NCBI GenBank assembly: GCA_027618565.1
Contig: JAQCEQ010000007.1
Span: forward strand, 1 to 64,000
DNA from: Planctomycetota bacterium
GTDB taxonomy: Bacteria; Planctomycetota; Phycisphaerae; Phycisphaerales; SM1A02
Length of the DNA: 64,000 nucleotides
Direction of reading: 5' to 3'
In this document: positions 1-64,000 of the stretch, piece by piece
How positions within the stretch are numbered: position 1 is the stretch's first letter
How the letters are laid out: every line of letters begins with the position of its first letter
The notes under the pieces: model-generated
Seen by the model: only the letters and a program-made list of their open reading frames with translations
The model's database searches: none
What the model was told of the DNA's origin: nothing
Made by a program: the position numbers and the translations under genes

Positions 1-774
1 GCCGGCGGCATGATCGCGGCTGTCTTGGTGCGGCAGAGCTTCCTGTGGGTGGAGGGCGCCGTGGTGGTCGCCGCACTCTTGCCGATCCTCATGGGCGATC
101 GCCCTGGATGGCGGAAGATGTTGCCATCGATGGTCGCCATCGTGATCCCGCTCGCGATAGTCGGCGCGATGGCATGGTCGTGGGGCGGGTTGGTGCCTCC
201 GGCATACCGCAGTCGTCACGGCGAGGCCTTCAATCCGTCGGCGCTCTTGGTGTTCCTGTCGGTCGTCTTCCTCTGGGGCGCTGGCATTGCCGTCTTCCTG
301 CGCGGAGATCGGTTTCGCCGCGTGACGGGAGTGGTGGTCGTTGCAGGCATCCTGGCCTGCATCCCGCTGTCCTCCTTCGATAAGGCAGCAGGACGATTTG
401 GCGGCATGCTCTGGAGCGTGGCGCAACTGGGCCCCACGATCGCCGATCGCAGCCTCGTGATGATCACTGGCGCCGCCCTCGGTGCGGGGGTCTGCGTGCT
501 CTACGCACGGAGCATGCGAGGCCGCGGCCATGGCCGGGAGATGTTGGTGATTGCTGGAGCCATGGTGTTGCTCGCCGCATCACTCATGGTGAACCCCAAA
601 TCGTGGGAGCGATACGCCGAGGTGCCAGTCGTGCTCATGCTGCCGCTCCTGGCCGCAGCCGCGGTGCGTGGGAATTCGTCCGGGCTGGATCGTCGCGTCG
701 GTCTGGTGAGCCTCGCAACGGCGCTCGTGGCCCTGGGCTTGAGTTACTCGATGTTGCTGCGTGCCCCGACGTAG
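1..774 (+). CDS. C-terminal part of a polytopic membrane protein (5' truncated by window edge)
   Basis: The frame is open to the left edge of the window, so the ATG at 10 is probably internal and the gene starts outside. The visible 257 residues form about seven hydrophobic segments separated by short Arg-rich loops (for example GDRPGWRK, RGDRFRR, ARSMRGRGHG). There is no soluble domain and no motif that I can assign. An RQSFLW stretch near the beginning faintly recalls polyprenol-dependent glycosyltransferases, but this is not enough to name it. The gene converges with the DUF1844 gene, leaving about 20 bp between stop codons. Confidence 0.6.
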   Translation, partial: AGGMIAAVLVRQSFLWVEGAVVVAALLPILMGDRPGWRKMLPSMVAIVIPLAIVGAMAWSWGGLVPPAYRSRHGEAFNPSALLVFLSVVFLWGAGIAVFLRGDRFRRVTGVVVVAGILACIPLSSFDKAAGRFGGMLWSVAQLGPTIADRSLVMITGAALGAGVCVLYARSMRGRGHGREMLVIAGAMVLLAASLMVNPKSWERYAEVPVVLMLPLLAAAAVRGNSSGLDRRVGLVSLATALVALGLSYSMLLRAPT

Positions 775-793
775 ACGCCCTCGTCCTCCCCGG

Positions 794-1282
794 TCACCCT
801 GGAATGATGATGCTCGGCTTGGAGCCACCGGCAGCTGATGGGGTGGTGGCCCCAGAAACCGGTGACACGGTCGCGCCCCCGCCGGCCTGCTGCTGCTGCG
901 CGACCACCTGGACGAGTTGCACGAACCGGGATCGCAGTTCAGCGAGCACCTGCTTCAGTTCGGCGGCTTCCTCGTCGGTGAGGTTGCCCTTTGTCTTCTC
1001 CTCCAGGACACCCAGGAGATCGATGGCAAACTTGGCGCCCTCGAAATCGACGACGATGCGACCGGACTCCCGATCGCCGTACATCCCAAGCCCAGAGAGC
1101 GCCTGGGTCGCCATCATGCCGACCAGGGAACGCATGTCCGCCGGAGGTAACGCGTCACCTCGACCGTCACCGTGGCCGTCGCTGGCCGCCTTCGCCGACT
1201 CCTGCTCCGCCAACCGCTGCCGCTCGGCCTCGGCCTGCGCCTTCCAGTCGCTGTCGATGTGGAGTTGAGGCTGGTCCGTCAT
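794..1282 (-). CDS. DUF1844 family protein
   Basis: A 162-residue soluble protein. The centre (about residues 50-115) carries the DUF1844 pattern: a helix MMATQALSGLG, then AKFAIDLLGVLEEKTKGNLT and a final helix EAAELKQVLAELRSRFVQ. The N-terminus is a charged helix and the C-terminus a Gln/Gly/Ser-rich low-complexity tail. The family has no established biochemical function. The start at MTDQPQLH is preferred over an in-frame ATG seven codons upstream because a TATACT hexamer sits 6 bases before it (1289-1294), as in other apparently leaderless genes here. It is divergent from the lipoprotein gene at 1324, with only 41 bp between the two starts. Confidence 0.85.
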   Translation of the reverse strand: MTDQPQLHIDSDWKAQAEAERQRLAEQESAKAASDGHGDGRGDALPPADMRSLVGMMATQALSGLGMYGDRESGRIVVDFEGAKFAIDLLGVLEEKTKGNLTDEEAAELKQVLAELRSRFVQLVQVVAQQQQAGGGATVSPVSGATTPSAAGGSKPSIIIPG

Positions 1283-1323
1283 GGGACGAGTATAGGTGTC
1301 CAAGCAGCGTTAGACTCCTCGGA
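1283..1323. promoter_or_regulatory. Divergent leaderless promoter pair
   Basis: The 41-bp gap between two divergent start codons holds a -10-like hexamer for each gene: TATACT (minus strand, 1289-1294, 6 bases before the ATG at 1282) and TAGACT (plus strand, 1311-1316, 7 bases before the ATG at 1324). No Shine-Dalgarno sequence and no good -35 element is visible for either. The spacing implies that transcription starts at or next to the start codon. Confidence 0.5.
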
Positions 1324-2556
1324 ATGCAAGCAAGGAAGCCAGCTTGGACCGACGCCGTGTGTGTGCGTCGAGCGTGGGTGAGGCGATGTGCACCGCTCAT
1401 CCTCATCGTGCTCATCCCATCGTGTCGCGGAGTCGAGCCGCTTCCGGACGCCGCGCGAGAAGTCACTGCGGCAGCCTTTGCAGGCCCTGTGGAGCGCCCA
1501 AACCCGGCGCCGCCAGCCGTGAAAGAGGCGGGGAATGACGCGGCGGAGCCTGGCGCGAGCGGCGAGGGGAGCGCTGGCAGCGGAGGCTCGATGCGAGTGG
1601 GCCGGCGATGGGTGGTGGATGCGCTCATCGGGCAGATCAACGGTCGCCCCCTGTACGCGGGAGAGTTTCTGGACACGCTGGAAGACCGGATCCTCCGCCT
1701 GGCTGTCGAGCAGCCGGACGAGCAGGCACGGCTGGCCACCGCACAGCTGGTGTCCACCCGACTGGAGCAGTATGTCGACAATGAGCTCATCCTCGCCGAG
1801 GCCGAGCAGCAACTCTCGCCCGAGATGCGCATCGGGCTCCTCTCATTCCTCCAGCAGATTCGGGAGAACACGATCGCGGGATATGGCGGGACGCGCTTTG
1901 GCGCCGAGTCGTCCATCAGCGAGCTCTACGGGATGTCGTTGGACGCCTTCGTGAACGAACGCAAGAACGAAGCCTTGGCGATGGACCTCCTTCGCAAGCG
2001 TGTGCAGCCGCGCGTCGTGGTGGCCTGGCGCGATGTCGAGTTGGCGTTCGCGCGCCTGCGCATGCAGCAGGAGGCGGCCGGTCGCGTCTCCATCGGGCGC
2101 ATTCGCCTTCCATCGGATGACCCGCGCGTCGGGGAGGTCACCGCCGCACTGGAGGGTGGCGCGACCTTTGCCGACATCGCGGCCAGGCTGGGACTGGAGA
2201 GGGGAGGCCAATGGAATTCGTTTGACCTCCCCGAGGCGGGACTCTCTGCCCTTGAGGTTGCCGACGACATCCGGATGGCACTGGTCGCCGCTGGGCCGGG
2301 CTCGGTGACCGCTCCCATCACCCGGCCAACGCGGGTGGAGTGGTACTGCGTGCTGGAGGTGACCCAGCCATCGTCCATCAGCCTCTGGGATCCCGTCGTG
2401 CAACTGGCGATCCGGAGCGAATTGGAGTCGATGCGGTGGATGCGAGAGAAGAACAAGTACCTCTATTCGCTCCGCGACCGGTGGATCAGCAGTGACTTTG
2501 ACGAGATGCGGCGGCGACTGGTCGCGATCGCCATCCAGCGCTACTTCCCGGAGTAA
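1324..2556 (+). CDS. SurA/PpiC-like periplasmic foldase, predicted lipoprotein
   Basis: A 410-residue protein with an N-terminal signal whose hydrophobic core ends in LIPSC, a plausible lipobox with Cys near residue 35. A Pro/Ala/Gly-rich linker follows to about residue 95. Next comes a SurA-type N-terminal chaperone region opening with GQINGRPLYAGEFLDTLEDR. The last third resembles a degenerate parvulin (PpiC) domain: SIGRIRLPSDDPR, then EGGATFADIAARLG and a Gly-Gly turn. By family, such proteins assist folding of exported and outer-membrane proteins. Isomerase activity is uncertain because the parvulin signature is weak. The start was chosen for the signal peptide and the TAGACT hexamer 7 bases upstream; the frame is open much further upstream but without homology. 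Confidence 0.75.
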   Translation: MQARKPAWTDAVCVRRAWVRRCAPLILIVLIPSCRGVEPLPDAAREVTAAAFAGPVERPNPAPPAVKEAGNDAAEPGASGEGSAGSGGSMRVGRRWVVDALIGQINGRPLYAGEFLDTLEDRILRLAVEQPDEQARLATAQLVSTRLEQYVDNELILAEAEQQLSPEMRIGLLSFLQQIRENTIAGYGGTRFGAESSISELYGMSLDAFVNERKNEALAMDLLRKRVQPRVVVAWRDVELAFARLRMQQEAAGRVSIGRIRLPSDDPRVGEVTAALEGGATFADIAARLGLERGGQWNSFDLPEAGLSALEVADDIRMALVAAGPGSVTAPITRPTRVEWYCVLEVTQPSSISLWDPVVQLAIRSELESMRWMREKNKYLYSLRDRWISSDFDEMRRRLVAIAIQRYFPE

Positions 2557-2930
2557 GTGGCGTCGTCCAGTCCATCCAGCCATTGGATGCATGGCGGCGT
2601 GCCGGGTGCGTGCCTCACCAAGGCGGCCAGCGTGCGAACCTGTGTGGGGAGCCCGTGCGACATGGCGTGCCGGAGGGCCGCACTCCGGACACGGCGGAGT
2701 TGGCGTGGCGTGATCCTCTCGGCCAGGTCCGCCAGCGACATCGAGCCATCGCCGGAAGTCTTGACTTCGATGGCCAGGGTTTCCCGGTCCGTCACGGCGA
2801 GGATGTCGATCTCGGCGCGCCCCACACGGAGGTTCCGAGCGACGATGGTGGCGCCGCGGCCCATGACGATCGCCGCGACGATGTCCTCGCCCCGACGCCC
2901 GACCTCGTGCCCTTCAGTGCCATCCCGCAT
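2541..2930 (-). CDS. YraN/UPF0102 family putative endonuclease
   Basis: A small protein of 129 residues with the PD-(D/E)XK nuclease-like core of UPF0102: GRRGEDIVAAIVMGRGATIVARN, then AEIDILAVTDRETLAIEVKT, giving E, D and ExK in the usual order, and a C-terminal helix ITPRQLRRVRSAA. Members bind or cut DNA, but their role is not settled. The start MRDGTEGHEVG is taken because homology begins there and a TACCGT hexamer lies 7 bases upstream; an earlier ATG at 3077 would overlap the divergent neighbour. The gene overlaps the 3' end of the foldase gene by 16 bp, tail to tail. Confidence 0.8.
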   Translation of the reverse strand: MRDGTEGHEVGRRGEDIVAAIVMGRGATIVARNLRVGRAEIDILAVTDRETLAIEVKTSGDGSMSLADLAERITPRQLRRVRSAALRHAMSHGLPTQVRTLAALVRHAPGTPPCIQWLDGLDDATYSGK

Positions 2931-3022
2931 CCGCCAGACGGTACCGTCGCAGGACCCGTCCCCGACCGATCGAAGCGCTATTTCGGCACCGGTACCTAGC
3001 GTGGCACTCGTAGGATGGCGCC

Positions 3023-3757
3023 ATGAGCATTGTGATTGTGGAACATGCCTCGTTCGCCGGCGCTGGCCACTGCGCACAGGCCCTGCGAGTCCATGGCTTC
3101 GCCGTGCGCGTCGTGCGCCGGTGGAAGGACGAGCCGCTCCCCGTCGATGCCGATGACCTCACCGGACTGGTCCTGGGCGATCATGTCCCGCAGTCCAGCG
3201 TGAGCATGCCCGGCCTGGAGGCCGAGCGACGGCTCATCGGCGCTGCCCAGATGCGGGGTCTGCCCATCGTCGGGCTGGGGTTTGGGGCCCGGCTCGTCGC
3301 TGCAACGCTTGGTGGTTCAGTCGCACCGATCCCGTCGATCTTGTCGGGTTGGGCCAGCGTCTCCCTGACGCATCACGGGAAGGAAGATCCGCTCTTCGCC
3401 GGCCAGCCATGGCTCCAGGCGTGGTGGACTTGGTCCAGCGAGCGGGTGGCGGCGCTCCCCCCAACCGCACGGCCACTGGCCACCGTCGGTCACGACCCAG
3501 TCGCCTTTGTGATTGGAACCTCGGTCTACGGCTTCACCTACCACTGGGAGTGGACCCGCGGCGAGTTTGAGGGCGCGCTGAAGGGGTATGGTGCTGACTT
3601 GGGCGCCACCACGGCCGAGGAGGCGAGCACGGGGTGGACGGAGCACGGAGCCAACACATCGCGTCTGGCGCAGAGGCAGGCGGTGAGGATCGCGCAGTGC
3701 CTGTTTCTCGGGGATCGACAGCACCTTGGCCGCCCGCGGGACATAAAACACGCCTGA
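3023..3757 (+). CDS. Class I glutamine amidotransferase-fold protein, catalytic Cys missing
   Basis: The protein (244 residues) follows the layout of the GMP-synthase-like class I amidotransferases: an N-terminal strand (IVIVEHASFAGAGH), a middle LTGLVLGDH strand, the nucleophile elbow PIVGLGFGARLVAATLGG and the late His region GFTYHWEW. At the nucleophile position (normally GxCxGHQ) residue 86 is Gly, not Cys, and the following His-Gln is Ala-Arg. The late His174 and its Glu are kept. It is therefore unlikely to hydrolyse glutamine and may be a binding or regulatory relative. TAGGAT ends 6 bases before the ATG. It converges with the UbiE/MenG gene. Confidence 0.7.
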   Translation: MSIVIVEHASFAGAGHCAQALRVHGFAVRVVRRWKDEPLPVDADDLTGLVLGDHVPQSSVSMPGLEAERRLIGAAQMRGLPIVGLGFGARLVAATLGGSVAPIPSILSGWASVSLTHHGKEDPLFAGQPWLQAWWTWSSERVAALPPTARPLATVGHDPVAFVIGTSVYGFTYHWEWTRGEFEGALKGYGADLGATTAEEASTGWTEHGANTSRLAQRQAVRIAQCLFLGDRQHLGRPRDIKHA

Positions 3758-3768
3758 GATCGGGCGCG

Positions 3769-4605
3769 TCAGGTCGCCACGTGCCTCTCGGCGGCGTGGG
3801 CGACGGTGAGGACGCACACCCCAAACGTCATCGAGACCTGTCGCACGCGGTTGAAGCCCGCTCGCTCCACCGCGGCCGCCAGGGCCGGTGGTGCAAGATA
3901 GGTTTCCACGCTCCGCGGAAGGTACGCATAGGCACCAGATCGGTCTCGGGCGATGATCGATGCGGTCATCGGCATGATCCGCTCGGTGTACGCCCGGTTG
4001 GCCCAACGGAGCAAGGCGTTCCTGGGCTGCCCAAACTCCAGGATGGCCAGCCTCCCGCCGGGCGCAAGAACGCGACGAAACTCCCTGAGAGCCCGGGCGG
4101 TGTCGGCGACATTGCGGATGCCAAAGGCGATGCTGACGATGTCGAAGTTGGCGTCCTCGAAGGGCAGCGCCTGCGCATCGGCCTCGATGTACTCGATGGG
4201 AAGCGTCGGTCGCCGCCGCGCCAGCTTGGCTCGGGCCAGCGCCAGCATGGCGGGCGTGTAGTCGGCACCCGTGGCGTGGGCGACACCTCTTCGCGCGAAC
4301 GCCTCGGTCAGGTCGCCCGTGCCGCACGCGACATCGAGCACGCGGTCCGTCGGCTTGGGTTCGACCGCGCGGACCGTCGCCCTCCTCCAAGCTTGGTCCA
4401 TCCCGAAGGAGTGCAGCCGATTGTTGAGGTCGTAGGCGTGCGCGATCGAGGTGAACATCGCTTGCACCCGCGCGGCCTTCTCGGCATCCGCGTGTGGGTC
4501 GCGTGAGAGTCGGTCCCGCGACCATGCAGGACCCGATTCGTGCTCCGATGCCGAGTTGCCGGAAGCTGCTGGGTCGGCTGACTGGTCGGGCACGAGGGCG
4601 GACAT
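3769..4605 (-). CDS. ubiE/menG: UbiE/MenG family quinone methyltransferase
   Basis: A 278-residue SAM-dependent methyltransferase. After a polar N-terminal extension of about 40 residues come the UbiE/MenG landmarks: FTSIAHAYDLNNRLHSFGMD, motif I VLDVACGTGDL, the acidic SAM contact GADYTP, and FGIRNVADTARALREFRRVLAPGG, followed by LAILEFGQPRN. The family C-methylates demethylmenaquinone (and, in ubiquinone makers, a ubiquinone precursor). A menaquinone role is more likely in a planctomycete, though no other men or ubi genes are in the window. The C-terminus is close to the usual end of the family. Confidence 0.9.
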   Translation of the reverse strand: MSALVPDQSADPAASGNSASEHESGPAWSRDRLSRDPHADAEKAARVQAMFTSIAHAYDLNNRLHSFGMDQAWRRATVRAVEPKPTDRVLDVACGTGDLTEAFARRGVAHATGADYTPAMLALARAKLARRRPTLPIEYIEADAQALPFEDANFDIVSIAFGIRNVADTARALREFRRVLAPGGRLAILEFGQPRNALLRWANRAYTERIMPMTASIIARDRSGAYAYLPRSVETYLAPPALAAAVERAGFNRVRQVSMTFGVCVLTVAHAAERHVAT

Positions 4606-4755
4606 GGTACCGATAACGAGCTCGATTCCGATATCGGACCATCACTTTGGAAGCGCCGTGGAGGGTGCCGACAAGCAAGCACGCGACGGAACACGCCGCG
4701 CCACGCACTCACGAATCGAACCGCAACGACACAGTACGCGAGAGAGGAACCGACC

Positions 4756-5487
4756 ATGAATACCGAACACGCCATCGAACGACTCTTCAACACACTGCTC
4801 ACCGGCGACCGGCAGGCCGCCAGGCAATTCTGCCTGAGCCTCCGCACCGGCGGGATCACCTGCGAGGAAATCAGCCACAACGTCTACTGGCCGATCCTCT
4901 CGATGCTGTACCAGCAGCGGAAGTCGGACCAGATCTCGACGCTGGCGTTCAACTACGCGACCCGCCTGATGCGCTCGATTGTGGATGGTTGGCGCGCCGG
5001 CTACACGCACGGCCCGCGGAACGGGAAGACCGTCTTGGTCTACGCCGGCGAGGGCGAAGTGGAGGACATGAGCGCACAGCTGGTAGCCGACCTCGTGGAG
5101 AGCGCGGGGTGGACGGTCCAGTTCGCGGGCGGCGGCATCGCCTCGGACGAGATCATCAACGAGGCGGGAACGCTTCGCCCCGATGCGCTGGTGGTGTGGG
5201 CGCCACTTGGCGCCAATGTTCCGGCCATCCGTGACCTCATCGACACGTTGCGGACTCGCGGCGCGTACAGCGACATGCCAGTGATCTGCGGCGGCGGCAT
5301 CTTCTGTCGCGCCGAGGGCCTGGCCACGGAGATTGGGGCCGATGCGAATGCCACCACGCCTGGTGCGCTGCTCCACGAACTGGAGCACATCAACACGGCC
5401 GCCGTCGCCAATCGCCGCACCAACACGGCACTCCCCACCAACGCCGCGCGGCGCCAGCGGATCCAGCAGCAGCGTGCCGCGGCCTGA
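4756..5487 (+). CDS. B12-binding-fold protein (helical cap + Rossmann domain) lacking the cobalamin His
   Basis: The architecture is a cobalamin-binding module. Residues 1-85 are a helical cap of the B12-binding_2 type (VYWPILSMLYQQRKSDQIS, then a helix with an RLMRSIVDGW stretch), and residues 90-215 are a Rossmann-type domain (TVLVYAGEGEVEDMSAQLVADLVESAGW, seen in pieces, then a GGGIASDEII loop). In true B12 binders the first loop reads GDxHxxG, with His as lower cobalt ligand; here it is GEVEDMS (100-106), with Glu103 in place of His. Cobalamin could still bind base-on or the fold may bind something else. The C-terminal 30 residues are Arg/Gln-rich. A GAGAGGAA Shine-Dalgarno sequence precedes the ATG. 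Its function is not known. Confidence 0.7.
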   Translation: MNTEHAIERLFNTLLTGDRQAARQFCLSLRTGGITCEEISHNVYWPILSMLYQQRKSDQISTLAFNYATRLMRSIVDGWRAGYTHGPRNGKTVLVYAGEGEVEDMSAQLVADLVESAGWTVQFAGGGIASDEIINEAGTLRPDALVVWAPLGANVPAIRDLIDTLRTRGAYSDMPVICGGGIFCRAEGLATEIGADANATTPGALLHELEHINTAAVANRRTNTALPTNAARRQRIQQQRAAA

Positions 5488-5539
5488 CAGGCGAGGGAAC
5501 AAAGCGGAATCGGAGAGCGGGGCGGGATAGGATCGGTGC

Positions 5540-6538
5540 GTGGACAGCCACGCCACCGATTCACCCGCCTCGCGCGTATTGCTGGACGCGGGTCGACATC
5601 CGCTTGCGGCGCGGGTGTCCTGGAATCTTGGTCATCGATGTGGCCTCGGGAGCAGGGACAGGTTCGCACTGGCGCTGAGTGGCGGCGCAGACAGCACCGC
5701 GGCGCTGGCGATTCTGGCGGCACTTTCCCATCGCGAGGGCGCGCCAATGTTGGTCGCGGCGATTCATGTCCATCACCACTTGCGACCATCGGCGGACAAC
5801 GATGCGGCTGTTGCCGCAGAAGCGTGCCGATCGATGGGCGTGCCATTCGTCCGCAAGGACATCGAGGTGCCACGGGATGGCAACCTCATGGCGCGGGCTC
5901 GCGAGGCGCGCTATCTCGCCCTGTCGGAGGCGGCCGCTGCGTCGGGCGCGAATGTTGTGGTGACGGCTCATCACGCCGACGACCAGGTCGAGTCGCTCCT
6001 GATGCAGGTGTTCCGAGGTGATCGACCCCCGTATCCAGGCACGGCATGGGCCAGGCCGATGGGAACAGGGTCCGCTGGGGTGGCGTTGGCACGACCCTTC
6101 CTGGATGTCTCGCGCGCGGAACTCCGCGAGTGCGCCTTCGCGCTTGGACTGGAGTGGGCCGAGGACCCGAGCAATCTGGACCCTGCGCGCCGGCGAGCCC
6201 GCTTGCGGCTAGACGTGATGCCGCCGCTCCACGCGATCTTTGGCAATGGCACCGCGCACGCTGCGGCCTACGCGCACTTGATGCAGGACTGGGCGGCCAT
6301 TGCCCGCGAGCACATGCAGCGCATGGTGGGGGCAGGACCAGTGTGGGATAGGCGACTCCTCGCCCGGATCTCGCCGGAACTCTTGACATGGTGGCTGGGG
6401 CAGACGGTGGAATCGAGCGTCCCCGAAGCCACCCTCCGAGCCATCGTCCGCGCGCTTCGAGACGACTCGGATGCGCCGCGGCAGTGGAATGGCTGGGCGC
6501 TGGATGGTCGGACGCTCAGTCACCTGCAACCGGATTGA
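5540..6538 (+). CDS. tilS: tRNA(Ile)-lysidine synthase TilS
   Basis: A 332-residue N-type PP-loop ATPase. The PP-loop signature is LALSGGADSTAALAIL near residue 45, followed by the family's VHIHLRP-like segment (AAIHVHHHLRPSADND), EAARxAR-like RAREARYLALSEAA and HHADDQVESLLMQVFRG. TilS converts C34 of the CAU-anticodon tRNA-Ile to lysidine and is essential for reading AUA codons. The C-terminal substrate-recognition domain is short compared with E. coli TilS. The start is GTG, with TAGGAT ending 6 bases upstream. The 3' end overlaps the convergent gene at 6516 by 23 bp. Confidence 0.92.
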   Translation: MDSHATDSPASRVLLDAGRHPLAARVSWNLGHRCGLGSRDRFALALSGGADSTAALAILAALSHREGAPMLVAAIHVHHHLRPSADNDAAVAAEACRSMGVPFVRKDIEVPRDGNLMARAREARYLALSEAAAASGANVVVTAHHADDQVESLLMQVFRGDRPPYPGTAWARPMGTGSAGVALARPFLDVSRAELRECAFALGLEWAEDPSNLDPARRRARLRLDVMPPLHAIFGNGTAHAAAYAHLMQDWAAIAREHMQRMVGAGPVWDRRLLARISPELLTWWLGQTVESSVPEATLRAIVRALRDDSDAPRQWNGWALDGRTLSHLQPD

Positions 6539-7478
6539 GGCAGCGCTCGAAATCCTTGGTTGCGACGCAGGTCACGATGCCGTCGCGGACGCGCACCACG
6601 GTGGGAATCTCCACAAGCCACATGGGTCCCGCTGCGAGTGAGACTCTCTGGCAGTGATCGCATGCAATGTCGCCGGTGTCGTCGCCTGCCGCCTCGACTT
6701 GCGCCTTCGCCGGGGGAACCTCGATCGCCACGATGCGCTCCGATCGATCCGGCCCGAGGTGTTCCAAGAACAGCTCATGGCAATGGCCGCAGTGCGGGTT
6801 GTAGAAGACGACCAGTGAATCGCCCTCCAGCGTGAGCGCGGTGAGTTGAGGAATGTGCTGCGATAGACCCGTGTCGGGAAGCGTCCGTCCGACCCAGCTG
6901 GCAGTATCCAGTTCGATGGGCTCGTAGCCCTTCCCCGAGAGTCGCTCCAACTCGATCGTGTCGGCGATAGGCATTCGTACCACGATGGCGACCGCGACGA
7001 TGGCAAGCACCACGGCCAGTGCCACCGAGCGCCCAGTCAGGACCGCGGTCCCTTCGCCCGTGCTTGCGGGCTTGGTCCGGTCGATTCCAATGAGCAGCCC
7101 CAGGGAGCACGCGAGGGCGACGCCAACCCACAGCAGCGTGGAAGCACCTTGCAACTGCCCAGCCACCGGAGGCTGGGCAAGGATTGCCGCACCCTCGGCG
7201 ACCGATGCGAAAGCCATGCCCATGAGGCTGACGCGCGCGAGCATGCGGGAGCCGCGCAGGTGGAGTCTGAGAGCCAGGATGGTGCAGGCCGCTGCGGTCA
7301 GCGACGCGGCGCATAGCGTGGTCGCCGGAACCGCGTCCATTCCCGATCGTGCCAGGAGGTTCAACACCCACTGCGGTGCCCAGGCCGTTCCGCCTTGAAG
7401 GAGGAGGAGTGCCGTCACGACGAGAAAGAGCGGCGTGGCCGTGTCGACGAGCCGCCGGTGAATCGTTATTCGATGCAC
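6516..7478 (-). CDS. Membrane protein with C-terminal thioredoxin-like CGHC domain
   Basis: A 320-residue protein with five or six hydrophobic segments in residues 10-168, followed by an outward-facing domain (175-320) that contains VVFYNPHCGHCHELF. The CGHC at 230-233 is a thioredoxin-type dithiol and a second CxxC (CDHC) lies at 273-276. I infer a membrane-anchored thiol oxidoreductase or thiol-linked sensor. It is the second gene of a pair: its start lies 13 bp inside the end of the related gene at 7466-8629, so the two are probably co-translated. The membrane part is like MauE/DoxX proteins in layout but lacks the CGCFG motif of its neighbour. Confidence 0.7.
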   Translation of the reverse strand: MHRITIHRRLVDTATPLFLVVTALLLLQGGTAWAPQWVLNLLARSGMDAVPATTLCAASLTAAACTILALRLHLRGSRMLARVSLMGMAFASVAEGAAILAQPPVAGQLQGASTLLWVGVALACSLGLLIGIDRTKPASTGEGTAVLTGRSVALAVVLAIVAVAIVVRMPIADTIELERLSGKGYEPIELDTASWVGRTLPDTGLSQHIPQLTALTLEGDSLVVFYNPHCGHCHELFLEHLGPDRSERIVAIEVPPAKAQVEAAGDDTGDIACDHCQRVSLAAGPMWLVEIPTVVRVRDGIVTCVATKDFERCLNPVAGD

Positions 7479-8629
7479 GCCTCAACCTCCGATGGATCCT
7501 CTGGATCGCCGCACACGCGTGTCACCACACCGTCCTCCAGTCGCAGGAGCACGGGCGTGGAGAGGACATACTGCGGTCCCTTGATCATCGTGCGAAGCTG
7601 GCACTCCTCGCATGGCATCTCCATCGCCACCGCCGGGTCCGTGTCGGGAATCGCGATGCACAGTGTGGGGTGCCGGACCGTCGGCGTGAAGTAGGTGCCA
7701 AGCAGTTCATGGCAATGGTCGCAGTCTTCTCGATAGAAGACCACATTCCAAACGCCCTTGCCGAAGTCTGCCGGCGGCGCCGGCGACACTAGGGCCGCTT
7801 CGGGGTGCGAGTCCAGCCGCGTCCCAACCCACTCCGCAAACTCCGGCAGGTAGAACGCCGCAAGCGAAGCGGGTGGCTTGGGCCAAGCGCCCTGAACCGG
7901 GACGACCGGAGGAATCGGCGCTGGTCCGACCGGCTCCGTCGATCCATCCGTGCCAGCTCCTGGATCAATGGGCGTGAGGGGAGCCGTTCCTTCATCCACC
8001 GGAGGCGCGGGAAGAGCGATGTCGCCCTTGGGTGGGACGGCGAACGCCACCACGGAGAGCGCGACGCCCGTGATGGCTGCCAGCGTTGCTCCGCGAGCGG
8101 CGAGTGCGGACGCGGGCACGGAGGCGCTCGGCGCGGCGTGCCGCGGCTTGAACATCACGATGGCAATGAAGAGGGCGGTGTCGGCCCCCAGCATGATGAT
8201 CGGATTGGGACCGCTCTCGCCAAAGCATCCGCACGAGCCCTTCAGAACCTTCTCAACCCCCTCCTTGGCCCAGAGGGGGATGATCAATGCGAGCAGCGTC
8301 ACGATGAAGGCTCCCAGGATCAGGAGTGCCGTCCGTCGCGCCAGCGCCGGCATGAAGACCATGATGGCGATCAGCACGAACTCGACCGCGATGAATCCAC
8401 GAAGCGCAAAATCCAGCCAGTCCAGGCCCTTCATCCCCATGGTGCCATCGCCCATGCGGACCAAGTCAAAGATCGGCTGTGGGAGGAGAAGCGGATTGCG
8501 CTCCACCAGCTTGAATATGGCACCGGTCGCCACCCAGGCGGGCACGACGATGCGACAGAGGAGCGAGCCAAGGGCGTATTGCCAGTGGGCGGCCGTGGCT
8601 GGAGCGGGAGAGGCTGGGGCGGGGGTCAT
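7466..8629 (-). CDS. MauE/DoxX-like membrane protein fused to a thioredoxin-like domain
   Basis: A 387-residue protein. Residues 18-165 form a four-helix DoxX/MauE-type membrane domain with the hallmark SCGCFGESGPNP (Cys133, Cys135). Next come another helix (about 182-200), a Pro-rich spacer (200-255), and an extracytoplasmic domain with VVFYREDCDHCHELL (CDHC at 303-306) plus a second CxxC, CEEC, at 340-343. MauE-type proteins are linked to disulfide formation in maturation of methylamine dehydrogenase, so a disulfide-shuttling role is plausible. No mau genes are present, so a general role is more likely. TAGAAT lies 9 bases before the ATG. It is the first gene of a tandem pair of paralogues. 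Confidence 0.75.
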   Translation of the reverse strand: MTPAPASPAPATAAHWQYALGSLLCRIVVPAWVATGAIFKLVERNPLLLPQPIFDLVRMGDGTMGMKGLDWLDFALRGFIAVEFVLIAIMVFMPALARRTALLILGAFIVTLLALIIPLWAKEGVEKVLKGSCGCFGESGPNPIIMLGADTALFIAIVMFKPRHAAPSASVPASALAARGATLAAITGVALSVVAFAVPPKGDIALPAPPVDEGTAPLTPIDPGAGTDGSTEPVGPAPIPPVVPVQGAWPKPPASLAAFYLPEFAEWVGTRLDSHPEAALVSPAPPADFGKGVWNVVFYREDCDHCHELLGTYFTPTVRHPTLCIAIPDTDPAVAMEMPCEECQLRTMIKGPQYVLSTPVLLRLEDGVVTRVCGDPEDPSEVEACIE

Positions 8630-8685
8630 GGAAGGTCTATTCTAGGAGGCGGCGCGGTTGGCGGTCGCTATGCGAGAATCACACA

Positions 8686-9618
8686 GTGAGTTCGCCACCG
8701 CAAGAAGCCGTGCTCGTGACGGGAGCGTCCGGGCTTATGGGCCGATCACTGTGCGCGCGATTGGAGCAGGCGGGCGCGTTGGTCATCCGCGCGACGCGTG
8801 ATCCTCGCCAAGGCGCCCAGGCCGGCGTTGCTCGGTGGGATGTGGCCACGGGCGCGTTGGAAGTGTTCGGACCAATGCCGCAGGTCGTCATTCACCTGGC
8901 AGGTGAGTCCCTGGCGTCAGGTCGATGGTCCAGGCGCCGCAAGGAACGGATCTGGAAGAGCCGAGTGGACGCGACGCGAGCGCTCTGCGAGTGGTCCGCG
9001 CGGTGTGAGCAGCGTCCGCGGCTTTTCCTGCACGCCTCTGGCGTTGGCTTCTACGGGAATCGACCCGATGGACTCTGCGATGAGGGTGAGCCGCAGGGAG
9101 GCGGGTTTCTCGCAGAGTTGGCAGGAGCCTGGGAGGTGGCCACGGAGCCACTGCGCAATGCCGGAGTGCGGACGATCTCGATCAGGCTTGGCATGGTGCT
9201 CTCCCGAGACGGCGGGGCGCTGTCGTCGATGCTGCCGGCGTTTCGGTGGGGGCTTGGGGGGCGGGTTGGAACTGGACGCCAGGGAGTGTCGTGGATCACC
9301 TGCCGCGATGCCTGTCGTGCGATCCAATTCCTGATGGACCCCGGAGCCCCGATCGTGGACGGGGCCGTCAATGTGGTCTCGCCGCAACCGGTGTCTCAGA
9401 GGGAGTTCGCCCAGGCGCTCGGACGAGCGCTTCACCGACCCGCCATCCTCCCAGCGCCCGCGTGTGTGCTTCGATTGGTGTTGGGGGAGATGGCGAACGA
9501 GCTGTTGCTCTCGGGGCAATGTGCTGTTCCAACCAAGCTGGAGGGACTCGGATTTCGATTCCTCGACGGCGAACTCTCTGGCGCGCTCACGAGCGTGATT
9601 GCAGGCGACGCCAACTGA
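8686..9618 (+). CDS. TIGR01777 family NAD(P)-dependent epimerase
   Basis: A 310-residue extended SDR of the YfcH/SDR39U1 type. It begins with the nucleotide-binding VLVTGASGLMGRSL, then shows VIHLAGESLASGRWSRRRKERIWKSR (given in part), SGVGFYGNR as the serine/tyrosine active-site segment, and ISIRLGMVLSRDGGALSSMLPAFRWGLGGRVGTG, typical of the family. The substrate is not known for any well-studied member. The start is GTG. The gene converges with the MFS gene and overlaps it by 32 bp. Confidence 0.85.
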   Translation: MSSPPQEAVLVTGASGLMGRSLCARLEQAGALVIRATRDPRQGAQAGVARWDVATGALEVFGPMPQVVIHLAGESLASGRWSRRRKERIWKSRVDATRALCEWSARCEQRPRLFLHASGVGFYGNRPDGLCDEGEPQGGGFLAELAGAWEVATEPLRNAGVRTISIRLGMVLSRDGGALSSMLPAFRWGLGGRVGTGRQGVSWITCRDACRAIQFLMDPGAPIVDGAVNVVSPQPVSQREFAQALGRALHRPAILPAPACVLRLVLGEMANELLLSGQCAVPTKLEGLGFRFLDGELSGALTSVIAGDAN

Positions 9619-10762
9619 GGTATGGCATCATCGCGGGGACGCCGCTCACCACGCACAGGAGGAGCACCGCACTGGCCATGCCGCTGCTCCCGGCGAGCGT
9701 CACGCCTCCGGCGGCCACCAGCGGTCCCGCTACATACCCGGCGCCGATAAGCGCTTCGTGCGTTCCACCGGCGTCCACGCCAGCGCTGCCCACCCGCATC
9801 GCGTAGTAGAGCGCGGCGTAGTACGCAATCGCATGCCCAAGGCCAAAGCAGACCAACCCCGCGACCACGATGGCGGTCGTCGGGCCGAAGGCGACGATGG
9901 CGAAACCACCGACGAGCGCGATCGCCGACAGGAGGATCGCTCCCCATCGACCATGCCAGCTGTGCGTCATGGCCAGCATGCCGGTCACCACCAGTCGCAC
10001 GCCCAGCCAGGTGGCGGCGAGGGGAGTCTGCCAGGTCTCCGGCAACTGCAGCGCGGAAAGGACATACGGCAGCATCGCCGAGAGCGCACTGACCAGCACA
10101 TACGACACGGGGAGCAGGATGCGGGCGCTCGCCAGGAGCGAGTGGTAGCCCGCGGGCACGGTCTCGGCGTCATGGGGATGGGGCTCCGGCTGGCGCTCAA
10201 GCAGCGGGAGTGCGAGGAGCGACGCAAACCCGATCAGGGAGATGCCGGCCACCGTCCAGCCGGCCACATTCTCAAGGAGGAAGAGCGGTCCCATGGCGAT
10301 GAGCGTGATCGTGACGGCCGACATCCAGGTGAGGCACCAGAGGCCGATCGACCGGCGCATCTCGTGGCCATGCTTTCCGCCGGCAACATAGGCCTCCATC
10401 ACCGGCCATAGCAGCGCTCCCGCAATGCTGACGGCGACGGCGGCATACAGGAGTGCCACTTCGGGGCTGGCCCACGGAAGAACCAGCGCCGGGGAAGCCT
10501 CGAACGCGAATGCGATGCCCATCAAGCCCCGAGGGGAGAGCCTCCCGCGCATTTGCTTCAGGATCGGCCCCGCGGCCACCGCCACGCCGACATAGACGAT
10601 CGCGGTCACGACATAGACCATCATCGTCTTCCACTCGGGGTAGTTGAACTGGTGCTTGAGCACGAAGCTCATGCCGTTCCACAGCACGCTCGTCCCGACG
10701 GAGTTGGCGAAGGTGAGCGCTAGAAGCGCTAGCGCAGAGTTCTTGGCGACAGCGGGAGGCAT
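9587..10762 (-). CDS. MFS transporter
   Basis: A 391-residue protein with about twelve hydrophobic segments arranged in two halves around a polar central loop (ERQPEPHPHDAETVPA). Cytoplasmic Arg/Lys-rich loops such as KQMRGRLSPRG after the second helix fit the major facilitator fold. The substrate cannot be told from sequence. The start MPPAVAKNS lies just downstream of the tRNA-Arg gene, which is on the other strand; a longer in-frame reading through the tRNA is spurious. Confidence 0.8.
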   Translation of the reverse strand: MPPAVAKNSALALLALTFANSVGTSVLWNGMSFVLKHQFNYPEWKTMMVYVVTAIVYVGVAVAAGPILKQMRGRLSPRGLMGIAFAFEASPALVLPWASPEVALLYAAVAVSIAGALLWPVMEAYVAGGKHGHEMRRSIGLWCLTWMSAVTITLIAMGPLFLLENVAGWTVAGISLIGFASLLALPLLERQPEPHPHDAETVPAGYHSLLASARILLPVSYVLVSALSAMLPYVLSALQLPETWQTPLAATWLGVRLVVTGMLAMTHSWHGRWGAILLSAIALVGGFAIVAFGPTTAIVVAGLVCFGLGHAIAYYAALYYAMRVGSAGVDAGGTHEALIGAGYVAGPLVAAGGVTLAGSSGMASAVLLLCVVSGVPAMMPYLSWRRLQSRS

Positions 10763-10788
10763 CTGCGTTGGTAGTATCCCACGCCTCA

Positions 10789-10862
10789 GTCCACGTAGCT
10801 CAATTGGATAGAGCGTCGCCCTCCGAAGGCGAAGGTTGCAGGTTCGATCCCCGCCGTGGACG
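10789..10862 (+). tRNA. tRNA-Arg (anticodon CCG)
   Basis: A cloverleaf is evident: acceptor GTCCACG pairs with CGTGGAC, the D-arm contains AGCTCAATTGGATAGAGC, the anticodon loop CTCCGAA gives anticodon CCG (codon CGG), and the T-arm contains GGTTCGATCC. The discriminator is G and CCA is not encoded. Confidence 0.95.
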
Positions 10863-10895
10863 CTGCCTTCACGCTCGCCCCCCCGGATCCCACAC

Positions 10896-11180
10896 ATGCG
10901 CATCGCCCAGTTCCAGCAACACATTCGCGATCGCTACTTCGCCACCGACAACGCGCGCGGGGTGGGCGGGACCTTCCTCTGGTTCGCGGAGGAGTTTGGC
11001 GAGCTGGCCGAGGCGCTGGGCAACCACGCGAAGGGCAAGGGCGACCCCAAGGCGCTCTCCGAAGAGTTCGCGGACTGCATGGCCTGGATGTGCACGCTGG
11101 CCAACATCACCGGCATCGACCTGGAGAAGGCGATCCACGACAAGTACCTGGCGGATGGCGGGCCCAAGGGGACCAAGTGA
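10896..11180 (+). CDS. MazG-like nucleotide pyrophosphohydrolase
   Basis: A compact all-helical protein of 94 residues. The MazG metal-binding pattern ExxE...ExxD is visible as EEFGELAEAL and EEFADCMAW. Such enzymes hydrolyse (d)NTPs to monophosphates and pyrophosphate, often as house-cleaning. The single-domain length resembles the MazG-like and dUTPase-like subgroup rather than full MazG. The last codon region overlaps the GTG start of the next gene (GTGA), so the two are probably translated together. Confidence 0.8.
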   Translation: MRIAQFQQHIRDRYFATDNARGVGGTFLWFAEEFGELAEALGNHAKGKGDPKALSEEFADCMAWMCTLANITGIDLEKAIHDKYLADGGPKGTK

Positions 11181-11695
11181 ATTCACCCCCGTCCTCGCCG
11201 GGGGCGGTAGCCGAGGCGTGCGGCGTGTGCGCGCGGTCCTCTGACCCCGGCCAAGAGCGGCTGGTGGCGTGGCGCTCGGATCGATGGACGCTTCGCCATC
11301 ATGCCCATCCGGCGCCGCTCGGGGGTTGGTTTCAGCTGGAATCCAACCGGCATGTGGGCGGTGCTGCTGACTTCACCGATGCGGAGGCCACCGAGTTTGG
11401 TGCCGTGCTCCGTGCGAGTTGCCACGCCGTCCGCGAGGTGACTGGCGCGATGCGTGTCTACGCCATTGCCTTTGGCGAGGGCTCGGCGCATGTGCATGTG
11501 CATCTGGTCCCGCGGATGCCAGGCCGCGACGACACCGCGGCATGGAAGGTGGCGGACTGGTATCGATTGGTGGAGCGTGAGCCAGGTCGCGCCGCGGAGC
11601 CCGCGCACGTGGAAGAAGTCATCCGGCAGGTGGCAGCGCTCCTGCCGACGCTCTTCCCGCAAGGAATCCTGTCGCCCACGCCCACTGGAAGTTGA
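11177..11695 (+). CDS. HIT-family-like nucleotide hydrolase/transferase
   Basis: A 172-residue protein starting at a GTG that overlaps the mazG-like stop codon. The defining piece is FGEGSAHVHVHLVPR, the histidine triad HxHxH followed by a hydrophobic residue, at about residues 110-118. An N-terminal CGVC pair may bind zinc. HIT hydrolases act on dinucleoside polyphosphates or AMP-lysine-type conjugates, which suits a partner of MazG in nucleotide sanitation; that pairing is inferred. The last 77 bp overlap the convergent flavoprotein gene. Confidence 0.75.
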   Translation: MNSPPSSPGAVAEACGVCARSSDPGQERLVAWRSDRWTLRHHAHPAPLGGWFQLESNRHVGGAADFTDAEATEFGAVLRASCHAVREVTGAMRVYAIAFGEGSAHVHVHLVPRMPGRDDTAAWKVADWYRLVEREPGRAAEPAHVEEVIRQVAALLPTLFPQGILSPTPTGS

Positions 11696-12875
11696 AGCCG
11701 CCGATCCGGCCGTCAACATCAAGGATCTCTCCGCACAGGTGCAGCCCCGGGCACGGGCGCGACTCCATCGTCTGCAGGCGAATCTCGTCCAACGGGACGC
11801 CGCCGGCGGTCGCCTCCGCGTAGGTGAATCCGCGCGTCTCGGTGGGATGGACGGGGCACTGGGTCACCAGCGTGGTCAGGGCTCGCATCGACTCGCGAGT
11901 GAGTTGGCGCAGCGAAGCCTCAGGGTCCACCCGTGCGGCGTCAAGGAGTGCGCGAGCGAGGCGTTCGGGAAGATGCTGGCGCAGCCACGCCAGGGCAGGC
12001 GCGCGCGCTCTCCGCAAGGACGCCTCGCAGTCTTCCAGGCGCCACCCTGCGCGCCAGTCGATGATCAGATGCGCTCCACGATCGTCCAGTCGAGCCATGT
12101 GCCAGTGACGACTCATGTCCATCGCTCCCGGTCCACTGAGCCCGAAGTGGGTGCACAGGAGATCGTGCTCGATCACCTTCAGGTGCTTTCCGGTCGATGA
12201 CACCAGCGTGATGGTGGCGCGGGTTGCCACACCAGAGAGTTCGCGGATCCATGCCGGATCATTGACCACGAGCGGCGCCAGTGAAGGAATGATCGGTTCG
12301 CGCAGCGTGTGCCCGAGTCCGGTCACGAAGTCGTAGCCCGCACCGTCGGATCCGCTCTTGGGAAGTGCCTTGCCGCCCGTGGCGACGATGACTCGCGTGG
12401 CGCTCACGGTCCCGGCATCGGTCGTTAGCTCAAAGCCTTCCTGGCCATCGGCTCGTGCGATGCCGAGCACCCGGCAGGGGTGGCGAATCTGGACGCCCGC
12501 GTCTTTCGCGGCCCCAAGCAGTGCATTGAGGACGGTGCGCGCGCTGTCAGTCACGGGGAAGAGCTTCCCGGTCTCTTCGCGCTTGAGTTCCACGCCCAGC
12601 TCGCCAAAGAACCGGACGGTGTCCTCCACTGCGAAACTCCGAAGGACCTGGCGGATGGCGTTGGGAGAGCCGCCGGCAAAGTCGCGTTCGGTGACCTGGT
12701 GGTGCGTGACATTGCAGCGGCCGCCTCCGGCGACCAGGATCTTGGCGCCGATGGTCCGCGCGCCGTCGAACGCGACGATCGATCGACCTGGACAGGCCCG
12801 CCCCGCGGTGATGGCCGCCATGAGGCCTGCCGCTCCCGCACCCACGACCGCGATGTCGATGCCTTCGCAAGCCAT
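11619..12875 (-). CDS. BaiN/HI0933 (YhiN) family FAD-dependent oxidoreductase
   Basis: A 418-residue flavoprotein. The FAD Rossmann motif IAVVGAGAAGLMAAITAG is at the N-terminus, followed by GAKILVAGGGRCNVTHH, diagnostic of the HI0933/BaiN family, then VIVATGGKALPKSGSDGAGY and the C-terminal GFNFQWAWATGFLAG. The natural substrate is unclear for most members. It is the last gene of the ABC-permease-DUF3299 operon; its ATG overlaps the DUF3299 stop codon by one base. The link to that operon may be positional only. Confidence 0.88.
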   Translation of the reverse strand: MACEGIDIAVVGAGAAGLMAAITAGRACPGRSIVAFDGARTIGAKILVAGGGRCNVTHHQVTERDFAGGSPNAIRQVLRSFAVEDTVRFFGELGVELKREETGKLFPVTDSARTVLNALLGAAKDAGVQIRHPCRVLGIARADGQEGFELTTDAGTVSATRVIVATGGKALPKSGSDGAGYDFVTGLGHTLREPIIPSLAPLVVNDPAWIRELSGVATRATITLVSSTGKHLKVIEHDLLCTHFGLSGPGAMDMSRHWHMARLDDRGAHLIIDWRAGWRLEDCEASLRRARAPALAWLRQHLPERLARALLDAARVDPEASLRQLTRESMRALTTLVTQCPVHPTETRGFTYAEATAGGVPLDEIRLQTMESRPCPGLHLCGEILDVDGRIGGFNFQWAWATGFLAGRASAGALPPAG

Positions 12876-13654
12876 TACAGGTCTGTCGTGAGTGAGGCGT
12901 CTTCCATCAGGTAGAGGCCGACCAGCCACTTGTCCACCACGTAGGGATCGATCTCCAGCTTCCCCGTGATGGTCGCGTACTGGATCTGGTGGCGCCTGCC
13001 CACTTCGATGGCGTGTTCAAGACGGACCTCCACGGCGTCGTACGGGGTGGGCGGCACGCCAATGCAGCAGCCATCCCACTGGTTGAGCATGAGGAGGACT
13101 TCGTCAGTTTCTGTGGCGACCAGCGGGTAGGCGATATAGCCGCTCACGGTGACCCAACTGTTCTGGAGAATCGCCAGTCTCTGCGGAACCGCCGACATCC
13201 CAAGCCGCGGCACATAGGTGTCCTCTGCGCTGGTGAGAAACTCCCAGGTCACTTGGTAGGGACGCTCGCGCGTGCCGTCACCCGTGAGTTCGTACCGGCC
13301 GTCGCACGAGAGCGCCCCGCTTGGCAACCGAGTGATGTTTCCTGGCGAGACCGTCGCCGCTGAAATGGTGGCGTCCATCCCGAGTGCAAGGGAGTCGCCT
13401 CTGGGGGTCGAACCATTGGCAGCGGGAGCCACGGCGGTAGTCCGAGCCGAGTTCGGTTCGACAGACGCGTTAGGAATCGGAGCAGCAACCGGAGCAGGAG
13501 CGGGCGTAGGAGCCGTGCCATGCGCACCGGCACTCGCCCGTGCGGACTCCGCGGGGGCATCGACCATTGGCGCGCCTCCATCCGGTGTGTCCATCCACCA
13601 CGCGACAGCTCCCAGCGCACCAAGCGCCGCCACGGCGACCCAAAACCAGCGCAT
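12875..13654 (-). CDS. DUF3299 family exported protein
   Basis: A 259-residue protein with a single N-terminal hydrophobic segment (about 3-20, signal or anchor) and an Ala/Pro/Thr-rich linker to about residue 110. The DUF3299 domain follows: VSGYIAYPLVATETDEVLLML, then NQWDGCCIGVPPTPYDAVEV, the family's conserved Cys-Cys-x-G-x-Pro-Pro turn. In Vibrio cholerae a DUF3299 protein is, to my recollection, part of the ZrgABCDE zinc-uptake cluster together with an ABC ATPase and an FtsX-type permease, matching the neighbours here. The Cys pair could bind metal. Translation is coupled on both sides by one-base overlaps. Confidence 0.82.
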   Translation of the reverse strand: MRWFWVAVAALGALGAVAWWMDTPDGGAPMVDAPAESARASAGAHGTAPTPAPAPVAAPIPNASVEPNSARTTAVAPAANGSTPRGDSLALGMDATISAATVSPGNITRLPSGALSCDGRYELTGDGTRERPYQVTWEFLTSAEDTYVPRLGMSAVPQRLAILQNSWVTVSGYIAYPLVATETDEVLLMLNQWDGCCIGVPPTPYDAVEVRLEHAIEVGRRHQIQYATITGKLEIDPYVVDKWLVGLYLMEDASLTTDL

Positions 13655-14988
13655 CAGTCGATCGCCCCCAAGTGGCGGACGATGGGTGTGCCGTAGGCGC
13701 GAATCGCTGGAAGGACGCCGGCCAGCATCGCCAGCACGACCGACCCCGCGACGACCGCGATCACCGTCCGCACAGGAGGCATGGAATCCAACACAAGCCC
13801 GACTCGCGCTTCGACCAACTCGGCCGCAACGCTTCCGGCGACAAGGGTCAAGAGCACGCCTCCAACGGCACCAAGGAGCCCGATGATCGCGGCCTCGGCC
13901 AAGACCATCCCAAAGACTCGACCCGCGCTGGTACCCAAGACCCGCAGGATCGCGATGTGCCGGCGGCGCATCTCCATGGAGTTGTACAGCGATAGCAGGA
14001 TGCCGATGCCGGAGGAGACCAGAACCGCCAGCGCCATCGCGAGCAGGATCTCGTCGATGCTGCCGACGATCGCAAAGAGCCGCCCCACCTCCTGGGCAGG
14101 CTGCGCGACAGTGATCGTGGGATCGCGACGCAGCCGGTCGTATTGAGACTGCATCGCGGCGCTGGCGTCGGAGCCGGGGCGCGTGGGCAGCCGAAGAAGG
14201 ATGTCGGTGACCAGCCGATCTTCGTCGGTCAGATCCGCGACCTCCACATGGATGTGGCCATGATCGTGGTCGTGACCAGCGTCGTCCGCATGCGCATCCC
14301 CGTCCGCCTCTCCGGTGTGGGAAGCCTCCTCGCGCTCCAATCTCTCTTCGGCATGAATGACCCAGGAGGTCTCCAGCGCGGTAAAGAGCGCTCGGTCATG
14401 GGCGCTTCCGGTCGGCTCAAGAGTCCCGACCACTTCGCAGGGATGGTTCTCGTGCTGGTGGCCGCCCTCGCGGCTTCCCCAAGAACCGTGCGTGGTCACG
14501 ATCTTGTCGCCGACGCGCAGCCCGTGCATCGCCGCAGCCTGGGCACCGACGACGACCTGGAACGGTCTGTCAAACGCGGCGCCCGTGCGAAACTGGAACG
14601 GGCGTCCAGCGACAGGCTCGAAGGCCGTGAACAATGCCGGTTCCGTCGCGACGAGGGGGCTGCCTCGGTAACTGTCGCCAAGTTGCGTGGCGACGCTCCA
14701 CGCCCACGGGAAACTGGTTCGAATCTCCTGCGCCTTGGCGTGGGGAATGGACCGCGACGGCGGGTTGGCATAGAAGAGGCCGTTCAGCACCACCACCAGC
14801 GGGCTGGCGTCGGCACCGACCATGAGGTGCGCGTTTCCTGATCCGCGGCGGAAGGCTTGCGTCGCACTCTCTCGGAGCGACAGCAGCACCAAGAGCAGCG
14901 CCACCGCGACCGCCACGCTGGCGACCGAAATGGTGGTCGACAGCAGTCGCGTGCGGAGTGATCGAAGGACGATTGAAAGGTCGCTCAT
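13654..14988 (-). CDS. FtsX-type ABC transporter permease with a His-rich loop
   Basis: A 444-residue MacB/FtsX-type permease: one helix near the N-terminus (RTRLLSTTISVASVAVAVAL in part), a large periplasmic domain, then three helices at the C-terminus, with conserved MEMRRRHIAILRVLG coupling region and a Leu/Gly-rich VLLTLVAG. Within the periplasmic domain (about residues 225-252) is a run rich in His and Asp (GHDHDHGHIH), a likely metal-binding loop. Together with the ATPase and DUF3299 this points to metal (zinc) handling rather than lipoprotein release. Its ATG overlaps the ATPase stop by 4 bp. Confidence 0.85.
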   Translation of the reverse strand: MSDLSIVLRSLRTRLLSTTISVASVAVAVALLLVLLSLRESATQAFRRGSGNAHLMVGADASPLVVVLNGLFYANPPSRSIPHAKAQEIRTSFPWAWSVATQLGDSYRGSPLVATEPALFTAFEPVAGRPFQFRTGAAFDRPFQVVVGAQAAAMHGLRVGDKIVTTHGSWGSREGGHQHENHPCEVVGTLEPTGSAHDRALFTALETSWVIHAEERLEREEASHTGEADGDAHADDAGHDHDHGHIHVEVADLTDEDRLVTDILLRLPTRPGSDASAAMQSQYDRLRRDPTITVAQPAQEVGRLFAIVGSIDEILLAMALAVLVSSGIGILLSLYNSMEMRRRHIAILRVLGTSAGRVFGMVLAEAAIIGLLGAVGGVLLTLVAGSVAAELVEARVGLVLDSMPPVRTVIAVVAGSVVLAMLAGVLPAIRAYGTPIVRHLGAID

Positions 14989-15680
14989 GCGCTGTGTCCC
15001 ATCCCCTTGGAAGCATGGGGAGCGCCTTGCCACTCTTCCAGATCGACTACGCGGTCAAACCGAACGCGCATAGAGGGGTCGTGACTGGTGCACAGGAGCG
15101 CGGCACCATGCGCACGGCAGGTGGCGCGGAGAAGTTCGATGGCTGCACCCGCATTGGCGGGGTCCAGGCTGGCGGTGGGTTCGTCCGCTAGGACCAACAC
15201 CGGATGGGCGGCGACGGCACGGGCCACGGCGACGCGCTGCTGCTGCCCCACACTCAACCGGTCGGCGGGACGGTCACGGTCGTTGGTGTCGATGCCGACA
15301 GCTGCCAGCAGCATGTCCGCGCGAATGCCTCGATCAGCCTCGGGAATCGAGCTGGCCATCATCGCCACGAGCAGGTTCTCGCGCGCCGAGAATCCCGGCA
15401 GCAGGTGGTGCGTCTGGAAGACCATGCCGATCGTCCGTCCACGGAAGGCATCTCGTGCCGCTCCCCGCAGCGTGCCGATCGCGGTCCCCGCCACATGGAT
15501 CGATCCCCCCGAAGCGTCCTCAAGTCCGGCGACAAGATGCAAAAGCGTGCTCTTCCCGCACCCGCTTCCGCCGGCGAGCAGCACATGCTCTCCAGCCTCC
15601 ACGCGCAGCGACGCCACGCCTAGCCGGAAGCCGTCCGCGTATCGAAACTCCAGTCCGCTGATCTCGACGGCCGCGCTCAT
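14985..15680 (-). CDS. ABC transporter ATP-binding protein (LolD/MacB type)
   Basis: A 231-residue ATPase. Walker A is GGSGCGKST (about 37-45), the Q-loop lies in VFQTHHLLPGFSARENL, the signature is LSVGQQQRVAVARA, and Walker B is VLVLADEPTASLD. The size and ENL pattern fit the LolD/MacB/YbbA group that works with FtsX-type permeases such as the next gene. It is first in a four-gene operon with 4-, 1- and 1-bp overlaps. Confidence 0.9.
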   Translation of the reverse strand: MSAAVEISGLEFRYADGFRLGVASLRVEAGEHVLLAGGSGCGKSTLLHLVAGLEDASGGSIHVAGTAIGTLRGAARDAFRGRTIGMVFQTHHLLPGFSARENLLVAMMASSIPEADRGIRADMLLAAVGIDTNDRDRPADRLSVGQQQRVAVARAVAAHPVLVLADEPTASLDPANAGAAIELLRATCRAHGAALLCTSHDPSMRVRFDRVVDLEEWQGAPHASKGMGHSA

Positions 15681-15730
15681 GGGCGGTGCATGGTAGGGGC
15701 GAAGCGTGGCTCGTGTTCACTCGCTTAGCG

Positions 15731-17842
15731 TCATCCGACATCCGCTAGCCCAAGCGCGGAGCCGTAGCGCTGCAAGGCTGCAAGCCGGAGGAATCGTTCG
15801 TCGGGTTGATCCAAGTGTGGGCTCTGCTCGATCCGCCTCCCGGCAGCGGCGCGGGCCTGCTCCAGGAGCAACCCATCTTGCATGAGATCGGCGACGCGAA
15901 ACGGAGGCAAGCCGGACTGGCGCTCGCCAAAAAAGTCGCCTGGACCCCGGATGGCCAAGTCAGCCTCGGCGATCCGGAATCCGTCCAGCGTCCCGCCGAT
16001 GACGTCCATGCGACGGCGCGCGTCGTCGGTTGTGGGTTCCCCCATATAGACGCAGAGGCTCTTCGCCGTGCCGCGCCCGACTCGCCCACGCAGCTGGTGC
16101 AGCTGCGCCAGCCCGAATCGCTCGGCGTGCTCGATCACCATCAGCGACGCATTGGGAACATCAACTCCCACTTCAATGACCACGGTGGCCACCAGGACAT
16201 GCGACCGGCGATCGCGAAATGCAGACATAGCCCGGTCTCGATCGTCTGCCGAGAGTCTGCCGTGCACGAACCCCACGGTGAGTCCCGCGAAGTGGGTGGC
16301 GCGGAGCCGCTCCACGGTGCTGGCCACATCGGAAAGGCCAGCCTCCGACTCTTCCACCGCAGGCACGACGATGTAGGCCTGCTCGCCGGCATCCAAGCGC
16401 GTGCGGAGGTATCGGTAGACCTCATCGGACTTCTCGAACCCCACGACGCGCGTGGCAATCGGCTGCCGACCGGGGGGCGGATGCCGGATCGTGGAGACAT
16501 CCAGGTCACCGAAGAAGGTCATCGCCAGCGTCCGCGGGATTGGCGTGGCGGTCATGACCAGCGTGTGCGGTGCACCGAGCAACGCCTTGGCCCGAAGCGC
16601 CGCCCGCTGCGAGACGCCGAAGCGATGTTGTTCGTCGATGATGGCGATGGCCAGGCTCTTGAACTCGATCGACTCGGTGAACAACGCGTGGGTGCCCACC
16701 ACCAGCGGGATCGAGCCGTCGGAGAGTCCCGCCAGAATGGCGCGCCGTTCGGCGGCGGGAGTGCTACCGGTGAGCAGCGCCCATTCCATCGATGCGCCCT
16801 GGAGCATCGAACGCAAGCTGCGCGCGTGCTGTTCCGCCAGGATTTCCGTGGGTGCGACCAACGCACCCTGGTGCCCCGCCGCGACGGCCGCCAGGAGTGC
16901 ATACACCGCCACCGCGGTCTTGCCAGAACCGACATCGCCCTGGAGGAGCCGATTCATCGGGACGGTGGAGCCCATGTCGGTCACAATCTCGCTCACCGCG
17001 TGGTCCTGGTCTGGCGTGAGCGAGAAGGGAAGGCGGGCGCGAATCGCGCGGTCCACTTGCGGTGAGACTCCGATGGCTTGCGCCGCGCCCGAGTGCCGGA
17101 CCTGCCAACGCCGCATCGCCAGCGCCACCTGCAGGAGGAAGAGCTCGTCAAACGCCAGGCGTCGCCGCCCCAGGTCAGCCTCCTGCGGCGTCGCCGGTGC
17201 GTGCACCATGCGCATCGCCTCGGGCATCGTGGGAAGCGACTGGTGCGCTCGCTCATCCTCCGGCAGCCAATCCGTTAGGAGCGTGGGGACTGTCGGCAAC
17301 ACCGGCGCGATCAGTCGCTCGAATCGATCCTGTGGGATGTCCTCGGTCGTGGGATAGATCGGGCGAAGGCGCGCGTCGGCCAGCGCCGTTTCTGAAGCGT
17401 CGGGTTGGACCGGAGTCCACTGCGGATTGGTGATCTGGAGGTAGCCGCGGAATCGGCTGCACTTGCCGTGCGCCACCCCCCAGTCACCCGGATGGAGTTT
17501 CTTGGCGATCCACGGATTGTTGAACCACACCAAGCGAAGCGTGGACTTCCCATCAGAGAGGGTGGCTTCCACGCGAGGTCGACCGCCGCCGGCACGGATG
17601 GCTCGCACCGCCGCAAGTTCCCCTCGAACCGTGAGCAGGTCGCCGTCAGCGGCCGCTCCATCGGCCTCGGAAATCGATTGTTCCGCCAGCAGCCGCTCGT
17701 AGCGGTGGGGGATATGCCACAGCAAATCCTCCAGCGAGCCGATGCCAAGTCGCGAGAAGGCCGCCGCCGTGCGGGAGCCCACGCCCGGTAGCGTGGAGAC
17801 GGAGATGGTCGCGCCAGCGTGGAGCGTGGCAGGGGCCGACAT
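15731..17842 (-). CDS. recG: ATP-dependent DNA helicase RecG
   Basis: A 703-residue protein, the normal RecG size. The N-terminus has the helix-hairpin-helix-like LPGVGSRTAAAFSRLGIGSLEDLLWHIPHRYE (in part) and the OB-fold wedge domain (residues 70-160). The helicase core shows LLQGDVGSGKTAVAVYAL (Walker A), IIDEQHRFGVSQR (DExH box), VMTATPIPRTLAMT (motif III) and the C-terminal LRGRVGRG. RecG remodels stalled forks and Holliday junctions. The ATG at 17842 is 21 bp from the divergent xseA start. The frame runs open far upstream across xseA, but that part is antisense and has no homology. Confidence 0.95.
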   Translation of the reverse strand: MSAPATLHAGATISVSTLPGVGSRTAAAFSRLGIGSLEDLLWHIPHRYERLLAEQSISEADGAAADGDLLTVRGELAAVRAIRAGGGRPRVEATLSDGKSTLRLVWFNNPWIAKKLHPGDWGVAHGKCSRFRGYLQITNPQWTPVQPDASETALADARLRPIYPTTEDIPQDRFERLIAPVLPTVPTLLTDWLPEDERAHQSLPTMPEAMRMVHAPATPQEADLGRRRLAFDELFLLQVALAMRRWQVRHSGAAQAIGVSPQVDRAIRARLPFSLTPDQDHAVSEIVTDMGSTVPMNRLLQGDVGSGKTAVAVYALLAAVAAGHQGALVAPTEILAEQHARSLRSMLQGASMEWALLTGSTPAAERRAILAGLSDGSIPLVVGTHALFTESIEFKSLAIAIIDEQHRFGVSQRAALRAKALLGAPHTLVMTATPIPRTLAMTFFGDLDVSTIRHPPPGRQPIATRVVGFEKSDEVYRYLRTRLDAGEQAYIVVPAVEESEAGLSDVASTVERLRATHFAGLTVGFVHGRLSADDRDRAMSAFRDRRSHVLVATVVIEVGVDVPNASLMVIEHAERFGLAQLHQLRGRVGRGTAKSLCVYMGEPTTDDARRRMDVIGGTLDGFRIAEADLAIRGPGDFFGERQSGLPPFRVADLMQDGLLLEQARAAAGRRIEQSPHLDQPDERFLRLAALQRYGSALGLADVG

Positions 17843-17863
17843 GGACACCCGTACATTACATCC
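17843..17863. promoter_or_regulatory. 21-bp divergent promoter region of recG and xseA
   Basis: Only 21 bases separate the recG ATG from the proposed xseA GTG. The sequence GTACATTAC contains TACATT on the plus strand, 6 bases before the GTG of xseA, and TAATGT on the minus strand, 10 bases before the recG ATG. The two hexamers overlap, so binding for one gene may exclude the other. Confidence 0.4.
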
Positions 17864-19255
17864 GTGGCCATTCGAAAACCGTTCAAGGCAGAGGACGCGA
17901 CTGGGGGGCTCTTCCAGTCCGTCGATGCGACGCGAGCGGCGCGGCAAGCTGGCTCGGCACCGTCGCCCACACCGGATGCCGTGGCACCGCTCACCGTCAG
18001 CCAGCTCGCTGCCCGGATCACGCAGGCGGTTGACGCCGCGTTCCCCGAGCGCCTCACGGTCATCGGGGAAGTGAGCCGCCTCACCGATCGCACGCACTTG
18101 TATTTCCGCCTGAAGGACGAGGCGGCCGTCATCGAGGCGATCTGCTACCGAAGCGACGCCGCGCGACTCTCGGTCCGACCGCGCGACGGAGACCAGGTCA
18201 TCGCCAAGGGGCGAGTGGGCTATTGGGCGGAGGGCGGCCGGCTCTCGCTGCGAGTGGAGTCCATGGAACCCGTCGGCGCGGGTGGGCTGGACGCCACATT
18301 GCGGGCCCTCATCGAAGATCTCCGAAAGCGTGGGTGGCTGGATCCTGCGCTCAAGCGACCGTTGCCGTCCCATCCCACGCGGATCGCGATCATCACCAGC
18401 CGTACCGGCGCTGCCCTGCAAGATTGCCTGGCCACGGCGCGTGCGCGGCTCCCTTCGACCGAGATCTTGGTGGTCGATGTCCGTGTCCAGGGCGCCGGTG
18501 CGGAGCGGGAGATCGCCGCGGCGGTGCGGGCCGTGGACCATGCTGCAGCCCGGCTTGGGATCGATGCCTTGATCCTCACGCGCGGGGGCGGCAGCATCGA
18601 AGACCTGTGGTGCTTCAACGAGGAAATCGTCGCCGCGGCGATCCACGAGGCCACCCTTCCGATCGTCGCAGCGATCGGGCACGAGATCGACACCACCGTG
18701 GCGGACTTGGTGGCGGACCATCGTGCCGCGACGCCAACGGCGGCCGTGATGGCGCTCCTTCCTGACCGCGCCGCGCTGCGGGAGGAACTCAACGCCACCT
18801 CGAATCGAATGCGACTGGCGCTCTCTAGGCACTTTGCGACTCGGCGACAGGCGCTGGAGGCCGTGGCGTCGCGCCCGGCGCTCACCGACCCCGCGAACTC
18901 GATCCTTCGGCAGCGGGAGGGACTGGTTCATTGGCAGCGGGCGATGCTCTCAGCCGCAACGACTCTGGTCCTGCAGGAAGGAGCACGATTCAGGACCGTG
19001 GCGGATCGTTGGAGCCCCATGATGATGCATCGCCTGGAGTCGCTGGCAGGTTCGCTGGAGACGGTGGCGGGACGGCTGGCCGCCGTGGACCCGATGTCCG
19101 TGCTCGATCGTGGATACGCCATCGTGCGCACGGAGGAGGGGCGCGTCGTGGCCCGTGCCGAAAATGCGACATCCTGCAAGGAACACACGATCCTCTGGGC
19201 CGACGGGGAGCGGACGGCGACGATGGGTGAACGAACACCCAAGACAAGCAAGTAG
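17864..19255 (+). CDS. xseA: Exodeoxyribonuclease VII large subunit
   Basis: A 463-residue subunit. After about 40 residues of extension comes the OB-fold (LTVSQLAARITQAVDAAFPERLTVIGEVS in part; LYFRLKDEAAVIEAICYR), then the catalytic domain with IAIITSRTGAALQD, TRGGGSIEDLWCFNEE and GHEIDTTVADLVAD..AATPTAA, all family landmarks, and a long C-terminal helical arm ending DRGYAIVRTEEG. With XseB it degrades single-stranded DNA. The GTG start at 17864 is chosen from the TACATT hexamer 6 bases upstream; an ATG at 17819 would lie inside recG. The stop TAG is part of the TAGGAT hexamer before xseB. Confidence 0.93.
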   Translation: MAIRKPFKAEDATGGLFQSVDATRAARQAGSAPSPTPDAVAPLTVSQLAARITQAVDAAFPERLTVIGEVSRLTDRTHLYFRLKDEAAVIEAICYRSDAARLSVRPRDGDQVIAKGRVGYWAEGGRLSLRVESMEPVGAGGLDATLRALIEDLRKRGWLDPALKRPLPSHPTRIAIITSRTGAALQDCLATARARLPSTEILVVDVRVQGAGAEREIAAAVRAVDHAAARLGIDALILTRGGGSIEDLWCFNEEIVAAAIHEATLPIVAAIGHEIDTTVADLVADHRAATPTAAVMALLPDRAALREELNATSNRMRLALSRHFATRRQALEAVASRPALTDPANSILRQREGLVHWQRAMLSAATTLVLQEGARFRTVADRWSPMMMHRLESLAGSLETVAGRLAAVDPMSVLDRGYAIVRTEEGRVVARAENATSCKEHTILWADGERTATMGERTPKTSK

Positions 19256-19264
19256 GATCGATCC

Positions 19265-19513
19265 ATGGCATCACACGCCCCCACGCAGCCTCGCCCGGCC
19301 GAATCGCTGAGCTACGAAGAGGCGTTCCTGGAACTCCGGAACACCGTGCAGGCGATTGAGTCTGGAACGCAGCCGCTGGACGACAGCCTTCGGGCGTTCC
19401 AGCGGGGCACCGAACTCCTCAAGCGATGCCAGTCGGTGCTGGCGAGCGCCGAGCAGCGCGTCAGGGAGCTGACGGCGTCCGAACTTTCCGGCTCCGAGGG
19501 TTCCGGCAACTGA
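19265..19513 (+). CDS. xseB: Exodeoxyribonuclease VII small subunit
   Basis: An 82-residue coiled-coil protein with the XseB core SYEEAFLELRNTVQAIESGTQPLDDSLRAFQRGTELLKRCQ (quoted in pieces: YEEAFLEL, IESG, LDDSL, GTELLKRC). Several copies bind the XseA arm. It follows xseA by 9 bases, and a TAGGAT hexamer ends 6 bases before the ATG. Confidence 0.95.
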   Translation: MASHAPTQPRPAESLSYEEAFLELRNTVQAIESGTQPLDDSLRAFQRGTELLKRCQSVLASAEQRVRELTASELSGSEGSGN

Positions 19514-19551
19514 CAGCTGGCCGCGCGGCGAACCACCCTGAGGAGTCCATC

Positions 19552-20760
19552 GTGTCGACCATCGAGAGCATCCTGCCAGCAGCAGTCGAGGGGTTCTTTG
19601 CGCTGTGCGTCGGTGCGGCAGTCGGCAGCTTCGTGAATGTCATCGCGTATCGAGTCCCGCTGGGACTGAGCGTGATCCGACCCGCCAGCCGTTGCCCCGA
19701 GTGCGGCAAGGCGCTTGGATGGAGCGAGAATCTCCCGATCATCGGTTGGCTCTTCCTCCTGGGAAAGTGCCGCGGGTGCCGCCAGCCGATTTCAGTCCAG
19801 TACCCCCTCATCGAGCTGGGCGTTGGACTCTTCACCGCGTGGCTTTACCTGACCCTCTTTCACACCGAGCAGGGTTCGTGGTGGGGGAGCGGGACCTCCT
19901 CCTGGTGGCGAGTGGCTGGACTTCTGCATTCTCTTCCGGCGGTCTGTGGCCTGGTGGTGTTCATTGGAGGCATGGCCGCCGTGGCACTGTGCGATGCCGC
20001 GCGATACCTGGTCCCCATGTCCATCGTGCGTTGGGTCGCGGGGATTGGCGTGGCGTCGTGGGTCATCCAGGCGCATGTCTCGATCAGGCCAGTCGACTTC
20101 TTTCCGCCCATTCCGCTTCCTCCCGGCGCCTGGATGGGCGCTGCGCTGGGCGGTGGATTGGGGGTCCTCATTGCGAACGGGCTCCTCCGAGTGGGCACCT
20201 TGCGCCGGAGCTTTGCCGACTATGACGACTTCGTGGCGGAAGGAGAGACGCTTGGCGACTACCCGCACGCACGGCGCGAGATGGGTCCAGAGGCCGCCTT
20301 CCTGGGACTGGTCGGGCTGGGGGCGTTGGCGGGATGGTGTGCCGATTCGTGGCTTTCCCCCATTCGCGAGGTGGCTTCCGTGCAGGTGTTGTCAGCGTGC
20401 TGCGCGGGTTTCCTCGTCGGCGGCGGGATCGTCTGGATCGTGCGAATCCTCGGGACGTTGGCCTTCGGGCGTGAGGCGATGGGGTTGGGTGATGTGCACA
20501 TCTTGGCAGCGGCCGGGGCGGTGCTCGGGTGGCGCGACCCACTCCTCGCGTTCGTCCTCGCCCCGTTCCCAGCACTCCTGTGGACCGTGGGACAGCGATG
20601 CCTCCGCCCCCCGGGCAGCCGGAGGGAACTGCCGTTCGGGCCGTACCTTGTGATCGGCCTGGCCGTCGTCCTCGTGCTGCGTCCGGTGCTGGTGGACCTA
20701 GGTCAGTTGCTCCACTGGATTCCAGGTGAAACCGCTCAGATTCACCGCGCTTTCGGCTGA
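19552..20760 (+). CDS. Prepilin peptidase / N-methyltransferase (A24), enlarged
   Basis: A 402-residue membrane protein. The N-terminal methyltransferase-type domain has GAAVGSFVNVIAYRVPLG and the zinc-type double CxxC (CPECG, CRGCR). The peptidase part has both aspartates: one in ALCDAARYLVP and one in MGLGDVHIL (the GxGD motif). It is about 130 residues longer than common PilD/GspO because of an insertion between the two Asp motifs containing a polar RRSFADYDDFVAEGETLGDY loop. It processes type IV pilin or type II pseudopilin leader peptides; no pilin gene is in the window. AGGAG precedes the GTG start. Confidence 0.88.
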   Translation: MSTIESILPAAVEGFFALCVGAAVGSFVNVIAYRVPLGLSVIRPASRCPECGKALGWSENLPIIGWLFLLGKCRGCRQPISVQYPLIELGVGLFTAWLYLTLFHTEQGSWWGSGTSSWWRVAGLLHSLPAVCGLVVFIGGMAAVALCDAARYLVPMSIVRWVAGIGVASWVIQAHVSIRPVDFFPPIPLPPGAWMGAALGGGLGVLIANGLLRVGTLRRSFADYDDFVAEGETLGDYPHARREMGPEAAFLGLVGLGALAGWCADSWLSPIREVASVQVLSACCAGFLVGGGIVWIVRILGTLAFGREAMGLGDVHILAAAGAVLGWRDPLLAFVLAPFPALLWTVGQRCLRPPGSRRELPFGPYLVIGLAVVLVLRPVLVDLGQLLHWIPGETAQIHRAFG

Positions 20761-20807
20761 GTTTCGGTAGAGTCCCGCGCGGGGACACTTCCCTGAAAGG
20801 ATTCGCC

Positions 20808-21467
20808 ATGAAGTTGAAGTCGAGCATGTTGCTGGTGACCGGACTCGCGGTGCTTGGAGCATTCGCGGGTTGTGACAACAAGATCAAGGACGAGAACGCA
20901 CTCCTACTCAAGGAGAACGACGCACTGCGGGGCCAGCTGGCCCAGCGCAATGAGGCCCTCACGGCCGCGGAGAAGGAGCGCCTGGCCGCCGATGCGCGTG
21001 CCGCCGATGCGGACCAGCGCCTCAAGGACATGGATAGCGCGCCTCCGACCCTCGCCGCCGCCGAGGGCACCACCGGCGGGGTGCTGTTCATCGACGAGAA
21101 CATCACCGTGAACACCACCGCCGAGGGCGTCAACATGACGATTCCCGGCGATGTCCTCTTTGACAGCGGCAGCGCGACGCTCAAGGGCGGCGCGAAGAAG
21201 TCGCTTGACAAGATGATCGCGATGATCAAGTCGGACTACTCGGGCAACAAGATCCGGGTGTCAGGGTTCACCGACAACGATCCGATCAAGCGCTCCAAGT
21301 TCGAGACCAACTACCACCTCGCGTTCGCTCGCGCGTACGCCGTGGGGCAGTACCTCGGCTCCAACGGCATCGACGGGGCTGACGTGGCCTTCGCTTCTTA
21401 TGGCCCGCAGCAGCCGATGGCGACCAAGGCCGGCAGCCGCCGCGTGGAGGTGCTCGTCATTCGTTGA
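20808..21467 (+). CDS. OmpA-family lipoprotein (Pal-like)
   Basis: A 219-residue protein. The signal peptide ends in AFAGC, a good lipobox, with Cys at about 23. A heptad-rich segment follows (ENALLLKENDALRGQLAQRNEAL and on, about 30-75), likely a coiled coil, then an OmpA C-terminal domain with VLFDSGSATLKGGAKKSLDKM, the diaminopimelate-contacting FTDNDP and the final RRVEVLVIR. It is expected in the outer membrane, gripping peptidoglycan. AAAGGA precedes the ATG, with a TAGAGT -10-like hexamer at 20768-20773. A strong terminator follows. Confidence 0.92.
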   Translation: MKLKSSMLLVTGLAVLGAFAGCDNKIKDENALLLKENDALRGQLAQRNEALTAAEKERLAADARAADADQRLKDMDSAPPTLAAAEGTTGGVLFIDENITVNTTAEGVNMTIPGDVLFDSGSATLKGGAKKSLDKMIAMIKSDYSGNKIRVSGFTDNDPIKRSKFETNYHLAFARAYAVGQYLGSNGIDGADVAFASYGPQQPMATKAGSRRVEVLVIR

Positions 21468-21493
21468 ACGCGAGTCACGAGAAGCGCAACGAC

Positions 21494-21526
21494 AGGGGAG
21501 GTGCCCGACGGGTGCCTCCCCTTTTT
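21494..21526 (+). terminator. Rho-independent terminator after the OmpA-family gene
   Basis: AGGGGAGG pairs with CCTCCCCT, with three further GC pairs inside and a 3-base GAC loop; TTTTT follows at once. It lies 26 bp after the stop codon. Confidence 0.9.
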
Positions 21527-21564
21527 CTTGACGGGTGACTGCCGCAGGCGTGATGCACGATCGT

Positions 21565-21648
21565 GCGTGTGGTTCCATCAGATTGTGCCGTTCAACGGCG
21601 CTTTTTGATGGGACTACGGGCGATTCTGTACAACGCCCCACGCGCCCG
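21565..21648 (+). repeat. Dispersed palindromic repeat, copy 1
   Basis: About 80 bases with nested inverted symmetry: CCATCA...TGATGG outside and GCCGTT...AACGGC inside. A second, inverted copy lies at 53440-53512. The two share the blocks CCATCAGA, GCCGTTCAA, CTTTT, GATGGG and CGGGCGATTC in the same order and spacing (one 1-base gap), roughly 80% alike by eye. This copy fills the gap between the OmpA-gene terminator and the convergent MlaD-like gene. Confidence 0.7.
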
Positions 21649-21661
21649 CGCCGCGCCACAA

Positions 21662-22648
21662 CTAGAACTTCACATCCAGACCCTCTTCGCGGACCTTGCG
21701 CAGGAGCAGTTCCATTTCGGCGAGCGTGGACCGAAGCCGGTCGGCGGAGTCTTCCAGAGAGTTGTAGAGGTCCGGGTTGCTCATCAACTGACCGATGGTC
21801 CCCTTGCCTTCGCGTGCCTCGGTGGCGATCGCTTCGACATGGACCAGTGTCGATCGCATTGACTCGACGACAGGCTCCAGCTCCTGCGCACGCAGCTCGA
21901 TGGTGCCAGCGAGCGATCCGAGCGCACGCATCGCCACCGTCGCCTCTTCGATGAGCGTGTTCGCGCGCCACACCGCACTGCGAATGTCGGCCTGGAACTG
22001 CTCATCCGTCAGGATCGCGCTGGCGCCGTCAAAGGCCAACTCGGCGGTCTTGAGCAGCCGGTTGAGCCGGCGAACGCTTGTCCGCACGTTGAACTCTGCC
22101 TCGGCGGAATCCTCCGGGACTTCTGCGACCAGGGTGTCCAGGTTGTTGGCAAGCCTCGTGATGCTCTGGAGCGTCTGGTCCATGTCCCCGAAATTCTCCT
22201 GGAGCGCGGCGAGGAGCCGTTCGTCCAACCCCTTGAAGCTGGCGTGGACCACGGCGCTCCCATCCTTGGGCAGGAACGCGGTCGGGGGCGGACTGTCGCG
22301 AGGGAGGATGAAGTCCAGACTCGCGCCGCCGCCCAGCAGGCTGGCATCGGCGCTGGCTTCCGCATTGGCTGGAATCGCGTTGGCAGTCTCGATGAGCAGG
22401 GTGAGCACGACCGGTTCGGTGAAGTCGGTGTCCAGTGCGACGGTCTGCACCGTGCCGACCGCCACCCCATTGAACATCACTAGGGAGCCGGCACGGAGGC
22501 CGCCGCCGCGGTCGGCCTTCACCGTGACCTCGTAGGTCTTCTTGAACAACGCATCCAGTTCCCCGAACGAGAAGAGGATGGCAGTGAGGGCAGCGAATCC
22601 GCCGACGGTGGTCAGCCCGATCTTGAAATCACGGTTCGCGTCGCTCAT
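21662..22648 (-). CDS. MlaD/MCE-family lipid-transport protein
   Basis: A 328-residue protein with a single N-terminal transmembrane helix (about 8-30), followed by an MCE domain: YEVTVKADRGGGLRAGSLVMFNGVAVGTVQTVAL (in pieces VKADRGGGL, VMFNGVAVGTV), then a long helical stretch to the C-terminus with leucine-rich heptads. It would form a periplasmic ring that passes phospholipid between membranes. Its start overlaps the MlaF-like ATPase stop by 4 bp (ATGA). The permease MlaE, usually between them, is absent here. Confidence 0.88.
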   Translation of the reverse strand: MSDANRDFKIGLTTVGGFAALTAILFSFGELDALFKKTYEVTVKADRGGGLRAGSLVMFNGVAVGTVQTVALDTDFTEPVVLTLLIETANAIPANAEASADASLLGGGASLDFILPRDSPPPTAFLPKDGSAVVHASFKGLDERLLAALQENFGDMDQTLQSITRLANNLDTLVAEVPEDSAEAEFNVRTSVRRLNRLLKTAELAFDGASAILTDEQFQADIRSAVWRANTLIEEATVAMRALGSLAGTIELRAQELEPVVESMRSTLVHVEAIATEAREGKGTIGQLMSNPDLYNSLEDSADRLRSTLAEMELLLRKVREEGLDVKF

Positions 22649-23520
22649 GGCTTGTTCTCGAACACTGTACCCATGGTGCGAGGGCCACCCGTTGGCCAAA
22701 TGGCGGAGAGTTCCTCGGGCGTGGCCTCGCCCCGGAGGAAACGCTGGACGATCGGGTCCCGGGAGATCCAGAAGGAGTCCGGGGGGCCCTGGAGGCGGAC
22801 CTGGCCCTCGTGGAGCATGACCAGCCAGTCGGCGACCTTGAAGGCGCTCTGCAAGTCGTGCGTCACCACGATCGAAGTGATTCCCAGCGACTCCTTGAGC
22901 TTGTTGATCAGCTCGTTGATGATGTCCGACCGAATCGGGTCCAGGCCGGTGGTGGGCTCGTCATAGAGCACCAAGCTCGGTTCCAGGGCGATGGCTCGAG
23001 CCAGCGCGACGCGCTTGCGCTGGCCACCGCTCAGGTCAGTTGGCCACTGCTTGATCGTGTGGGTCAGCCCGACCTGGTCCAGGACCTGCTTGACGCGCTC
23101 CGTGATGGCGCGCTGATCGGTCCAGCCGTGCTCGCGCAGCGGAAAGGCGACATTGTCAAAGACCGTGATGGAATCGAACAGCGCTCCCTGCTGGAAGAGG
23201 AAGCCGATTTCTCGCCTGGCCTGGCCCAACGCCTGCCCGCGCAAGGCATCCATGCGGCGACCGTTGAACCACACTTCACCCCCGTCTGGGCGAAGGAGTG
23301 CCACGATGTGCTTGAGCATCACGCTCTTGCCGCACCCGGACGGACCAAGCACGACGGTGGTCTTCCCGCGCTCGAACTCAATCGTGACCCCCTTGAGGAC
23401 CTCGAGGCGCCCGAACGACTTGCGTAGGTCGACGACGCGGACACAGCAGGTTCCCTCCGGGCATGTGGCGGTACGGGGGTGGCAATCAGCGTGGTTCACT
23501 TGCGACGGCTGCTCGTGCAC
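22645..23520 (-). CDS. MlaF-like ABC transporter ATP-binding protein
   Basis: A 291-residue ATPase of the Mla/Mce group. Walker A is GPSGCGKSVMLKHI, where Val-Met in place of the usual Ser-Thr is common in this group. FLFQQGALFDSITVFDNVAFPLRE is the MlaF-type Q-loop region (quoted in part: FQQGALFDS, VFDNVAFPL). The signature is LSGGQRKRVALARA and Walker B LVLYDEPTTGLDP. The N-terminal 25 residues are Cys/His-rich (NHADCHPRTATCPEGTCC), which is unusual. It pairs with the MlaD-like gene. Confidence 0.9.
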   Translation of the reverse strand: MHEQPSQVNHADCHPRTATCPEGTCCVRVVDLRKSFGRLEVLKGVTIEFERGKTTVVLGPSGCGKSVMLKHIVALLRPDGGEVWFNGRRMDALRGQALGQARREIGFLFQQGALFDSITVFDNVAFPLREHGWTDQRAITERVKQVLDQVGLTHTIKQWPTDLSGGQRKRVALARAIALEPSLVLYDEPTTGLDPIRSDIINELINKLKESLGITSIVVTHDLQSAFKVADWLVMLHEGQVRLQGPPDSFWISRDPIVQRFLRGEATPEELSAIWPTGGPRTMGTVFENKP

Positions 23521-23592
23521 GAGTTTGGAACGCTACCGCAACCAACGCCCGAGTACCCTTCGCGCCGCATGGTTTCAGGCGATCGATCGTGG

Positions 23593-24723
23593 ATGTCCTC
23601 GCACCAGCACGCGCCGCCACGGCGCCGGCTGAGTGTCACGGTGTGGATCATCCTCCTGTGCAGCGGTGTTTTCGTCGTCGACTCCCTGCTGACTCCGAAC
23701 CTGCCAGCGCAGTGGGTGTTTCTCTCGCAACGCACGCAGGTCGATGGTTCTGTCGAAGCGGGGAGTCTGCAACCTGGGCCCATCGAGGCGGTTGGTCGCC
23801 GATTGGCCAATGGCAGGGTGGACCGGTCCCCCAAGGGGGCTGGGACGGGACTACAGGAAATCCGGGCTACCGTCGACGGCCGCTCGGTACCGGTGGCGGT
23901 CTGCGAGTACGCCGGTATCCCCTTCTTGCAGAAGTGGCTCTACTTCTCGACCTCGACCGCCCTGGTGACTTGGTCCAAGGAGTTTGGCCTGCGCGGCTTT
24001 GAGTTCTGGCGATTCATCGGTTTCCAGTTTTGCCACGCCAACCTGAGCCACCTTCTCTTCAACATGCTGGCGCTGTGGTTCTTTGGACCGATCGTCGAGC
24101 AGGCGCTCGGGAGGAAGCGGTTCCTTGCCTTCTACCTCACCTGCGGGATCGCGGGCGCCGTCCTCTACCTCATCCTGAACGTGGCCGGCACAGCGGCAGC
24201 GGACATCTTCGGACCAGGCACCAAGTTGCCCGGCTTCCTCCTCAACAACCCCAACATGCCCCTGGTGGGCGCGAGTGCGGGCATATTCGGGGTGCTCATT
24301 GCCGCCGCGCGGTATGTGCCCAACGCGACCGTGTTGCTCTTCTTCGTGATCCCGATGAAGCTCTCCACGCTGGCGTATGGACTGGTGGCGATCGCCGTCG
24401 CCACGATCCTCTTCGCCGGTCTTGGAATCAAGCTGCCGTTCAACCCACTTCCCGTCGAGAATGCCGGTGGCGAGGCCGCGCACCTCGGCGGAGCGATGGC
24501 CGGTTGGTACTTCGCCCGGCGCCCTCACCACCTTGGCGACTTCTTCGATTTCCTGGGTCGGTTCGATCCCTGGAGCACCACGCGCAAGGCACGGCGTCAG
24601 GCGCAGCACCACCCGGACCAGACCGCAGACATCGACCGGATCCTCGACAAGATCCGGACAAAGGGACTTGGGTCGCTCAGCGAGGATGAGCGCCGGGCCC
24701 TTCGTCGGGCCAGCGACCGATGA
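23593..24723 (+). CDS. Rhomboid-family intramembrane serine protease
   Basis: A 376-residue protein, larger than GlpG. A first helix (SVTVWIILLCSGVFVVDSLL in part) is followed by a soluble insertion of about 90 residues, then the rhomboid core: HANLSHLLFNMLALWFFG (HxxxN), the nucleophile in GASAGIFGVL (normally GxSG) and the catalytic His in AAHLGGAMAGWYFARR. A basic C-terminal tail follows. The start is uncertain: ATGs at 23479, 23569 and 23593 are in frame; the last puts a short basic head before the first helix and clears the divergent mlaF-like gene. The stop overlaps the tgt start (ATGA). Confidence 0.85.
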   Translation: MSSHQHAPPRRRLSVTVWIILLCSGVFVVDSLLTPNLPAQWVFLSQRTQVDGSVEAGSLQPGPIEAVGRRLANGRVDRSPKGAGTGLQEIRATVDGRSVPVAVCEYAGIPFLQKWLYFSTSTALVTWSKEFGLRGFEFWRFIGFQFCHANLSHLLFNMLALWFFGPIVEQALGRKRFLAFYLTCGIAGAVLYLILNVAGTAAADIFGPGTKLPGFLLNNPNMPLVGASAGIFGVLIAAARYVPNATVLLFFVIPMKLSTLAYGLVAIAVATILFAGLGIKLPFNPLPVENAGGEAAHLGGAMAGWYFARRPHHLGDFFDFLGRFDPWSTTRKARRQAQHHPDQTADIDRILDKIRTKGLGSLSEDERRALRRASDR

Positions 24724-25886
24724 CCATCCGTTTCGAGATCGTCGCTCGATGTGGTGGGGCAAGGCGGGGAAGAGTGCATACCCCGCACGGGTCATTCGAT
24801 ACGCCGGCCTTCATGCCGGTGGCCACCGCCGGCGCGATGAAGGGATTGACGCCGGCCCAGGTTCGCGGCACCGGTTCCCAGATCATTCTCAACAACGCCT
24901 TCCACCTCCTGCTCCGGCCGGGAGCCGAGCGGTTGGCCCGGCTCGGCGGGTCGCACCGCTTCATGCGCTGGGACGGGCCGATCCTGACCGACAGCGGGGG
25001 CTACCAGGCATTCTCGATGGCCGAGATACGCGACCTGGACGAGGACGGAGTGACTTTTCGGTCCTTCATCGACGGCTCGCGCATTCACCTGGGCCCGGAG
25101 TCGTCCATGTCGGTCCAGCACGCCATCGGGGCCGACATCATGATGGCCTTCGACGATTGCCCCCCGGCTCGAGGGGACCTCTCCGACGGCGACTACCGCG
25201 CGCGCGTCACCGCCGCCAACGACCGGACCGCCCGGTGGCTGGCTCGATGCGTCAAGGCGCATGGCTCTCGCGACACGCAGGCGCTCTTCGGGATCGTGCA
25301 GGGGGGGACCGAGCCGGACCTGCGAAGGGCCAGCGTGGACGCCGTCTGTTCGCACGACTTGCCCGGGTATGCCATCGGAGGCGTGGCCGTCGGGGAAGGC
25401 TCCGACGCCATCCACGGCACCGTCCGCCTCACCGCTCCCATGCTTCCTGCCGACCGTCCGCGCTACCTGATGGGGGTTGGCTACGAGTCTGACATCTGGG
25501 CGGCCGCCCAGGCGGGGGTGGATATGTTCGACTGCGTGCTCCCCACTCGGAATGGTCGCAACGGCTTCGTGTTCACCGGCACGGGATCGCTCCGCCTGAG
25601 GAACGCCACCCACGCGGAAGACCTCCGCCCCATTGACGCCGCCTGCGACTGCGAAGCCTGCGCCGGGGGTTTCTCCCGGGCGTACCTGCGGCACCTCTTC
25701 ATGGCTGGCGAGATGCTTGGGCCCACCCTGGCCAGCATCCACAACATCCGGCACTTTCAGCGATTCATGGCCGACATGAGGAGTGCGATTTCCGATAATC
25801 TCCCCGCTTCGTTCGAGCGCCAGTGGCCGATCGCGGTGCAACCTGCACCGCCGGTCACCGAGGGCGCCGAACCGAGCAGACCATGA
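24720..25886 (+). CDS. tgt: tRNA-guanine (queuine) transglycosylase
   Basis: A 388-residue protein of the normal size. The nucleophile-side motif is LTDSGGYQAFS, the substrate loop FGIVQGGTEPDLR, the second catalytic Asp MFDCVLPTRNGRNG, and the zinc site CDCEACAGGFSRAYLRHL. It exchanges G34 for preQ1 in tRNAs with GUN anticodons; the bacterial VGYES variant is present as GVGYESDIWAA. It starts in a 4-bp overlap with the rhomboid gene and ends in a 4-bp overlap with yajC, as in the common tgt-yajC-secD order. Confidence 0.97.
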   Translation: MTIRFEIVARCGGARRGRVHTPHGSFDTPAFMPVATAGAMKGLTPAQVRGTGSQIILNNAFHLLLRPGAERLARLGGSHRFMRWDGPILTDSGGYQAFSMAEIRDLDEDGVTFRSFIDGSRIHLGPESSMSVQHAIGADIMMAFDDCPPARGDLSDGDYRARVTAANDRTARWLARCVKAHGSRDTQALFGIVQGGTEPDLRRASVDAVCSHDLPGYAIGGVAVGEGSDAIHGTVRLTAPMLPADRPRYLMGVGYESDIWAAAQAGVDMFDCVLPTRNGRNGFVFTGTGSLRLRNATHAEDLRPIDAACDCEACAGGFSRAYLRHLFMAGEMLGPTLASIHNIRHFQRFMADMRSAISDNLPASFERQWPIAVQPAPPVTEGAEPSRP

Positions 25887-26311
25887 CCGATTTCATCCAA
25901 TCCGATTTCCTTCTCGCCATGCAAACCGGGACGACATCCGGCAGTGCACCAGCACTTCCGGGAGAGGCAGCGGCGCAGATCGTCCCGGCCGACGGAGGCG
26001 GGGCAGGCACGACTGGCGGCACCGCCGCTGCTCCGGGATTCGACCTGTTCTGGATCTTCATCCCGATTCTCGTGGTGATGATCCTTTTCTCCTTCATGGG
26101 ACAGCGCAAGGAGCGCAAGCGCCGCCAGCAGCTCCTCTCCTCCATTGAGAAGCATGACAAGGTCCAGACCTCGGGCGGGATCATCGGCCATGTCGTGGAG
26201 GTCAAGCCCGACACGGTGACCCTCAAGGTGGACGAGGGATCCAACATCCGCATCACCTTCGCGAAGAACTATGTGACTGAGGTGTTGGAGAAGTCGAGCT
26301 CCTCTTCCTGA
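25883..26311 (+). CDS. yajC: Preprotein translocase accessory subunit YajC
   Basis: A 142-residue protein with one transmembrane helix (about 52-72, LFWIFIPILVVMILF) after a Gly/Ala-rich N-terminus that is longer than in E. coli. It then has the YajC cytoplasmic part: GQRKERKRRQQLL, KVQTSGGIIGHVVEVK, and FAKNYVTEVL. It is associated with SecDF, which lies directly downstream. The ATG overlaps the tgt stop codon. Confidence 0.93.
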   Translation: MTDFIQSDFLLAMQTGTTSGSAPALPGEAAAQIVPADGGGAGTTGGTAAAPGFDLFWIFIPILVVMILFSFMGQRKERKRRQQLLSSIEKHDKVQTSGGIIGHVVEVKPDTVTLKVDEGSNIRITFAKNYVTEVLEKSSSSS

Positions 26312-26383
26312 CGCCGCGAGCTTGCCGAGCAGTTTCGCGCGCGATTGCACTGCCCCGACCCACGGACCACGCACGGATACGGC

Positions 26384-29300
26384 ATGAAGAGCCTGACGAC
26401 CCGATTCATCCTCATCGCTGCGCTGACGGCCCTCTGTGCCTGGAGCCTCTTCCCGCTCGACCATGCCATCAAGCTGGGCAAGGACCTGCGCGGTGGCGTG
26501 AGCCTCCTGTACGCAGTGGAGCTCCCCGAGGGCGCGCCAAGCCAGGGCATCGTGTCCCAGGTCATCGACAGCCTGAAGCGTCGGGTGAATCCGCAGGGCG
26601 TCCTGGACATCTCCTTCCAGCCGCAGGGGCGCGACCGCATCGAGATCGTCATGCCTCTGCCCGGCGAGGACGTGAAGGCGCTGCAGTCGGCCTACCGCGA
26701 GCAACTTGCGACCGTAAGCGCCAAGATGGATCTCACGGCTCGTGCGCTGGATGCAGCCTTGGAGCGAGGCACAGCCGCGGACTTGGTGCCTGCACCCGAT
26801 GACGGCGCAACGGCGGCCAGCAGCCGGCGCGACACGCTGGAGCGGCTGCAGGGTACGTACGACCAAGAGCGCTCGGAACGAGCGCGATATCTCGAAGCCA
26901 TCCAGCGCGGTGCGGACGCGTCCGAGCTTGGACCCATCGAGATGCGGATCGCCCAGTTCGAGATTGACATCGAGCGCCTGAAGACGACGGCACTGTCGTC
27001 TGCGATCAGCCCCTCGCGCCTGGAGCGCGCGATCCGCCTGAGTGCGCAGCCCGTCGCCGTCAAGGACGCCAAGGGTCGGACGCAGCGGGATGCCGACGGC
27101 AAGCCCGTGCTGGGACCCTCGCCGCGTGAGGCGGAACTGGCGGCGCTCCGTTCCCAGGTTCCCGACCTCACCAGCGAGATCGAGGCGCTCGCCAGCGCGT
27201 ATGACGTGTACGCCGCCGTCGTCACCGGGTACGACGACCCCGAGGACCTGAAGCGGCTGCTCCGCTCCGCCGGCGTCCTGGAATTCCGCATCGCCGTGAG
27301 CGCGCGTGACCCACAGGGCGTCAGCGTGGCCAGCCTCCGCCAGCAACTCGCCGAGCGAGGCCCCGATGCCACCGAGAGTCCCGTCGCGCATTGGTATCCG
27401 CTGAACAGCCTGGACCAGTGGTACGAGACGCCGGGCGAGCTGGAACAACTGCTGGCCAACCCCGAGGGCTACCTGCAGGGCCGGGACCTCGTCGCCACCA
27501 CCCACGACGGCCAGATCTACATACTCCTCTACACGACGGATGCGATGAGCATGACCCATGGCGGGGAGGCCGCGTGGGCGATGAAGCGCGCGTTCGCCGA
27601 CCGCGACGAATTGGGCAAGCCCTGCGTCGCGTTCCAGACGGACCAGCAGGGCGGCCTCCTGATGGCCAAGCTGACCGGCTCCAACCTCGGGCGCCCCATG
27701 GCGATCGTGCTGGACGGCGAGGTGTACACGGCGCCGACACTGCAGAGCCAGATCGCCGGGAGTGGCCGGATCACGGGCAAGTTCTCAATCGCCGACATCA
27801 CCTACCTGATTCGTGTGCTGGAGGGCGGCGAGCTAGAGGCCAAGCTGAGCGAGGAGCCGGTTTCCATCAGCATCCTCGGTCCCTCCATCGGCCGAGACAA
27901 CCTGACTCGCGGCCTGGACGCCGTGTTCTATTCCGTCATCGCCACAGCGGTGATCATGCTCCTCTACTACCTGGTGTCAGGACTGGTAGCGGTCGTCTGC
28001 CTGGTGCTCAACGGCATCATGCTCTTCGGCGTGATGGCCATGATCGATGGCACATTCACCTTGCCCGGCCTGGCCGGCGTCGCCCTCACCATGGGCATGG
28101 CCGTGGACGCAAATGTGCTCATTTTCGAGCGCCTGCGCGAGGAGTTGACGGACGCCGGCGCGGAGATTCGCGAGGGCATCAAGACCGCCTACGCCCGTGC
28201 CTTCAGCGCCATCATCGACGGCAACATCACCAACCTCATCGTCTGCATCGTGCTGTACCAGACGGCGGCGACGGAAGTGAAGGGCTTTGCGCTGACGCTG
28301 GCCATCGGCGTGCTGACCACGCTGTTCACCGCGCTCTTCGTGTCGCGATGGATGTTCGATGTCCTGACCGGGCCACTCGGGCTGCGCTCGCTCCCGATGG
28401 TGACGACGCTTGTGCCGGCGATCGGTCGACGCCTGACACCGACCATCGACTGGTTCCGCTGGCGATTCGTGTTCTGGACCCTGTGTGCGGCACTGGTCGC
28501 GGCGTCGCTTGTCTCCATCGCCGGGCTTGGACGAAACATTTTGGAGACAGAATTCCGCGGCGGCATCACGATGACGCTTTCGATGCGGGCAGCCCGCGAC
28601 GGTGAACCTGCGGATGCCGCGGGCCGCCTCCTCGTGGCACGCGATGAGGTGGAGCGACGCGTTCGAGAGGCCGGCGCGGGCGCTGGCGCCGCGCGCGGGG
28701 TCCCCGAGCTGTGGTCGGCGACGGTGCTCACCGTGGGAGATCCGGATGGGCAGTTCAGGGCCTCCAGTTTCCAGGTGAAGGTCGCCAATCCCGCCGATCT
28801 CGGTCCCGACGAGACCGTGACGAACGAGGTGGTCGACGCGGTCGCCACGACCTTCGCTGATGTCCTGAATGTCACGATGCCCTCCACCTTCGCGGGAAGC
28901 GGATCGACCGACGGCGCTGCGCAGACGCGCCCCATCGTGGCCGCGCGCCTGGGTGACTCCACCGGCCAGTCGGCCCACACGCAGGATGTCCGGGAGTTCC
29001 AGGGCGGCGTTGCCGTCCTCATCTCGGACCTCCAGCCAGCATTGTCGATCAAGGAAGTGGAGGCCCGGCTGGCGCGCATGCGTGCGCAGCCCGACTTCTC
29101 TTCGATCTCCGGGCGCGAGTCCGAGGTGATTGGCCTCGACCCAGCGGGCGAGGTGGGAGGCGAGCAGACCTATCGGACGCTCGCCATCGTCTCGGTCGAC
29201 CCAAAGGCGCTCCTGGAGAAGGTGGACGCCTCCACCTGGGACCGCGTCGTGGCACAGCCGGAGTGGGCTCTGGCCAGTGCCGCGCTGGGGCAAAAGCTCT

Positions 29301-29932
29301 CGATGGACCAAGTGAGCAGTTTCTCCCCTGAGGTGGCGGAAAACCTGGCGGCCAGCGCGATCGTGGCGGTGATCCTGAGCCTCATCGGGATGCTCCTCTA
29401 CATTTGGCTTCGGTTCTCCAGCTTCCGGTACTCCTTCGCGACGATTGTGTCGCTGGCGTTCAACGTGATTGTCTGCTTGGGTGCGGTCTCCCTGAGCATC
29501 CGCCTGGCGGGCGGCGCGATGGCGCAGACGCTCCTGGTGGAGAGCTTCCGGATCGACCTCAATGTCATCGCCGGCCTGCTCACGATCATCGGGTACTCGC
29601 TCAACGACACGATCGTGATCCTCGACCGCGTGCGCGAGAATCGCGGTCGCCTTCCGTACGCCGATGTGGCGTGCATTAATCGGTCGATCAACCAGACTTT
29701 TTCTCGGACGCTCCTCACCGGCGGCACCACGCTGGCGACGGCGACGATCCTGTATTGGTACGGCGGGACGGGCATCCGTCCCTTTGCGTTCACTTTCGTC
29801 GTCGGCTTGGTCGCCGGCACCGCCTCCAGCATCGTCATCGCCGCGCTCCTGTGCCGGGCGCGACCGGTGGCTGTTGCTGAGGAGGGGCCGGGGGCGGTCG
29901 ACAGCAGGGCACACCTCACGCACGAAGCGTGA
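26384..29932 (+). CDS. secDF: Fused protein translocase subunit SecDF
   Basis: A 1182-residue fusion of SecD and SecF. SecD: first helix near 8-25, LGKDLRGGVSLLY, a periplasmic P1 domain carrying an inserted charged, probably coiled-coil segment (about 110-260), DGEVYTAPTLQSQIAGSG, then five helices with GMAVDANVLIFERLREEL. SecF begins near residue 690 with a helix followed by LGRNILETEFRGGITMTLSM, a periplasmic domain, and helices with GYSLNDTIVILDRVRENR. It uses the proton gradient to pull exported proteins through SecYEG. Fusion of the two is common in planctomycetes and in Bacillus. The P1 insertion makes it longer than usual. Confidence 0.95.
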   Translation: MKSLTTRFILIAALTALCAWSLFPLDHAIKLGKDLRGGVSLLYAVELPEGAPSQGIVSQVIDSLKRRVNPQGVLDISFQPQGRDRIEIVMPLPGEDVKALQSAYREQLATVSAKMDLTARALDAALERGTAADLVPAPDDGATAASSRRDTLERLQGTYDQERSERARYLEAIQRGADASELGPIEMRIAQFEIDIERLKTTALSSAISPSRLERAIRLSAQPVAVKDAKGRTQRDADGKPVLGPSPREAELAALRSQVPDLTSEIEALASAYDVYAAVVTGYDDPEDLKRLLRSAGVLEFRIAVSARDPQGVSVASLRQQLAERGPDATESPVAHWYPLNSLDQWYETPGELEQLLANPEGYLQGRDLVATTHDGQIYILLYTTDAMSMTHGGEAAWAMKRAFADRDELGKPCVAFQTDQQGGLLMAKLTGSNLGRPMAIVLDGEVYTAPTLQSQIAGSGRITGKFSIADITYLIRVLEGGELEAKLSEEPVSISILGPSIGRDNLTRGLDAVFYSVIATAVIMLLYYLVSGLVAVVCLVLNGIMLFGVMAMIDGTFTLPGLAGVALTMGMAVDANVLIFERLREELTDAGAEIREGIKTAYARAFSAIIDGNITNLIVCIVLYQTAATEVKGFALTLAIGVLTTLFTALFVSRWMFDVLTGPLGLRSLPMVTTLVPAIGRRLTPTIDWFRWRFVFWTLCAALVAASLVSIAGLGRNILETEFRGGITMTLSMRAARDGEPADAAGRLLVARDEVERRVREAGAGAGAARGVPELWSATVLTVGDPDGQFRASSFQVKVANPADLGPDETVTNEVVDAVATTFADVLNVTMPSTFAGSGSTDGAAQTRPIVAARLGDSTGQSAHTQDVREFQGGVAVLISDLQPALSIKEVEARLARMRAQPDFSSISGRESEVIGLDPAGEVGGEQTYRTLAIVSVDPKALLEKVDASTWDRVVAQPEWALASAALGQKLSMDQVSSFSPEVAENLAASAIVAVILSLIGMLLYIWLRFSSFRYSFATIVSLAFNVIVCLGAVSLSIRLAGGAMAQTLLVESFRIDLNVIAGLLTIIGYSLNDTIVILDRVRENRGRLPYADVACINRSINQTFSRTLLTGGTTLATATILYWYGGTGIRPFAFTFVVGLVAGTASSIVIAALLCRARPVAVAEEGPGAVDSRAHLTHEA

Positions 29933-29952
29933 CACAGAAGCAGGGCACCATC

Positions 29953-30747
29953 ATGAGCAAGGCCACGCAAGGCGCACTTTTCCTCCTCGCCATCGTTTTC
30001 CTGGGATTGGGCGGCTACTACCTCTTCGTCGCTCCGGAGCCATCGGGCGGCATCCAGGACCCTAGTGCGGTGGGGGAGGTCCCAGGCACGGGCAACGGTC
30101 CCGGGACGCTCGGTGTGGAACACCCGGAGGCGTTCGATTTCACCAACCTCGACTCGCCCGTCAACGCTCAGGGCGTCGCCGCCACAGAGGTTGGAGGCAT
30201 GCCCGCCAACGAGGTCACCGATTCAAGGCCCGGCGCCGGTGCAGGCATCCCCGAAACGGGTGCCACGGTGGCGGCGGGGGGCGGAGCGATTCCGGCGATC
30301 GCGCCCGACGCAACCTTTGGGGCGACGCCGCCGGTGGCTCCGGTGGTTACCGCGCCAGCCGAGCCATCGTTCACCCTCTACACGATCAAGAAGAAAGACA
30401 CCTTCACTTCGATCGCGGCTCACTTCTACGGCTCCAAGGGATCTGCAGATGTGCTGGTGAAGGCCAACCCTGGCATCGACCCCAATCTCCTCAAGATCGG
30501 CAGCACCATCAAGATTCCACGCGTCGAAGGCGCCACGTCGCTCAGCACGCCAACCGGCGGCGGGTCGACTGGCACCGGCGACGAATACACGGTCGCGGAT
30601 GGAGACACGCTCTCCACGATCAGCGAGAAGTTCTACGGTTCGCAGAAGCACTGGGAGGCGATCTACGACGCCAACAAGAGCACCATTGGAAGCGATCCAG
30701 GCCGGCTCAAGAAGGGGATGAAGCTGCGCATTCCAGCAAAGCCCTGA
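29953..30747 (+). CDS. Membrane-anchored protein with two LysM domains
   Basis: A 264-residue protein. A single N-terminal hydrophobic segment (GALFLLAIVFLGLGGYYLF, in part) anchors it. A Gly/Ala/Pro/Val-rich linker runs to about residue 140. Two LysM domains follow: TLYTIKKKDTFTSIAAHFYG...IKIPR and EYTVADGDTLSTISEKFYG...LRIPAKP. LysM binds N-acetylglucosamine polymers such as peptidoglycan. It sits directly after secDF, with a GTG alternative start at 29929 overlapping the secDF stop. Confidence 0.85.
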   Translation: MSKATQGALFLLAIVFLGLGGYYLFVAPEPSGGIQDPSAVGEVPGTGNGPGTLGVEHPEAFDFTNLDSPVNAQGVAATEVGGMPANEVTDSRPGAGAGIPETGATVAAGGGAIPAIAPDATFGATPPVAPVVTAPAEPSFTLYTIKKKDTFTSIAAHFYGSKGSADVLVKANPGIDPNLLKIGSTIKIPRVEGATSLSTPTGGGSTGTGDEYTVADGDTLSTISEKFYGSQKHWEAIYDANKSTIGSDPGRLKKGMKLRIPAKP

Positions 30748-30780
30748 CGAGCGCCGCCGCGCAGAGACAGACGGAATCCA

Positions 30781-31806
30781 ATGACAAAGGCAGTGCTGAT
30801 CGAAGGGGACGGTATCGGTCCAGAGGTGAGTGCCGCGGTTGTCCGCATCCTTGGCGAGGCGGGCGCGGACATCCAGTGGGAGCGACACCAAGCCGGTCTG
30901 GCCGCCATCGAGGCGGGATCCACCAAGACGCTGCCGGATGCAACCGTCGAGGCCGTCCGTCGGAACGGCATCGCGCTCAAGGGTCCCTGCACCACGCCCG
31001 TGGGCGGTGGATTCTCAAGCGTGAATGTCGCCATTCGCAAGGCCTGCAACCTCTATGCCGCGCTGCGCCCGGTGCGATCGCTGGCCGGGCACGCCACCCG
31101 GTACTCCGATGTCGACATCATCGTCGTTCGCGAGAACACGGAAGGGCTGTACGCCGGCATCGAGAACGAGATCACTCCCGGCGTCGTCACCAGCCTCAAG
31201 GTGGCCACTCGGACGGCCTGCACGCGCATCGCGGAGTTTGGCATGCGCATGGCGGTGGACCGCGGCCGGAAGAAGGTCAGCGTCTTCCACAAGGCCAACA
31301 TCATGAAGCTCTCGGATGGGCTCTTCATCCGGTGCGCCCACGAGGTCTGGGAGGCTGCCTACACGGACCGGCTTGAGTACGAGGAGCTCATCATCGATGC
31401 GGCGTGCATGCGACTCGTCCAGGACCCGACCCGGTTCGATGTCGTCTTGATGGAAAACCTCTACGGCGACGTCATCAGCGACCTCTGCGCCGGGCTGGTG
31501 GGTGGCCTCGGCGTGACGCCCGGCGCGAACATCGGCGACGAGGCGGCGGTCTTCGAGGCTGTCCACGGCTCCGCACCCGACATTGCCGGCAAGGGGGTGG
31601 CCAACCCGCTCGCACTCCTGATGTCCGGCGTGATGATGCTCAATCACTTGGCGGTTGCTCGCAGTGACACCCGGCACAAAGCCGTCGCGACCCGAATCCG
31701 GGACGCCTACAACCAGGCGATCATCGACGGGTGCAAGACGAGGGACCTGGACGGTTCGCTTGGGACCGAGGCCTTCGCGGACGCCGTGATCTCACGCCTC
31801 AGGTAG
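30781..31806 (+). CDS. Isocitrate dehydrogenase, NAD-type (IDH3-like)
   Basis: A 341-residue decarboxylating dehydrogenase. It starts with LIEGDGIGPEV; the substrate loop SSVNVAIRKACNLYAALRPVRS has the Ser, Asn and Arg used by isocitrate enzymes, whereas isopropylmalate enzymes have a different residue set. VRENTEGLYAGIEN, KANIMKLSDGLF, and the end motif NLYGDVISDLCAGLVGG followed by AVFEAVHGSAPDIAGKG are all family landmarks. The short length and the coenzyme loop region resemble NAD-dependent IDH. It converts isocitrate to 2-oxoglutarate in the TCA cycle. LeuB or homoisocitrate dehydrogenase are less likely alternatives. Confidence 0.85.
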   Translation: MTKAVLIEGDGIGPEVSAAVVRILGEAGADIQWERHQAGLAAIEAGSTKTLPDATVEAVRRNGIALKGPCTTPVGGGFSSVNVAIRKACNLYAALRPVRSLAGHATRYSDVDIIVVRENTEGLYAGIENEITPGVVTSLKVATRTACTRIAEFGMRMAVDRGRKKVSVFHKANIMKLSDGLFIRCAHEVWEAAYTDRLEYEELIIDAACMRLVQDPTRFDVVLMENLYGDVISDLCAGLVGGLGVTPGANIGDEAAVFEAVHGSAPDIAGKGVANPLALLMSGVMMLNHLAVARSDTRHKAVATRIRDAYNQAIIDGCKTRDLDGSLGTEAFADAVISRLR

Positions 31807-31820
31807 GACCTGAGTTTCTC

Positions 31821-32822
31821 CTACCGACCCGCCGGGAGTGACTGCAAGAACACCGTGATCGCATCCCGCGTGGCCAGCGGCGCGTCGGCGAAGATCACAT
31901 GACCGGCGCCGGGAATCAAGGCGCCTGTGGCGTGTGGCATTCGATCCAAGAAGACCGGGAGGCACGAGGGGTCGATCACCAAGTCACCGTCACCAAAGAG
32001 CACCAGCGTGGGTTGCTGCACCGATGGAAGGCAGGCGGTGACGCCATCCTCCAGCAGCCACGCACCAAGCGAATCGGCCGCGCGGTCGCGAGCCTCCATC
32101 GTCGTGATCGCCTCATCCACCAAGTAGGCCCTGATCGGTCCTGGCGTGGCCGGCGGGTGGACAAACACCAGTTTGATCATTCGATCGAAGTCTTCCGTCG
32201 AGGCAATCCGTAGCGGATGCCCACCCTCCCGGACTGACCTCACGAACTCATTCTCGACGGGCGCCTTGACGCCGGCGGGCGCCAGCAGGACGAGGGCGCA
32301 GACCGCATCGGGATGCGCGTGGGCGTAGGCCGTCGCCAGCGCCCCACCCATGCTGGTGCCCACCACCAAGGCGGGCTTCGCAGACACTCCTGTGGCAAAT
32401 CGATCGATGTAGGCCACCAGCTGCTCAGGCGAGTACGACGAGACTGACTCGGGGTCTGACTGCCCGAATGGAGGCAGGTCCGGCGCAACGAACCGATGCC
32501 CGGGAAACATCTGCGAAATCAGGAAGCTGGATTCCTTGCTGGTCCCAAACCCATGGAGGCAGAGCACGGTCGGAAGCTCCGCGCCGGCGGCGCGTGCGGC
32601 GATCGCGGGTCGCTCCAGGTAGGGCACGACATGTCCGTCGATCGTGACTTCGCGCACATCCATCCCGGTTGCGAAGCACGCCAGGCGAACGCTCACCCAC
32701 TGAAAGCCCGCGGGCCAGTTCCACAGTGCGATCATCGAGGCCACGAAGAGCGCCATCACGATCACCATTCCCTTGGCAACGCGGCGGAGGAGCGAGGGCT
32801 TCTTGGGTCGAGTGTCAGTCAT
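31821..32822 (-). CDS. Membrane-anchored alpha/beta hydrolase
   Basis: A 333-residue protein with an N-terminal helix (VIVMALFVASMIALWNWP) behind a basic KKPSLLRR head. The hydrolase core follows: oxyanion region LCLHGFGTSKESSF, nucleophile elbow VVGTSMGGALATAYA (GxSxG), acid LVLFGDGDLVID and catalytic His in IPGAGHVIFADAP. The substrate is unknown. It overlaps the upstream RluA-type gene by 4 bp (ATGA), so both are probably expressed from one message. Confidence 0.85.
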   Translation of the reverse strand: MTDTRPKKPSLLRRVAKGMVIVMALFVASMIALWNWPAGFQWVSVRLACFATGMDVREVTIDGHVVPYLERPAIAARAAGAELPTVLCLHGFGTSKESSFLISQMFPGHRFVAPDLPPFGQSDPESVSSYSPEQLVAYIDRFATGVSAKPALVVGTSMGGALATAYAHAHPDAVCALVLLAPAGVKAPVENEFVRSVREGGHPLRIASTEDFDRMIKLVFVHPPATPGPIRAYLVDEAITTMEARDRAADSLGAWLLEDGVTACLPSVQQPTLVLFGDGDLVIDPSCLPVFLDRMPHATGALIPGAGHVIFADAPLATRDAITVFLQSLPAGR

Positions 32823-33583
32823 AGGGATGTGCCGTGAGCGTGGCTCGTGGTGAGATTCTCAATCGCTGATCGCAGCGAGAGGGGAAGGTCAGCCACAAAC
32901 GAGTCCGGGACCGGCGCGCGAACAGTGACCGTCCGGCTCCCCAGGGGAACCGAGAGTTCCCATGCATGCAGGCGCAGGTCACTCGGCCCCTTGAACCCAC
33001 TCGTGTTGGGTGGCAAGAGCGGTCGGTACACGCGGTCACCACGCACCGCCGCCCCCTGGAGCGCCAGGTGCACGCGAATCTGGTGCGTCCGCCCGGTCTC
33101 GATGGAGACTTCCAGCAAGGCCAGAGCGCCATCTCTCGCGATGGTCTTCCAGTGGGTCGTGGCTGGGAGGCCGCGTGGGTCCGGGACGACAATGAGCGCA
33201 TCCGTGCGGCGCACCCGCTGCAGCGGTGTCGTGCAGGTCCCCGTGGGATGGGACAGTCGACCCTGCACCACGGCCAGGTATCTCTTCTGCACGGATCGAT
33301 CGGCAAACGCAGCTCGAAGTTCGTCGTAACGCGCCGGGTCGGTGGCGACCACGACCACGCCCGAAGTGTCGCGATCCAGGCGATGCAGCAGGCCATAGTC
33401 GCGTTCCTCTCCAAGGTCACGGAGCGCCGGCCACCGTGCCACCAATCCGTTGAGGAGCGAGTCGCGTTGGTGTCCCAGTCCCGGCTCACTGGCCACGCCT
33501 CGAGGCTTGCACACGAACGCGATGCCATCGCGCTCCTGGAGCACTTCATAAGGAACGCTGGCGTTGGCGGAGGGAATCGACAT
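32819..33583 (-). CDS. RluA-family pseudouridine synthase
   Basis: A 254-residue enzyme without an S4 domain. The catalytic Asp is in LLHRLDRDTSGVVVVA. YLAVVQGRL, RTHQIRVHLALQGAAVRGDRVY and LRLHAWELSVPLG complete the family pattern. Which RNA uridine it isomerises cannot be told; single-domain members often act on tRNA (TruC, RluA types). It is divergent from the aminotransferase gene, with 25 bp between starts. Confidence 0.9.
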   Translation of the reverse strand: MSIPSANASVPYEVLQERDGIAFVCKPRGVASEPGLGHQRDSLLNGLVARWPALRDLGEERDYGLLHRLDRDTSGVVVVATDPARYDELRAAFADRSVQKRYLAVVQGRLSHPTGTCTTPLQRVRRTDALIVVPDPRGLPATTHWKTIARDGALALLEVSIETGRTHQIRVHLALQGAAVRGDRVYRPLLPPNTSGFKGPSDLRLHAWELSVPLGSRTVTVRAPVPDSFVADLPLSLRSAIENLTTSHAHGTSL

Positions 33584-33596
33584 CGTGGCAGCCCCT

Positions 33597-33602
33597 TATG
33601 AT
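33597..33602 (+). promoter_or_regulatory. -10-like hexamer TATGAT, leaderless aminotransferase gene
   Basis: TATGAT ends 6 bases before the ATG at 33609, with no purine-rich ribosome-binding sequence in the spacer CGCAGA. It is one of the clearest examples of the leaderless layout seen across the window. Confidence 0.45.
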
Positions 33603-33608
33603 CGCAGA

Positions 33609-34793
33609 ATGTCATTGGACGCAGGCTGCACACGCACCGCCCGTGCCTTGCGCCCCTTCGGCACGTCCGTCTTTGCCAGAATGAGCGCCCTGGCCAATGT
33701 CCACGGCGCCATCAACTTGGGGCAGGGGTTCCCCGACTTTGACGCTCCGGCCTTCCTTCGCGACAAGGTCAACGCAGCGCTCACCGGCCCCACGGGGCAG
33801 TACGTGCGCAGCATGGGACTCCCGGCTCTGACGAAGGCGATCGCGCACCAAGTGGCGCCACGCCGTGGCGTCATCCCAGATTGGGAGCGAGAGATCGTGG
33901 TGACCTGCGGGGCAACGGAGGGGATCGCTGCCGCGATTCTTGGCATGGTGAATCCCGGCGACGAAGTCATACTCTTCGACCCCGGATACGACTCCTACGC
34001 CGCCTGCGTGGCGATGGCCGGCGCGACAGCGGTGCGAGTCCGGCTGGATCCCGTCACCTTTGCGATTCCCTGGGAACAGCTCGAGCGTGCCTTCAGCGCG
34101 CGCACGCGACTCATCGTCCTCAACAGCCCGCACAACCCGAGCGGCCGCGTGTTTGACATGGACGAGCTCTCGCGCATCGCGGCGCTGGCCATCAAGCACG
34201 ACACGATTGTCTTGAGCGACGAGGTCTACGAACACCTGACCTTCGGGGTCGAGGCGCCATCGATCGCCTCACTTCCAGGCATGCTGGAACGGACGATCGT
34301 GCTCTCCAGCCTGGGGAAGACCTACTCCTGCACCGGATGGAAGATCGGCTGGGCGATCGCGCCACCAGAGCTGGCCAGCGCCGTTCAGTCCGCCCACCAG
34401 TTCCTGACCTTTTGTGCGCCGGCGCCGTTTCAGGCGGCGGCGGCGGCAGTCTTGCACGAACTCATGCCCGGATGCTCGTATCTGCGCGACTATGTGGCGG
34501 ACTACGAGAGTCGACTCGACGCGCTGGCCGATCCGCTGGAGGCAGGGGGGCTTGAAGTTCGTCGACCGCAAGGGACCTACTTCATGCTCCTTCGCACAAG
34601 GCACTATCGAGCAGGGGACGAGGAGTCGACCGCCAGGTGGCTGGTGGAACACGCTCGAGTGGCCACGATCCCGCTGAGCCCGTTCTGCGCTCCGGGGAGC
34701 CCCGAAGGAGGCTGGATCAGGTTGGCCTTTTGCAAGGATCCCGGGGCGCTTGCGGAGGCCGCCAAGCGCCTTGTTGCCGCCCGACAGGATTGA
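33609..34793 (+). CDS. Class I/II PLP-dependent aminotransferase
   Basis: A 394-residue fold-type I aminotransferase. It begins with FARMSALANVHGAINLGQGFPDF, typical of the methionine/kynurenine aminotransferase branch (YbdL, KAT). VTCGATEGIAAAIL, NSPHNPSGRVF, LSDEVYEHLTF and the PLP lysine in LSSLGKTYSCTGWKIGWA follow, then a C-terminal Arg segment WIRLAFCKD. It moves amino groups between aromatic or sulfur amino acids and 2-oxo acids; the exact substrate is not determined. The rplU promoter lies in its last codons. Confidence 0.9.
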   Translation: MSLDAGCTRTARALRPFGTSVFARMSALANVHGAINLGQGFPDFDAPAFLRDKVNAALTGPTGQYVRSMGLPALTKAIAHQVAPRRGVIPDWEREIVVTCGATEGIAAAILGMVNPGDEVILFDPGYDSYAACVAMAGATAVRVRLDPVTFAIPWEQLERAFSARTRLIVLNSPHNPSGRVFDMDELSRIAALAIKHDTIVLSDEVYEHLTFGVEAPSIASLPGMLERTIVLSSLGKTYSCTGWKIGWAIAPPELASAVQSAHQFLTFCAPAPFQAAAAAVLHELMPGCSYLRDYVADYESRLDALADPLEAGGLEVRRPQGTYFMLLRTRHYRAGDEESTARWLVEHARVATIPLSPFCAPGSPEGGWIRLAFCKDPGALAEAAKRLVAARQD

Positions 34794-34802
34794 CGGTAGA
34801 CT
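34774..34802 (+). promoter_or_regulatory. Promoter of rplU
   Basis: TTGCCG (34774-34779) and TAGACT (34797-34802) are separated by 17 bases and are followed by a 31-base leader carrying AAGGAACGAGG before the GTG of rplU. Unlike most promoters in the window, both hexamers are recognisable. Confidence 0.55.
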
Positions 34803-34833
34803 GCCCGATTCCCCCCAAGGAACGAGGACACCC

Positions 34834-35154
34834 GTGTACGCGATCATTGAAGACAGCGGAACCCAGATCAAGGTCAGCCAAGGCGACACCATTGAAGTCG
34901 ATCTGCGAGACCTCCCCGGCGGCGCGGAGTCCGTGGTCTTTGAGCGCGTTCTCGCGATCGGCACCAGCGACGGCACGCCGGCTCGCGTGGGCTCCCCGTA
35001 CTTGGCCGGTGCCTCCGTCCGGGCCACGATCCTGGAAGAGTCTCGCGCCCGCAAGGTGGTCCGTGCGATGTACAAACGTCGCAAGGGCACCCGCCGCGCA
35101 GGCTCGCACCGGCAGGGTTACCTGAAGGTCCGCATCGACGGCATCACTGGCTGA
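34834..35154 (+). CDS. rplU: 50S ribosomal protein L21
   Basis: A 106-residue protein of the normal length. It starts YAIIEDSGTQIKVSQGD, has VFERVLAIG and VRATILEES, and the basic KRRKGTRRAGSHRQGYLKVRI end that contacts 23S rRNA. The start is GTG with an AAGGAACGAGG ribosome-binding site. The usual partner rpmA (L27) does not follow; instead a convergent gene overlaps its last 11 bases. Confidence 0.95.
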   Translation: MYAIIEDSGTQIKVSQGDTIEVDLRDLPGGAESVVFERVLAIGTSDGTPARVGSPYLAGASVRATILEESRARKVVRAMYKRRKGTRRAGSHRQGYLKVRIDGITG

Positions 35155-36055
35155 GCAGCCGGGACGCTTCGGCCACATCGCACGATTCACCGGTCGTGAG
35201 CGCCACCAAGACGGCGTGCGCTGTCTCCGTCGTGGCGTGCCCGGGAGTCGTCCCGACCACGCTCCCAAGCTGGCGGAACTGTTCGCTCAGGCGATCGATC
35301 GCGCTCAACTCCGGTGCCTGCGCGGTGGGCGTGGTCCCGGAAAGGTGCGTCCACCCGGGCGAGACCGTGGCTTCCCACGAATCCCCCAGGGCCTTGATCT
35401 CCTGGCACGGAATCGCCGGGATGTTGGATGCGCTGATCGTCACCAGTCCGCCACCTTCCATCAAGAGTGTCACCGCCAAGGAGCCGCGCGAATCTCGCAG
35501 GAACCTGCGTGCCGCATCCTCGCCCTCCGTCGTGGCGCTCGCGCGGACGGACACCTCCACGGGGAACCCGGCAATCCTCAGCGCACACTGAATCGCGTCT
35601 TCGACCAAGGTCGCGAGGCACGCGTCGCTGCTTGGCCACCACGCGGCAATGGTGGCATGCCGGATCGGTCCCCGCTGCTGGACCGTCTCCGCCAGCCAAT
35701 CCACCTCCGGTGATGAGGCAATGCCAGGCACGCGCTCGATGTGCCCCCAGGACTCCGATGGGAGGCGTGCGATTCCAGGAACGCGCGTCGCAGCCACGGC
35801 GCGCCCACCCTCGGTGAACAAGCCAATGATTTCGCGCGACGGGCTCCCCACGAGCAGGACCGGCTCCGGGCCGATCTCTCGGGCCATGATCCGTGGATCG
35901 TCGTAACGGCTGCTGCTCTCGCACCCTGGAATGAGGACGCGCTTTCCGCGTCCCGCACAACCGATGCTGGTGATCGTCCGGCCGCCCTTGGCCAGTGCGT
36001 GGGCCATCGCCTCACTCAGTTCACCCTCCAGCCATACGGCCAGTCTGTCGCTCAT
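35144..36055 (-). CDS. Uncharacterised protein
   Basis: A 303-residue soluble protein that I do not recognise. It is rich in Ala/Ser/Gly/Thr and has no transmembrane segment and no obvious nucleotide-binding motif. Features that may help recognition: an N-terminal ITSIGCAGRGKRVLIPG, a middle GPEPVLLVGSPSREIIGLF, and a C-terminal helix TETAHAVLVALTTGESCDVAEASRLL, which resembles the end of Gfo/Idh-type dehydrogenases; a very degenerate member of that fold is possible but unproven. It converges with rplU (11-bp overlap) and lies just upstream of, and divergent from, the RNase P RNA. Confidence 0.6.
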   Translation of the reverse strand: MSDRLAVWLEGELSEAMAHALAKGGRTITSIGCAGRGKRVLIPGCESSSRYDDPRIMAREIGPEPVLLVGSPSREIIGLFTEGGRAVAATRVPGIARLPSESWGHIERVPGIASSPEVDWLAETVQQRGPIRHATIAAWWPSSDACLATLVEDAIQCALRIAGFPVEVSVRASATTEGEDAARRFLRDSRGSLAVTLLMEGGGLVTISASNIPAIPCQEIKALGDSWEATVSPGWTHLSGTTPTAQAPELSAIDRLSEQFRQLGSVVGTTPGHATTETAHAVLVALTTGESCDVAEASRLLSQ

Positions 36056-36093
36056 GCGGGCATCGTAATCGTCCACGGGCGTGCTACAGTTCC

Positions 36094-36484
36094 CCACGCG
36101 GTGAGGTGACCGCCCCCAGGGCAACCTGGGCGAGGAAAGTCCGAACACGACAGGACACGGTTGTGGCTAACGGCCACCAGCCTCTGACGCGAGGCTCGGG
36201 ACAGTGCCACAGAGAAGAGACCGCCGAACTCCGCGCCTCGGTGCGGGGTGGCAAGGGTGAAACGGTGCGGTAAGAGCGCACCGCCCTCCTGGTGACAGGA
36301 GGGGCACGGCAAACCCAACCGCGTGCAAGCGCAAGCAGCTCCGCCAGCCTCGGCTGGCACCTGTGGTCCGCAGGTTGGAGCGGGTCGCGTGCTTTGAGCC
36401 TCCCGGCAACGAGAGGCCAGAGAGAAATGGTCGCCAGGCCTCCCTTCGGGGAGGTCGACAGAATTCGGCTTACGGCCGCGCGCG
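36094..36484 (+). ncRNA. rnpB: RNase P RNA (bacterial class A)
   Basis: The two conserved blocks of bacterial RNase P RNA are present: GAGGAAAGTCCGAACA near the 5' end (36131-36146) and ACAGAATTCGGCTTAC near the 3' end (36458-36473). Between them lie GTGCCACAGAGAAGAGACCGCC-type P4/P8 sequence, GGGTGAAACGGTGCGGTAAGAGCGCACC and GGCAAACCCAACC, all typical of the class A core. P3 is very short, a CCCAGG-GCAA-CCTGGG hairpin. The ends are approximate: CGCGG at 36097 can pair with CCGCG at 36476 as P1. It is the catalytic RNA that trims tRNA 5' ends. Confidence 0.95.
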
Positions 36485-36497
36485 TCAGTTTCAGCGG

Positions 36498-36528
36498 GGC
36501 GGTCCCCGGGTACTCCCCGGGGACCGCC
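36498..36528 (+). terminator. Perfect 13-bp hairpin after rnpB
   Basis: GGCGGTCCCCGGG and CCCGGGGACCGCC are perfect complements around a 5-base TACTC loop. No T-run follows, so it may be a processing or stability structure, or a terminator of another type. Confidence 0.5.
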
Positions 36529-36627
36529 ACCCTGGACTCCTTCGGGATCGATGCAGAGCCCGACCAAGATCGACCCGCGATCTCACCCGCCAATCGCCGT
36601 CCCCAATTATTTTTCTCGGTTTTCCCC

Positions 36628-36655
36628 TTGCTTTTTGGCGACCTCAGCCGATACT
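36628..36655 (+). promoter_or_regulatory. Promoter upstream of the 36678 gene
   Basis: TTGCTT (36628-36633) and GATACT (36650-36655) are 16 bases apart in a locally AT-richer stretch and are followed by a short leader with GAGGAA before the ATG at 36678. Confidence 0.45.
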
Positions 36656-36677
36656 GTCGCCCCTTGCGAGGAACACC

Positions 36678-37232
36678 ATGAGCAACGCACGACTCAACAG
36701 CCTGCAGACCTACACCATGCTCCTCTACCGGAAGGCCTTTCACCCAGAATTCTTCGCGATCGAGGGTCGCCGGAGCGAGTCTCAAGGCGGGGCCGAGGCG
36801 GAAGGCTGGATCTTCAAGGGCGGGCACTGCGTCCGATTCCAGGTGGGCGACCTGGTGTTGTGCGAAGTCCTCACCGACGAACCGTCCCTCCTCCCGGAGC
36901 GTGCCCTCAATGTCCAGCTGCCGTGCGCCGGCGAGCGTGACCATGACGAGCGCATGGGCACGGGACACCACTTCTACACCACGATGCAGACGGAGACTCT
37001 GAGCGAGCACCTCTACCTGGGTGAGTACAAGGAGCTGCTTGCACGGGCAAGAGCAGCGCAGTCTCTCCTGAGCGTCTGGAAGGACGAGCAGGATCGACCC
37101 AACCTCTCCGTGGTGGAGATGAGCCGATCGACCGCCGGCGTCAATGTGGAGGCCTGGCACCTCCGATCGGATTGCGGCCTGGTGCTCCGGTCATCGTCGA
37201 TGGTCTGCATCAAGGGACGCGCCGGGGCGTGA
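36678..37232 (+). CDS. Conserved hypothetical protein, possibly DUF2617
   Basis: A 184-residue soluble protein without signal or membrane segment. I think it matches the DUF2617 family of planctomycetes, from TYTMLLYRKAFHPEFFAIEGRR at the start, HCVRFQVGDLVLCEVLTD in the middle and HLRSDCGLVLRSSSMVC at the end, but I cannot confirm this from sequence alone. No catalytic motif is visible. A clear promoter and GAGGAA ribosome-binding site precede it. Its stop overlaps the GTG start of the uracil-DNA glycosylase gene (GTGA), so the two are probably one transcription unit. Confidence 0.75.
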   Translation: MSNARLNSLQTYTMLLYRKAFHPEFFAIEGRRSESQGGAEAEGWIFKGGHCVRFQVGDLVLCEVLTDEPSLLPERALNVQLPCAGERDHDERMGTGHHFYTTMQTETLSEHLYLGEYKELLARARAAQSLLSVWKDEQDRPNLSVVEMSRSTAGVNVEAWHLRSDCGLVLRSSSMVCIKGRAGA

Positions 37233-37981
37233 GCCGCGCGCGCGTGCTGGAGATGGACCGGGCGTTCGGGGTGCGAACCGGCAGTCCGGTTCGTGTGGTT
37301 CGCGAGTCGATGCCCTCGCCGGTCGGGGCACCTGGTACTCCCGATGTTCATGCATCGCTGTGTGCGATCATCGGCGCCGCCGGTTCCGCGTCGGAGCGGC
37401 TCGGGGCGCTTGAAGAGTGGCACGCGGCACACTGCCCGCATTGCCTGGCCGCGACGGCGCACACACGCCTCGTCTTTGGAGAGGGGGATCCCCAGGCCGA
37501 GCTGATGTTCATCGGCGAGGCGCCCGGCGAGACGGAGGACTCCACGGGCCGACCGTTCGTGGGGCGCGCGGGCCAGAAGCTGGACGAGATGATCAAGGCC
37601 ATGGGACTCGCTCGCGAGCGGGTGTACATCGCCAATGTGCTCAAGTCTCGGCCGCCCGACAACCGGACTCCGCTCCCAGTCGAGGTGGAGCGCTGCGGCC
37701 CGACACTCGCCGCGCAGATCGCCATCATCCGGCCCTTGTGCCTGGTGACCCTGGGCGGACCAGCGGCAAAGCTCATCCTCCAGACCGACATCGGCATCAC
37801 CCGGCTGCGTGGACAGTGGGGCAAGTGGCAGGCGCCCGATTGGCTCCCCGGGTTGGAAGCGGTGCCAGTCATGCCAACCTTTCACCCCGCCTACCTCCTC
37901 CGGAACTACACCCCCAAGACACGGGGCGAGGTGTGGTCCGACCTCAAGCAGGTTATAGGACGGTTGGGTGTGCGAGAGTAG
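37229..37981 (+). CDS. Type-4 (iron-sulfur) uracil-DNA glycosylase
   Basis: A 250-residue protein. After about 70 residues of extension come the family-4 hallmarks: a CPHC pair before the first strand, the active-site GEAPGETEDSTGRPFVGRAGQKLD, a third Cys in EVERCGPTL and a fourth in RPLCLVTLGG, giving four Cys for a 4Fe-4S cluster, and the late FHPAYLLRN. It removes uracil from DNA to start base-excision repair. The GTG start overlaps the previous stop codon; the N-terminal extension is longer than in Thermus-type enzymes and could mean a later start. Confidence 0.92.
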   Translation: MSRARVLEMDRAFGVRTGSPVRVVRESMPSPVGAPGTPDVHASLCAIIGAAGSASERLGALEEWHAAHCPHCLAATAHTRLVFGEGDPQAELMFIGEAPGETEDSTGRPFVGRAGQKLDEMIKAMGLARERVYIANVLKSRPPDNRTPLPVEVERCGPTLAAQIAIIRPLCLVTLGGPAAKLILQTDIGITRLRGQWGKWQAPDWLPGLEAVPVMPTFHPAYLLRNYTPKTRGEVWSDLKQVIGRLGVRE

Positions 37982-38064
37982 GACCGCCGGCCCCCGTCAG
38001 AATCGTCGGAACCCAAGGATAGTTTGGAGAAAAGGAACCGATCACGCCACGCGTGCGGATTGTG

Positions 38065-38178
38065 TCGTGGAGGGAAGGGAAATGGTGCGAAGGTCGTCGG
38101 GACCGACTTTTGCAAGCGGCGCTGGAAACGTGGGACTTGCGCCGCCACCTTTGGCTGCACTCCACAGCCCCCCCACGA
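38065..38178 (+). ncRNA. Candidate structured small RNA (unidentified)
   Basis: A closed, multi-hairpin fold can be drawn by eye. Outer stem TCGTGG (38065) with CCACGA (38173). Inner stem AAATGGTG (38080) with CACCTTT (38146). Inside it are hairpin A, 9-11 bp (CGAAGGTCG / CGACTTTTG, 7-base loop), and hairpin B, 7 bp perfect (GCGGCGC / GCGCCGC). After the inner stem comes hairpin C (GGCTG / CAGCC). An ideal terminator follows one base later. It has no open frame with homology, and the next gene downstream is on the opposite strand, so it is not a leader. It does not match RNase P, SRP RNA, tmRNA or a cobalamin riboswitch; 6S RNA is not excluded. Confidence 0.55.
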
Positions 38179-38179
38179 G

Positions 38180-38221
38180 GAGCCTGTCGCGCCTTTAAGG
38201 CTGCGGCGGGCTCTTTTTTTT
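38180..38221 (+). terminator. Strong rho-independent terminator
   Basis: GAGCCTGTCGC pairs with GCGGCGGGCTC (11 bp with two G-U pairs), with an inner GCCT/AGGC extension, and is followed by eight T. It ends the candidate small RNA and possibly read-through from the uracil-DNA glycosylase operon. Confidence 0.92.
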
Positions 38222-38248
38222 GTGGCTGGGACTTCGCCAGACCCGAGG

Positions 38249-38382
38249 TCACGCCACTCCGGAAGGGGAGTCGAGCACGATCGTGACCGACCCGTCGTTC
38301 GTCAACTGGACCTTCATGGCCGTCCCGAACCGACCTTCGGCGACCGTCAGGCCACGGTCACCCGCTGGATGACGGCGCGCAT
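38249..38382 (-). pseudogene. dtd: Internally deleted D-aminoacyl-tRNA deacylase (dtd) remnant
   Basis: Immediately after the MEMO-family gene, on the same strand, is an ATG reading MRAVIQRVT, the standard N-terminus of D-aminoacyl-tRNA deacylase, which stops after two more codons. Two bases out of frame, the sequence continues as LTVAEGRFGTAMKVQLTNDG and SVTIVLDSP, the standard C-terminus of the same enzyme. About 100 central codons, including the SQFTL catalytic segment, are missing. The join is out of frame and lies in a stretch (GGGTGACC) shared by both parts, as in a deletion between short repeats. The remnant cannot be functional. Confidence 0.8.
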
Positions 38383-38387
38383 GAGCG

Positions 38388-39596
38388 TCAGGAGGTCAGC
38401 AAGGCGACCGCCGCGCTGGAGACCAACGTCGTCCTCTGCTCGTCGATGGACGCCCGGTACTGGAGCAACTCAGCGCGGCAGCCCATTGCGGCGCGCGCCG
38501 CCCACATGGTGCCGACGCTGCACCATCGGGTTGGGTTTCGGTTCTCCGCCATCTCTGCGAGGAACTCGTCCGGCGCCTGGTCACAGAAGGTGCTCAGCAT
38601 CGCGCGATCGTGCGCCTCCACCTGTCCGGCGCGCTCTTCATCGACGCCCGCCTGGTCCCCGAAGGGCACTCCGACATGGGAGAGGTCCGCGCTCGCCACC
38701 ACATAGTTCGTGCCTGCGGCGCTGGCGATCGCTGCCCTGAGCCCCTCGACGAACTCGCGCGTGGCGACGCGGGCGCCAGAGTCGTCGATCATGGCCCGAT
38801 TGGGGTCCGGGAGAAGGGCCGCCACGACCCGAGCCGAGGGAAAGAGGTGCTTGACCCAGACGGTGTGGAGCTGGATCGAGTGCTCCGCCACAAGGTCAAT
38901 CTCGTCCTTGAACAAGCGGTCGCCGAAGGTGGCATCCAGCGCGGCGAGCACGCCTTGGTCGGGTTCCACTCGACCCAGAGGCGTGTCGAAGCCATGGCGC
39001 GTCATCGTCACGCCGTCGCCCAAGCCGAAGTGGTTGGTGCCCAGGATGACGACGCGATCCGGTGCGGCGAGTCCCTCGAACGCCTTGTAGGCGGCGGCAT
39101 AATTGTCGCCACCGCGTGTGCGGTCGAGGTGCGGAGCAACCAGCCCAATGACCGAGGCACCAAGTTCCGGGTCGTCCGCACTGGAAAGCAAGCCCTGCAT
39201 CGTGGCGCGTGCCTCGTCTTGGGTCGCACCAAACGCCGCGGCTGCCCCGACGGGCATGGCACCCGCGGCGGACACCTTGGCCATCGTCTCACGCTCCAGG
39301 CGCTCCATGGTGGGACCCCACATCAGGCCCGCCTCATCCAGCTGCGAGACCAGATTGGTGAGCACCTCGAGTGGGGCCTTGGTGACTGCGGCAATCTCCT
39401 CAACCGTTCGTTCACCCTGAAACATGGTGACCAACGGCAGCATCTGCGGATGGATCCCGACGAGGGCGGCGGAGATGCCCGAGGGGTTCCGGAGTCCCGC
39501 CAGCATCTGCCCAGATTCTTTGTGCGGCACCGGGACCGTCTGGAAGGGTCTGACATGGGGGCGGAGCAGGTGATCGGGAATCGTTGTTTCGGACAT
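38388..39596 (-). CDS. AmmeMemoRadiSam system protein B (MEMO1 family) with N-terminal extension
   Basis: A 402-residue protein. Residues 1-140 are a helical extension (GERTVEEIAAVTKAPLEVLTNLVSQLDEAGL, in part, looks like a winged-helix). The MEMO domain follows: VAPHLDRTRGGDNYAAAYKAF, VVILGTNHFG, EHSIQLHTVWVKHLFP and SADLSHVG, with conserved His and Asp/Cys residues of the family's metal-site region. In bacteria and archaea the gene often sits with an AMMECR1 and a radical-SAM gene, which are not seen here. A dtd remnant follows directly, so the operon once contained dtd. Confidence 0.85.
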   Translation of the reverse strand: MSETTIPDHLLRPHVRPFQTVPVPHKESGQMLAGLRNPSGISAALVGIHPQMLPLVTMFQGERTVEEIAAVTKAPLEVLTNLVSQLDEAGLMWGPTMERLERETMAKVSAAGAMPVGAAAAFGATQDEARATMQGLLSSADDPELGASVIGLVAPHLDRTRGGDNYAAAYKAFEGLAAPDRVVILGTNHFGLGDGVTMTRHGFDTPLGRVEPDQGVLAALDATFGDRLFKDEIDLVAEHSIQLHTVWVKHLFPSARVVAALLPDPNRAMIDDSGARVATREFVEGLRAAIASAAGTNYVVASADLSHVGVPFGDQAGVDEERAGQVEAHDRAMLSTFCDQAPDEFLAEMAENRNPTRWCSVGTMWAARAAMGCRAELLQYRASIDEQRTTLVSSAAVALLTS

Positions 39597-39754
39597 CGGA
39601 GGCGAAGTTTATCGAACCCAATCCGGCGAATTCCTGAACTCACCGAGTTTCGTGCCGATAGGTGGGTGTGATACAGTTTGGGGCTCCCCCGAGCCGAGGT
39701 TGTTGCCATTGGGGATCCTCAAGATCAACGCACCTCAGATCCAAGTCGATAGCC

Positions 39755-41434
39755 ATGCGGACCACTTCTATTCTCTCGCTCACCCTTGCATCCTTCCTCA
39801 CCATTGGTGCGGTTGCACAGGACGCCAATCTCTCCGTGAAGAACCCCGGGCGCCCCCAGCAGCAAAAGCCGGACTCCCCAAAGAAGGGTGACCCAAACGC
39901 GAAGCCAAGCCAGGCTCCCGGCATCCGGGATATCCCGGTGTCGGACAAAGCGAACGCCAAGGAACTTCTCGGGAGCCAGTCGCCAGTCGCGCCAGTCGTG
40001 CCGTTGACGCCAGCCCCCGTGGTGTTCGAGCCGGGAGTCCTCAATTTGGGAGAGATGCAGGCCGAGGTTCCCAAGACCGGCAAGATCGGGCTGCGCAACA
40101 CCAGCGACAAGGAAGTCAAGATCACCAAGGCCATCCCCGGGTGCGGCTGCACCACCGCGGGTGCCCCGAAGGATCCGATCCCGCCGGGCGGGATCGCCGA
40201 GGTCGAGATCACCCTCAAGCCCGGGCCGAAGCAGGGATTGCACCTCTCCAAGAAGATTACCTTCCAAGTCGAGGGCTTTGCCCCTGTGGTGCTCACCGTC
40301 GAGGGCGACGTGACCGCCTACGTCACGTTGGCGCCGGACATCATCCAGTCTCCCACGGCGGGACAGACCCTGAACACCGAGATCAAGCTGGCCTCCGCGG
40401 ACGGCACGCCCTTCAAGGTCACCGGGTGCATTCCGGATGTCCTCCAGGCGGCACCGGAAGACTCCAGCACCGAACATGTCCTGGTGATCGACTGGGACAA
40501 GTGGGAGCAGAACGGTCGAGCCGTGAAGCTCTCGATTCGCACCGATCACCCCAAGGCAGAGGCCCTGACCGTGATGGTCAAGCGCGCGATCGACCCAACG
40601 GCCCGTGAGCCGAAGGCGCCGCCCCAGAGCCCGCGGCGCGATTCACAGCCGATGTCCAGCTTGGTGAGCGCCGCGCGCGGCGGCGACTTGGCGCGCGTGC
40701 AACTAGAGGTGGCGAACGGCGCGGACGTGAATGCCGTCGACTCGGCGTCTGGTCGCAGCGCCCTCCACTGGGCCGCCAACGAGGGAAAGACTGAGGTCGT
40801 GGTGTTCCTGATCGAGAAGGGCGCCAGCACCGAGGCGATGGAGCGAGTGGGCAAGACGCCGCTCGCGCTCGCGGCGGAGAGGAAGCACGTCGACGCGACG
40901 AGGGCGCTCCTTTCCGCCAAGGCTGATGTCAATCACCGCGACCGACTTGGTGGCACTCCGCTCACCTGGGCGGCCGGACTTGGATCCGCCGAGACGGTCG
41001 GCCTGCTCCTGGGCGCGGGCGCCGAGGTGAATGTCATCGACTCCAACGGCATGACGCCGCTCCTGTGGGCGGCCGGCATCGGCAACCCAGAGTCCGTCCG
41101 GCTGCTCGTGCAGAAGGGCGCCGACCTGAAGCAGGCGGACGCGATCTCGGGAGACACCGCACTGACTCGCGCGGCGCGCAATGGCGGGCCGGAGGCAGTG
41201 TTGATCCTCATCGAAGCCGGCTCCGATGTCAATGCCATCAACCGTGAGGGCATGACGGCGCTCCTGCTGGCGGCGCAGGCGGGCAACCTGGAGAAGGTGC
41301 AGGCCCTGGTGAAGCACGGTGCCGACGCTAACGCCAAGACGCGCAGCGGGATGGATGCCAAGGCCGTCGCGGCCGGACGCGGGGACGACAAGGGTCGCGC
41401 CGTCGCCGAGTGGCTCGCGACGCAGAACAACTGA
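39755..41434 (+). CDS. Exported DUF1573 protein fused to ankyrin repeats
   Basis: A 559-residue protein. Signal peptide at 1-21 (SILSLTLASFLTIGAVAQ). A Pro/Lys-rich linker. DUF1573 at about 85-175: FEPGVLNLGEMQAE, LRNTSDKEVKI, then PGCGCTTAGAP, the family's CxC turn, and PGGIAEVEITLKPG. A second beta-sandwich-like stretch to about 290. Then about six ankyrin repeats (about 310-545), for example GRSALHWAANEGKTEVVVFLIEKGAS and GMTPLLWAAGIGNPESVRLLV in part. DUF1573 is an Ig-like domain common in Bacteroidetes and planctomycetes. The fusion suggests a periplasmic protein-protein scaffold. Confidence 0.85.
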   Translation: MRTTSILSLTLASFLTIGAVAQDANLSVKNPGRPQQQKPDSPKKGDPNAKPSQAPGIRDIPVSDKANAKELLGSQSPVAPVVPLTPAPVVFEPGVLNLGEMQAEVPKTGKIGLRNTSDKEVKITKAIPGCGCTTAGAPKDPIPPGGIAEVEITLKPGPKQGLHLSKKITFQVEGFAPVVLTVEGDVTAYVTLAPDIIQSPTAGQTLNTEIKLASADGTPFKVTGCIPDVLQAAPEDSSTEHVLVIDWDKWEQNGRAVKLSIRTDHPKAEALTVMVKRAIDPTAREPKAPPQSPRRDSQPMSSLVSAARGGDLARVQLEVANGADVNAVDSASGRSALHWAANEGKTEVVVFLIEKGASTEAMERVGKTPLALAAERKHVDATRALLSAKADVNHRDRLGGTPLTWAAGLGSAETVGLLLGAGAEVNVIDSNGMTPLLWAAGIGNPESVRLLVQKGADLKQADAISGDTALTRAARNGGPEAVLILIEAGSDVNAINREGMTALLLAAQAGNLEKVQALVKHGADANAKTRSGMDAKAVAAGRGDDKGRAVAEWLATQNN

Positions 41435-41464
41435 GGCCTGCTCGTTCCCTGGATCGAACCGATG

Positions 41465-41496
41465 GCGCCCTCGCTTTCTACGGCGGGGGCGCTTTC
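41465..41496 (+). terminator. Probable terminator after the DUF1573-ankyrin gene
   Basis: GCGCCCTCGC pairs with GCGGGGGCGC (10 bp, one G-U pair) around an 8-base loop, followed by TTTCCT. The T-run is short, so efficiency is uncertain. Confidence 0.55.
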
Positions 41497-41510
41497 CTAG
41501 GATGGCGGGG

Positions 41511-43022
41511 ATGAGCGATTCACCCTACGAGAGCCTCTGTCACGCCGTCTCCGATGCCTCGCTGATCTCGGCGACCTCCAGCATCCTGAGCTGGGACCAG
41601 GAGACGCAGATGCCCGAGCAGGGGGTTGAGCTGCGCTCGCGGCAGATGGCGCAGTTGGCCAAGTTGGCGCACGAGATGGGCACGAAGCCGCAGATCCTGC
41701 ACCTGATCGACCGTGCCGAAGGGTGTGCTGAGGTGGCTGGAGATCCCGCGAAGGCGGCGAATGTCAGGGAGATGCGCCGCGACTTCGAGCGCAAGATCAA
41801 GTTGCCATCGAGGCTGGTGGAGGAATTGGCCAGGGTGTCCTCTGCGGCACAGCACGAGTGGGCCGGCGCCCGGAAGGACTCGGATTTCAAGAGGTTCCTT
41901 CCCCACCTGACCAGGCTGGTGGAACTCAATCGCGAGCAAGCGGATTGCCTTGGGGTTCCCGAAGGCGGCGAGCGCTGGGATGCCCTGGCGGACCTCTATG
42001 AGCCCGGCTGCCGCGCGACGATGGTGTCCGGCGTGTTCGCGCCGCTGCGCACGCGCCTGGTCGCCCTCATCGATCGCATCAAGGGGGCGTCGCGCGGTCC
42101 GAGCGATCGATTCAACCAGACGGCGTTCCCGATCGAGCGCCAGCGCGAGCTGGTGCGCTGGGTGAGCGAGCAGATCGGGTTCGACTTCACTCGTGGCCGG
42201 CTGGACCAGAGCACGCATCCCTTCTGCGGAGGCTCCCACTGTCGCGATGTTCGAATGACCACCCGCTACAAGGAGACATGCGTCAACGACGCGTTGGGCT
42301 CGACCATGCATGAGGCTGGGCACGGGATGTACGAGCAGGGGCTGCCGTTCTCGCAGGTGGGCACGCCGCTCGGGGAAGCGGTGTCGCTGGGGATTCACGA
42401 GAGCCAGTCGCGCATGTGGGAGAACCAGGTCGGACGAAGTCGCCAGTTCTGGTCGTGGATCGCACCACAGCTTCCGTCGCGGATTGGGGACCCCGCGAGC
42501 ACATTCTCGGTCGATGAGCTGTACGGTGCCGCCAATATCGTGGAACCGAGCTTCATCCGCGTCGAGGCCGACGAGGCCACCTACAACCTGCATGTAATGG
42601 TTCGATTTGAGCTGGAGCGGGCGCTCATCGGCGGCACGCTTGAGCCGTGCGACCTCCCCGGGGCCTGGAACGAGAAGTACCGGGATTACCTTGGCCTGGA
42701 AGTTCCTGAAGACCGCGTCGGGTGCCTCCAGGATGTCCACTGGAGCATGGGAGCGTTTGGGTACTTCCCCACGTACACGCTTGGAACGCTGTACGCAGCG
42801 CAGTTCTTTGATACGGCGTGTGCCGGGAACCCTGGACTGGTCGAGGGGTTCACTCGAGGACAGTTCTCGCCGCTCCTCGCGTGGCTTCAGCAGAACATCC
42901 ATCGGCACGGGCGGCGATATGGTCCCGGCGAGTTGTGCGAGTTGGTGACTGGCAAGCCGCTTTCGGCGGAGCACTTCCTTCGATACCTGGAAGGGAAGTT
43001 GGCGCCGCTCTACGGGCTGTGA
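41511..43022 (+). CDS. M32 family metallocarboxypeptidase (Taq type)
   Basis: A 503-residue enzyme of the normal M32 length. The zinc site is HEAGH at residues 267-271 (in MHEAGHGMYEQG), and the downstream Glu is in SLGIHESQSRMWEN. Early ILSWDQETQMP and RSRQMAQLAKLAHEM, RxxFNQ-type segment and the late GYFPTYTLGTLYAAQFF are all M32 landmarks. It trims C-terminal residues from peptides with broad specificity, in the cytoplasm. TAGGAT ends 7 bases before the ATG; an upstream in-frame ATG at 41319 would overlap the previous gene. Confidence 0.95.
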   Translation: MSDSPYESLCHAVSDASLISATSSILSWDQETQMPEQGVELRSRQMAQLAKLAHEMGTKPQILHLIDRAEGCAEVAGDPAKAANVREMRRDFERKIKLPSRLVEELARVSSAAQHEWAGARKDSDFKRFLPHLTRLVELNREQADCLGVPEGGERWDALADLYEPGCRATMVSGVFAPLRTRLVALIDRIKGASRGPSDRFNQTAFPIERQRELVRWVSEQIGFDFTRGRLDQSTHPFCGGSHCRDVRMTTRYKETCVNDALGSTMHEAGHGMYEQGLPFSQVGTPLGEAVSLGIHESQSRMWENQVGRSRQFWSWIAPQLPSRIGDPASTFSVDELYGAANIVEPSFIRVEADEATYNLHVMVRFELERALIGGTLEPCDLPGAWNEKYRDYLGLEVPEDRVGCLQDVHWSMGAFGYFPTYTLGTLYAAQFFDTACAGNPGLVEGFTRGQFSPLLAWLQQNIHRHGRRYGPGELCELVTGKPLSAEHFLRYLEGKLAPLYGL

Positions 43023-43134
43023 TCGGCGTGGCGGATCGAGCTGATCCTGCGGGCGTTGGTGCGGCGAAATCGGTGCAAAATGGAGGGCGATGGCTTCATT
43101 TGGGACAACCCTTCTGGTAGCCTTCTTCCCCTTC

Positions 43135-45006
43135 ATGAGTGCCCCGCAAGAGACGATCAGGAACATCGCGATCATCGCGCATGTCGACCACGGCAAGACC
43201 ACCTTGGTTGACGCGATGCTGCGATCCTCCAGCGCCTCTCGAGAGGCTGAAGCGGGTGGGGAGTGCGTCATGGACTCCAACCCGTTGGAGCGCGAGCGCG
43301 GGATCACGATCCTGGCCAAGAACTGTGGCGTGGACTACACCTTGACCCACGGAGCCCGGACGGGGGAGTCGCTTCGGGTCAACATCATCGACACTCCAGG
43401 CCACGCCGATTTTGGCGGCGAGGTGGAGCGCGTGTTGCGCATGGCGGATGGGTGTGTGTTGCTCGTGGACGCCTACGAGGGCCCGATGCCACAAACGAGA
43501 TTCGTCCTCGAAAAGGCGTTGAAGGTCGGTCTGTGCCCGATCGTCGTGGTCAACAAGTGCGACAAGCCTGAGGCGCGCCCGGACGAGGTGGTGAATGAGG
43601 TGTTTGACCTGCTGGTGGACCTGGGTGCCGATGATGTCGCCCTGGACTTCCCGGTGCTCTACGCCTCGGGTCGCGATGGATGGGCGGCGTTGGACCGCAA
43701 CGACCGGGAGAACGGCGTGCGCGATCTGTTCCACTGCATCGCCGAGCGCGTCCCCGCCCCAGGCGGCGACCGCGAGGCGCCTGTCCAGTTTCTGGTGACC
43801 AACCTGGATTGGAGTTCGTACACCGGGCGCATCGCCATCGGTCGCGTCTATCGTGGAACGCTCCGCTCCGGGCAATCGGTCTTGCTCACCAAGGCTGATG
43901 GTTCGACGAAGCGGACCAAGATCCTCGCACTGAAAAAGTTCGAGGGGCTGGGCCGCCTCGAATCGGAGTGGGTGGGGGCAGGGGACCTCTGCGCGATCGA
44001 GGGGCTGGAGGGTGTCGAGATTGGCGACACCGCCTGTTCACCGGACCGGCCGGAGGCCATGGAGCGCGTGACGGTGGACGAGCCGACGCTCCACATGGTG
44101 TTCCGCATCAACGACGGTCCGCTCTCGGGGAAGGAAGGAAAATATGTCACGAGCCGGCAGATTTCCGACCGGCTGGACCGCGAATTGGAGCACAATGTGG
44201 CGCTCCGCGTCACGGCGGGCGACTCTGCGGACGAATTCAGGGTGTCCGGACGTGGCCTCCTGCACCTTGGCGTGCTGTTGGAAACCATGCGCCGCGAAGG
44301 GTTTGAACTGACGGTCGGCAAGCCTGAAGTGGCGATTCGCGAGATTGACGGAACCCTGCACGAACCCTTCGAGCGACTGACCGTGGATGTGGGAGAGAGC
44401 TCGATTGGCTCCGCGATGGAACTCATCGGGCAACGAGGAGGCGAGGTGGTCAATGTGGTGCCGCGCGGCGGGCGCATGCATGTCGAGGCCGATATGCCGG
44501 CTCGTGGCTTGATCGGCATGAGGACCCGGCTGCTGAACGCCACGGGCGGCGATGCCGTCATGCATCATGCGTTCCTGGAGTGGAGGCCCCTCAAGGCAAG
44601 CGACCGGCGACGCATCAACGGCGTCCTGGTTTCCACCGAAAGCGGGTCGGTGACGACCTACGCGCTGCTGGGACTCGCGGACCGAGGCATCATGTTCGTC
44701 CGACCGACCGACCCGGTGTACGAGGGCATGATCGTCGGCGAGCACTGCCGCGACAACGACCTCCAGGTCAATGCCTCGCGCGCAAAGCCATTTTCCAACG
44801 TCCGAGAGGCCAACAAGGAGGCGACCGTCGTCCTCAAGGAACCCCGTTCGATGGGCTTGGAGGCAAGCTTGGAGTTTGTCGAGGAGGATGAGCTGGTGGA
44901 GATGACGCCGGCGAGCATCCGGATTCGCAAGCGGATCCTCAAGGAGTCCGAGCGAAAGCGATCGCAGCGACAGGAGCGTGATCGACTGGCCTCTGCGTCC
45001 GCCTAG
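43135..45006 (+). CDS. typA: Ribosome-associated GTPase TypA/BipA
   Basis: A 623-residue translational GTPase. G1 is AHVDHGKTTLV, the switch region GITILAKNC, G3 DTPGHADFGGEVERVL, and G4 VNKCDKPEAR. EF-G-like domains follow, with FRINDGPLSGKEGKYVTSRQI (in part), GRGLLHLGVLLETMRREGFE and the BipA-specific C-terminal ANKEATVVLKEPR. It assists ribosome assembly and stress adaptation. The ATG at 43135 leaves a four- to seven-residue head before the first strand; an in-frame ATG at 43090 is also possible. Its stop codon lies inside the first unit of an 11-bp tandem repeat. Confidence 0.95.
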   Translation: MSAPQETIRNIAIIAHVDHGKTTLVDAMLRSSSASREAEAGGECVMDSNPLERERGITILAKNCGVDYTLTHGARTGESLRVNIIDTPGHADFGGEVERVLRMADGCVLLVDAYEGPMPQTRFVLEKALKVGLCPIVVVNKCDKPEARPDEVVNEVFDLLVDLGADDVALDFPVLYASGRDGWAALDRNDRENGVRDLFHCIAERVPAPGGDREAPVQFLVTNLDWSSYTGRIAIGRVYRGTLRSGQSVLLTKADGSTKRTKILALKKFEGLGRLESEWVGAGDLCAIEGLEGVEIGDTACSPDRPEAMERVTVDEPTLHMVFRINDGPLSGKEGKYVTSRQISDRLDRELEHNVALRVTAGDSADEFRVSGRGLLHLGVLLETMRREGFELTVGKPEVAIREIDGTLHEPFERLTVDVGESSIGSAMELIGQRGGEVVNVVPRGGRMHVEADMPARGLIGMRTRLLNATGGDAVMHHAFLEWRPLKASDRRRINGVLVSTESGSVTTYALLGLADRGIMFVRPTDPVYEGMIVGEHCRDNDLQVNASRAKPFSNVREANKEATVVLKEPRSMGLEASLEFVEEDELVEMTPASIRIRKRILKESERKRSQRQERDRLASASA

Positions 45007-45040
45007 GGTCCGCCTAGGGTCCGCCTAGGGTCCGCCTAGG
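44997..45040 (+). repeat. Tandem repeat, 4 x 11 bp (GTCCGCCTAGG)
   Basis: Four perfect copies run head to tail between the last typA codons and the aspartokinase gene. The first copy contains the typA stop codon TAG; the last supplies the start of the TAGGAT hexamer that precedes the ATG at 45050. Each unit therefore brings a TAGG half of a -10-like element and an in-frame or out-of-frame TAG. Confidence 0.95.
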
Positions 45041-45049
45041 ATGGCAGCG

Positions 45050-46339
45050 ATGTCGCGCCACATCTACAAGTTTGGCGGCTCGAGCGTGGGGGACATCCGC
45101 CGTATGAGGAGATGCGCATCCCGCGTCGCCGCTGCCGTGCAGGCCGGCCAGCAGGTGGCGGTGGTCGTGTCCGCGATGGGGGACACGACGGATGAGTTGA
45201 TTGATCTGTCGATCCAGGCGGCCACAACTCCCGATCGCCGCGAGCTGGACGCCTTGATGGCAACGGGCGAAATGGTCTCGGCACCGCTCTTTGCCATGTG
45301 CCTCAACGAACTGGGGGTGCGCTCGTGCAGCTGCACCGGCGCGCAGGCGGGGATCGAGACGGACTCCCGGTACGGGCGGGCGAAGATCAAGGCCATCGAT
45401 GGCACGGCGCTGGAGGGAATGCTCGCCGATGGAATCGTGCCGGTCGTGGCCGGGTTCCAAGGCGGTGCGGAAGCTGGGAGCGTGGCCACGCTGGGACGCG
45501 GAGGCAGCGACACGACGGCCGTCGCACTGGGGGCGGCGCTGCGAGTGGCGGAGCACGGCGGCTGCTGCGAGATCTTCACCGATGTCGATGGCGTGTTCAC
45601 GGCGGACCCGCGCGTCGTTCCGGATGCGGTGCGATTGCCCACGATCTCCTACGGCGAGATGCTGGAGCTGGCCAGCCTTGGGGCCGGCGTCATGCATGCG
45701 CGCGCGGTGGTCTTTGGCGAGCGACACGGCGTGCCGATCCATGTGCGGCACAGCCAACATCCCGGCACCGGTACGATGATCGTGAAGGAGTCACCTGAGA
45801 TGGAGGACAATGTCGTTGTCGGTTGCGCGCTGAAGACAGACCTTGGTCGAGTCACGCTGCGCCAATTGCCGGCGACGACAGGGGTGCAAGCCGCACTGTT
45901 CGACCGCCTGGCCTCCGGGGCCGTGGTCGTCGATGACATCATTCAGGCGGAGTTCGGCAATGCGATCAGCATCGCCTTCACGGTGGAACACGGCGATCTT
46001 GGAGCCGTCAAGGCGCTCGCCGCGGAGACCATCGCTGCGTGGGGCCAGGGCGAACTCTCCATTGACGTGGGGCTGGCCAAGGTCTCCGTGGTCGGCGTTG
46101 GCATGCGATCCCACGCGGGCGTGGCATCCCGGATGTTCCGTGCGTTGGCCGACGTGGGGGTTCGGATCCACAACATCACCACCTCGGAAATCAAGATCTC
46201 CTGCATCATTGACCGCACCGAGGCGGAGCGGGCCCTGCGGACGGTGCACGACGCGTTCGGGCTGTCGGAGTTGGGGGCGACGCGCCCGGCACCCACAGCC
46301 GGCACGATGGTCCCGTCCCAGAGGGACACGCCCGCATGA
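45050..46339 (+). CDS. lysC: Aspartokinase
   Basis: A 429-residue monofunctional aspartokinase. The nucleotide-binding start is YKFGGSSVGD, then VVVSAMGDTTDELIDL, GRGGSDTTAVALGAAL and CEIFTDVDGVFTADPRVV, followed by two C-terminal ACT regions (for example VSVVGVGMRSHAGVASRMFRAL and ITTSEIKISCIID), which usually bind lysine or threonine for feedback control. It phosphorylates aspartate at the head of lysine, threonine, methionine and diaminopimelate synthesis. The ATG at 45050 is chosen because TAGGAT ends 7 bases upstream; ATG at 45041 is also in frame. Confidence 0.93.
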   Translation: MSRHIYKFGGSSVGDIRRMRRCASRVAAAVQAGQQVAVVVSAMGDTTDELIDLSIQAATTPDRRELDALMATGEMVSAPLFAMCLNELGVRSCSCTGAQAGIETDSRYGRAKIKAIDGTALEGMLADGIVPVVAGFQGGAEAGSVATLGRGGSDTTAVALGAALRVAEHGGCCEIFTDVDGVFTADPRVVPDAVRLPTISYGEMLELASLGAGVMHARAVVFGERHGVPIHVRHSQHPGTGTMIVKESPEMEDNVVVGCALKTDLGRVTLRQLPATTGVQAALFDRLASGAVVVDDIIQAEFGNAISIAFTVEHGDLGAVKALAAETIAAWGQGELSIDVGLAKVSVVGVGMRSHAGVASRMFRALADVGVRIHNITTSEIKISCIIDRTEAERALRTVHDAFGLSELGATRPAPTAGTMVPSQRDTPA

Positions 46340-46524
46340 CGGCGGGACCGGGGAGAGAACAGTCGCTCCTTCGGGATCGATTTCCGTCAGCCGACGCTGT
46401 TGGGGTCATGGCGTTTAACAGAACCTCCATTATCGGACTTTAGGGCTCTCCGGGGCCGCTCGATATGGGGTTCACATCCCCTTGGCGCGACGCAGGATGG
46501 GGAAAAATCGGGGAGACTGCGAGG

Positions 46525-47085
46525 ATGTCGTTCGTCCGCCGCCCTCTCGCCGTCCCGCCTCACGGACCCGCCGGTCGGCGGTCGCAGCACGCCATGCCGA
46601 TGGCGCCTCTCTGTTCGGTGTTCCGCAGATTTCTCAAGTCGCAAGGACTCAAGTACACGTCGGAGCGCGCGGAGATTCTTGAGGCGATTATTCGGCGCGA
46701 CGGTCTCTTCGAGGCCGAGGAACTCCTCCTCGAGCTTCGGAGTGCGGGGCATCAGGTCTCCAAGGCAACGGTCTACAGGACGATCAACCTGCTCATCCAG
46801 GCCGGGCTCATCGTGCAGGCGCTGTTCGATTCCAAGCAATCGCACTACCAACTCATCTACGGCAAGGAGCCGCGCGACCATATGGTCTGCATGCGGACGG
46901 GCCGGTTGGTGGAGTTTGAGTCTGAGCAGCTCACGGTGCTTCGCGACCGGATTTGCAGCGATTTGGGATGGGAGCCGGTGGCGCATCGATTCCAGATCTA
47001 TGCGCTGAGCCCGGAGGGAAAGGCTGCGATCGAGGGCGATGAGACGGCGCGTGACTCGGGCGGCGAGGACACCGACGGCGAGTGA
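46525..47085 (+). CDS. Fur-family transcriptional regulator
   Basis: The protein (186 residues from this start) has the Fur winged helix: LKSQGLKYTSERAEILEAIIRRDGLFEAEELLLELR (in part) and HQVSKATVYRTINLLIQAGLI. The dimerisation part starts RDHMVCMRTGRLVEFESEQL. In classical Fur this reads DHLICLDCGK; here the second Cys is Thr, and no C-terminal CxxC exists, so the structural zinc site is missing. It could sense iron, zinc, manganese or peroxide. The start is uncertain (ATGs at 46465, 46525 and 46594 are in frame). The target genes are not obvious; no clear Fur box was seen in the 180-bp upstream gap. Confidence 0.82.
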   Translation: MSFVRRPLAVPPHGPAGRRSQHAMPMAPLCSVFRRFLKSQGLKYTSERAEILEAIIRRDGLFEAEELLLELRSAGHQVSKATVYRTINLLIQAGLIVQALFDSKQSHYQLIYGKEPRDHMVCMRTGRLVEFESEQLTVLRDRICSDLGWEPVAHRFQIYALSPEGKAAIEGDETARDSGGEDTDGE

Positions 47086-47091
47086 GGAGAC

Positions 47092-47550
47092 TCAGCCTTG
47101 GCGTTCGTCCCTGACCGTCGCCAGTCGACCTGTCGCGGTGTGCTCCAGCGAGAGATGGAACACGCGGGACGGGAGCTTGCCTGGGAATCGTTCCGGCCAC
47201 TCGATGACGATGAGCATTTCGGGACGTCGAAGCCATTCGTCAAGGTCGATCGCTCCGCGCGACGCCGTGCCCGACGAGGATCGATAGGCGTCAATGTGGA
47301 CCAGCGAGTGGGACTCGCCTTCGTAGACCTGCATCGTGACGAAGGTCGGGCTGCTGACCTGGTCAGCGTCGCAGCCAAGCCCGCGAGCAAGGCCGCGGAC
47401 AAGCGTCGTCTTGCCCGCTCCCAGGTCGCCGTGAAGGAGCACGCAGTCGCCCGGGTGCAGGTGCAGGGCGATGCGCTCGCCGAGCGACTCAGTGGCGTCG
47501 GCGTCGGGCAGCTCGACCGACGATGGCAGAGGCCTGGGAGCAGGCTTCAT
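47092..47550 (-). CDS. tsaE: tRNA threonylcarbamoyladenosine biosynthesis ATPase TsaE
   Basis: A 152-residue P-loop ATPase. Walker A is LHGDLGAGKTTLVRGLARGLG, followed by VSSPTFVTMQVYEG, LVHIDAYR and the Walker-B-type VIEWPERFPG. It cycles the TsaBDE complex that makes t6A37 on ANN-reading tRNAs. Its ATG overlaps the thiL stop by 4 bp. A small convergent gap of 6 bp separates it from the Fur-like gene. Confidence 0.95.
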   Translation of the reverse strand: MKPAPRPLPSSVELPDADATESLGERIALHLHPGDCVLLHGDLGAGKTTLVRGLARGLGCDADQVSSPTFVTMQVYEGESHSLVHIDAYRSSSGTASRGAIDLDEWLRRPEMLIVIEWPERFPGKLPSRVFHLSLEHTATGRLATVRDERQG

Positions 47551-48590
47551 GTTGAGCTCGCACCTGGGGCGTCCGGTCGCCCGTGGTCGAAGCCAAGCTC
47601 GGAGATGTCGATCAGGCGCCCAAGGTGTCGCCGGTCTGGGACGAACGCCCCTGCCGGGTGCGTGTCATCGACCTCGCGTGCGTGTCCGATGGGCGTGACC
47701 AGGACCCCGGCCACGGACGGCTCAATCTCGACACTGGCGGGTGCAGTGAACAGCAACTCGTAGTCCTCGCCATCGGAAAGAGCCTGGCGCTCATCACATC
47801 CGGGCGTGATCGGGAGCGTGGCTGGGTCGATGGCCAAATGCACGCCCGACGCGTGGGCGAGCCGTGCGGCGTCGCGCCCAAGCCCATCGCTCACATCGAT
47901 CATCGAGTGGATGGAGATGTTGCCCGCGTCGTGCCTGCGGCGGAGTTCCATCGCCACCCCAAGTCGCGGCTCAAAGGTGAGGTGGCGACCATAACCGTTG
48001 CCGAGTGATCCTCCAAGGTGCCCGGTGACCCACACGCGGTCTCCGGGCTGCGCGCCGCACCGCGTGAATGGCCTCGCCCCCGCCGCAAGCCTTGCGAGCA
48101 CGGTGACGGCCAACGACATGGGCGTCGACTCTGCGGCGTGGATGCTGGTGTCACCGCCGATGAGCGGGCACGCGGTGGCCTGGGCCAGTGCCGTGATCCC
48201 GTCCAGAATCGCACCGACGTCGTCCAACGACATGTCCGGGCGAAACTGCGCGCACGCCAGACACGCCACCGGCTCAGCGCCCATCGCCGCGACATCGCTC
48301 AGGTTTCGCGCGAGCGCCTTTCGCCCTACCAGCCGCCAGTCGGTGCCTCGAAGGAAGTGGATGCCCTCGATGACGGCGTCCGCGCCAGCGAGGAGTCTCT
48401 GCCCCGACGCGCCCGCACCCTCAACGGCGCCCGCCATCGGCACCAGCGCCAGGTCGTCACCCACGCCGTGTGCCCCCCTTCCGCCGAGCCGCTGGGCAAG
48501 GAGGTCCAGCACGGCTGACTCGCGCAGTGGCGGGTGCGTCGTGATCGGGTGCGGGGTCATCGGGCGAGGCATGATCCACTTCTCAGGCAT
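47547..48590 (-). CDS. thiL: Thiamine-monophosphate kinase
   Basis: About 347 residues of the PurM-like fold. GVGDDLALVPM is the first metal-binding Asp pair, then LLAGADAVIEGIHF, RNLSDVAAMGAEPVACL, IGGDTSIH and MIDVSDGLGRDAARLA, with the end GEDYELLFTAP. It phosphorylates thiamine monophosphate to the pyrophosphate cofactor. The start is ambiguous: ATGs at 48590, 48572 and 48560 all precede the homology. It lies between waaA, which ends 20 bp upstream, and tsaE, which overlaps. Confidence 0.92.
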   Translation of the reverse strand: MPEKWIMPRPMTPHPITTHPPLRESAVLDLLAQRLGGRGAHGVGDDLALVPMAGAVEGAGASGQRLLAGADAVIEGIHFLRGTDWRLVGRKALARNLSDVAAMGAEPVACLACAQFRPDMSLDDVGAILDGITALAQATACPLIGGDTSIHAAESTPMSLAVTVLARLAAGARPFTRCGAQPGDRVWVTGHLGGSLGNGYGRHLTFEPRLGVAMELRRRHDAGNISIHSMIDVSDGLGRDAARLAHASGVHLAIDPATLPITPGCDERQALSDGEDYELLFTAPASVEIEPSVAGVLVTPIGHAREVDDTHPAGAFVPDRRHLGRLIDISELGFDHGRPDAPGASST

Positions 48591-48609
48591 CGTCTGCACC
48601 CTTGGCCAC

Positions 48610-49902
48610 TCACCCGATCGGCCCTCGCCAGGCTGCGCGTGTCTGGAGCGCTTCCGAGACCGCATCGGCGTTGCGCTTGGTCGCGCCCTGGTGTGCCCGG
48701 ATGACCTCGCGGCCACGCTCGGCCATGGCGCGACCTTCGTCGCGGTCGCGCAGGTTCGCTGCGATCGACGCGGTGAGCTGCGCCGGGAGGTCCCCTTCTT
48801 CGAGTTGCACGGCCCCGCGACCGCGCACGAGAGCGGCCGCCGTCTCCTTGAAGTCGTCGACGCGAGGGCCAAAGATGACGGGCTTCCCCAGCGCAACCGG
48901 CTCCATCATGTCGCTGCCGTACAGCGCGCCAAAGGTGCGACCGACGATGACCACATCGGCCAGCGAGTACGCCTGGCGGAGTTCGCCAATCGTGTCCAGA
49001 AGGAATCGGCCCGTCGAGGAGCCCGTCTCGCCCTTGCTTCGCCGGGCACATCCTGGGAGTGCCAGCGCAGCCTCGTCAAACCGCTCCGGCTTGCGCGGCG
49101 CGCAGAGCAACTGCACATCCGGTCGTTGGAGTGCGGCGACGGCGTCCCGGAGGAGCGCCTCTTCCTCGGGTCCCGTCGAGCCAGCGACGATGAGCGGGCG
49201 CGAACGGTCGATGCCCATCGCGGCCGCAAGGGCACCTGCGCCCGAGACATCATCCTCGATGCGGGCCTCGTCCCACTTCATCGTGCCCGCCACGGTGACT
49301 CGGTCGCGCGGCGTTCCCAAGGCACAGAATCGCTCCGCATAGGCCGCATCTTGCGCCACGACGGCGTGGACTCCCAGGAACATCGGCAGCGTGAGGTACT
49401 TGACACGGGAGTATCGCCGGAAGCTGCGTTCACTGAGCCTTCCATTGACGACAACCCATGGGATCCCCCGTCGGCGCGCTGCGGACATCTGGTTGGGCCA
49501 GAGTTCCAGTTCGACGCTCACGAAGACATCTGGCGCGACGGTATCGAACAGCGAAGTCACGGGTCTCGACAGGTCCAGGGGATGCCGGATGACGTGGCGC
49601 GTCGCGGGGTGCACGGCGCGAGCGCGTTCGATGCCCGCTGCGGTGGAGACCGAGAGCACCACTTCCGGGCCACCGGGCAGCGCTTCAATCGCGTCAATGA
49701 GTCCGCGACAGGCGTTCACCTCCCCTACCGACACCGCATGGATGAGCACTCGAGGCCGCTTGGGGGCTGGAATGGGGGGGCAATCGGCGAGTCGGCCCCG
49801 CCAGGATGCGAACTTGGCTGGCTTGGTCGCTGCCATCCACGCCAGCCATGGAGACGCGATGACCCCCCCGGCGATGTACGCAGTGTCAACCACCAGTCCC
49901 AT
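48610..49902 (-). CDS. waaA: 3-deoxy-D-manno-octulosonic acid (Kdo) transferase
   Basis: A 430-residue GT-B glycosyltransferase. The N-terminal membrane-associated helix is followed by RGRLADCP, IHAVSVGEVNA, the VELELWPN segment with the catalytic Glu neighbourhood, VVVNGRLSERSFRRY, GTMKWDEA, VAGSTGPEEEALL, and the C-terminal FGALYGSDMMEPVALGKPVIFGP. It adds Kdo to lipid A, so the organism makes an LPS-type outer membrane. TAGGAT ends 6 bases before the ATG, and it shares a 25-bp region with the divergent oxoprolinase gene. Confidence 0.95.
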   Translation of the reverse strand: MGLVVDTAYIAGGVIASPWLAWMAATKPAKFASWRGRLADCPPIPAPKRPRVLIHAVSVGEVNACRGLIDAIEALPGGPEVVLSVSTAAGIERARAVHPATRHVIRHPLDLSRPVTSLFDTVAPDVFVSVELELWPNQMSAARRRGIPWVVVNGRLSERSFRRYSRVKYLTLPMFLGVHAVVAQDAAYAERFCALGTPRDRVTVAGTMKWDEARIEDDVSGAGALAAAMGIDRSRPLIVAGSTGPEEEALLRDAVAALQRPDVQLLCAPRKPERFDEAALALPGCARRSKGETGSSTGRFLLDTIGELRQAYSLADVVIVGRTFGALYGSDMMEPVALGKPVIFGPRVDDFKETAAALVRGRGAVQLEEGDLPAQLTASIAANLRDRDEGRAMAERGREVIRAHQGATKRNADAVSEALQTRAAWRGPIG

Positions 49903-49908
49903 CGTGCC

Positions 49909-49918
49909 ATCCTACGAT
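49909..49918. promoter_or_regulatory. Overlapping divergent -10-like hexamers (waaA / oxoprolinase gene)
   Basis: TAGGAT on the minus strand (49909-49914) ends 6 bases before the waaA ATG, and TACGAT on the plus strand (49913-49918) ends 9 bases before the ATG at 49928. The two share two bases. Confidence 0.45.
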
Positions 49919-49927
49919 CCCACTTCG

Positions 49928-52792
49928 ATGAGTGACCGCTGGCGCATCGCTGTCGATGTCGGCGGCACCTTCACCGATGCCGTCGGGTGCGCGCCCGATG
50001 GCTCTCGACATCGATGCAAGATCCCCAGCGCGGCCGCGGCGCGAGGCGATGATCTCCCCGCTCCCATCGCCGCGGCGCGCACGATGATCGGCCTGCATGG
50101 CGCGGCGGCTCTCCCCCCCATCGACCTGAGGGTCGGGACCACGCGCGGCACGAACGCGCTCCTGGAAGGGAACACCAGCCGCGTGCTCATGGTCGTTCCG
50201 GAGGGGCTTGCAGACATCCTGGAGATCCGGGATCAGCGGCGGCCGGACCTCTTCGCCTGGCACCCCGTGCGGCCGCGACCACCCCTCCACGCCGTGGTCA
50301 CCACTCGTGCGCGACTGGATGCACGCGGGCTCGAGTTGGTGCCACTGGACCGCACGGAGATGGAGCGCGTGGTGGCGGCCGTGCAGGCTGCGGTCACGAC
50401 GCACTCGATCGATGCCATCGGGATTGCGCTGCTGCATGCGGACATCGACCCGCGGCACGAGGCGACGCTGGCCAAGGCGATCCGCGCGGCGACGGGGCTA
50501 AGCGTGTCGGCATCGCATGAGATGGGCCGAGTTCCAGGATTTGTCGAGCGAGCCGGAGCGGCGCAGGTGGACGCGCTGCTGATGCTCCCGATGGCTGGGT
50601 TCGTGGCGTCGATCAGAGCGCACTTGACGCCTGGCAGCAGCCTCCTTCTCATGACCAGTGCCGGTGGGTTGGCCACAGCAGACGACTTTCAGCCCAAGGA
50701 CTGCCTGCTCTCCGGCCCAGCGGGCGGTGTTCGGGGTGCCCTCACTGCGGCGCGCGCGCGTGGGCTTGGCCCGGTGCTGGCGTTTGACATGGGCGGGACT
50801 TCCACCGACATTTCCCGTCTGGAAGGCGAGATCCCGCTGGCGTTCCAGACGACCGTCGCGGGGGTGACGGTAGCCACCCCGTGCACGGCGATCGACACGA
50901 TCGCAGCCGGCGGCGGCAGCATCGTGCGGTGTGTGGCAGGCGCGATACGAATCGGCCCAGAGAGCGCGGGGAGCGTTCCTGGCCCGGCATGCATGGGTCG
51001 AGGCGGCCCGCTCACGCTCACGGATCTGAACCTGCTCGCGGGCCGGCTTGAGGGTGTGCCACTTCGATTGGACCGCGATGCCGCGCGGCTGGCGCTGGGA
51101 ACTGTCCGGCGTGCGCTTGAGGGATCACGAGGCGCGGTTGACGCCGGTGAATTGGTCCAGTCGTGCCTTGGCCTCGCGGATGAATCGATGGCCGCGGCAA
51201 TCCGGCGCGTCGCCGTGAAGCAAGGGTATGAGCCGTCGACCCACACCCTGCTCGCGTTTGGTGGCGCGGGACCATTGCACGCGTGCGCCATTGCCGAGCG
51301 CTTGGGCGTGCACTCGGTGTTCGTGCCGCCGGATGCGGGCCTCCTCAGCGCCTGCGGGATCCAGTCCAGCGTGGAGGAGCGATTCACAGAGCGCGGGCTC
51401 CGACGCGTGCTGGGCGGCTCGTTCGATTGGGTTGGGCTCCTGGGAGAGCTTGCTGAAGAGGCGGGAGCGCGCGATGGATGGCAGATCGACCGAGTCATCG
51501 TGCTGGCACGATTGGAGGGGCAAGAGTCCTCGTTGGCCATCGAGTTCAGCGGGGTCGAGGGCGCCAGCCAGATTGCGCTTGGGCTGCCTGGTCGATTTGC
51601 CTCGGAATACCTCCGCACGTACACCACCGAGCCGCCTCGGCACCGTGCGATCGAGATCGAGTCGGTGCGCATTCGCGCCATTCGACCGGGCGACCTCGCA
51701 CCGATGCGGGCGGAGCGCCAGTCGACCGCTGGCGAGCAGGCCATGATCCCTGGCCCCGCCACCATCAACAGGATGGACTGCACGGTCTTCGTGCCGGCGG
51801 GGTGGCTGGCGTCGGAGCAGGCCGATGGAGGAGTGTGGATCGAGTCTGTCAAGCAACCGAGTGCCTCACCAATCGAGAGCGATCACGCCGGCCTCCTGGG
51901 CGCCGAGGCGATGAGCGCGCGCCTTGCCGGCATCGCCGCGGAAATGGGCGAGTTGCTTCGTCGCACCGCGGTGAGTGTCAACGTGAAGGACCGCCTGGAC
52001 TTTTCCTGCAGCGTGCTGGATGTCGATGGACTCTTGGTCGCCAACGCACCGCACCTTCCCGTGCATCTGGGTTCGATGGGCGAATGCGTGAGAGCGGCGA
52101 CGAAGGGATCTTGGCCCGGGCGACGCGATCGCCGTGAATCACCCGGCGTTTGGTGGGAGCCACCTGCCGGACATCACGGTCATCACGCCAGTGTTTGCGC
52201 CTGCAGCGGAGTCTCATGCCCTCTGCCGAATCGGTTTTGTCGCGACTCGGGCCCACCATGCGGAATTGGGTGGCCCCCTGCCGGGATCGATGCCCCCATT
52301 CGCCACTCGCTTGGTGGACGAAGCAGTCGTGATCCCCCCCACGCTCGTCCGGCGGCGCGGCGTGACGGACCTCACGGCACTCTCGGCATTGCTCCGATCA
52401 CCCCCGTTCCCAAGCCGACTCCCCGAAGAGAACGAGCTGGACCTTCTGGCACAGATCGCAGCGAACGAGCGTGGCGTGAAGGCGTTGAGCGCACTTGGCG
52501 GGACAATCGGCCCCACGGGTCTGCAGTCGTCCATGGACCAGCTCCGCGCGGTGGCGAGGTCCCGCGCCCGCGCCGCCATCGACAGCCTGCCGGAGGACTC
52601 CCTCTCAGCGGAAGAACGGCTGGACGACGGGTCGATTCTCCACGTCGCGATCCATCGCCGTGCGGGAACGCTGGACATCGACTTCTCAGGCAGCGCCGCC
52701 ATCCACCCACGGTCGTTCAATGCTCCGGCCGCTGTCGTTCGCAGCGTGGTGATGTATGTCCTGCGCCTCATCGCAGGCCGCGAGCGTCCTGA
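49928..52792 (+). CDS. Hydantoinase A/oxoprolinase, fused to start of HyuB; reading frame broken
   Basis: The HyuA part (about residues 1-650) has the ASKHA start [61 protein letters not shown] and [17 protein letters not shown]. It then continues without stop into the N-terminus of a HyuB domain ([27 protein letters not shown] in part, then [10 protein letters not shown]). Homology ends at about 52105; the remaining 229 residues in this frame are nonsense, and the HyuB homology resumes one frame over. A single fused protein (5-oxoprolinase layout, about 1180 residues) was evidently the ancestral product. The family opens cyclic imides in an ATP-dependent way. It may be a recent pseudogene or a sequence error. 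Confidence 0.75.
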
Positions 52793-53486
52793 CGAGGCGT
52801 CGGGAATGGTGCTCAACGAGGGCTTCCTGGACGACGTCACGATTCGTGGCCTTGGCGGCATGCTTGGCCCGGCCGTACTGCCCGGCGAAGAGTGGCCGGC
52901 CGTGGGCGCAGGCAACACCGAGACCAGCCAGCGCCTCACCGACCTCATGCTCAAGGCGTGCCGGGTGTGTGCCTGCAGCCAGGGGACGATGAACAACCTG
53001 CTCTTTGGGAATGAGCGATTCGGCTTCTACGAGACCATTGCTGGTGGTGCAGGCGGCTCCCCAGCCGGTGTTGGGTTGAGCGCGACGCACTCGCACATGA
53101 CCAACACTCGAGTCACGGATCCGGAAATCCTGGAGCGCAGGCTGCCGGTGGTGCTGGAGCGGTTTGAGATCCGGCGTGGAAGCGGCGGTGGCGGGGTCCA
53201 TCCCGGCGGCGACGGCGTCGTGAGACGGGTCCGATTCCTGGAACCCGTGGAAGTGACTTTGCTCACGCAACATCGCGTGGAATCCCCCTACGGGGTGGAT
53301 GGCGGAGGTGCGGGCGCCTGCGGCCGGCAGGTGGCCCGCCGCGCGGACGGGACGAGGCAGGAATTGGGGGGCGCGACCGTCGTCCGAATGGATGCCGGTG
53401 ACGCCGTGGAGATCCAGACTCCGGGAGGCGGTGGGTGGGGAGCATTGCGCGAATCGCCCCGCGTCCCCATCGAAAAGTGCCTTTGA
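52134..53486 (+). CDS. Hydantoinase B/oxoprolinase domain, downstream piece of the frameshifted fusion
   Basis: From 52107 this frame reads [22 protein letters not shown], the HyuB segment that should follow MGECVRA in the other frame. It continues with [10 protein letters not shown]-like sequence, [58 protein letters not shown], and the glycine-rich end PGGGGWGAL. The GTG at 52134 is only the first possible start; there is no ribosome-binding site, so this piece is probably not translated alone. The last dozen residues are encoded by the dispersed palindromic repeat. Confidence 0.7.
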
Positions 53487-53512
53487 ACGGCCGATTCTGA
53501 TGGGACCACGAG
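53440..53512 (-). repeat. Dispersed palindromic repeat, copy 2
   Basis: An inverted copy of the element at 21565-21648, read on the minus strand as CCATCAGA, GCCGTTCAA, CTTTT, GATGGG, then GGGGCGATTC. It covers the stop codon and last codons of the HyuB-like frame, so the element also supplies coding sequence. Confidence 0.7.
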
Positions 53513-53677
53513 GATTTCTTCGCAATCGTTGCCGCCCGCATCCGCCAGCGCCCCCTCCAGATTGCAGGCTGAGCGCTTCCGGGACTGAACCGTTCCAGGA
53601 CTCATGCCCTACACTTCAAGGACTGCGCCTATAACCGTATCGTGCAGACAGGTTTGGTCCCACCAAGAGGCTTCACG

Positions 53678-54970
53678 ATGACCCATCGAACCAGACTCTC
53701 GATCACGCTCTCGACGCTCCTTGCCTTTGGGGTCGGACGTGGCCAGGCCGTGGCACAGGATCCGGCGGCCAGTCCGCGCTCGCAGCCCCTCATCTATGAA
53801 GTACCGCTAGGGATGGACATCGAAATGCGGGCGGACGGGGACTTCAAGCCCGATGCCAATACCGGGGGCCAGCTGGGGACCGATGTGCACCCCGATGCGT
53901 ACAAGGAGATCATCGAGGACATCAAGAAGAAGAAGCCGGATCTCCTCGTGTTCACGCTTGACAGCGCGGACATGAACCGGGTGGACTACATGGGTGACGA
54001 CGACCAAGCCGAGTTCTCCAACCTCAACCATAAGGAGTTGCGTCGGCTGGTGAAGAAGTTCCAGGAGGAGACCGGTGTCCCCAAGGACAGTCAGTGCATC
54101 TGGATCAAGGACTGCGTGGGATGGCCAATCCTCTTGGCGTTCAGTTGGCCAACATTCAATGCCGCCGGCGTTCCTTCCATGTTCATCTCAGCGGATGCCC
54201 GGCTTCGTGGACCGCTCTACCCGCAGGTGGCGCGCTTCCACAACAGCAACGACATCGAAGTCACGCGCAAGTGGCGCGAATGCACCAATGGCATGTCGTA
54301 CGCGTTCTTCGAGTACGGTGGGCACGACCGAAACCTCGGGCTGTGCTTCCTTCGACCGGACTGGACGCTCTCGGTCAGTTTCAAGGGTCGCCACGAGCTG
54401 GAGTGGTTCAAGGAGCCCGAGGACGGCGACTACACGCTGGACGACAACCCCAAGGCGCTCATGGGTCTCACGCCCGACACCATGATCGAGCTCGGCATCG
54501 CACGCAGGCTCGCAGGCGAAACCCGGGAAGAGCAACTCACGCACTTGGTCCAACTCCGCGGCATCACTGACTACGCAACGAAGCAACCCGCCGGTCCGGA
54601 CGCTCCCGAGACTGTCGTCGTTGACCAGACCGGCGTGGAGCTTTTCCGTACGTATGTGGAAGACTGGCGCGACACCTACAAGGAGTGCTCAGAGATTCCT
54701 CGACAGCTCCAGCAGGACACGGACCCCGACCCCATGCGTGAGTTGAGTCGTCGGCAGAAGCTGTATGAAAACCTCCTTCGTGCGTGCAAGAAGTATGAGG
54801 CTGTGCAGCGGCGTCTGGGGCAGATGGGGAGCATCCCCATGATTCTCGCCCGGCTTGAGGAGATCGACGAACAGCGGAAGGGCCTCAGCCGCCAGCGCAA
54901 GGATGCTGACGACGGCGATTCGGGCGGCGGACGAAACGGGCGCGGCTTTGGCGGCGGGCTCCCTCGCTGA
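53678..54970 (+). CDS. Exported ClpP/SppA-fold-like protein, degenerate
   Basis: A 430-residue protein with a signal peptide (LSITLSTLLAFGVGRGQAVAQ in part). The middle resembles the crotonase/ClpP fold of NfeD- and SppA-type proteins: IIEDIKKKKPDLLVFTLDSADM, CIWIKDCVGWPILLAFSWP, and VPSMFISADARLRG. The position of the nucleophilic Ser (ASGG-type turn) is occupied by VGWP, so protease activity is unlikely. The C-terminal third is helical and charged, ending in a Gly/Arg tail. It is followed 85 bp later by a related, more canonical protein, suggesting a duplicated pair, one active and one not. An AGAGG site precedes the ATG. Confidence 0.7.
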   Translation: MTHRTRLSITLSTLLAFGVGRGQAVAQDPAASPRSQPLIYEVPLGMDIEMRADGDFKPDANTGGQLGTDVHPDAYKEIIEDIKKKKPDLLVFTLDSADMNRVDYMGDDDQAEFSNLNHKELRRLVKKFQEETGVPKDSQCIWIKDCVGWPILLAFSWPTFNAAGVPSMFISADARLRGPLYPQVARFHNSNDIEVTRKWRECTNGMSYAFFEYGGHDRNLGLCFLRPDWTLSVSFKGRHELEWFKEPEDGDYTLDDNPKALMGLTPDTMIELGIARRLAGETREEQLTHLVQLRGITDYATKQPAGPDAPETVVVDQTGVELFRTYVEDWRDTYKECSEIPRQLQQDTDPDPMRELSRRQKLYENLLRACKKYEAVQRRLGQMGSIPMILARLEEIDEQRKGLSRQRKDADDGDSGGGRNGRGFGGGLPR

Positions 54971-55055
54971 GCCGGGCCTCCGCACATGCGGGCTCCCGCG
55001 TGGCGAGCAATGATTGAATCAACTGGCACTCCAACACTCTCGGACTGACTCCCCC

Positions 55056-56429
55056 ATGACGCGATCCAATCGTCCTCTCCTCACTCTCGCACTCGCCGGT
55101 TCAATGTCCGCCGCAGTGGCTCTTGTCGCTGGCACGGCGACTTCCGCGCACGCGGCCGCCGATGTGGTCACGATCACGCTACGGAGCGGCAAGCGCGTGC
55201 CGGTCGAGGTGGGCCAACATGTGACCGTCCGCTACCGTGACGGATCGAAGATGGTGAGCGCTGAGGGGGATGTCGTTGAGGTCACGGCATCATCGCTCCA
55301 GATCAGCGCGAAGCCAGATCCGATCACGATTGAAGTGTCGAAACTGCTGGACCTGAAGGTGACCGGCAGTGCCCCGGCCGCCGGCTCCACAACTCCCGCG
55401 GCTGGTCCGGATGCCAGGCCCGTCACGCCGGCAACCGCGGGCGCAACCGGCGCCAGATCGCTGGGTGTCGACGCCGGAAAGGTCCCGGTGTTCGTCCTGC
55501 CACTGGAGGGAATGGTCGGCGTGGGCTTGCGACACCAAGAGATGCAGAAGGTGGCGGCGCTGGCTGATTCCTTCGGGCCCGGTCAGGTGATCGTGATGAA
55601 GATCAGTTCCGGCGGCGGCATGGTTGTCGAAGGCGATGACATTTCCGTGGACCTCTTGGAGATCAAGAAGCGCCATCGATTGGTGGCCTGGATCGAGGAG
55701 GCCATCTCCGGCGCGGCGTTTACCGCGATGTGTGCGGACGAGATTTACTTGATGGGTCACGCCGTGATCGGATCGATCACCATGTTCTCCTCCGGCCAAG
55801 GTGGGCAGAAGTCGATCGAGGGTGACGCGCTGGTGGCGTGGCTGGGGCGCATGCAGCAGCTGGCCGATACGGGCGACCCCAAGAAGCGCCCCGGCATGGC
55901 GCTCAAGGCCATGGTCTATTCACCGCTGATGCTGAGTTACGACAAAGACCCGATCACCGGAGTGGTCACGTGGCACGACACCATGGAGGGCGAGTTTGAA
56001 TTGTCCACCGCCGAGGAAAACCTGGATTTCACCTGCCAGACGGGCATCCACTCGGGATTCATCGATGGCCGCGCCGACACATGGGATGAGTTGATGGTCA
56101 AACTGGACTTGGGAGCACGAGGGGAGCGCCACCCCGGTGGCGACGAGATCTTTGAGGAGTGGACCGCGCTTCTTGAGGACGCCGAAATCAAGGTCCCACT
56201 GCTCACCCAGCGGCTGAACTATGCGGGCACCGGCTCGGGCGATCCGCTGGTCATCATGCGTGCGCAGTTGCGGGTGATCGAAGAATTGATCTCGTGGTCC
56301 AAGCGACTGGGCATTCGCGCGGCGGCCGGGCAGTTCCAACTGGATCCGGAAACTCTCAAGCAGCTCAAAGAACAGCTGGAGCGCCAGATCAAGGATCTCC
56401 AGAAGCAAAAGTCGAACCAGCAGGACTAG
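55056..56429 (+). CDS. Exported ClpP/SppA-fold protease-like protein
   Basis: A 457-residue protein with a signal peptide ending near AHAA (residue 33). A small beta domain (about 35-105; ITLRSGKRVPVEVGQHVTVRYRDG in part) precedes a Pro/Ala linker. A ClpP-fold domain follows at about 150-330: VFVLPLEGMVGVGLRHQEM, the oxyanion strand VMKISSGGGMVVEGDD, and AWIEEAISGAAFTAMCADEIYLMGHAVIGSI, where Ser218 matches the SppA/NfeD nucleophile position. The C-terminus is helical with a Lys/Gln-rich end. A periplasmic membrane-quality-control role is plausible but unproven. Confidence 0.75.
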   Translation: MTRSNRPLLTLALAGSMSAAVALVAGTATSAHAAADVVTITLRSGKRVPVEVGQHVTVRYRDGSKMVSAEGDVVEVTASSLQISAKPDPITIEVSKLLDLKVTGSAPAAGSTTPAAGPDARPVTPATAGATGARSLGVDAGKVPVFVLPLEGMVGVGLRHQEMQKVAALADSFGPGQVIVMKISSGGGMVVEGDDISVDLLEIKKRHRLVAWIEEAISGAAFTAMCADEIYLMGHAVIGSITMFSSGQGGQKSIEGDALVAWLGRMQQLADTGDPKKRPGMALKAMVYSPLMLSYDKDPITGVVTWHDTMEGEFELSTAEENLDFTCQTGIHSGFIDGRADTWDELMVKLDLGARGERHPGGDEIFEEWTALLEDAEIKVPLLTQRLNYAGTGSGDPLVIMRAQLRVIEELISWSKRLGIRAAAGQFQLDPETLKQLKEQLERQIKDLQKQKSNQQD

Positions 56430-56510
56430 GGGCGGTTGGGGGCTCGCGAGTGGTTCCCCGTCGACCCCGAAATCGTGCAGCCGCCCCGCGACGCGCCGGC
56501 CGCCGTCCCC

Positions 56511-57335
56511 CTACGCCACCGCCCACTCGACCCGCTCGATCGACAGCGCACGGCCCGTCAGCGGATCGACATCGATCTGGCAACCGCAGACGCGCACATC
56601 GCCGCTGGCGACATCGAACTGCGTTGGCAGTGCCGCGCTCATGTGCGTGACGACCGACTCCTTGTCGCGGCCGATGACACTGTCGTACGGACCACACATC
56701 CCGACATCGGTGATGAATGCCGTGCCCTTGGGCAAGAGACGCGCGTCCGCAGTGGGAACATGTGTGTGCGATCCCACCACCGCCGTCACCCTCCCGTCCA
56801 GATGATGTCCCAGGGCGATCTTCTCGGCGGTCGCTTCCATGTGCACCTCCACGATGACGATCGGTCGTGATGCACCTGGCGCTGCGGCGACCTTCTCCAG
56901 CGCCCGGTCGATCGCCCCGAATGGCTCGTCCGCGGGGCAGTTCATAAACACGCGGCCAAGCAACGTCACGACCGTGACCGCAGTTCCCTGCCACTCCCCC
57001 GCCGCCGGAGAGAGCTTGAGCACTCGCTGGCCCGGCGAGCGTGCTGGCAGGTTGAACGGGATGATGATGGGCTCGGTGGCGCGCTCCAGGACTGGGACGA
57101 TTCGCCGGTCTCGAAGTGCATGGTCTCCCAGCGTGACCCCGTCCACGCCGGCTTCCCGCAGTGTGCGGTAGAGGTCCTCGGTGATGCCGGAGCCGTGCTT
57201 GATGTTCTCCGCGTTGGCAAGAATCAGGTCTGGCGACCGTTCCTCGCGAATCCTGGGGATGATCTTGGTGACCCCCTGGCGGCCCGGGGCCCCCACCACA
57301 TCGCCAAGAAAGATGATTCGCATTCGGCCAGCCAT
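56511..57335 (-). CDS. YmdB-type metallophosphoesterase (TIGR00282)
   Basis: A 274-residue enzyme. IIFLGDVVGAPGRQG gives the first metal Asp, ILANAENIKHGSG the Glu, and VEVHMEATAEKIALGHHLDGRVTAVVGSHTHVPTADARLLPKGTAFITDVGMCGP (in part) the His ligands, as in Bacillus YmdB. The usual GNH segment is GDHALRD, so one metal-ligand Asn is replaced by Asp. The family hydrolyses 2',3'-cyclic nucleotides or c-di-AMP-type substrates; the substrate here is unknown. The ATG at 57335 is preferred because TAGAGT ends 7 bases before it; a GTG three codons upstream is also open. Confidence 0.88.
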   Translation of the reverse strand: MAGRMRIIFLGDVVGAPGRQGVTKIIPRIREERSPDLILANAENIKHGSGITEDLYRTLREAGVDGVTLGDHALRDRRIVPVLERATEPIIIPFNLPARSPGQRVLKLSPAAGEWQGTAVTVVTLLGRVFMNCPADEPFGAIDRALEKVAAAPGASRPIVIVEVHMEATAEKIALGHHLDGRVTAVVGSHTHVPTADARLLPKGTAFITDVGMCGPYDSVIGRDKESVVTHMSAALPTQFDVASGDVRVCGCQIDVDPLTGRALSIERVEWAVA

Positions 57336-57479
57336 GTGGTACACTCTACGAGTCCAATCAATGGATCACTTGGGGCCTGAGAGGTTGTCGTTTGGGGCAG
57401 CCGTACAGGGTCCCGGTTGGGGCACCCCCCGCGCGCGTGCGCGGTGCGGGGCGTCGGCAGTCACGACACACATCGAACT

Positions 57480-58112
57480 ATGCAAGCAGTCAGCCTTCGT
57501 CAGGGGGACTCCGTCCGCCATCCCGAGCGTCCAGAATGGGGCATCGGCAGCGTGACCCGCACGGAGATCTGCACCATCAGCGGATCCCGCGACCTTCGCG
57601 TTTGGGTGCGGTTTCCCAATGTGGGCGAAAAGGTGCTTCTCGCAAGCGTCGCCAAGCTGGAGGTGATGGGCGAGCAGACCGGCATGCAGGCGATCTACGC
57701 GCGGCCCACGCTGACGCAGGTGGAAGGCAAGGATTCCGATGGATGGCTTGCCAAGATTGGCGAGCGCAATGCCACGGAGCTCATGATTGGCATCTCGCCC
57801 GAGGCCACCGACCCATTCACCAACGCCAAACTGCGCCTGGAGCGGACGCTCAAGCTGTACCGGTTCGATGGCCGCGGGGTGAGCCTCATCGAGTGGTCCA
57901 TCGCGCAGAGCGGCCTGAGCGACCCGATGACCCGGTTCAATCGACAGGAACTGGAGCAGTTCCACAAGCGGTGGATCTTCAACCTGGACACACACTTGGG
58001 CCGACTCATCCAAGAGGTTCGCTACCAGAACGGCGTCCTGGATGCGGTGCTCCGGGACGCCACACCGGTCGGTCGCAGGGCCGTCGAGCGCGCACGCGCC
58101 GCGGCGAGGTGA
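57480..58112 (+). CDS. DUF3553-domain protein
   Basis: A 210-residue soluble protein. Residues 5-58 match DUF3553: GDSVRHPERPEWGIGSVTR, then RVWVRFPNVGEKVLL. DUF3553 is a small beta domain found at the ends of helicases such as UvrD and in stand-alone proteins. The rest (IGERNATELMIGISPEATDPF; RQELEQFHKRWIFNLDTHLG) is helical and unknown. There is no partner nearby. A CGGCCCG/CGGGCCG hairpin lies about 15 bp after the stop, without a T-run. Confidence 0.75.
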   Translation: MQAVSLRQGDSVRHPERPEWGIGSVTRTEICTISGSRDLRVWVRFPNVGEKVLLASVAKLEVMGEQTGMQAIYARPTLTQVEGKDSDGWLAKIGERNATELMIGISPEATDPFTNAKLRLERTLKLYRFDGRGVSLIEWSIAQSGLSDPMTRFNRQELEQFHKRWIFNLDTHLGRLIQEVRYQNGVLDAVLRDATPVGRRAVERARAAAR

Positions 58113-58199
58113 GCGCGGGGGTGTCGGCCCGCAGTCGGGCCGCCGCGAGGCAGAGCACGCCGGATCCCCTGAAGTTTCACCGTGTGCGATTGTTGGAGT

Positions 58200-58273
58200 G
58201 GACCATACTGGATTTGAACCAGTGACCTCCTCCGTGTCATGGAGGCGCGCTAGCCAACTGCGCCAATGGTCCG
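58200..58273 (-). tRNA. tRNA-Val (anticodon GAC)
   Basis: On the minus strand acceptor GGACCAT pairs with ATGGTCC. The D-arm contains GCGCAGTTGGCTAGCGC; the anticodon stem CCTCC/GGAGG holds loop ATGACAC with anticodon GAC (codon GUC). The T-arm contains GGTTCAAATCC. The discriminator is A and CCA is not encoded. Confidence 0.95.
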
Positions 58274-58403
58274 ATGGCGGGAAGTATAGCGGCGGCTGGC
58301 TCGCGATAGAGCGGCGTCTAGCCCATCACAGAGTGCTGTCTGGCTCGCCACACGACCGAGCCCGCGGCGCAAGTACAACTCCCGTCCAGGCACTCGAGCG
58401 GAC

Positions 58404-58604
58404 ATGGACAAGGGCAGGGTGCGCACGGCGGTGCCGCTCTTTGATCACTTGTCGGAGGCGCAGCAAGGCCAGGTCATGGCGGAGCTGGATGTTCGCACGC
58501 TCTACCGGTTGGCGAATGGGAGGCTGTATCCCGACGGATCTGTCGGCCGCATGATGCAGTCGCCAAGGCTCATTGCCTGGCCGGAGAAGACGGCTGCTCG
58601 TTGA
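58404..58604 (+). CDS. Small uncharacterised protein, doubtful
   Basis: A 66-residue frame that fills the gap between tRNA-Val and the convergent gltX gene. Its translation (LFDHLSEAQQGQVMAELDVR and a Gly-rich RLANGRLYPDGSVGRM) is compositionally reasonable for a protein, but no family is recognised, and no ribosome-binding site or -10 element is clear. The rest of the 58274-58403 gap shows nothing further. Confidence 0.3.
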   Translation: MDKGRVRTAVPLFDHLSEAQQGQVMAELDVRTLYRLANGRLYPDGSVGRMMQSPRLIAWPEKTAAR

Positions 58605-58622
58605 TTCCGGAGCGGCCGTTGG

Positions 58623-60368
58623 TCAGTCGCGCTTGGCAAGGGCGATGACTTGCGCGATCCTCGCGAGCGCGCGCGCCTTCGGCAGGATGCAGAGCGTGTC
58701 AAAGATCGGCGGGCTCACGGTGCCGCCGGTAAGCGCCACGCGCAGTGGCTGCGCCACCTTGCCCATGTGGCCAGCGGCAGCCTCCGCGGCGTAGGCAGTG
58801 ATGATGGGTTCGAGCGCTTCGGGGTTCCAGCTCGTGTCGGGTGTGGTGGCGAGGATCGCGTGGAGTGCCGTCAGGTGCGACAGTCCCGTGCCGCCGGTAG
58901 CAGGGTCCGACTTGAGGAGCACCTTGTCGATGGTCTTCGCATCGGGCGAGATCGCTGGTGAGTCGTCCGCCGCCACCACCCATGCGTTGCCAGCGAACAG
59001 ATCTTCGAGCGTCTTGCTGCGCTCGTGGCTGGCGGCGGCGAGTCGGTCGAAGGCCTGCGCAGGAAGTGCACGTATGAAGTCGCCGTGGAATTGCTCGCCG
59101 TGCGCTCGCGCGCGGGCGATGAACGCTTCGCGAGGCATGCCGGTGATGGCATCAGTGTTGAACGACAGCAGCTTGGCGCGATCGAACTTGGCGGCGGTCT
59201 TCTGGATGCGGTCCAGGCGCAGGTGCTTGGCCAGGAACTGGTTGTCGAACTTTTCGATGTCGTTGCCGGGACTCCACCCGTTGAGCGCAAGGAAGTTGCA
59301 GAGGACCTCTGGGAGGTAGCCGCTGCGCCGGAAATCGTCCACATTGATCTCGGGGAGGATCACGCACAGTGCCTCCGCCAACCGCTGCGCAGAGTCAAAA
59401 TCCAGCTGGACATTCTTGTCGGATAGCCATCGATCCCAATCGACTTGCGCAACCGACGGCGATCCATCAGTCCCCGCCGGCGGGGCGGCGAGTGACTGCG
59501 GCTGTGCCGACGCCTTCGCCTTCACCGCTGCGCGCAGCGTCTTGTCCTTGTCGCGCTTGGACATCTTGCTGCCGTCGGGGTTGCAGATGATCGACATGTG
59601 CGCGTAGGCGGGCCGGCGAAAGCCAAGCGCATCCTGCAGCAACATGTGCTTGGCGGTGTTGGTGAAGTGCTCCTGCGCGCGCATGACATGCGACACCTGC
59701 ATGAACTCGTCATCGACCACCACGGCAAAGTGGTAGGTGGGGAATCCGTCAGCCTTGCGGATCACGAAGTCGTCGATTTCCTCGGCGGGGATGGTGGCGT
59801 CGCCCAAGACCTCGTCGTGAATCGTGACGGCGTGGCCCGGGCACTTGAATCGAACGACAGCTGGAGTGTTGGCGGCCAGCTTGGCGGCGATCTCCTGGGC
59901 AGAGAGCGACAGCGCCGCGCGGTCGTATCGATACGCGCGCTTCTCTGCGAGGGCGGCCTTGCGCTTGACGTCCAACTCCTCTGGAGTCTCGAAGGCGTAG
60001 TAGGCGTGGCCGGCGTCGATGAGTTGCTGGAGGCATCGGTTGTAGAGGTCCAGCCGTTCGCTCTGGAAGTATGGGCCGTGCGGGCCGCCGCCGGTGCCCT
60101 CATAGGTGGGGCCCTCGTCCCAGTCGATGCCCAGCCACTTGAGGTCCGCGAGGAAGCCCACGCTCGCCGCGTCGGAGGAGCGCTTCTGGTCGGTGTCTTC
60201 GATGCGCACGATCATCCGCCCGCCGTGTTGGCGAGCGAACGCCCAGCAGAAGAGTGCGCTCCGTGCACCGCCCACATGCAGATGCCCCGAGGGGCTTGGC
60301 GCAAAGCGCGTGACGACAGTCTGTACGGCGGGCACCGATGAGGGTGCCGCAACGGGAGTGGTGGCCAT
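58623..60368 (-). CDS. gltX: Glutamyl-tRNA synthetase
   Basis: A 581-residue class I synthetase. The N-terminal PSPSGHLHVGGARSALF contains the HIGH-equivalent, followed by RIEDTDQKRSS; the KMSKRDKDKT loop is near residue 260. Immediately after it is an Ala/Pro/Ser insertion (about 35 residues) that makes it longer than usual. The C-terminal anticodon domain ends in LRVALTGGTVSPPIFDTL. A bacterium with this enzyme may be non-discriminating; that cannot be told here. The start ATG is the first in frame that keeps a short disordered head. Confidence 0.95.
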   Translation of the reverse strand: MATTPVAAPSSVPAVQTVVTRFAPSPSGHLHVGGARSALFCWAFARQHGGRMIVRIEDTDQKRSSDAASVGFLADLKWLGIDWDEGPTYEGTGGGPHGPYFQSERLDLYNRCLQQLIDAGHAYYAFETPEELDVKRKAALAEKRAYRYDRAALSLSAQEIAAKLAANTPAVVRFKCPGHAVTIHDEVLGDATIPAEEIDDFVIRKADGFPTYHFAVVVDDEFMQVSHVMRAQEHFTNTAKHMLLQDALGFRRPAYAHMSIICNPDGSKMSKRDKDKTLRAAVKAKASAQPQSLAAPPAGTDGSPSVAQVDWDRWLSDKNVQLDFDSAQRLAEALCVILPEINVDDFRRSGYLPEVLCNFLALNGWSPGNDIEKFDNQFLAKHLRLDRIQKTAAKFDRAKLLSFNTDAITGMPREAFIARARAHGEQFHGDFIRALPAQAFDRLAAASHERSKTLEDLFAGNAWVVAADDSPAISPDAKTIDKVLLKSDPATGGTGLSHLTALHAILATTPDTSWNPEALEPIITAYAAEAAAGHMGKVAQPLRVALTGGTVSPPIFDTLCILPKARALARIAQVIALAKRD

Positions 60369-60396
60369 CGAGCCGCGGAGGCTACTCGCGCACCCC

Positions 60397-60402
60397 TACG
60401 AT
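60397..60402 (+). promoter_or_regulatory. -10-like hexamer TACGAT for the YfcE-like gene
   Basis: TACGAT ends 6 bases before the GTG at 60409, which is where homology begins; the spacer is GAACCG. It supports the GTG start over upstream in-frame ATGs inside gltX. Confidence 0.45.
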
Positions 60403-60408
60403 GAACCG

Positions 60409-60984
60409 GTGGCAGGACCCCCCACCACGCTTGGCATTCTCTCGGACGCGCACGGCCACAGGGGGCGGGCACGGATGGCCATCGAGCGCTTGCAGGCTCG
60501 GGGTGCGTCGATGTTCCTCTACGCGGGAGATGCGTGCGACCTCAAGGTCATCGACCAGCTGGCGGGGCTGCACTCGTTCGCGGTGGCCGGCAACTGTGAT
60601 CGCCACCTGTGGAAGTGCCTTCCCGACTACTGCCGCGCGATCGGGGTGGCGTACGGCGAAGTGTCGATTGAGTTGAGCGTGGACGGGAAGCGCGTGCTGC
60701 TCACGCACGGCGATCCTCGATGTGCCGACGACATCGCCGTGGCCGAGCGTGCCGGCGTGGAGTTCATCGTGCGAGGCCATGGCCATGAGAAGGCATTGTG
60801 GGAAGTGAAGAGAGCGGCGGATCTAGGTCCTGGCTCGCATTCGGGTTCGGGCTCGCGCCGCAGCTCCGTGACGCGGCACCTCTGCGCGGGGTCGGTGGCG
60901 GAGTCGAGGGACGCCGACGGCATCTGCCGCGCGCTGCTGCTCACGCCGGCGACGGGGCAGTTCGAGTGGATTGAGGTGGGTTGA
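60409..60984 (+). CDS. YfcE/MJ0936-type metallophosphoesterase
   Basis: A 191-residue calcineurin-like phosphodiesterase. The metal-site motifs are in order: LGILSDAHGH, LYAGDACD, AVAGNCDRH, LLTHGDPR and FIVRGHGHE. Small enzymes of this kind hydrolyse phosphodiesters such as bis-pNPP; the physiological substrate is unknown. The GTG start gives VAGPPTTLGIL. Its stop codon lies in a 10-bp tandem repeat. Confidence 0.88.
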   Translation: MAGPPTTLGILSDAHGHRGRARMAIERLQARGASMFLYAGDACDLKVIDQLAGLHSFAVAGNCDRHLWKCLPDYCRAIGVAYGEVSIELSVDGKRVLLTHGDPRCADDIAVAERAGVEFIVRGHGHEKALWEVKRAADLGPGSHSGSGSRRSSVTRHLCAGSVAESRDADGICRALLLTPATGQFEWIEVG

Positions 60985-60996
60985 GGTGGGTTGAGG
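60971..60996 (+). repeat. Tandem repeat, 2.6 x 10 bp (TTGAGGTGGG)
   Basis: Two full units and six bases of a third span the end of the YfcE-like gene; the TGA stop (60982-60984) is inside the second unit. The third unit breaks off into an otherwise empty 40-bp gap. Confidence 0.9.
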
Positions 60997-61035
60997 CCGT
61001 AGGAGGGGCCTTGATCGCCGGGGGTCACAGAATGG

Positions 61036-61689
61036 TTAGCGCGGAAGCCCCTCCAAGGCCACCAGGTACGGCTCCATCACGCGGGACATACGGGCGTGCC
61101 TGGCGTGCACGGCCAGCTCGGCGCGCGCGGCATCTCCCGGGTGAAGGCGCAAGTACTCACGAAGCGCCTCCACCGCCAGCGGGAGTCCAATTCCAGCCCG
61201 GTGTCGGAACCGGAAGCAATCCACCACGGTCTTGGCGGGGCTGAACACAGGGATCGATGTGCCATCAATCGGTCGGTGCTGCACCCCCTCTCGCAGGCAG
61301 GCTCCCGAAAGCCGCACCACGCGCACACGCACTTGCGGCAGCCTGGGTGTGCGAGCGGTCGGCGGCAGCGCGATCCAGATTGTTGGCATCAATGGGTTTC
61401 CGATTGAGCGCCCTCCCTCCGCAGCGTCGAGCGCGTGCATCCGCACGGCGCTCAAAAGGCATACGACCGAGGAAGGGACTCGCTTGGCGACCACGGCCAG
61501 GGCCCTCGATTCGGCAGAGCCAAAGCCGCGCACGCAATACAGGCCCCTCGCCGGACTGTGGATCATCCCCTCCCTGAGCATCGTCCGCAGGAGCGGCCTG
61601 CAGACCCCGCGAGACTCGAGGTCTGACGCGCGCGCCAACCCAAACTCTTGCAAGAGGAGGGACACCTGCCGTCGGCGGGGCGTCGTCAT
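61036..61689 (-). CDS. AbiEi-like antitoxin / transcriptional regulator, orphan
   Basis: A 217-residue protein. The N-terminal winged helix (LLQEFGLARASDLESRGVCRPLLRTMLREGMIHSPARGLY in part) is followed by the AbiEi-type domain with IPVFSPAKTVVDCFRFRHRAG and VALEALREYLR-like helix (LAVEALREYLRL). In type IV toxin-antitoxin systems AbiEi represses the operon and neutralises the nucleotidyltransferase AbiEii. No AbiEii gene (GSxxxD nucleotidyltransferase) is on either side, so this is a solitary regulator. TAACAT ends 6 bases before the ATG, in a locally AT-rich gap (61700-61760). Confidence 0.75.
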   Translation of the reverse strand: MTTPRRRQVSLLLQEFGLARASDLESRGVCRPLLRTMLREGMIHSPARGLYCVRGFGSAESRALAVVAKRVPSSVVCLLSAVRMHALDAAEGGRSIGNPLMPTIWIALPPTARTPRLPQVRVRVVRLSGACLREGVQHRPIDGTSIPVFSPAKTVVDCFRFRHRAGIGLPLAVEALREYLRLHPGDAARAELAVHARHARMSRVMEPYLVALEGLPR

Positions 61690-61695
61690 GGATGG

Positions 61696-61701
61696 ATGTT
61701 A
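61696..61701 (-). promoter_or_regulatory. -10-like hexamer TAACAT before the AbiEi-like gene
   Basis: On the minus strand TAACAT ends 6 bases before the ATG at 61689, with spacer CCATCC. The surrounding 60 bases are the most AT-rich of the window. Confidence 0.4.
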
Positions 61702-61910
61702 CAAAATGCCTTGCGCTATACACACACAGATGCGAAAAGTAAATATACACACCGAATCGGCGTGATTCCACTCGATCGACGCCCTCTCCCATTCGACTCT
61801 CCGGCAGGCTCCCCTAGAGTCCCGCCCATCTCGTAGCAGGTCCTCGGCGCGCCGCGCGTACACGGCACGCCGTGAGTCAGGCGAACCTGCCTCGTGAGGA
61901 GCAGTCCGAC

Positions 61911-64000
61911 ATGGCCACCAGCATGACCTCGACCACCGCACACACCATCCCCCCCCCCGCCAGCGACCTCTTTGGCTCACTCACCTTCAGCGGTGACGTG
62001 ATGCTCAAGAGGCTTCCGCCCAATATCTCCATGCAGCTGCAGAAGACCGTGAAGCACGGCTTGCCGCTGGACCCCGCGATCGCCAACACGATCGCGTCTT
62101 CGATGAAGGAGTGGGCGCTGGAGCACGGCGCGACGCACTATTGCCACTGGTTTCAGCCCCTCACCGGCCAGACCGCGGAGAAGCATGATGCGTTCCTCTC
62201 GCCACTGAGCGAGGGTGGTGCGATCGAGAAGTTCTCCGGAAGCGCGCTGATCCAGGGCGAGCCCGACGCCAGCAGCTTCCCGCACGGCGGCATTCGGGAC
62301 ACCTACGAGGCTCGTGGCTACACCGCTTGGGACGCCACCAGTCCGGCATTCATCCTCAAGACGGGCGGCGTCGCCACGCTGTGCATCCCGACGGCCTTCG
62401 TCTCGTGGACGGGCGAGGCGCTGGACACCAAAACGCCCCTGCTTCGCTCCATTCATGCGGTGAACGAGCAGGCGATGCGCATCCTTCGCGTCTTTGGCAC
62501 CGACAAGGGCGTCAGCCAAGTGGTCGCCACGCTCGGCTGCGAGCAGGAGTATTTCTTGGTGGACGCAGACCTGGCGGAGCAGCGCCCAGACCTGGTGATC
62601 TGCGGTCGCACGCTCCTGGGTTCCCCGCCCCCCAAGGGCCAGCAGCTGGAAGACCACTACTTCGGCGTGATTCCAGACCGCGTCCTGATCTACATGGCCG
62701 ATTGTGAGGCGCAGCTCTTCGCGCTGGGTGTCCCCGTGAAGACCCGTCACAACGAGGTGGCACCTGGCCAGTACGAGCTCGCACCCACCTTTGAGCTGGC
62801 CAATGTGGCCGTGGACCACCAGATGCTCACGATGCATGTGCTCCGCTCCACGGCCACGCGCCACGGATTCATGGCACTCCTGCACGAAAAGCCGTTTGCG
62901 CGCGTCAACGGCTCCGGCAAGCACAACAATTGGTCGATCTCCACGGACACGGGGATCAACCTGCTTGATCCGCGGGACGATGCCCACTCCAATCTGGAGT
63001 TCTGCACTTTCCTCTGCGCGGTGATTCGCGCCGTGAACCAGTACTCCTCGCTCATGCGGGCGTCCATCGCGAGCGCTCACAACGATCATCGACTGGGCGC
63101 CAACGAGGCCCCGCCGGCGATCATGAGCGTGTACCTGGGCGACATGCTGACCGCCCTCATCGACCAGCTGGAGACGGGGAAGGCTGGCGCGTCGAGCAAG
63201 TCCGCAAGATCGGGCAAGAAGTCGCGGGATGTCCAGATGGACCTCGGTGCGCGCACCTTGCCGCAGATTCCCAAGCACTCCAGCGACCGCAACCGGACCA
63301 GCCCGTTTGCGTTCACTGGCAACAAATTCGAGTTCCGTGCCGTGGGCTCCAGCCAGAACTGCGCCTGGCCGGCGACCGTGCTCAACACGATCATCGCAGA
63401 GAGCCTGAACCACATCGCGACGACGCTGGAGAAGAAGGCAGGGAAAAACCCCTCTCCCGCCAAGTTGGATGCCGCCGTTCGCGAAGTCCTTGCGAAAGTG
63501 GTGAAGGAGAACCGTCGCGTCTGCTTTGACGGTGATGGCTACCGCGAGGCTTGGCACAAGGAGGCTGCCAAGCGCGGACTCCCCAACCTTCGGTCCATGG
63601 TCGCGGCGCTTCCGGAACTGAACACCAAGGCCGCGAAGGAAGTCTTCGCCACCTTTGGGGTCCTCTCCGAACGGGAACTGCACGCGCGTTACGAGGTCCA
63701 GCTGGAACAGTATGTCAAGTTGGTCACCATCGAGGCCAAGACCCTGCTCTCGATGGCCCGCACCGAAGTGCTCCCTGCAGCGATCCGCCAGCAGATCGAG
63801 TTGGCCGATGCGGTGGGCGGCACGATCGCTGCCGGCGTGGACTGCGCCGATGGAACCGCCGCGCTCAAGTCGTTCGTGTCCACGGTCGCGTCGTTGCGCG
63901 CGGAGTCGATGAACCTGGACAAGGCACTCGCGTCCGTGTCCGGCGACGCGCTGGGCTCTGCGCAGGAGATCCACGCCAAGGTGGTTCCCGCGATGGAGTC
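61911..64000 (+). CDS. glnN: Type III glutamine synthetase (3' end outside window)
   Basis: At least 696 residues are visible, close to the roughly 720-730 of GSIII. Landmarks: [13 protein letters not shown] (metal/glutamate site), [12 protein letters not shown]-like [38 protein letters not shown] (ATP and substrate loop), and [24 protein letters not shown], all specific to the GSIII branch. It makes glutamine from glutamate and ammonia, as a hexamer-of-dimers type complex. AGGAG (61897) precedes the ATG by 9 bases. A long open frame on the opposite strand is a shadow. Confidence 0.97.

Follow-up and report, generated by a model that had tools for sequence, protein, structure and literature searches.

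A small family of palindromic, probably non-autonomous repeats at gene 3′ ends in a planctomycete genome

Taken over its full length, the ERIC sequence forms an imperfect palindrome. Repeats of the ERIC, IRU and RU-1 type are shorter than 200 bp, non-autonomous and mostly intergenic, and their transcripts are predicted to form long stem-loops (PMC2229807, in part). REP elements, which are tagged with GTAG or CGTC and also form REPINs, are palindromic and extragenic, lie 3′ of genes and between convergent or unidirectional open reading frames, can supply stop codons and occur in Planctomycetes too (PMC3733652, in part). More than 100 copies is usual for them (PMC2817692, in part), the unit being 20–40 bp long. 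Elements of the general kind described below, found 3′ of genes and donating stop codons to them, are thus known already (PMC3733652 and PMC2229807, both in part), and what we report is a low-copy new family of a well-known bacterial repeat kind, not a new kind of system. It resembles REP elements in being palindromic and downstream of genes and in giving stop codons, but it is longer (about 82–95 bp), has no constant tag and numbers about ten copies, which are single, in a genome without a match to PF01797. It is small, non-autonomous and mostly intergenic like the ERIC/IRU/RU-1 and MITE-like repeats (Correia/NEMIS, RUP, YPAL), to which we liken it by architecture, although neither TA termini nor a target-site duplication were recognised and the copy number is very low.

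The window, by which we mean the whole stretch of 64,000 nucleotides analysed, is bases 1–64000 of contig 55 of its own genome (G000; 2.26 Mb in 62 contigs, 96.83% complete). It holds two copies, labelled by contig like those elsewhere, with extents set by a covariance model (R1) built from eight copies. Copy 1 (C55a), an imperfect palindrome of about 82 nt, occupies 21553–21634 on the plus strand (E 1.9e-18) and copy 2 (C55b) 53444–53525 on the minus strand (E 4.0e-17), both being members of the training set. The original prediction had paired these stretches by eye, and rightly so: a search with 21541–21680 against the window returns 53513–53437 on the minus strand (nhmmer, E 1.3e-7), blastn gives 84% identity between the copies across 44 bases, and the covariance model finds only these two places in the window up to E 10, each read on both strands. 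Each copy has three nested parts, with outer arms resembling TTGCGCGAAT / ATTCGCGCAA, a middle stem resembling GTGGTCCCATCA / TGATGGGACCAC and, at the tip, a sequence similar to GCCGTTCAACGGC with a T-rich stretch after it; the middle stem of copy 1 is GTGGTTCCATCA / TGATGGGACTAC and its tip GCCGTTCAACGGC. The nested inverted symmetry that had been described for both is strong in copy 1, which folds as RNA at −48.6 kcal/mol (z −6.5, none of 200 shuffles as good) and is among seven palindromes above a symmetry threshold in the window, two first-order Markov controls giving two and one. It is much weaker in copy 2 (z −1.8, 12 of 200 shuffles as good), which does not reach that threshold.

Searching the whole genome with copies 1 and 2 and a consensus by blastn, and with a pattern search, brought to light two more copies on contig 4 and one each on contigs 8, 46, 30, 5 and 16; the hand-made consensus matches eight places at E ≤ 0.003. 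R1 recovers its eight training copies and adds one from outside that set at contig 44:4123–4204 (C44, E 5.0e-7), giving nine full-length copies at E ≤ 5.0e-7. A tenth, truncated copy, C4a (contig 4:20052–20113), has lost its left arm (blastn E 5.0e-8, R1 E 0.90). As copy 1 matches the copy on contig 8 (C8) at E 1.6e-14 by blastn, the similarity is beyond chance. A chance resemblance or one-off duplication of two places, to which the only modest identity of the window copies would correspond, is barely conceivable and is refuted by ten copies, one of them independent of the training of the model.

The 23 rows returned by R1 in this genome consist of the nine elements, nine opposite-strand readings, C4a and four rows for three weak places that we did not count. 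C57:8366 (E 0.023) is a short hairpin without the tip, while C27:36869 (E 0.099, other strand 0.22) and C27:3431 (E 0.68) have other stems and look like terminators. These two contig-27 hairpins (L065 1501–1562 and L067 1501–1572) follow the order of A-rich part, GC tip and T-rich part seen in the elements but are built on different stems, and are probably terminators. Among the blastn rows obtained with copy 1 after the first three (E 0.026–2.05), the copies on contigs 16 and 5 were later confirmed by R1 and the other five were dropped.

The copies fall into two classes. Seven, including both window copies, form class A with the middle stem CCATCA, of which the truncated copy keeps the right arm; the three of class B (C5, C16 and C44) have ACACCA in its place. 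Mean identity within class A is 63% over the 21 pairs of seven copies, the truncated one included, a divergence which counts against a mobile repeat and from which we take any activity to have been old or slow. The most alike are C55a and C8, with 96% identity over 45 bases, as expected if they are the youngest insertions, since their sites are empty in both of the congeners compared.

These congeners were G001 (84% complete) and G002 (88% complete), in both of which four of the loci were compared. Upstream of copy 1 lies an OmpA-family gene (20808–21467, plus strand; PF00691, E 5.4e-14) followed by its own terminator-like hairpin and T-run (21495–21526, plus strand, by eye), separate from the copy; beyond the copy a convergent MlaD-family gene occupies 21662–22699 on the minus strand (PF02470, E 5.9e-12). 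The same order of OmpA gene, terminator and mlaD is syntenic in both congeners, where hairpins with T-runs are seen by eye at the same place after the OmpA gene and the element is absent. The distance from the T-run to the MlaD stop is 135 nt here against 40 in G001 and 39 in G002, so that about 95 bp have been inserted, approximately at 21554–21647, the boundaries of this unstranded segment being approximate. Likewise, the order of rpsI (ribosomal protein S9), terminator and convergent gene around C8 is syntenic in both congeners without the element. Absence at two syntenic loci in two congeners points to insertion in the lineage of this genome, or to loss in both others. By eye no target-site duplication was recognised at the OmpA/mlaD and rpsI loci, where the congener flanks are too diverged for exact ends, and this too may weigh against a mobile repeat. 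At the histidine phosphatase locus the element begins one base past the gene end. That neither window copy sits in a mobile element, as had been remarked, overlooks that the repeat itself looks like one.

Copy 2 departs from the purely intergenic placement first proposed for both copies, because it overlaps the 3′ end of a hydantoinase-B reading frame (52134–53486, plus strand; PF02538, E 3.3e-123). The last 13 codons and the stop (53445–53486, plus strand) lie inside the copy, the TGA being in the hairpin tip, and the Pfam match ends at residue 437 of 450. In the congeners the protein ends differently, with GGGGWGKAVQ (G001) or GGGGWGDPTRHSL (G002) before the stop. Similarly, of the 513 residues of the convergent gene at C8, those up to 503 or 501 align with its congener counterparts while its remaining tail is inside the element, and thus at both C55b and C8 a C-terminal tail is encoded by the repeat. 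The hydantoinase A/B reading frame of the window is broken between 49391 and 53486: the hydantoinase-B match begins in the open frame 49391–52792 and continues in another frame in 52134–53486, while the matches in G001 and G002 are open frames of 1202 and 1242 residues. This may be a frameshift mutation or an assembly error.

Every one of the ten copies is found at a gene 3′ end. With open frames, the GC content of codon positions and Pfam as the guide, six have convergent neighbours, four have tandem ones and none has divergent ones. The convergent pairs are OmpA and MlaD (C55a), ribosomal S9 and a gene with weak helix-turn-helix matches (C8), RmuC and histidine phosphatase (C46), tyrosyl-tRNA synthetase and a gene without a Pfam match (C30), DciA and a thioesterase (C4a), and two frames without a Pfam match at C5, the least certain context. 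The tandem pairs involve hydantoinase B and the following frame (C55b), glycine dehydrogenase (C4b), a reprolysin-like protein (C16) and a ZIP transporter (C44). The expectation that copies would always be intergenic and 3′ of genes therefore holds as to the 3′ end; as to being intergenic it does not, at least five copies containing the stop codon of an adjoining frame (hydantoinase B, the minus-strand gene at C8, the minus-strand frame at C5, glycine dehydrogenase and ZIP). A rough gene call on this window alone, which misses the hydantoinase-B frame, gave 52 junctions, of which 12 are convergent, 29 tandem and 11 divergent; at these rates the probability of six or more convergent among ten is 0.013 and that of no divergent among ten is 0.09.

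The window copies do translate to similar peptides in one frame, as had been correctly read, and copy 2, C8 and C5 do overlap reading-frame ends. On this basis one could imagine a short conserved peptide, or a fused coding palindrome like the Rickettsia RPE. Those tails, however, use a different frame from that of the proposed peptide, or the opposite strand. When its frame is translated in eight copies, stops interrupt C4b, a one-base shift displaces C30, C5 begins with a stop and nothing similar to the peptide appears in C16, which refutes the proposed frame. Among the four copies that keep it, pairwise differences fall 17, 13 and 19 on codon positions 1, 2 and 3, and of the 43 codon pairs that differ, 27 change the amino acid. 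We regard a coding function as extremely improbable.

Whether the family belongs to the REP elements proper turns on the transposase, the tag and the copy number. The suggestion of a REP-like dispersed palindrome is borne out by ten copies, all at gene 3′ ends, and by insertion at two loci, and the extragenic or downstream position and supplied stop codons are those of REPs (PMC3733652, in part). A RAYT link, a tag at a constant place, a high copy number and the 20–40 bp unit were not found. A search for the Y1/RAYT transposase family PF01797, the proposed mobiliser, gave no match in this genome (96.8% complete), in G001 (84%) or in G002 (88%), while it matched in 11 of the 21 genomes searched. 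Neither GTAG nor CGTC stands at a constant place in the 73 nt scanned around the tip of the ten copies, the outermost bases lying outside the scan. The right arms of C16 and C44 do contain GTAG, and C5 and C55a contain its complement CTAC, but this leaves six of the ten copies without it and it is not at one place in the other four; CGTC occurs in C30 and GACG in C55b, C4a and C44. A classical GTAG/CGTC REP mobilised by a RAYT tyrosine transposase is accordingly very unlikely. Features of MITE- or ERIC-like repeats are present in the dispersed similar copies without coding capacity, in sites filled here and empty in relatives (OmpA/mlaD and rpsI) and in the palindromic architecture. When eight copies are taken together, 72.8% of cells are paired, and sliding the partners lowers this to 34.7–40.6%; the family is therefore palindromic.

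Outside this genome the family appears to be confined. R1 matched at E ≤ 0.01 in five of 181 family genomes, this one included (best elsewhere 5.5e-5), in a search whose stricter filters mean that weak copies may be missed, and by eye none of the four others holds a full class A or B element. We did not count as copies G028 (E 0.001), which has a class-A-like stem GGTCCCACCA / TGGTGGCACC and no tip; G112 (E 0.003); the two places in G030 (E 0.005 and 0.010), which belong to one repeat of about 290 bp; or G001:C3:36322 (E 5.5e-5), a perfect 27–28 bp hairpin with a similar tip and another stem. The G030 stretch, with a similar-tip hairpin, is found on two contigs at 92% identity (L072 1493–1782 and L073 1296–1585); by eye, each occurrence precedes a different secreted-looking frame, and one of these frames includes a dockerin-like stretch. 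The G001:C3 hairpin (L069 1514–1570), with the tip TGTGCCCTTCAAGGGCACA, is flanked by the end of a plus-strand frame and by a frame that converges on it and has a dockerin-like end. Dockerin-like C-termini at related loci are reminiscent of Phycisphaerae. In the genome_contigs collection, which may leave out records near the window's own genome, the exact class A pattern has one site, in Marinobacter, which we read as chance since by eye its surroundings do not match the element. A phage or plasmid origin was likewise set aside: 21540–21655 had no match in the plasmid and phage collections (blastn distant mode, E ≤ 0.01), nor had the exact class A pattern in viral contigs. A literature search at the level of titles and the start of abstracts did not turn up this repeat.

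In congener G001 the hydantoinase-B and histidine phosphatase genes are followed at their 3′ ends by another palindrome, with the stem CTCAGGCC / GGCCTGAG and the tip GGCCTCTGAGAGGC. It too is dispersed, being found at seven places in G001 at E ≤ 1.4e-4 (L084, L086, L087, L088, L089, L091 and L092, from 1501) and at none in G002 at E ≤ 1. The 16 rows of this search comprise those seven places, four opposite-strand readings and four weak rows in G001, and one weak row in G000 (E 0.82). Comparing the flanks of 12 loci of G000 with eight of G001 revealed a third shared site at the end of the ZIP transporter (C44 and G001 C45). The shared ends, of hydantoinase B, the histidine phosphatase/RmuC pair and the ZIP transporter, have the same layout with different stems. 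Because the first two had led to the G001 family, although the ZIP site had no part in finding it, the excess is suggestive and not a clean test. A match of the C16 flank with neighbours of the G001 copies C42 and C47:65974, over 55–70 residues of a dockerin-like C-terminus, may reflect only a shared domain and was not counted. No such hairpin stands at the OmpA/mlaD and rpsI ends in G001, and inspection of the four loci in G002 by eye showed none. The hairpins paired at the three shared sites are 33–44% identical, about the general level between the families (0.39–0.44): mean identity to the G001 group, here including C3, is 0.39 for class A (0.38 reversed) and 0.44 for class B (0.44 reversed). 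The 15-base string GGGTTCGACTCCTGC, common to the class B copy C5 and G001 C47:9128, may hint at a link between the families. Random insertion would not have predicted that three copies here are at gene ends with another palindrome in G001. Certain gene 3′ ends in the genus might be shared hairpin sites whose palindrome is replaced or rewritten in each species, either by mobile palindromes homing to the same ends or by an ancestral hairpin family evolving in concert, its stem changing genome-wide within a species; we consider this rather unlikely.

The differently stemmed hairpins of G001 at three of the same ends would also suit a functional RNA hairpin, a terminator or mRNA stabiliser selected at certain genes, in which the sequence drifts and the pairing is kept. 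The location of all ten copies and the strong fold of copy 1 fit this, as do the stems of classes A and B, which differ by paired changes (alignment A2 columns 19–64, 21–62, 23–60 and 26–57). The covariation score over the eight copies, 0.222, is somewhat above the 0.177 obtained on shuffling partners (21 of 500 as high; 0.064–0.125 when slid), as constrained RNA would also give, which counts against a mobile repeat. This excess comes with the difference between A and B, and such paired changes could likewise be found in a palindrome that is copied whole. Pairing itself, on the other hand, remains at 70.4% when partners are shuffled among the eight copies, 36 of 500 shuffles being as high as the 72.8% observed. 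Among the six full copies of class A, pairing between the two arms of a copy is no better than with the arms of other copies (0.812 against 0.825); changes in this class therefore go uncompensated, as decaying inserts would lead one to expect. The fold of copy 2 is hardly better than that of its shuffles, by eye OmpA and rpsI own separate terminator-like hairpins, and by eye G002 lacks such a hairpin at the loci compared. The inner GC hairpin of the tip with its T-rich stretch on one strand does recall an intrinsic terminator, but here that stretch is inside a larger palindrome and is interrupted in several copies. Relative to the tandem genes the element runs antisense at C55b and C4b but sense at C16; given this mixture, and the separate hairpins at two loci, we reject an orientation-specific terminator. 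Rfam gave no match at the elements up to E 1 in 11 loci (nine copies of G000 and two of G001) and none at gathering score at the two copies in the window. A selected 3′-end RNA seems to us unlikely.

The window pair are thus probably members of a small, species-specific family of imperfectly palindromic, non-coding, non-autonomous repeats of about 82–95 bp, of the REP/ERIC/MITE kind. Some transposase, or a single-strand or replication-linked process acting on the hairpin, would have copied the elements around, though no mobilising enzyme was found with PF01797, the family tested. Insertions elsewhere would presumably have been removed by selection in the compact genome, so that the survivors are downstream of genes. 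In transcripts the copies would form a 3′ hairpin and may modulate mRNA 3′ ends, though nothing shows selection for this. A compact genome that yielded no RAYT-type transposase thus harbours a small family of palindromic repeats, whose insertion is seen at two loci relative to two congeners; insertions of this kind also lie in protein C-termini. The pattern of sites shared with the congener is the one point worth following, as it offers a concrete test of hairpins homing to particular gene ends.

What the first reader, a model, noticed from the sequence alone, without database searches (positions are those of the whole stretch)
38065..38221. Unidentified structured small RNA with its own terminator
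About 115 bases fold into an outer stem, an inner stem enclosing two strong hairpins (one 9-11 bp, one perfect 7 bp) and a third hairpin, followed one base later by an 11-bp terminator stem and eight T. It contains no convincing gene, is not a leader of any downstream gene, and carries none of the signature sequences of RNase P, SRP RNA, tmRNA or common riboswitches. It might be the lineage's 6S RNA or a new class.
Basis: partly seen in the sequence, partly recalled or inferred. Interest (0 to 1): 0.6.

Follow-up and report, generated by a model that had tools for sequence, protein, structure and literature searches.

The report
Stress-type small RNA of Phycisphaerales
A short non-coding RNA gene with its own alternative-sigma-type promoter, a conserved run of C that could pair with messenger RNAs, and its own terminator is found, under no existing name, across an order of little-studied Planctomycetes, and looks like their counterpart of the stress-controlled small RNAs known from E. 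coli and Fusobacterium.

Summary
38065-38221 folds far better than shuffles and ends in a strong intrinsic terminator. It is a real, conserved RNA gene that matches no Rfam family and is not 6S RNA. The conserved core is smaller: a C-rich stretch, CCCCCAC(G/A)AG (38170-38179), directly followed by the terminator. The core occurs in 108 of 181 genomes of the family (34 of 45 genera), and diverged copies occur in neighbouring families of the order. Upstream lies a promoter of ECF-sigma type, GGAACC-N15-GCGNA (38034-38060): 41 of 84 homologues against 0.5 expected, with identical spacing in 39 of the 41. In one clade the unit is inverted between the same flanking genes, mostly with its promoter, so it is an autonomous gene and not the UTR of the neighbouring uracil-DNA glycosylase. 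Copies outside the family keep the C-rich motif but have a quite different, still paired, terminator stem, and some carry a second promoter type, GGAATA-N16-GGTT. Best reading: a trans-acting small RNA, induced by an alternative sigma factor, that represses mRNAs through its C-rich seed. It works like RybB or FoxI/FoxJ, in bacteria where no Hfq was found. Targets, cognate sigma and transcription are unproven.

The parts
38034..38060 (+). Promoter of ECF-sigma type: -35 GGAACC (38034-38039), -10 GCGGAT (38055-38060)
   Evidence: Same motif at fixed spacing upstream of homologues: 41 of 84 (expected 0.5; antisense 1, downstream 0), 39 of 41 with identical 26-nt length; located in the window
38069..38221 (+). 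Inferred small RNA transcript (about 153 nt)
   Evidence: Start inferred from the pyrimidine-purine step 35 nt from the start of the -35 box in the aligned promoters; end from the terminator and T-run; no RNA data
38069..38082 (+). Purine-rich 5' end GGAGGGAAGGGAAA, able to pair with the C-run (possible anti-seed); similar 5' ends in the long-form genera only
   Evidence: MFE pairing; sequences; predicted unpaired probability of the C-run 0.28 in this RNA against a median of 0.91
38086..38114 (+). Hairpin 1, 11 bp, loop GUCGGGAC
   Evidence: Four compensatory pair changes among three genomes of the genus
38116..38145 (+). Hairpin 2, 7 bp plus 2 bp, loop GGAAACGUGGGAC
   Evidence: Kept in the three genomes, almost no variation
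38153..38169 (+). Third hairpin GGCUG...CAGCC
   Evidence: MFE; still possible in the third genome by a shifted alignment
38168..38179 (+). Conserved C-rich motif CCCCCCCACGAG (putative seed)
   Evidence: Almost invariant across the family and also kept in families f2-f4 of the order
38177..38221 (+). Intrinsic terminator: stem GAGGAGCCUGUCGCGCC / GGCUGCGGCGGGCUC and eight T
   Evidence: pairing kept with changes on both sides at 6 of 12 pairs in 76 distinct sequences, above shuffled and slid controls
37172..37981 (+). Flanking gene, uracil-DNA glycosylase superfamily (PF03167); neighbour, not part of the RNA gene
   Evidence: upstream of 70 of 84 homologues
38388..39596 (-). Flanking convergent gene, Memo-like protein (PF01875); neighbour only
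   Evidence: conserved neighbourhood

Best explanation
It is a stand-alone gene for a trans-acting regulatory small RNA. An alternative sigma factor of the ECF type starts transcription at about 38069 from the GGAACC-N15-GCGGAT promoter (promoter shown by conservation; ECF type inferred from the motif; sigma not identified). Transcription ends at the intrinsic terminator at 38177-38221. The working part is the C-rich stretch CCCCCAC(G/A)AG just before the terminator, which would pair with G-rich stretches (consensus CU[CU]GUGGGGG or part of it) near the start of target mRNAs, blocking translation or speeding decay when the sigma factor is active (inferred). In this genus and some related ones an extra structured 5' domain with a purine-rich start can pair with the C-run and may hold it closed until a target or protein opens it (inferred from folding).
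For: Conservation of the C-run plus terminator in 108 of 181 family genomes and 34 of 45 genera; all 42 hits of a two-part pattern in a scan of a collection of 84,980 species are Planctomycetota or unlabelled MAGs. Fixed-spacing promoter motif far above chance, absent or nearly absent from antisense and downstream controls. In one genus (locus L120 and seven others) and in L078 and L110 the unit lies inverted between the same flanking genes; seven of the eight loci of that genus still carry the strict promoter. Terminator stem covaries. Outside the family the C-rich motif is kept although the stem sequence has changed completely, GGAGCC to GGCCCGGCG, so the motif itself is selected. C-run predicted single-stranded, median 0.91 against 0.47 for the rest of the RNA body. 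C-stretch seeds in sigmaE-dependent sRNAs are experimentally known in Fusobacterium, which lacks Hfq and ProQ (PMC11005410).
Against: No RNA data. No conserved target was found: exact CTCGTGGGGG sites in eight genomes lie mostly inside coding regions with no recurring gene seen by eye. The other exact promoter matches in the window's genome are mostly intragenic and sigma genes of three genomes show no convincing copy of the motif near their starts, so regulon and sigma are unknown. Hfq was not found in 25 genomes. In the window RNA the C-run is predicted mostly paired.
Confidence: 0.66

Rival explanations
1. It is a protein-binding decoy RNA: the C-run or the repeated GGA motifs capture an RNA-binding protein such as CsrA, as CsrB/RsmZ-type RNAs do.
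For: CsrA is present in 24 of 25 genomes tested. The window RNA has 6 GGA in its 5' body against 2.6 expected from composition, and other long forms have 4-8. Several hairpin loops carry GGGA.
Against: The short members have no GGA in their 5' body and keep only the one in the terminator stem, so a GGA decoy cannot be the shared function; the conserved C-run is not a CsrA site (own knowledge of the CsrA consensus).
Confidence: 0.14
2. It is only the (bidirectional) transcription terminator of the UDG and Memo genes, conserved for termination.
For: It lies between convergent genes in most genomes, 70 of 84 downstream of UDG.
Against: A terminator needs no invariant CCCCCAC(G/A)AG and no upstream promoter of fixed spacing. 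The unit lies inverted in one clade and mostly keeps its promoter. Copies occur at unrelated loci in other families.
Confidence: 0.05
3. It is the 6S RNA of the lineage.
For: Small, structured, of unknown family; no 6S match was found in the window's own genome.
Against: No 6S match at this locus. Length varies from about 60 to 170 nt with no long bulged rod. G003 has this RNA and a separate 6S-like match elsewhere.
Confidence: 0.02
4. The transcript encodes a small protein.
For: A frame of 37 codons starts at ATG 38082 behind a purine-rich stretch.
Against: Start codon lost in the sister genome; the short homologues leave no room for an ORF before the conserved motif; changes follow base pairing in the stem.
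Confidence: 0.03

Closest known systems
FoxI and FoxJ of Fusobacterium nucleatum (sigmaE-dependent sRNAs, PMC11005410)
   Same: Alternative-sigma (ECF) promoter, C-stretch as seed, in a bacterium without Hfq, outside Proteobacteria.
   Different: No sequence relation is known (no sequence comparison was made); targets and sigma are proven there and unknown here; here the motif is a longer fixed CCCCCAC(G/A)AG next to the terminator.
RybB (Rfam RF00110) and MicA of enterobacteria
   Same: sigmaE-type GGAAC promoter, unpaired recognition stretch followed by an intrinsic terminator; the best sub-threshold Rfam hit is RybB.
   Different: 18.5 bits against a gathering score of 40; different seed; RybB depends on Hfq, not found here.
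CcsR / 'cuckoo' RNAs of Alphaproteobacteria
   Same: Alternative-sigma-controlled RNAs with C-rich motifs (motif from own knowledge), sometimes in tandem (here L086, L284).
   Different: Cuckoo RNAs follow a DUF1127 protein gene and are cut from a common RpoH transcript (PMC10253847); here the neighbours are UDG and Memo and many units have their own promoter.
6S RNA (RF00013)
   Same: Small structured non-coding RNA.
   Different: No match, no rod structure, 6S-like match elsewhere in a relative.

Membership tests
6S RNA (RF00013) | Match to the Rfam model above gathering score | tested here: not met
   No match at the locus at gathering score or at E <= 10
6S RNA (RF00013) | Long rod with central bubble | tested here: not met
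   Folds of 41 to 60 homologues show a variable 5' part, a C-run unpaired in most, and a terminator
RybB (RF00110) | Match to the Rfam model above gathering score | tested here: not met
   18.5 bits, gathering 40
RybB (RF00110) | sigmaE-type promoter GGAAC | tested here: met
   GGAACC at fixed spacing; E. coli RpoE -35 is GGAACTT (PMC8103513)
RybB (RF00110) | Hfq dependence | tested here: not met
   No Hfq by PF17209 in 25 genomes, control genomes positive
ECF-sigma-dependent C-stretch sRNAs (FoxI/FoxJ type, a functional kind) | Own alternative-sigma promoter | tested here: met
   By conserved motif only; the sigma itself is not identified
ECF-sigma-dependent C-stretch sRNAs (FoxI/FoxJ type, a functional kind) | Conserved unpaired C-stretch | tested here: met
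   predicted unpaired in most members, less so in the window RNA
ECF-sigma-dependent C-stretch sRNAs (FoxI/FoxJ type, a functional kind) | Repression of mRNAs by pairing | not testable with these tools
   Search for conserved sites gave nothing clear
Cuckoo / CcsR RNAs | Co-transcription with a DUF1127 gene | tested here: not met
   Neighbours are UDG and Memo
CsrB/RsmZ-type CsrA decoys | Several conserved GGA motifs in loops | tested here: not met
   GGA-rich only in long forms, absent from the 5' body of short forms

The most novel reading that the evidence does not exclude
An order-wide sRNA family in Hfq-less Planctomycetota in which one fixed C-rich seed is carried by several RNA genes that answer to different alternative sigma factors (GGAACC-N15-GCGNA and GGAATA-N16-GGTT), forming the non-coding arm of their stress responses, with the seed held closed by the RNA's own 5' domain in some genera.
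Probability: 0.35. Interest if true: 0.72.

Novelty: new member of a known kind. Interest (0 to 1): 0.56.

Why it matters
Almost nothing is known of regulatory small RNAs in Planctomycetota; a 2022 review counts eight sRNA families for the whole PVC group (PMC9029176). This family has a promoter motif, a seed motif and covariance models, so it can be annotated in hundreds of genomes at once. It suggests that an alternative-sigma-controlled small RNA with a C-rich seed, known from Proteobacteria and Fusobacteria, also arose in a third phylum without Hfq. The promoter motif is also a handle on one of the many uncharacterised planctomycete ECF sigma factors.

Tried and rejected
Rfam at gathering and relaxed thresholds on the window, and at gathering on seven related loci: nothing above threshold. 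A generic sigma-70 promoter scan found nothing, consistent with a non-housekeeping promoter. My first promoter pattern had the wrong spacer and missed almost all sites, corrected. Exact matches of the promoter elsewhere in the window's genome are mostly inside genes and are taken as chance. Sigma genes in three genomes: no convincing copy of the motif near their starts, so no autoregulation signal. Targets: exact complements CTCGTGGGGG in eight genomes, no recurring gene with a site near its start. Small-protein, 6S, plain-terminator and CsrA-decoy readings: see rivals. Weak matches in f6 and f5 (L283, L291, L292, L303) lack the full motif or the neighbourhood and are not claimed.

Full report
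What is there. It lies 84 nt beyond a uracil-DNA glycosylase gene (37172-37981, PF03167) and before a convergent Memo-like gene (38388-39596, PF01875). Rfam gives nothing above threshold here; the best sub-threshold hit is RybB, 18.5 bits against 40.

What is conserved. A search of relatives found the sequence in the two sister genomes along most of its length, but in other genera only the last 50 bases matched. A pattern search and alignment showed why: the conserved part is CCCCCAC(G/A)AG followed at once by the terminator stem GGAGCC(T/C)GT.... A covariance model of 24 such 3' ends (R1) finds it in 108 of 181 genomes of the family, 34 of 45 genera, but in only 12 of 298 genomes sampled across the class, all but one from the same family, and 2 of 294 across the phylum. 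A scan of 84,980 species for the motif plus terminator gave 42 stretches, all from Planctomycetota or unlabelled MAGs. In 76 distinct sequences the terminator stem has changes on both sides at 6 of 12 pairs, above shuffled and slid controls.

Its own promoter. Upstream of the homologues stands GGAAC(C/T)-N-NCGNA. It occurs in 41 of 84 distinct upstream regions against 0.5 expected from first-order Markov sequences, 1 in the antisense direction and 0 downstream. In 39 of the 41 the length is exactly 26 nt, while the bases between are random. These counts include related genomes, so they are not independent events, but they span many genera with unrelated spacers. The motif resembles ECF-sigma promoters: the -35 of E. 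coli RpoE is GGAACTT (PMC8103513). A pyrimidine-purine step 34-35 nt from its start is shared by most, which puts the start of the window RNA at about 38069. In the window the promoter is 38034-38060.

An autonomous unit. In most genomes the order is UDG, RNA, then (D-Tyr-tRNA deacylase and) Memo on the other strand. In one genus (L120, L131, L144, L155, L133, L145, L140, L117), in L078 and in L110, the RNA lies the other way round between the same genes; seven of those eight loci, all but L117, still have the strict promoter 41 nt before the aligned block. So it is a gene of its own, not the tail of UDG. G010 has two copies 134 nt apart behind one detectable promoter (L086), and G026 has two copies 234 nt apart (L284).

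Shape across the family. The 41 RNAs with a strict promoter run from about 59 to 172 nt, median 100, setting aside the downstream copy of the G010 tandem. The shortest are about 12 nt of unpaired leader, the C-run and the terminator; many have one small 5' hairpin. The C-run is predicted unpaired in most (median probability 0.91, rest of the 5' body 0.47). In the window's genus and a few other genera there is a longer 5' domain that starts with GGAGG(G/A)A or similar and can pair with the C-run, and the predicted probability that the run is free falls to 0.28-0.69. Its covariation cannot be judged well: among three genomes of the genus hairpin 1 has four compensatory changes, while the inner and outer stems are partly broken in the third genome.

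Beyond the family. A broader model (R2) finds weaker matches in neighbouring families of the order. Of those fetched, 23 have the motif CCCCCAC(G/A)AG intact next to a terminator, in nearly all of quite different sequence, such as GGCC(C/T)GGCG...CGCCGGGC. Many lie downstream of UDG as in the window, so they are probably orthologues. Others lie at other loci (downstream of a polyprenyl synthetase-like gene in family f4, by eye). Seven of the 23, none next to UDG, carry instead GGAATA-N16-GGTT at fixed spacing, against 0.013 expected. This looks like a second alternative-sigma promoter class driving RNAs with the same C-rich motif. L296, L297 and L300 carry the motif twice, each before a hairpin. 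The persistence of the motif through a complete change of stem is the best evidence that it is the working part.

What it most likely does. Shown by comparative evidence: an autonomous RNA gene, a conserved non-housekeeping promoter, a conserved C-rich motif, a conserved terminator, no conserved ORF. Inferred: that the promoter is read by an ECF sigma (the window's genome has 11 matches to sigma-70 region 2, cognate unknown), and that the C-rich motif is a seed for pairing with mRNAs. The closest working parallel is FoxI/FoxJ of Fusobacterium, sigmaE-dependent sRNAs with C-stretch seeds in a bacterium without Hfq or ProQ that repress envelope proteins (PMC11005410). Hfq was not found in 25 relatives tested; CsrA is common. 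My search for conserved targets failed, which lowers confidence in the mechanism but not in the gene.

Not 6S. 6S-like matches exist in several relatives at other loci, including G003, which also has this RNA.

Verdict.

Noticed in passing
window 36094-36487 (+): Bacterial RNase P RNA class A (232 bits) about 1.7 kb upstream, overlapped by spurious ORFs on both strands.
   Followed up: no
L279, L281, L285, L289, L295 (family f4), L297, L300 (family f2), about 46-99 nt before the aligned C-run block: A second promoter-like motif GGAATA-N16-GGTT at fixed spacing before RNAs with the same C-rich motif at non-UDG loci; 7 of 23 against 0.013 expected.
   Followed up: partly
L086 2173-2362 (-), L284 hits 8758-8813 and 8992-9049 of G026 contig 85: Tandem copies of the small RNA, in G010 apparently behind one promoter.
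   Followed up: partly
L120, L131, L144, L155, L133, L145, L140, L117, L078, L110: The RNA gene lies inverted between the same flanking genes; all listed except L117, L078 and L110 also have the strict promoter.
   Followed up: yes
G003 contig 48, 20030-20193 (locus L232); also G011 and G031: Weak but plausible 6S RNA matches below the Rfam gathering score (E 1e-6 to 1e-7); Rfam's model may miss planctomycete 6S.
   Followed up: no
G000, G001, G002, G003: These small genomes have only one, diverged CsrA match (about 50 bits), where most relatives have two including one strong match of about 80 bits or more; the window's genus is among those with the long GGA-rich form of the RNA.
   Followed up: no
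L296: Repeated CAGACCCC units ahead of the C-rich motif (ACAGACCCCTCCTACACAGACCCCTACTAACACAGACCCCCACAAGG), as if the seed had been multiplied.
   Followed up: no
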